A stretch of DNA of 6,130 nucleotides from Lachnospiraceae bacterium UBA6452 (GTDB lineage Bacteria > Bacillota > Clostridia > Lachnospirales > Lachnospiraceae), in contig DJNY01000138.1 in the NCBI GenBank assembly GCA_002441865.1, positions 1-6,130 on the forward strand, given 5' to 3'. The notes beneath the pieces are model-generated. The model saw nothing but the letters and a program-made list of their open reading frames with translations. It did not search any database and was not told the DNA's origin. A program made the translations under genes and the position numbers. Positions 1 through 6,130 of the stretch are shown one piece after another. Each line of letters starts with the position of its first letter. Within the stretch, counting starts at the first letter, position 1.

Positions 1-614
1 TACTGGTCATGGATCCGCTTGGCACAGCTTTCCGCTACCATTTTCAGATGTCTGCTTTCCCTGACGTACTCCTCTGTTCCGTGCGGCATATGTAATGAAA
101 TACACAAAGCCGCCATTGTGCAGCCTGTCATAAAGCCCAGTCGCTCCAGCTGGTGCAGAAGTGCCTCTTTTTCTCCGACGTGAAAGATCAGATCCTTCAT
201 GATCGTTGCGACCGTATCCTCCTGCGCCGCATTGTCTATGATCATCTGGCAGTATTCTCTTGTCACATCCACAAGCGGTACTTCCCATGGCAGTGCAAAA
301 AGCGGCAGTTCCTTTTCCTCACAAAATGCGATCACGCTGTCCGGTACTGCCCTTATAAACATGCCAACATTGATAATGAGCGCACTGGCGTGCAGGCGGT
401 AGATCGTCTCTACAAAGCGCTGCAGCTTTTGCTCATCATTTCCCGCAATGCATTCCGTGATGACAACCTCATTTCCATGCAGAAACTGTGCTCCCTCATT
501 TGTTTCAATGATGTGGATCCACTGCACAGGACGGCAGAGTCCCGCCTGTCCTGCCAGCAGCTTCATATTGTATTTGACTGATTCTTTAAAAAGATTACCC
601 ACTGTAAGTGCCAT
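1..614 (-). CDS. PucR-family transcriptional regulator, N-terminal part (gene runs off the window)
   Basis: The frame is open from the ATG at 614 to the left edge (204 full codons), so the 3' end is missing. Residues 1-120 fit the PucR N-terminal ligand-sensing domain (purine catabolism regulator-like): an LTV start, the QWIHIIE segment at 31-37, FLHGNEVVIT at 44-53, a VP-then-LPLFALP segment at 90-109 and VPLVDVT at 112-118. Residues from about 130 on resemble the GGDEF-like middle domain of PucR/CdaR regulators. The C-terminal helix-turn-helix expected for the family would lie outside the window and is not seen. An AGGGTG ribosome site (621-626) overlaps the dat stop codon and sits 6 nt before the ATG; dat ends only 10 nt upstream. 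The gene is therefore probably the last or a late gene of the cluster. Family members are mostly activators of catabolic genes; control of this operon is inferred from position. The ligand is unknown, with 5-oxoproline or D-glutamate as reasonable guesses. Confidence 0.88.
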   Translation of the reverse strand, partial: MALTVGNLFKESVKYNMKLLAGQAGLCRPVQWIHIIETNEGAQFLHGNEVVITECIAGNDEQKLQRFVETIYRLHASALIINVGMFIRAVPDSVIAFCEEKELPLFALPWEVPLVDVTREYCQMIIDNAAQEDTVATIMKDLIFHVGEKEALLHQLERLGFMTGCTMAALCISLHMPHGTEEYVRESRHLKMVAESCAKRIHDQ

Positions 615-624
615 ATATATCACC

Positions 625-1464
625 CTATTCTGTTGCTTTACAGATTTCCTCATACAATGCGTCACGCAGACGGAACAGTGTTTCCCGGTCTTTTCCGCCG
701 ACCAGCTCTCCGTCCAGCTCATCCACATACATGCAGACATGGGAGGAAGATGTCACGATGATCTCATCCGCATTTCGCAGATCCTCCAGATAGTAAGGTG
801 TCTCGCTGACACCGATCCCCAGCTTTTTGCACATACGCACCAGATGTGCCCTTGCAATGCCCGGCAGGATCATATCATCCGTCGGTGCAGTATATAAGAT
901 GCCATCCTTTAAGATATGACAGTTGCAATGTGCACATTCTGTGATCCTGCCATCATGGCGATACAGAATTGTCTCATCCGCGCCCGCTTTATACGCCTTC
1001 TCCGCATACAATACGGAAGGCAGCAGGTTCAGCGTCTTGCAGTTACAGTAGAAGAACCGTTTATCTTCCGCTGTCACACACTTGATCGGCTTCTGACACG
1101 GATCGATATGATCCGGCTTGATCATAACCCACAGATTGCCCGGGCCTTTTTCATATACATGGTTTCGGATTCCCGTTCCTCTTGTACATGCCCAGTAAAC
1201 AAAATTGTCGCCCGTATCCATTTTCTGCACAAGAGAAGCCAGAAGCTCCTTCAATTCTTCCTTGGAGCATGGGATTTCCATATCCATCAGCTTTGCGGAA
1301 TTGAAAAAGCGGTCAATATGTTCGTCGATCGCAAACAGATGATAATTTCTCGCCGGACCTGCATCATAGACACCGTCACCGAAGAAACATACCCTGTCAT
1401 CAAAAGGTACCATCATTTTTTCCAGTTCATCATAGGTTCCATTGTAATATCCTAATGTTTTCAT
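625..1464 (-). CDS. dat: D-amino-acid aminotransferase (PLP fold type IV, EC 2.6.1.21)
   Basis: Cytosolic PLP enzyme of 279 residues, the usual family length, which interconverts D-alanine + 2-oxoglutarate and pyruvate + D-glutamate. Visible signatures are FGDGVY at 28-33, EHIDRFF at 48-54, RGTGIRNH at 95-102, CKTLNLLPSVL at 142-152 with K143 as the expected PLP lysine, TE at 175-176 before the cofactor-binding N181, and ILPGIAR further on. Tyr33, Arg100 and His102 align with Tyr31, Arg98 and His100 of the Bacillus D-amino-acid aminotransferase, which bind the substrate carboxylate; this favours D-specificity over branched-chain aminotransferases or aminodeoxychorismate lyase. The alignment is by eye from family knowledge. 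I chose the ATG at 1464: it overlaps the upstream stop as ATGA and lies 9 nt after AGGAGG. The in-frame ATG at 1470 is only 3 nt from it, and an upstream ATG at 1548 lies deep inside the previous gene. Overlap with the DUF4392 gene implies translational coupling. Confidence 0.9.
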   Translation of the reverse strand: MKTLGYYNGTYDELEKMMVPFDDRVCFFGDGVYDAGPARNYHLFAIDEHIDRFFNSAKLMDMEIPCSKEELKELLASLVQKMDTGDNFVYWACTRGTGIRNHVYEKGPGNLWVMIKPDHIDPCQKPIKCVTAEDKRFFYCNCKTLNLLPSVLYAEKAYKAGADETILYRHDGRITECAHCNCHILKDGILYTAPTDDMILPGIARAHLVRMCKKLGIGVSETPYYLEDLRNADEIIVTSSSHVCMYVDELDGELVGGKDRETLFRLRDALYEEICKATE

Positions 1465-2300
1465 GCGCATATACCTCCTTGTTCTATCCTTTCCAGTGCT
1501 GTAATGATTTCCTGCTCTGTCAGCATGCTCTTCCCATCCACCGTACATGTCATTTCATGTGTCACGCCGTCCACACTTCCGATCTCCACCGTTCTGGCTA
1601 TGTAGGATCTGATCCAGTCAAAATCCGGAAGCAGCTTTTGTCCCACACGTCCGGACAGAGCTGCCACGATCCCGTAAGCACCCCAGTTGGACACGGTTGC
1701 AACGACCAGAATGTCGGTGCTGACCACGCAGGGCTCTAACGAGAGCTTTCTGCTGATCGCGCCTGCGATCTTTCCCATACCGATCTCATTGCCGCCATCT
1801 CCTACGCCGATCGAAGGAATAATGCCTTGGTAAGCCACAAACAACTCATCGATGGGAGCTGTGTGTTCGCTGATGCTCACGCCCCGCATATTGGCGTATT
1901 GCAGGAAACGGTTTCTGCCACAGCGTTCGACCGAGATCATTCCCTTCGGCTGATAAGTATCGATCAGTTCCTGAAAGGTCTCCTGATCCGCATCATACGG
2001 TACATAGACAGTGGGCAGCATTTCCAGTTCAAAAAAGCCCTGACACGGCTGATCCGTCAGGATCACCGGCTGATAACCGAGTCTCTGCAAAGCCAGTGCC
2101 AGCACCACCGTTCCTGCAGGACCGTCTGTCTCTGCATATCCCGCCACATAAAATCCGGTCGTTAAAAACACAATGCCCTTCTCCCAAGACAGGATTTCCT
2201 GTGCTGCCTTTTCGCAGCAGTTGTCCGATACATATCGCCTGATATACGGTATTCCACGCTGCGAATAACGCAAAATAACATCTTCAATGGTTTCTGTCAT
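1461..2300 (-). CDS. DUF4392 protein, like the C-terminal domain of D-glutamate cyclase (DGLUCY)
   Basis: A 279-residue soluble protein with no signal peptide or membrane segment. It carries the DUF4392 family motifs: TTGFYVAGYAETDGPAG at 47-63, SVERCGRN at 123-130, GVGDGGNEIGMG at 165-176, and STD...VSNWGAYG at 194-210. In vertebrates this domain forms the C-terminal half of mitochondrial DGLUCY, which converts D-glutamate to 5-oxo-D-proline. Here it stands alone, while the DUF1445 half is coded two genes upstream. The acidic and glycine-rich motifs suggest a metal or phosphate/nucleotide site, but the free-standing activity is not known to me. I chose the ATG at 2300 over that at 2306: AGAAGGG (2307-2313) gives a 6-nt spacer to 2300 but directly abuts 2306. 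Only 15 nt separate it from the pxpA stop, and it overlaps dat by 4 nt. Family assignment is strong; the reaction is inferred from DGLUCY and from context. Confidence 0.88.
   Translation of the reverse strand: MTETIEDVILRYSQRGIPYIRRYVSDNCCEKAAQEILSWEKGIVFLTTGFYVAGYAETDGPAGTVVLALALQRLGYQPVILTDQPCQGFFELEMLPTVYVPYDADQETFQELIDTYQPKGMISVERCGRNRFLQYANMRGVSISEHTAPIDELFVAYQGIIPSIGVGDGGNEIGMGKIAGAISRKLSLEPCVVSTDILVVATVSNWGAYGIVAALSGRVGQKLLPDFDWIRSYIARTVEIGSVDGVTHEMTCTVDGKSMLTEQEIITALERIEQGGICA
1473..1480 (-). promoter_or_regulatory. Ribosome binding site that sets the dat start
   Basis: AAGGAGGT on the minus strand, near-perfect against the 16S rRNA tail, lies within the end of the DUF4392 gene. It leaves 9 nt between AGGAGG and the ATG at 1464 but only 3 nt to the ATG at 1470, which favours 1464. 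Confidence 0.8.
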
Positions 2301-2315
2301 ACGCATCCCTTCTTT

Positions 2316-3083
2316 CTAGGCGATCACCTGCGTGATCGGTACTATGGTGACACCTGCCTCTGTGAGCTGCTCCTGCAGCAGCCTGGCAAATGCAACAGCC
2401 TTTTTCCCATCCCCATGCAGGCAGACAGAATCTGCTTTGATCGGGATCTCTGTCCCGTCTATGCTGGTCACTACACCTTCCTGTACCATCCTTATCGTCC
2501 GCCGGACGGCTGGTTCCTCTTCTTCGATCACAGCGCCTTTCCGGGAGCGCGGGACAAGTGTTCCGTCCGCCTGATAGGCTCTGTCCGCAAATACTTCATT
2601 TGCTACTTTCAGTCCGGTCTCTTCTCCTGCCTTTACAAGCTCACTGCCCGACAGTCCCAGCAGGATCAGCCCGCTGTCCACCTCGTAAATGCCTTCTGCG
2701 ATCGCATATGCCAGCTTTTCATCTTTGGCTGCCATGTTATACATGGCACCATGCGGCTTTACGTGCTGCAGACTGACATGTGCTGCCTTGCAGAAAGCCT
2801 GCAGTGCACCGATCTGATACTGCACCATTGCCTTCACTTCCTTTGGACTGACTGCCAGATTCCGCCGTCCGAAGCCGACCAGATCCGGATAGCCCGGATG
2901 TGCACCGACTGCGACGTTTTTTTCTTTTGCCAGTCTGACTGTTTCCGCCATGACGACCGGATCCGACGCATGAAATCCACATGCCACATTGACAGATGAG
3001 ACATATTGTATGACCTCTTCATCCATACCGCATTTGTAGTTTCCGAAGCTCTCGCCCAGATCTGCATTCAAATCTACCTTCAT
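2316..3083 (-). CDS. pxpA: 5-oxoprolinase subunit A (LamB/YcsF family)
   Basis: Subunit A of the ATP-dependent 5-oxoprolinase PxpABC (EC 3.5.2.9), a cytosolic enzyme that hydrolyses 5-oxoproline to glutamate with ATP cleavage. The 255-residue product has the full set of LamB/YcsF motifs: an N-terminal VDLNADLGESFG (3-14), NVACGFHASDP at 32-42, GAHPGYPDLVGFGRR at 60-74, YQIGAL at 89-94, HVKPHGAMYN at 107-116, EVFADRAY at 163-170 and CLHGD at 221-225. The length is normal. The ATG at 3083 is the better start: AGGA at 3094-3097 leaves a 10-nt spacer, while the in-frame GTG at 3092 is almost inside the ribosome site and MKVDLNADLGE is the usual family N-terminus. The gene is split from its partners pxpB and pxpC by the DUF1445 gene and a 144-bp gap with a possible promoter of its own. 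Confidence 0.95.
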   Translation of the reverse strand: MKVDLNADLGESFGNYKCGMDEEVIQYVSSVNVACGFHASDPVVMAETVRLAKEKNVAVGAHPGYPDLVGFGRRNLAVSPKEVKAMVQYQIGALQAFCKAAHVSLQHVKPHGAMYNMAAKDEKLAYAIAEGIYEVDSGLILLGLSGSELVKAGEETGLKVANEVFADRAYQADGTLVPRSRKGAVIEEEEPAVRRTIRMVQEGVVTSIDGTEIPIKADSVCLHGDGKKAVAFARLLQEQLTEAGVTIVPITQVIA

Positions 3084-3227
3084 TCCGCACACATCCTTTC
3101 TGTATCCTGTTTACTCTTCCATATTCACTACTTCCGATGCAGTTTTTTGTCTCTGACACACTATTGATTTCTATTCTGGTTTCGGTTTCTATACCATTTT
3201 CTATTTCTATACCAAAGTTAGTGTATG
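3084..3227 (-). promoter_or_regulatory. Gap before pxpA with possible internal promoter and phased repeats
   Basis: A 144-bp noncoding, purine-rich (minus strand) gap. On the minus strand a plausible sigma-A promoter has -35 TTGGTA (3215-3210), a 16-bp spacer and an extended -10 TGgTATAGA (3196-3188). Both boxes are imperfect (four of six matches each); the TG extension helps. TTTCTATACCA occurs twice on the plus strand, at 3186-3196 and 3204-3214, exactly 18 bp apart. A degenerate third copy starts at 3168, and the shorter TTTCTAT occurs four times at starts 3168, 3186, 3198 and 3204, all multiples of 6 apart. The repeats overlap the promoter boxes, so a bound regulator could block or recruit polymerase. 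No terminator hairpin with a U-run was seen here. Confidence 0.4.
3186..3214. repeat. Tandem direct repeat TTTCTATACCA, 18-bp period
   Basis: Two exact 11-bp copies, 3186-3196 and 3204-3214, are read directly from the sequence. A third partial copy (TTTCTATTCTG) begins at 3168 with the same 18-bp step. The block lies between the DUF1445 gene and pxpA and overlaps the proposed internal promoter. It may be an operator, or chance in AT-biased DNA; no known binding motif was recognised. Confidence 0.6.
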
Positions 3228-4058
3228 CTAATATTTCAGGTTAATATTTTTCACATCCGTCACCAGCATATGCCCCGGTGCATGTGTGATACAAAAGCCT
3301 GGCTTTGATGCCATGACCACAGCCTGCGGTGTGACACCGCACGGCCAGAATACCGGTACTTCTCCTTCACGGATCGTAACCGCATCTCCAAAATCCGGCT
3401 TTGCCAGATTCCGGATTCCGATCACCTTTGGATCGCCGATATGGACAGGCGCACCATGTACCTTGGGCATCGCTCCTGTTACCTGCACCGCCTTTGGCAC
3501 CAGTGCATACGGAATAGGCCGCATACTGACAACCATATTTCCATGAAATACACCTGCGCTTTTACAGGCTATGTTCGTCCGGTACATCGGTACATTGCAA
3601 TGCTCCTCGATCTGTCTGACCGGAATATCCGCCTTCAGAAGCTCGCCCTCAAAAGAAAAGCTGCAGCCGATCAGGAAACTGACAAGATCTTCTCTCCAAA
3701 ATGCCGATACATCCGTGTACCTGCCTGTCAGCTCTCCGTTTTCGTAAATACAGTACTGCGGGATATCTTTTGCAATATCCGCATGATCGGCAATCTCACT
3801 TAAATATCTGTCCCCGGCATTTGTGACTTCCAGAATCGGACACGCTTTCGGATTTTTTGTTACAAACAGCAGAAAATCAAATGCCAGTTCCTTTGGAAGC
3901 ACCACAAGGTTAGCCTGTGCATACTCGCTGCACATACCGCTCGTTTCGCCGGTGATCTTTTCTTCCCGGATCAGCCGCCGCACTTCCTTTGGTGAGCTGT
4001 CCGCATAATCCGCTGCGCAGGTTCCGTCCGGGTAACTGTCTTCTATTTTATTTACCAT
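3228..4058 (-). CDS. DUF1445 / YcsI-family putative hydro-lyase, like the N-terminal domain of D-glutamate cyclase
   Basis: A 276-residue soluble protein with every hallmark of the DUF1445 (D-glutamate cyclase / putative hydro-lyase) family: YAQANLVVLP at 46-55, NPKACPILEV at 69-78, FLIGCSFSFE at 128-137, NVPMYRTNI at 155-163, MVVSMRP at 175-181, HGAPVHIGDP at 201-210, PVFWPCGVTPQ at 235-245 and THAPGHML at 258-265. It is full length and shows no lesion. In Bacillus subtilis the homologue ycsI sits in the ycsFGI-kipIA cluster. In vertebrates the same domain is the N-terminal half of DGLUCY, which cyclises D-glutamate to 5-oxo-D-proline. The conserved Cys, His and Glu residues suit a lyase or cyclase active site, but I cannot assign catalytic roles. 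The ATG at 4058 is preceded by a purine-rich AAGGAAGTGAGG. A 160-bp gap separates it from pxpC, so it may have its own promoter. Family is sure; the reaction is inferred. Confidence 0.9.
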   Translation of the reverse strand: MVNKIEDSYPDGTCAADYADSSPKEVRRLIREEKITGETSGMCSEYAQANLVVLPKELAFDFLLFVTKNPKACPILEVTNAGDRYLSEIADHADIAKDIPQYCIYENGELTGRYTDVSAFWREDLVSFLIGCSFSFEGELLKADIPVRQIEEHCNVPMYRTNIACKSAGVFHGNMVVSMRPIPYALVPKAVQVTGAMPKVHGAPVHIGDPKVIGIRNLAKPDFGDAVTIREGEVPVFWPCGVTPQAVVMASKPGFCITHAPGHMLVTDVKNINLKY

Positions 4059-4218
4059 GCTGCCTCACTTCCTTTCTTCTCTCACATTAGTCACCTATGA
4101 GTAACTATTCATATATGCTGCTATATATAGCATCTGGAACAACTAATATCCTTGTTGATCCATAATAAACTAACCACATATGACAAACTTTTTGCTTCTT
4201 TGTTGTATCTGCTATCTC
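4059..4218 (-). promoter_or_regulatory. Dyad-rich AT-rich gap between pxpC and the DUF1445 gene
   Basis: A 160-bp noncoding gap. It holds three dyads: a perfect 14-bp palindrome TGCTATATATAGCA (4119-4132), an interrupted inverted repeat TAGTCAC-N6-GTAACTA with one mismatch (4088-4107), and an imperfect one GGAACAAC-N10-GTTGATCC (4136-4161). On the minus strand the palindrome itself contains TGcTATATA, which could be an extended -10, but there is no good -35 at 17 bp. TTGTCA near the pxpC end has no -10 at a proper distance. No hairpin with a U-run follows pxpC, so read-through from pxpBC is expected. The gap probably carries operator or promoter sites, but none is certain. Confidence 0.35.
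4119..4132. repeat. Perfect 14-bp palindrome TGCTATATATAGCA
   Basis: Exact dyad symmetry read from the sequence, 61 nt before the DUF1445 start codon. The size and AT-rich core fit a dimeric repressor site or a promoter -10 region. Being AT-rich and self-complementary in the centre, part of the symmetry could be chance. Confidence 0.55.
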
Positions 4219-5160
4219 TCACCTGCCGCCGCACAATTTCTTCAGGAATCCGCCCGGCGAATGCTTCTGCAGCTTCTTCAGATCTACCTGCGCAAAGCGG
4301 ATCCGGTCGCCCGGCCTCGCCTGTGCCAGTATGGGAAGATCCTCCTGTATCACGGTGGCGATCTTTGCATATCCCCCTGTCGTCTGATGGTCTGCCATCA
4401 TAACGATCGGAAGTCCTGCTGTTGTGATCTGCACAGAGCCAGATACAATGCCATCGGAAATGATATCGGTGTTACCCTCTGCTAACACCGATTGTCCTTC
4501 CAGACGGATGCCCATCCGGTCACTCTCCACGCTTACGGTATACGGCGATTCCAGAAATGTCCTGACCCCTTCTTCTGCAAACATTTCCTTCTGCGGGCCT
4601 AAAATAACCCGCACTGTTTTTTCCCTCTCATAATCCGGCTGACTGATCATTTTACTGAGCAGTCTTTTCTGTTCTGCTTCCGAAAGCTCTCTGACGCGGA
4701 TTGGAAGCGCATCCCCGTTTTGCAGCTTTCTTCCTTCAAAACCACCCAGACCGCATTTTAAATTGGTAGATCTGCTCCCCATCACACTTGGAACCTCTAT
4801 CGTACCTGCAATGGCAAAATAGGCTCTCACACCGCTTTTTGCCATGCCAAATCGAAGCCTGTGTCCTTTTTCGATCCGGTAGACATGCCCCCGCTCGACC
4901 GGTATTCTTCCGTCATAGACCGCCTGCATATCCGCCCCGGTATAGGCAGCACATACATCTTCATCAAATACAAGCTCTGCTCCCATCAGTGTCATTTCCA
5001 AAACAGCCGCATCCGGTTCATTTTCCAGAAGAGAAACAAGCTGCGTATATGCCAGCGTATCCATTACACCGGAGGATGTGATCCCATATTCCATATAGCC
5101 GAATCTTCCTCTGTCCTGTACCGTTGTGAGCGGCCCTGCCTGTAGAATTGTCATATTCAT
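4219..5160 (-). CDS. pxpC: 5-oxoprolinase subunit C (biotin-dependent carboxyltransferase / KipA family)
   Basis: Subunit C of the ATP-dependent 5-oxoprolinase PxpABC, acting with PxpB and PxpA in the cytosol; the domain is shared with urea amidolyase and allophanate-type enzymes. The 313-residue product has the family length and motifs: GPLTTVQDRGRFGY at 9-22 and SSGVMD at 29-34, GSRST at 128-132 followed by GGFEGRKLQNGD at 139-150, and near the C-terminus SGSVQ, ADHQTTGGY at 256-264 and ARPGD at 281-285. The B. subtilis homologue is KipA (YcsJ), once described as a KipI antagonist. The ATG at 5160 lies 6 nt after AGAGGTGA, an excellent ribosome site; the in-frame ATG at 5154 is less well placed. 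The gene starts 23 nt after the pxpB stop, so the two are surely cotranscribed. No frameshift or truncation is visible. Confidence 0.94.
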   Translation of the reverse strand: MNMTILQAGPLTTVQDRGRFGYMEYGITSSGVMDTLAYTQLVSLLENEPDAAVLEMTLMGAELVFDEDVCAAYTGADMQAVYDGRIPVERGHVYRIEKGHRLRFGMAKSGVRAYFAIAGTIEVPSVMGSRSTNLKCGLGGFEGRKLQNGDALPIRVRELSEAEQKRLLSKMISQPDYEREKTVRVILGPQKEMFAEEGVRTFLESPYTVSVESDRMGIRLEGQSVLAEGNTDIISDGIVSGSVQITTAGLPIVMMADHQTTGGYAKIATVIQEDLPILAQARPGDRIRFAQVDLKKLQKHSPGGFLKKLCGGR

Positions 5161-5183
5161 TGCACATCACCTCTTTCCGCCTT

Positions 5184-5900
5184 TTACACGAATTCCGCAT
5201 GATATACTTTTTTCTCAACATCCTGTCTGATCAGCGCATATTCCTGCTCTGTCACAGAAACGAAACGGATATAATCTCCCGCATGACATAAAACAGGCGG
5301 ATCATTTGTCTGATCATAAAAGGCAAGCGGCGTCCGTCCGATCAGCCTCCAGCCGCCCGGTGAATCCATCGGATATACGCCTGTCTGGCTGCCTCCGATT
5401 CCTACTGATCTTGCAGGGATCTTTGTCCTCGGAACGGAAAGCCTTGGCATATGGATCCGTTCATCCAGACCACCCAGATACACAAAACCGGGGAGAAATC
5501 CCAGCATATAGATCTTGTAGTCCACGCTTTGATGGATCTGAATGATCTCTGCTTCACTCCTCCCAAGTTCCCGGCTCATCTCTCCAAGATCCGGTCCATC
5601 CTCCCCGCCATAGTGACAGGGCACAATGCGGATCCGTTTCTTTTCCTGTGTTTCGGCTGTCTGTCCAGCGGAAAGCTTCTTTATGACAGACAGCAGCTTC
5701 CGATAGGTTGTTTTTCCCTGATCATAAAAGATGAGCAGACTCCGGTAAGTTGGCAGAACTTCTGTTACACCTTTTGGGTGTGCTGCCTTGATCTGTGCTG
5801 CCAGATATTGTACGCGGTCGTTTGTCTGCACATTGATCACATTATCAAACTCACATAAAACCGCCTGATCGCCCACCGGACAGATACGAAAGACCTCCAT
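5184..5900 (-). CDS. pxpB: 5-oxoprolinase subunit B (KipI family carboxyltransferase domain)
   Basis: Subunit B of the ATP-dependent 5-oxoprolinase, which forms the catalytic pair with PxpC. The 238-residue product shows GDQAVLCEF at 10-18, VPCHYGG at 93-99, GPDL at 102-105, GFLPGFVYLGGL at 134-145, and the long conserved block at 157-191 including PRTKIPARSVGIGG, QTGVYP and SPGGWRLIGRTP. This is the full KipI/allophanate hydrolase subunit 1 pattern, slightly longer than E. coli PxpB (YbgJ) and close to B. subtilis KipI. I chose the ATG at 5900: AGAGGAAG lies 7 nt upstream of it. The in-frame ATG at 5918 precedes that ribosome site and directly abuts the terminator U-run. It is the first gene of the cluster, behind a leader with a terminator-like hairpin. 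KipI was first described as a KinA inhibitor; with pxpA and pxpC present, the metabolic role is much more likely here. Confidence 0.94.
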   Translation of the reverse strand: MEVFRICPVGDQAVLCEFDNVINVQTNDRVQYLAAQIKAAHPKGVTEVLPTYRSLLIFYDQGKTTYRKLLSVIKKLSAGQTAETQEKKRIRIVPCHYGGEDGPDLGEMSRELGRSEAEIIQIHQSVDYKIYMLGFLPGFVYLGGLDERIHMPRLSVPRTKIPARSVGIGGSQTGVYPMDSPGGWRLIGRTPLAFYDQTNDPPVLCHAGDYIRFVSVTEQEYALIRQDVEKKVYHAEFV

Positions 5901-5918
5901 AGGATCACTTCCTCTCAT

Positions 5919-5958
5919 AAAACGCGCAAAGGAGCATGCTTTCGCACACTCCTTCGCG
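5919..5958 (-). terminator. Intrinsic terminator-like hairpin in the pxpB leader (probable attenuator)
   Basis: On the minus strand, CGCGAAGGAGTGTGC (5958-5944) and GCATGCTCCTTTGCG (5939-5925) form a 15-bp stem closed by a GAAA tetraloop, followed after CG by UUUU (5922-5919). Three pairs are G-U on this strand; the same positions would be A-C mismatches in plus-strand RNA, so the structure belongs to the minus-strand transcript. It lies downstream of the promoter and just before the pxpB ribosome site, with no room for another promoter between them. The expected role is therefore conditional termination. The U-run is short, so termination may be partial. Confidence 0.65.
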
Positions 5959-5986
5959 GGAAACTTTTATTATGATAGCAAACAAG

Positions 5987-6017
5987 AAGGGACAATGTGT
6001 TGACCACATCGTCCCTT
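5987..6017 (-). promoter_or_regulatory. Upstream leader hairpin, candidate anti-antiterminator or protein/ligand site
   Basis: On the minus strand, AAGGGACGATGTG (6017-6005) pairs with CACATTGTCCCTT (5999-5987) around a 5-nt loop: 13 pairs including one G-U, which would be an A-C mismatch in plus-strand RNA. It begins about 7 nt after the predicted transcription start. The 3' arm can instead pair with the 5' arm of the terminator (CACA 5999-5996 with TGTG 5948-5945, CCTTC 5990-5986 with GAAGG 5955-5951), so the hairpins could form a switch. It is not followed by a clear U-run, so it is a poor terminator itself. No known riboswitch class was recognised. Confidence 0.5.
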
Positions 6018-6030
6018 GAATATGTTTCAC

Positions 6031-6059
6031 ATTATATCCGATTCTTTTTGTTTATGCAA
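6031..6059 (-). promoter_or_regulatory. Sigma-A-type promoter for the pxpB-led operon
   Basis: On the minus strand, a perfect -10 TATAAT (6036-6031) lies 17 bp after TTGCAT (6059-6054), a weak -35 that keeps only TTG. The spacer is A-rich. Transcription should start near 6024-6025, giving a leader of about 125 nt to the pxpB ATG. A weak -35 suits a promoter that needs an activator, and a repeat pair lies just upstream. Confidence 0.65.
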
Positions 6060-6080
6060 GATTGACTTTGTTTTTTGTAT

Positions 6081-6112
6081 ATTTGCACATTCCTTTACAT
6101 ACATATGCACAT
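6081..6112. repeat. Tandem direct repeat ATwTGCACAT upstream of the promoter
   Basis: ATTTGCACAT (6081-6090) and ATATGCACAT (6103-6112) match at nine of ten positions and start 22 bp apart, about two helical turns. They sit 22 nt and more upstream of the -35 box, where an activator normally binds. A binding site for the cluster's PucR-type regulator is possible, but the site does not match any PucR consensus I know. Confidence 0.45.
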
Positions 6113-6130
6113 CACTCCGTTTGTAAAGCT

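What the first reader, a model, noticed from the sequence alone, without database searches (positions are those of the whole stretch)
1461..4058. Both halves of vertebrate D-glutamate cyclase coded as separate genes inside a 5-oxoprolinase cluster
The DUF1445 gene (3228-4058) and the DUF4392 gene (1461-2300) are full-length, intact members of the two families fused in vertebrate DGLUCY, and they flank pxpA. A natural fusion elsewhere suggests that the two bacterial proteins form a complex or a two-part enzyme. The cluster would then hold both an ATP-independent route (D-glutamate / 5-oxo-D-proline) and the ATP-driven PxpABC route. YcsI-type genes near pxp genes are known; the added DUF4392 gene and the aminotransferase make this version more informative.
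Basis: partly seen in the sequence, partly recalled or inferred. Interest (0 to 1): 0.72.

Follow-up and report, generated by a model that had tools for sequence, protein, structure and literature searches.

The report
Split D-glutamate cyclase in 5-oxoprolinase operon
This bacterial operon carries, as two separate genes, both halves of the animal enzyme reported to turn D-glutamate into 5-oxoproline, beside genes predicted to open 5-oxoproline with ATP and to transaminate D-glutamate, so it would likely be a bacterial route linking these two compounds.

Summary
DUF1445 (4058-3228), pxpA (3092-2316) and DUF4392 (2300-1461) are intact and lie between pxpB-pxpC and a D-amino-acid-aminotransferase-like gene, all on the minus strand. 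The window is 91% identical to a stretch of Kineothrix sp. MSJ-39 (Lachnospiraceae). The link between the halves is far above chance. All six genes recur in 19 of 80 DUF4392 loci (9 Clostridia, 10 Gammaproteobacteria), in two gene orders. DUF4392 genomes have DUF1445 in 18 of 27 (against 24 of 222) in the phylum of Kineothrix and 12 of 12 (against 4 of 137) in Planctomycetota; 21 of these 30 show no close linkage. Natural fusions of the halves exist in both orders. DUF1445 is also fused to the unrelated 5-oxoprolinase OPLAH and to PxpC; a MurD-like domain sits between the halves in six proteins. One natural fusion is predicted with pTM 0.90. The pair probably works on D-glutamate/5-oxoproline as a two-part metal-dependent cyclase; activity, direction and a complex of the separate proteins are untested. 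Each half also occurs alone. The split homologue was already listed in print (PMC11580864) and the vertebrate fusion noted (PMC5132392). New here are the operon logic and the extra fusions.

The parts
5184..5918 (-). pxpB-like gene (CT_C_D; NCBIfam 5-oxoprolinase subunit PxpB); likely start 5900 rather than 5918
   Evidence: TIGR00370 211.3 bits, cut-off 145.55; start judged from the sequence
4219..5160 (-). pxpC-like gene (CT_A_B); passes TIGR00724 but not the PxpC equivalog cut-off
3228..4058 (-). DUF1445 / PF07286 D-Glu_cyclase gene, homologue of the N-terminal half of vertebrate DGLUCY; Cys132 and Cys240 invariant also in the natural fusions aligned
2316..3092 (-). pxpA-like gene (LamB_YcsF); likely start ATG 3083
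1461..2300 (-). DUF4392 / PF14336 gene, homologue of the C-terminal half of DGLUCY and of TON_0340; six acidic metal ligands present (residues 57, 59, 125, 168, 172, 255)
625..1464 (-). class IV aminotransferase, closest solved relative D-amino acid aminotransferase 1daa; Y33, R100, H102, K143, E176 kept; start overlaps the DUF4392 stop (ATGA)
3..614 (-). PucR-family regulator, cut by the window end; longer open frame in Kineothrix sp. MSJ-39 (L001)

Best explanation
[quoted passage not shown] Shown: both genes are intact, have the conserved residues of their families, co-occur far above chance, and are fused to each other in nature in both orders. Inferred: DUF4392 (DHH-like fold, six-carboxylate site that binds Mn in TON_0340) activates the gamma-carboxylate, and DUF1445 completes the site or handles the ring form. 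Inferred: the PxpABC proteins open 5-oxoproline with ATP to glutamate, and the D-amino-acid-aminotransferase-like protein exchanges D-glutamate with 2-oxoglutarate, so that D-glutamate (for instance from peptidoglycan) and 5-oxoproline feed central metabolism. Direction of the cyclase step and stereospecificity of PxpABC are untested.
For: Pfam and NCBIfam identities. Metal ligands conserved. All six genes in 19 of 80 loci, in two orders in two phyla; an alanine racemase gene 0-80 bases after the aminotransferase in 10 Gammaproteobacterial loci. Co-occurrence 18 of 27 vs 24 of 222 (p 5.7e-10; 2.3e-9 without the centre genome) and 12 of 12 vs 4 of 137 (p 1.1e-14; 1.1e-13 without the centre genome). 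Within pxpA genomes DUF4392 occurs in 18 of 42 with DUF1445 and 2 of 36 without. DUF1445 genomes have pxpA in 42 of 42, and OPLAH or pxpA in 16 of 16 Planctomycetota. Fusions: 88 of 120 listed proteins hold both domains, 66 in one order and 22 in the vertebrate order; Hydantoinase_B (OPLAH) with DUF1445 in 55 of 60 listed, the query's own record included; PxpC-DUF1445; MurD-like domain between the halves in 6. Natural fusion P0103 pLDDT 93.1, pTM 0.90. The mouse full-length fusion was assayed as D-glutamate cyclase (PMC5339696, passages).
Against: Each half occurs without the other (DUF1445 in 24 of 42, DUF4392 in 9 of 27 genomes). The only DUF4392 protein assayed alone in papers seen here is a Mn phosphatase (PMC5132392, passages and section 14). 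Some DUF4392 genes sit by FGGY kinases or malic enzyme, so the family is not only about D-glutamate. Four Gammaproteobacterial loci keep the pair and the aminotransferase without pxpA (L014, L022, L024) or without any pxp gene found (L015), so PxpABC is not always beside it. Which half is catalytic in DGLUCY was not stated in the passages read. The PxpC and D-amino-acid-transaminase equivalog cut-offs are not reached. The fusion model says nothing direct about the separate window proteins. Co-occurrence counts are not corrected for kinship.
Confidence: 0.5

Rival explanations
1. Two separate enzymes in sequence: DUF4392 cyclises D-glutamate and DUF1445, using its two invariant cysteines, racemises 5-oxoproline so that PxpABC or OPLAH can open the L form; the pair plus 5-oxoprolinase would invert D-glutamate to L-glutamate.
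For: DUF1445 came with a 5-oxoprolinase gene in every sampled genome that has it in two phyla (42 of 42; 16 of 16) and is fused to OPLAH and PxpC without DUF4392 in the same protein; Cys132 and Cys240 are invariant in 34 selected DUF1445 proteins and in 19 natural fusions.
Against: The mouse fusion is reported to give 5-oxo-D-proline. No racemase was among the listed fold matches of DUF1445 (this excludes none). The aminotransferase would not be needed. The two-cysteine racemase analogy is recalled, not tested.
Confidence: 0.25
2. DUF4392 is a small-molecule Mn phosphatase that removes a stray phosphorylated intermediate of the ATP-dependent 5-oxoprolinase or Mur-ligase chemistry, and DUF1445 alone carries the cyclase step.
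Against: The phosphate compounds assayed with TON_0340 were those available in the laboratory and its natural substrate is unknown; does not explain the aminotransferase and alanine racemase neighbours.
Confidence: 0.13
3. The operon works on another lactam or amino acid, and the family names mislead.
For: PxpC scores 249.4 against an equivalog cut-off of 500 and the aminotransferase 202.4 against 277.45.
Against: PxpB and PxpA pass NCBI models; aminotransferase active-site residues are kept in 27 of 28 matches; two unrelated 5-oxoprolinase types share DUF1445.
Confidence: 0.09
4. Neighbourhood by chance; the two genes have nothing to do with each other.
For: Each is found without the other.
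Against: 19 of 80 loci with six genes, fusions in both orders, co-occurrence without linkage.
Confidence: 0.01

Closest known systems
Vertebrate DGLUCY / 9030617O03Rik / C14orf159 (D-glutamate cyclase, mitochondrial)
   Same: Both domains; metal ligands of the C-terminal domain; the vertebrate domain order is shared by 22 of 88 listed fusions, 10 of them eukaryotic records
   Different: One chain in animals, two genes here with pxpA between; the cyclase assay seen here is of the mouse protein only
TON_0340 (Thermococcus DUF4392, PDB 4dwz, 4fc5, 5gkx, 5gl2-5gl4)
   Same: Sequence family and all six metal-binding residues
   Different: Stands alone; no DUF1445 in the one Thermococcus genome asked; assayed as phosphatase
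Bacterial pxpABC 5-oxoprolinase cluster with ycsI (DUF1445)
   Same: pxpA, pxpB, pxpC and DUF1445
   Different: Adds DUF4392, a D-amino-acid-aminotransferase-like gene and a PucR-type regulator; pxpC below the PxpC equivalog cut-off
OPLAH-type 5-oxoprolinase with C-terminal DUF1445 (Planctomycetota and others)
   Same: DUF1445 tied to a 5-oxoprolinase
   Different: Unrelated oxoprolinase, fused in one chain; DUF4392 elsewhere in the five genomes examined
Split gut homologues of GLUCM_HUMAN listed in PMC11580864
   Same: Near-adjacent bacterial genes jointly covering the human protein
   Different: In the passages seen that paper gives a count (nFull 0, nSplit 6) and no pathway; bacterial full-length fusions are found here (P0027, P0103)

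Membership tests
D-glutamate cyclase (DGLUCY, EC 4.2.1.48) | PF07286 and PF14336 domains both present and complete | tested here: met
   236.5 and 238.8 bits, near full profile
D-glutamate cyclase (DGLUCY, EC 4.2.1.48) | Both domains in one polypeptide | tested here: not met
   two genes separated by pxpA; so a split homologue, not DGLUCY itself
D-glutamate cyclase (DGLUCY, EC 4.2.1.48) | Converts D-glutamate to 5-oxo-D-proline | not testable with these tools
   needs enzyme assay
DUF4392 / TON_0340 family | Six acidic metal ligands E59 D61 E115 D157 E161 D246 | tested here: met
   E57 D59 E125 D168 E172 D255
DUF4392 / TON_0340 family | Mn-dependent phosphatase activity | not testable with these tools
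   needs enzyme assay
PxpABC 5-oxoprolinase | PxpA and PxpB pass an NCBI PxpA / PxpB model | tested here: met
   NF003814 (subfamily) 384.7 over 226; TIGR00370 211.3 over 145.55. Three PxpA equivalogs (NF003813, NF003815, NF003812) are below their cut-offs
PxpABC 5-oxoprolinase | PxpC passes the NCBI equivalog NF045499 | tested here: not met
   249.4 against 500; passes the broader TIGR00724 (292.6 over 230.2)
D-amino acid aminotransferase | TIGR01121 equivalog cut-off | tested here: not met
   202.4 against 277.45, though it is the best-scoring model; hence 'D-amino-acid-aminotransferase-like'
D-amino acid aminotransferase | Y31, R98, H100, K145, E177 of 1daa (numbers and roles recalled) | tested here: met
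   Y33 R100 H102 K143 E176
DUF1445 / NF003969 putative hydro-lyase | NCBIfam cut-off | tested here: met
   412.5 over 324

The most novel reading that the evidence does not exclude
Bacteria have a ring-passing route for inverting D-glutamate: DUF4392, a DHH-fold metal enzyme, cyclises D-glutamate, DUF1445 is a cofactor-free two-cysteine 5-oxoproline racemase (a new enzyme family), and an ATP-dependent 5-oxoprolinase (PxpABC or OPLAH) opens the L ring to L-glutamate, pulling the route one way. DGLUCY would be the animal remnant, and the MurD-like insert would tie the same module to cell-wall D-glutamate.
Probability: 0.2. Interest if true: 0.78.

Novelty: new variant of a known kind. Interest (0 to 1): 0.56.

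Why it matters
DGLUCY was reported as the first identified enzyme of mammalian D-glutamate metabolism (PMC5339696, passages), but the job of each half is not assigned in the passages seen here. Bacterial genomes supply the two halves apart, fused in both orders, and DUF1445 fused to 5-oxoprolinases, which makes the division of labour directly testable with small proteins. If right, a widely distributed pair of poorly characterised families becomes a D-glutamate/5-oxoproline module.

Tried and rejected
Own-genome search was impossible. A background control with PF07969 in the same 249 genomes was useless, as 244 of 249 have it over its cut-off; so the co-occurrence has no matched control family. 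Gammaproteobacteria by even sampling gave 1 DUF4392 genome (the centre itself) and 2 DUF1445 genomes of 185, too few to test; the Gammaproteobacterial evidence is from loci only.

Trees: the Lachnospiraceae and Gammaproteobacteria six-gene members are each one group. In DUF4392 they are weakly neighbours (86/46); in DUF1445 the Lachnospiraceae join other Clostridia (100/98). So neither single transfer of the whole cluster nor independent assembly is shown. Rows with a match of 170 residues or less were dropped before the trees (2 of 80 DUF4392 loci, 2 of 43 DUF1445 loci).

Rfam found nothing at gathering scores in the window. Promoter-like sites were fewer than in shuffles (4 against mean 8.3) and terminator-like sites more (9 against mean 4.2). 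The repeat search in the gaps before pxpA and DUF1445 found nothing. The listed fold matches of the DUF1445 model named no racemase or cyclase, which excludes none.

Papers: searched the held open library for DUF4392, D-glutamate cyclase, DGLUCY, pxpA, DUF1445, 5-oxo-D-proline, UPF0317, GLUCM and the Pfam accessions. Several lists were capped below the number of papers found (for example 40 of 57, 25 of 73, 20 of 69) and I saw titles and abstract starts only; none of those listed was about a bacterial assay of the pair. Passages were read of PMC5339696, PMC5132392 (also section 14), PMC11580864, PMC13274462 and PMC6131576; no paper was read whole. The original pxpABC discovery paper was not read (recalled only). 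Subscription papers are mostly not held.
Full report
What is there. The minus strand carries pxpB, pxpC, DUF1445, pxpA, DUF4392, a class IV aminotransferase and the start of a PucR-type regulator. DUF1445 and DUF4392 are full-length and intact. The aminotransferase start overlaps the DUF4392 stop by four bases behind AAGGAGG, so those two genes are probably translated together. The whole 6130-base window is 91% identical to a stretch of Kineothrix sp. MSJ-39, so the source is a close relative in the Lachnospiraceae; the window's own genome is not held.

Residues. TON_0340, the DUF4392 relative that the PDB sequence search found, binds metal through six acidic residues (PMC5132392, passages). 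All six are in the window protein. In 37 DUF4392 proteins that I chose from the loci, five are invariant and the sixth nearly so. In 34 chosen DUF1445 proteins Cys73, Cys132 and Cys240 are invariant; in 19 natural fusions, bird ones included, the last two remain invariant and Cys73 does not. The aminotransferase is nearest to D-amino acid aminotransferase 1daa and keeps its active-site residues, as do 27 of 28 aminotransferase matches in the loci (the exception is L073).

Neighbourhoods. A scan of public genomes with the window DUF4392 gave 80 loci (95 relatives found, best 80 kept). With tblastn of the window proteins, 43 of 80 have DUF1445 within 3 kb, all on the same strand and 21 within 300 bases; 19 have all six genes. 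Nine of these are Clostridia with the window's gene order and ten are Gammaproteobacteria with the order DUF1445, pxpA, pxpB, pxpC, DUF4392, aminotransferase. Ten Gammaproteobacterial loci (eight of the six-gene ones and two on cut contigs) have a gene of one cluster 0-80 bases after the aminotransferase; its representative is an alanine racemase by Pfam. A D-amino acid aminotransferase plus alanine racemase is what one would expect if D-glutamate donates its amino group to pyruvate and the D-alanine is then recovered (inference). Against a fixed set: L014, L022 and L024 lack pxpA in the stretch, L015 has DUF1445, DUF4392 and the aminotransferase with no pxp gene found, and L080 has DUF4392, aminotransferase, pxpB and pxpC without DUF1445 nearby. 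A further arrangement, pxpA-DUF1445-pxpB-pxpC-DUF4392, is in L093. As some contigs are short, the linkage counts are lower bounds.

Co-occurrence. In 249 genomes from the phylum of the Kineothrix genome, DUF4392 is in 27, DUF1445 in 42 and pxpA in 78 over the cut-offs. 18 of 27 DUF4392 genomes have DUF1445, against 24 of 222 without DUF4392 (Fisher p 5.7e-10); all 42 DUF1445 genomes have pxpA; inside the pxpA genomes DUF4392 is in 18 of 42 with DUF1445 and 2 of 36 without. Three of the 42 DUF1445 matches are fragments (G051, G065, G190). Only 8 of the 18 have the pair close together, read from the positions. In 149 Planctomycetota, 12 of 12 DUF4392 genomes have DUF1445 against 4 of 137, and one of the 12 (G011, the centre) has them close together. 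One weak DUF4392 fragment (G255, under the cut-off) was not counted. 12 of 14 genomes behind chosen DUF4392 loci have DUF1445 (14 of the 80 loci were asked). These counts are not corrected for kinship and have no matched control (one search failed as one).

Fusions. An artificial end-to-end chain of the two window proteins was used as a search query. Of the 120 proteins listed (of 1387 found), 88 hold both domains: 66 in the order DUF4392-DUF1445 and 22 in the vertebrate order. Named bacterial examples are P0027 (Clostridia, 545 residues) and P0103 (Acidaminobacter, 522 residues); bird GLUCM proteins are in the same list. This widens the picture in PMC5132392, where the fusion is described for higher animals (section 14). 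In six of the 66 a MurD-like domain lies between the halves (best Mur model TIGR01087 murD, 183-196 bits, under its cut-off of 211.95, positions 1 to about 299 of 441); a DUF4392-MurD-like frame is also in L082. MurD is the D-glutamate-adding ligase, so this again points to D-glutamate, but the ligase C-terminal part is missing and its activity is doubtful. DUF1445 lies behind OPLAH-type Hydantoinase_B in all five long Planctomycete frames examined (L081 and L083 with the whole OPLAH, three cut by contig ends) and in 55 of 60 proteins listed by a dedicated search, the query's own record included, and behind PxpC in P0033 and P0066. 16 of 16 Planctomycete DUF1445 genomes have Hydantoinase_B or pxpA, against 101 of 149 overall (p 0.0013). 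Two unrelated 5-oxoprolinases sharing one extra domain is the strongest single pointer to 5-oxoproline.

How it likely works. The mouse fusion protein was assayed as D-glutamate cyclase (PMC5339696, passages). [quoted passage not shown] PxpABC would open 5-oxoproline with ATP and the aminotransferase would link D-glutamate to 2-oxoglutarate. Whether this is one complex, two enzymes in series with a racemisation, or a phosphatase plus cyclase cannot be decided here. Against the strict two-part enzyme, each half also occurs alone, and DUF4392 genes apart from DUF1445 lie near FGGY kinases (L092, L094), malic enzyme (L095), biotin carboxylase genes (L030), a DegT-type aminotransferase (L039) or an HD-domain gene (L034).

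Known or new. Both families, DGLUCY and pxpABC are known, and DUF1445 goes with pxp genes widely; the split gut homologue is a line in Table 1 of PMC11580864. Among the papers listed by my searches of the held library none was about a bacterial assay of the pair or the OPLAH, PxpC and MurD-like fusions (several lists capped). I therefore rate it a new variant of a known kind.

Noticed in passing
L081, L083, L085, L087, L088 (unnamed Planctomycetota genomes): DUF1445 fused behind OPLAH-type 5-oxoprolinase; the wider search lists the same architecture also in records named Zhuqueibacterota, Dadabacteria and KSB1.
   Followed up: partly
P0003, P0023, P0025, P0029, P0038, P0062; L082 3091-4878: MurD-like domain without the C-terminal ligase part, inserted between DUF4392 and DUF1445 (in L082 behind DUF4392), with an altered ATP-loop motif in the sequences read (normal motif recalled).
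   Followed up: partly
L001 12899-16836: Liv-type ABC transporter genes (binding protein, permeases, ATPase) a few genes downstream of the regulator; permeases recur in 7 and the binding protein in 6 Lachnospiraceae loci. Possibly the uptake system.
   Followed up: no
L031 5799-7151 and 10 other Planctomycete loci: A gene of one cluster, whose representative is an amidase-signature protein (PF01425), recurs 0.8-1.3 kb before DUF4392.
   Followed up: no
L092, L094: Longer DUF4392 proteins next to FGGY-family kinases. The L094 genome (G251) has no DUF1445; the L092 genome (G204) has one about 450 kb away. May be a separate subfamily acting on phosphorylated compounds.
   Followed up: no
window 5925-6017: Two hairpins ahead of pxpB (stems of 15 and 13 pairs, minus strand); likely the end of an upstream transcript (folD lies there in L001) or a leader element. 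No Rfam match.
   Followed up: partly
[not shown]
   Followed up: no
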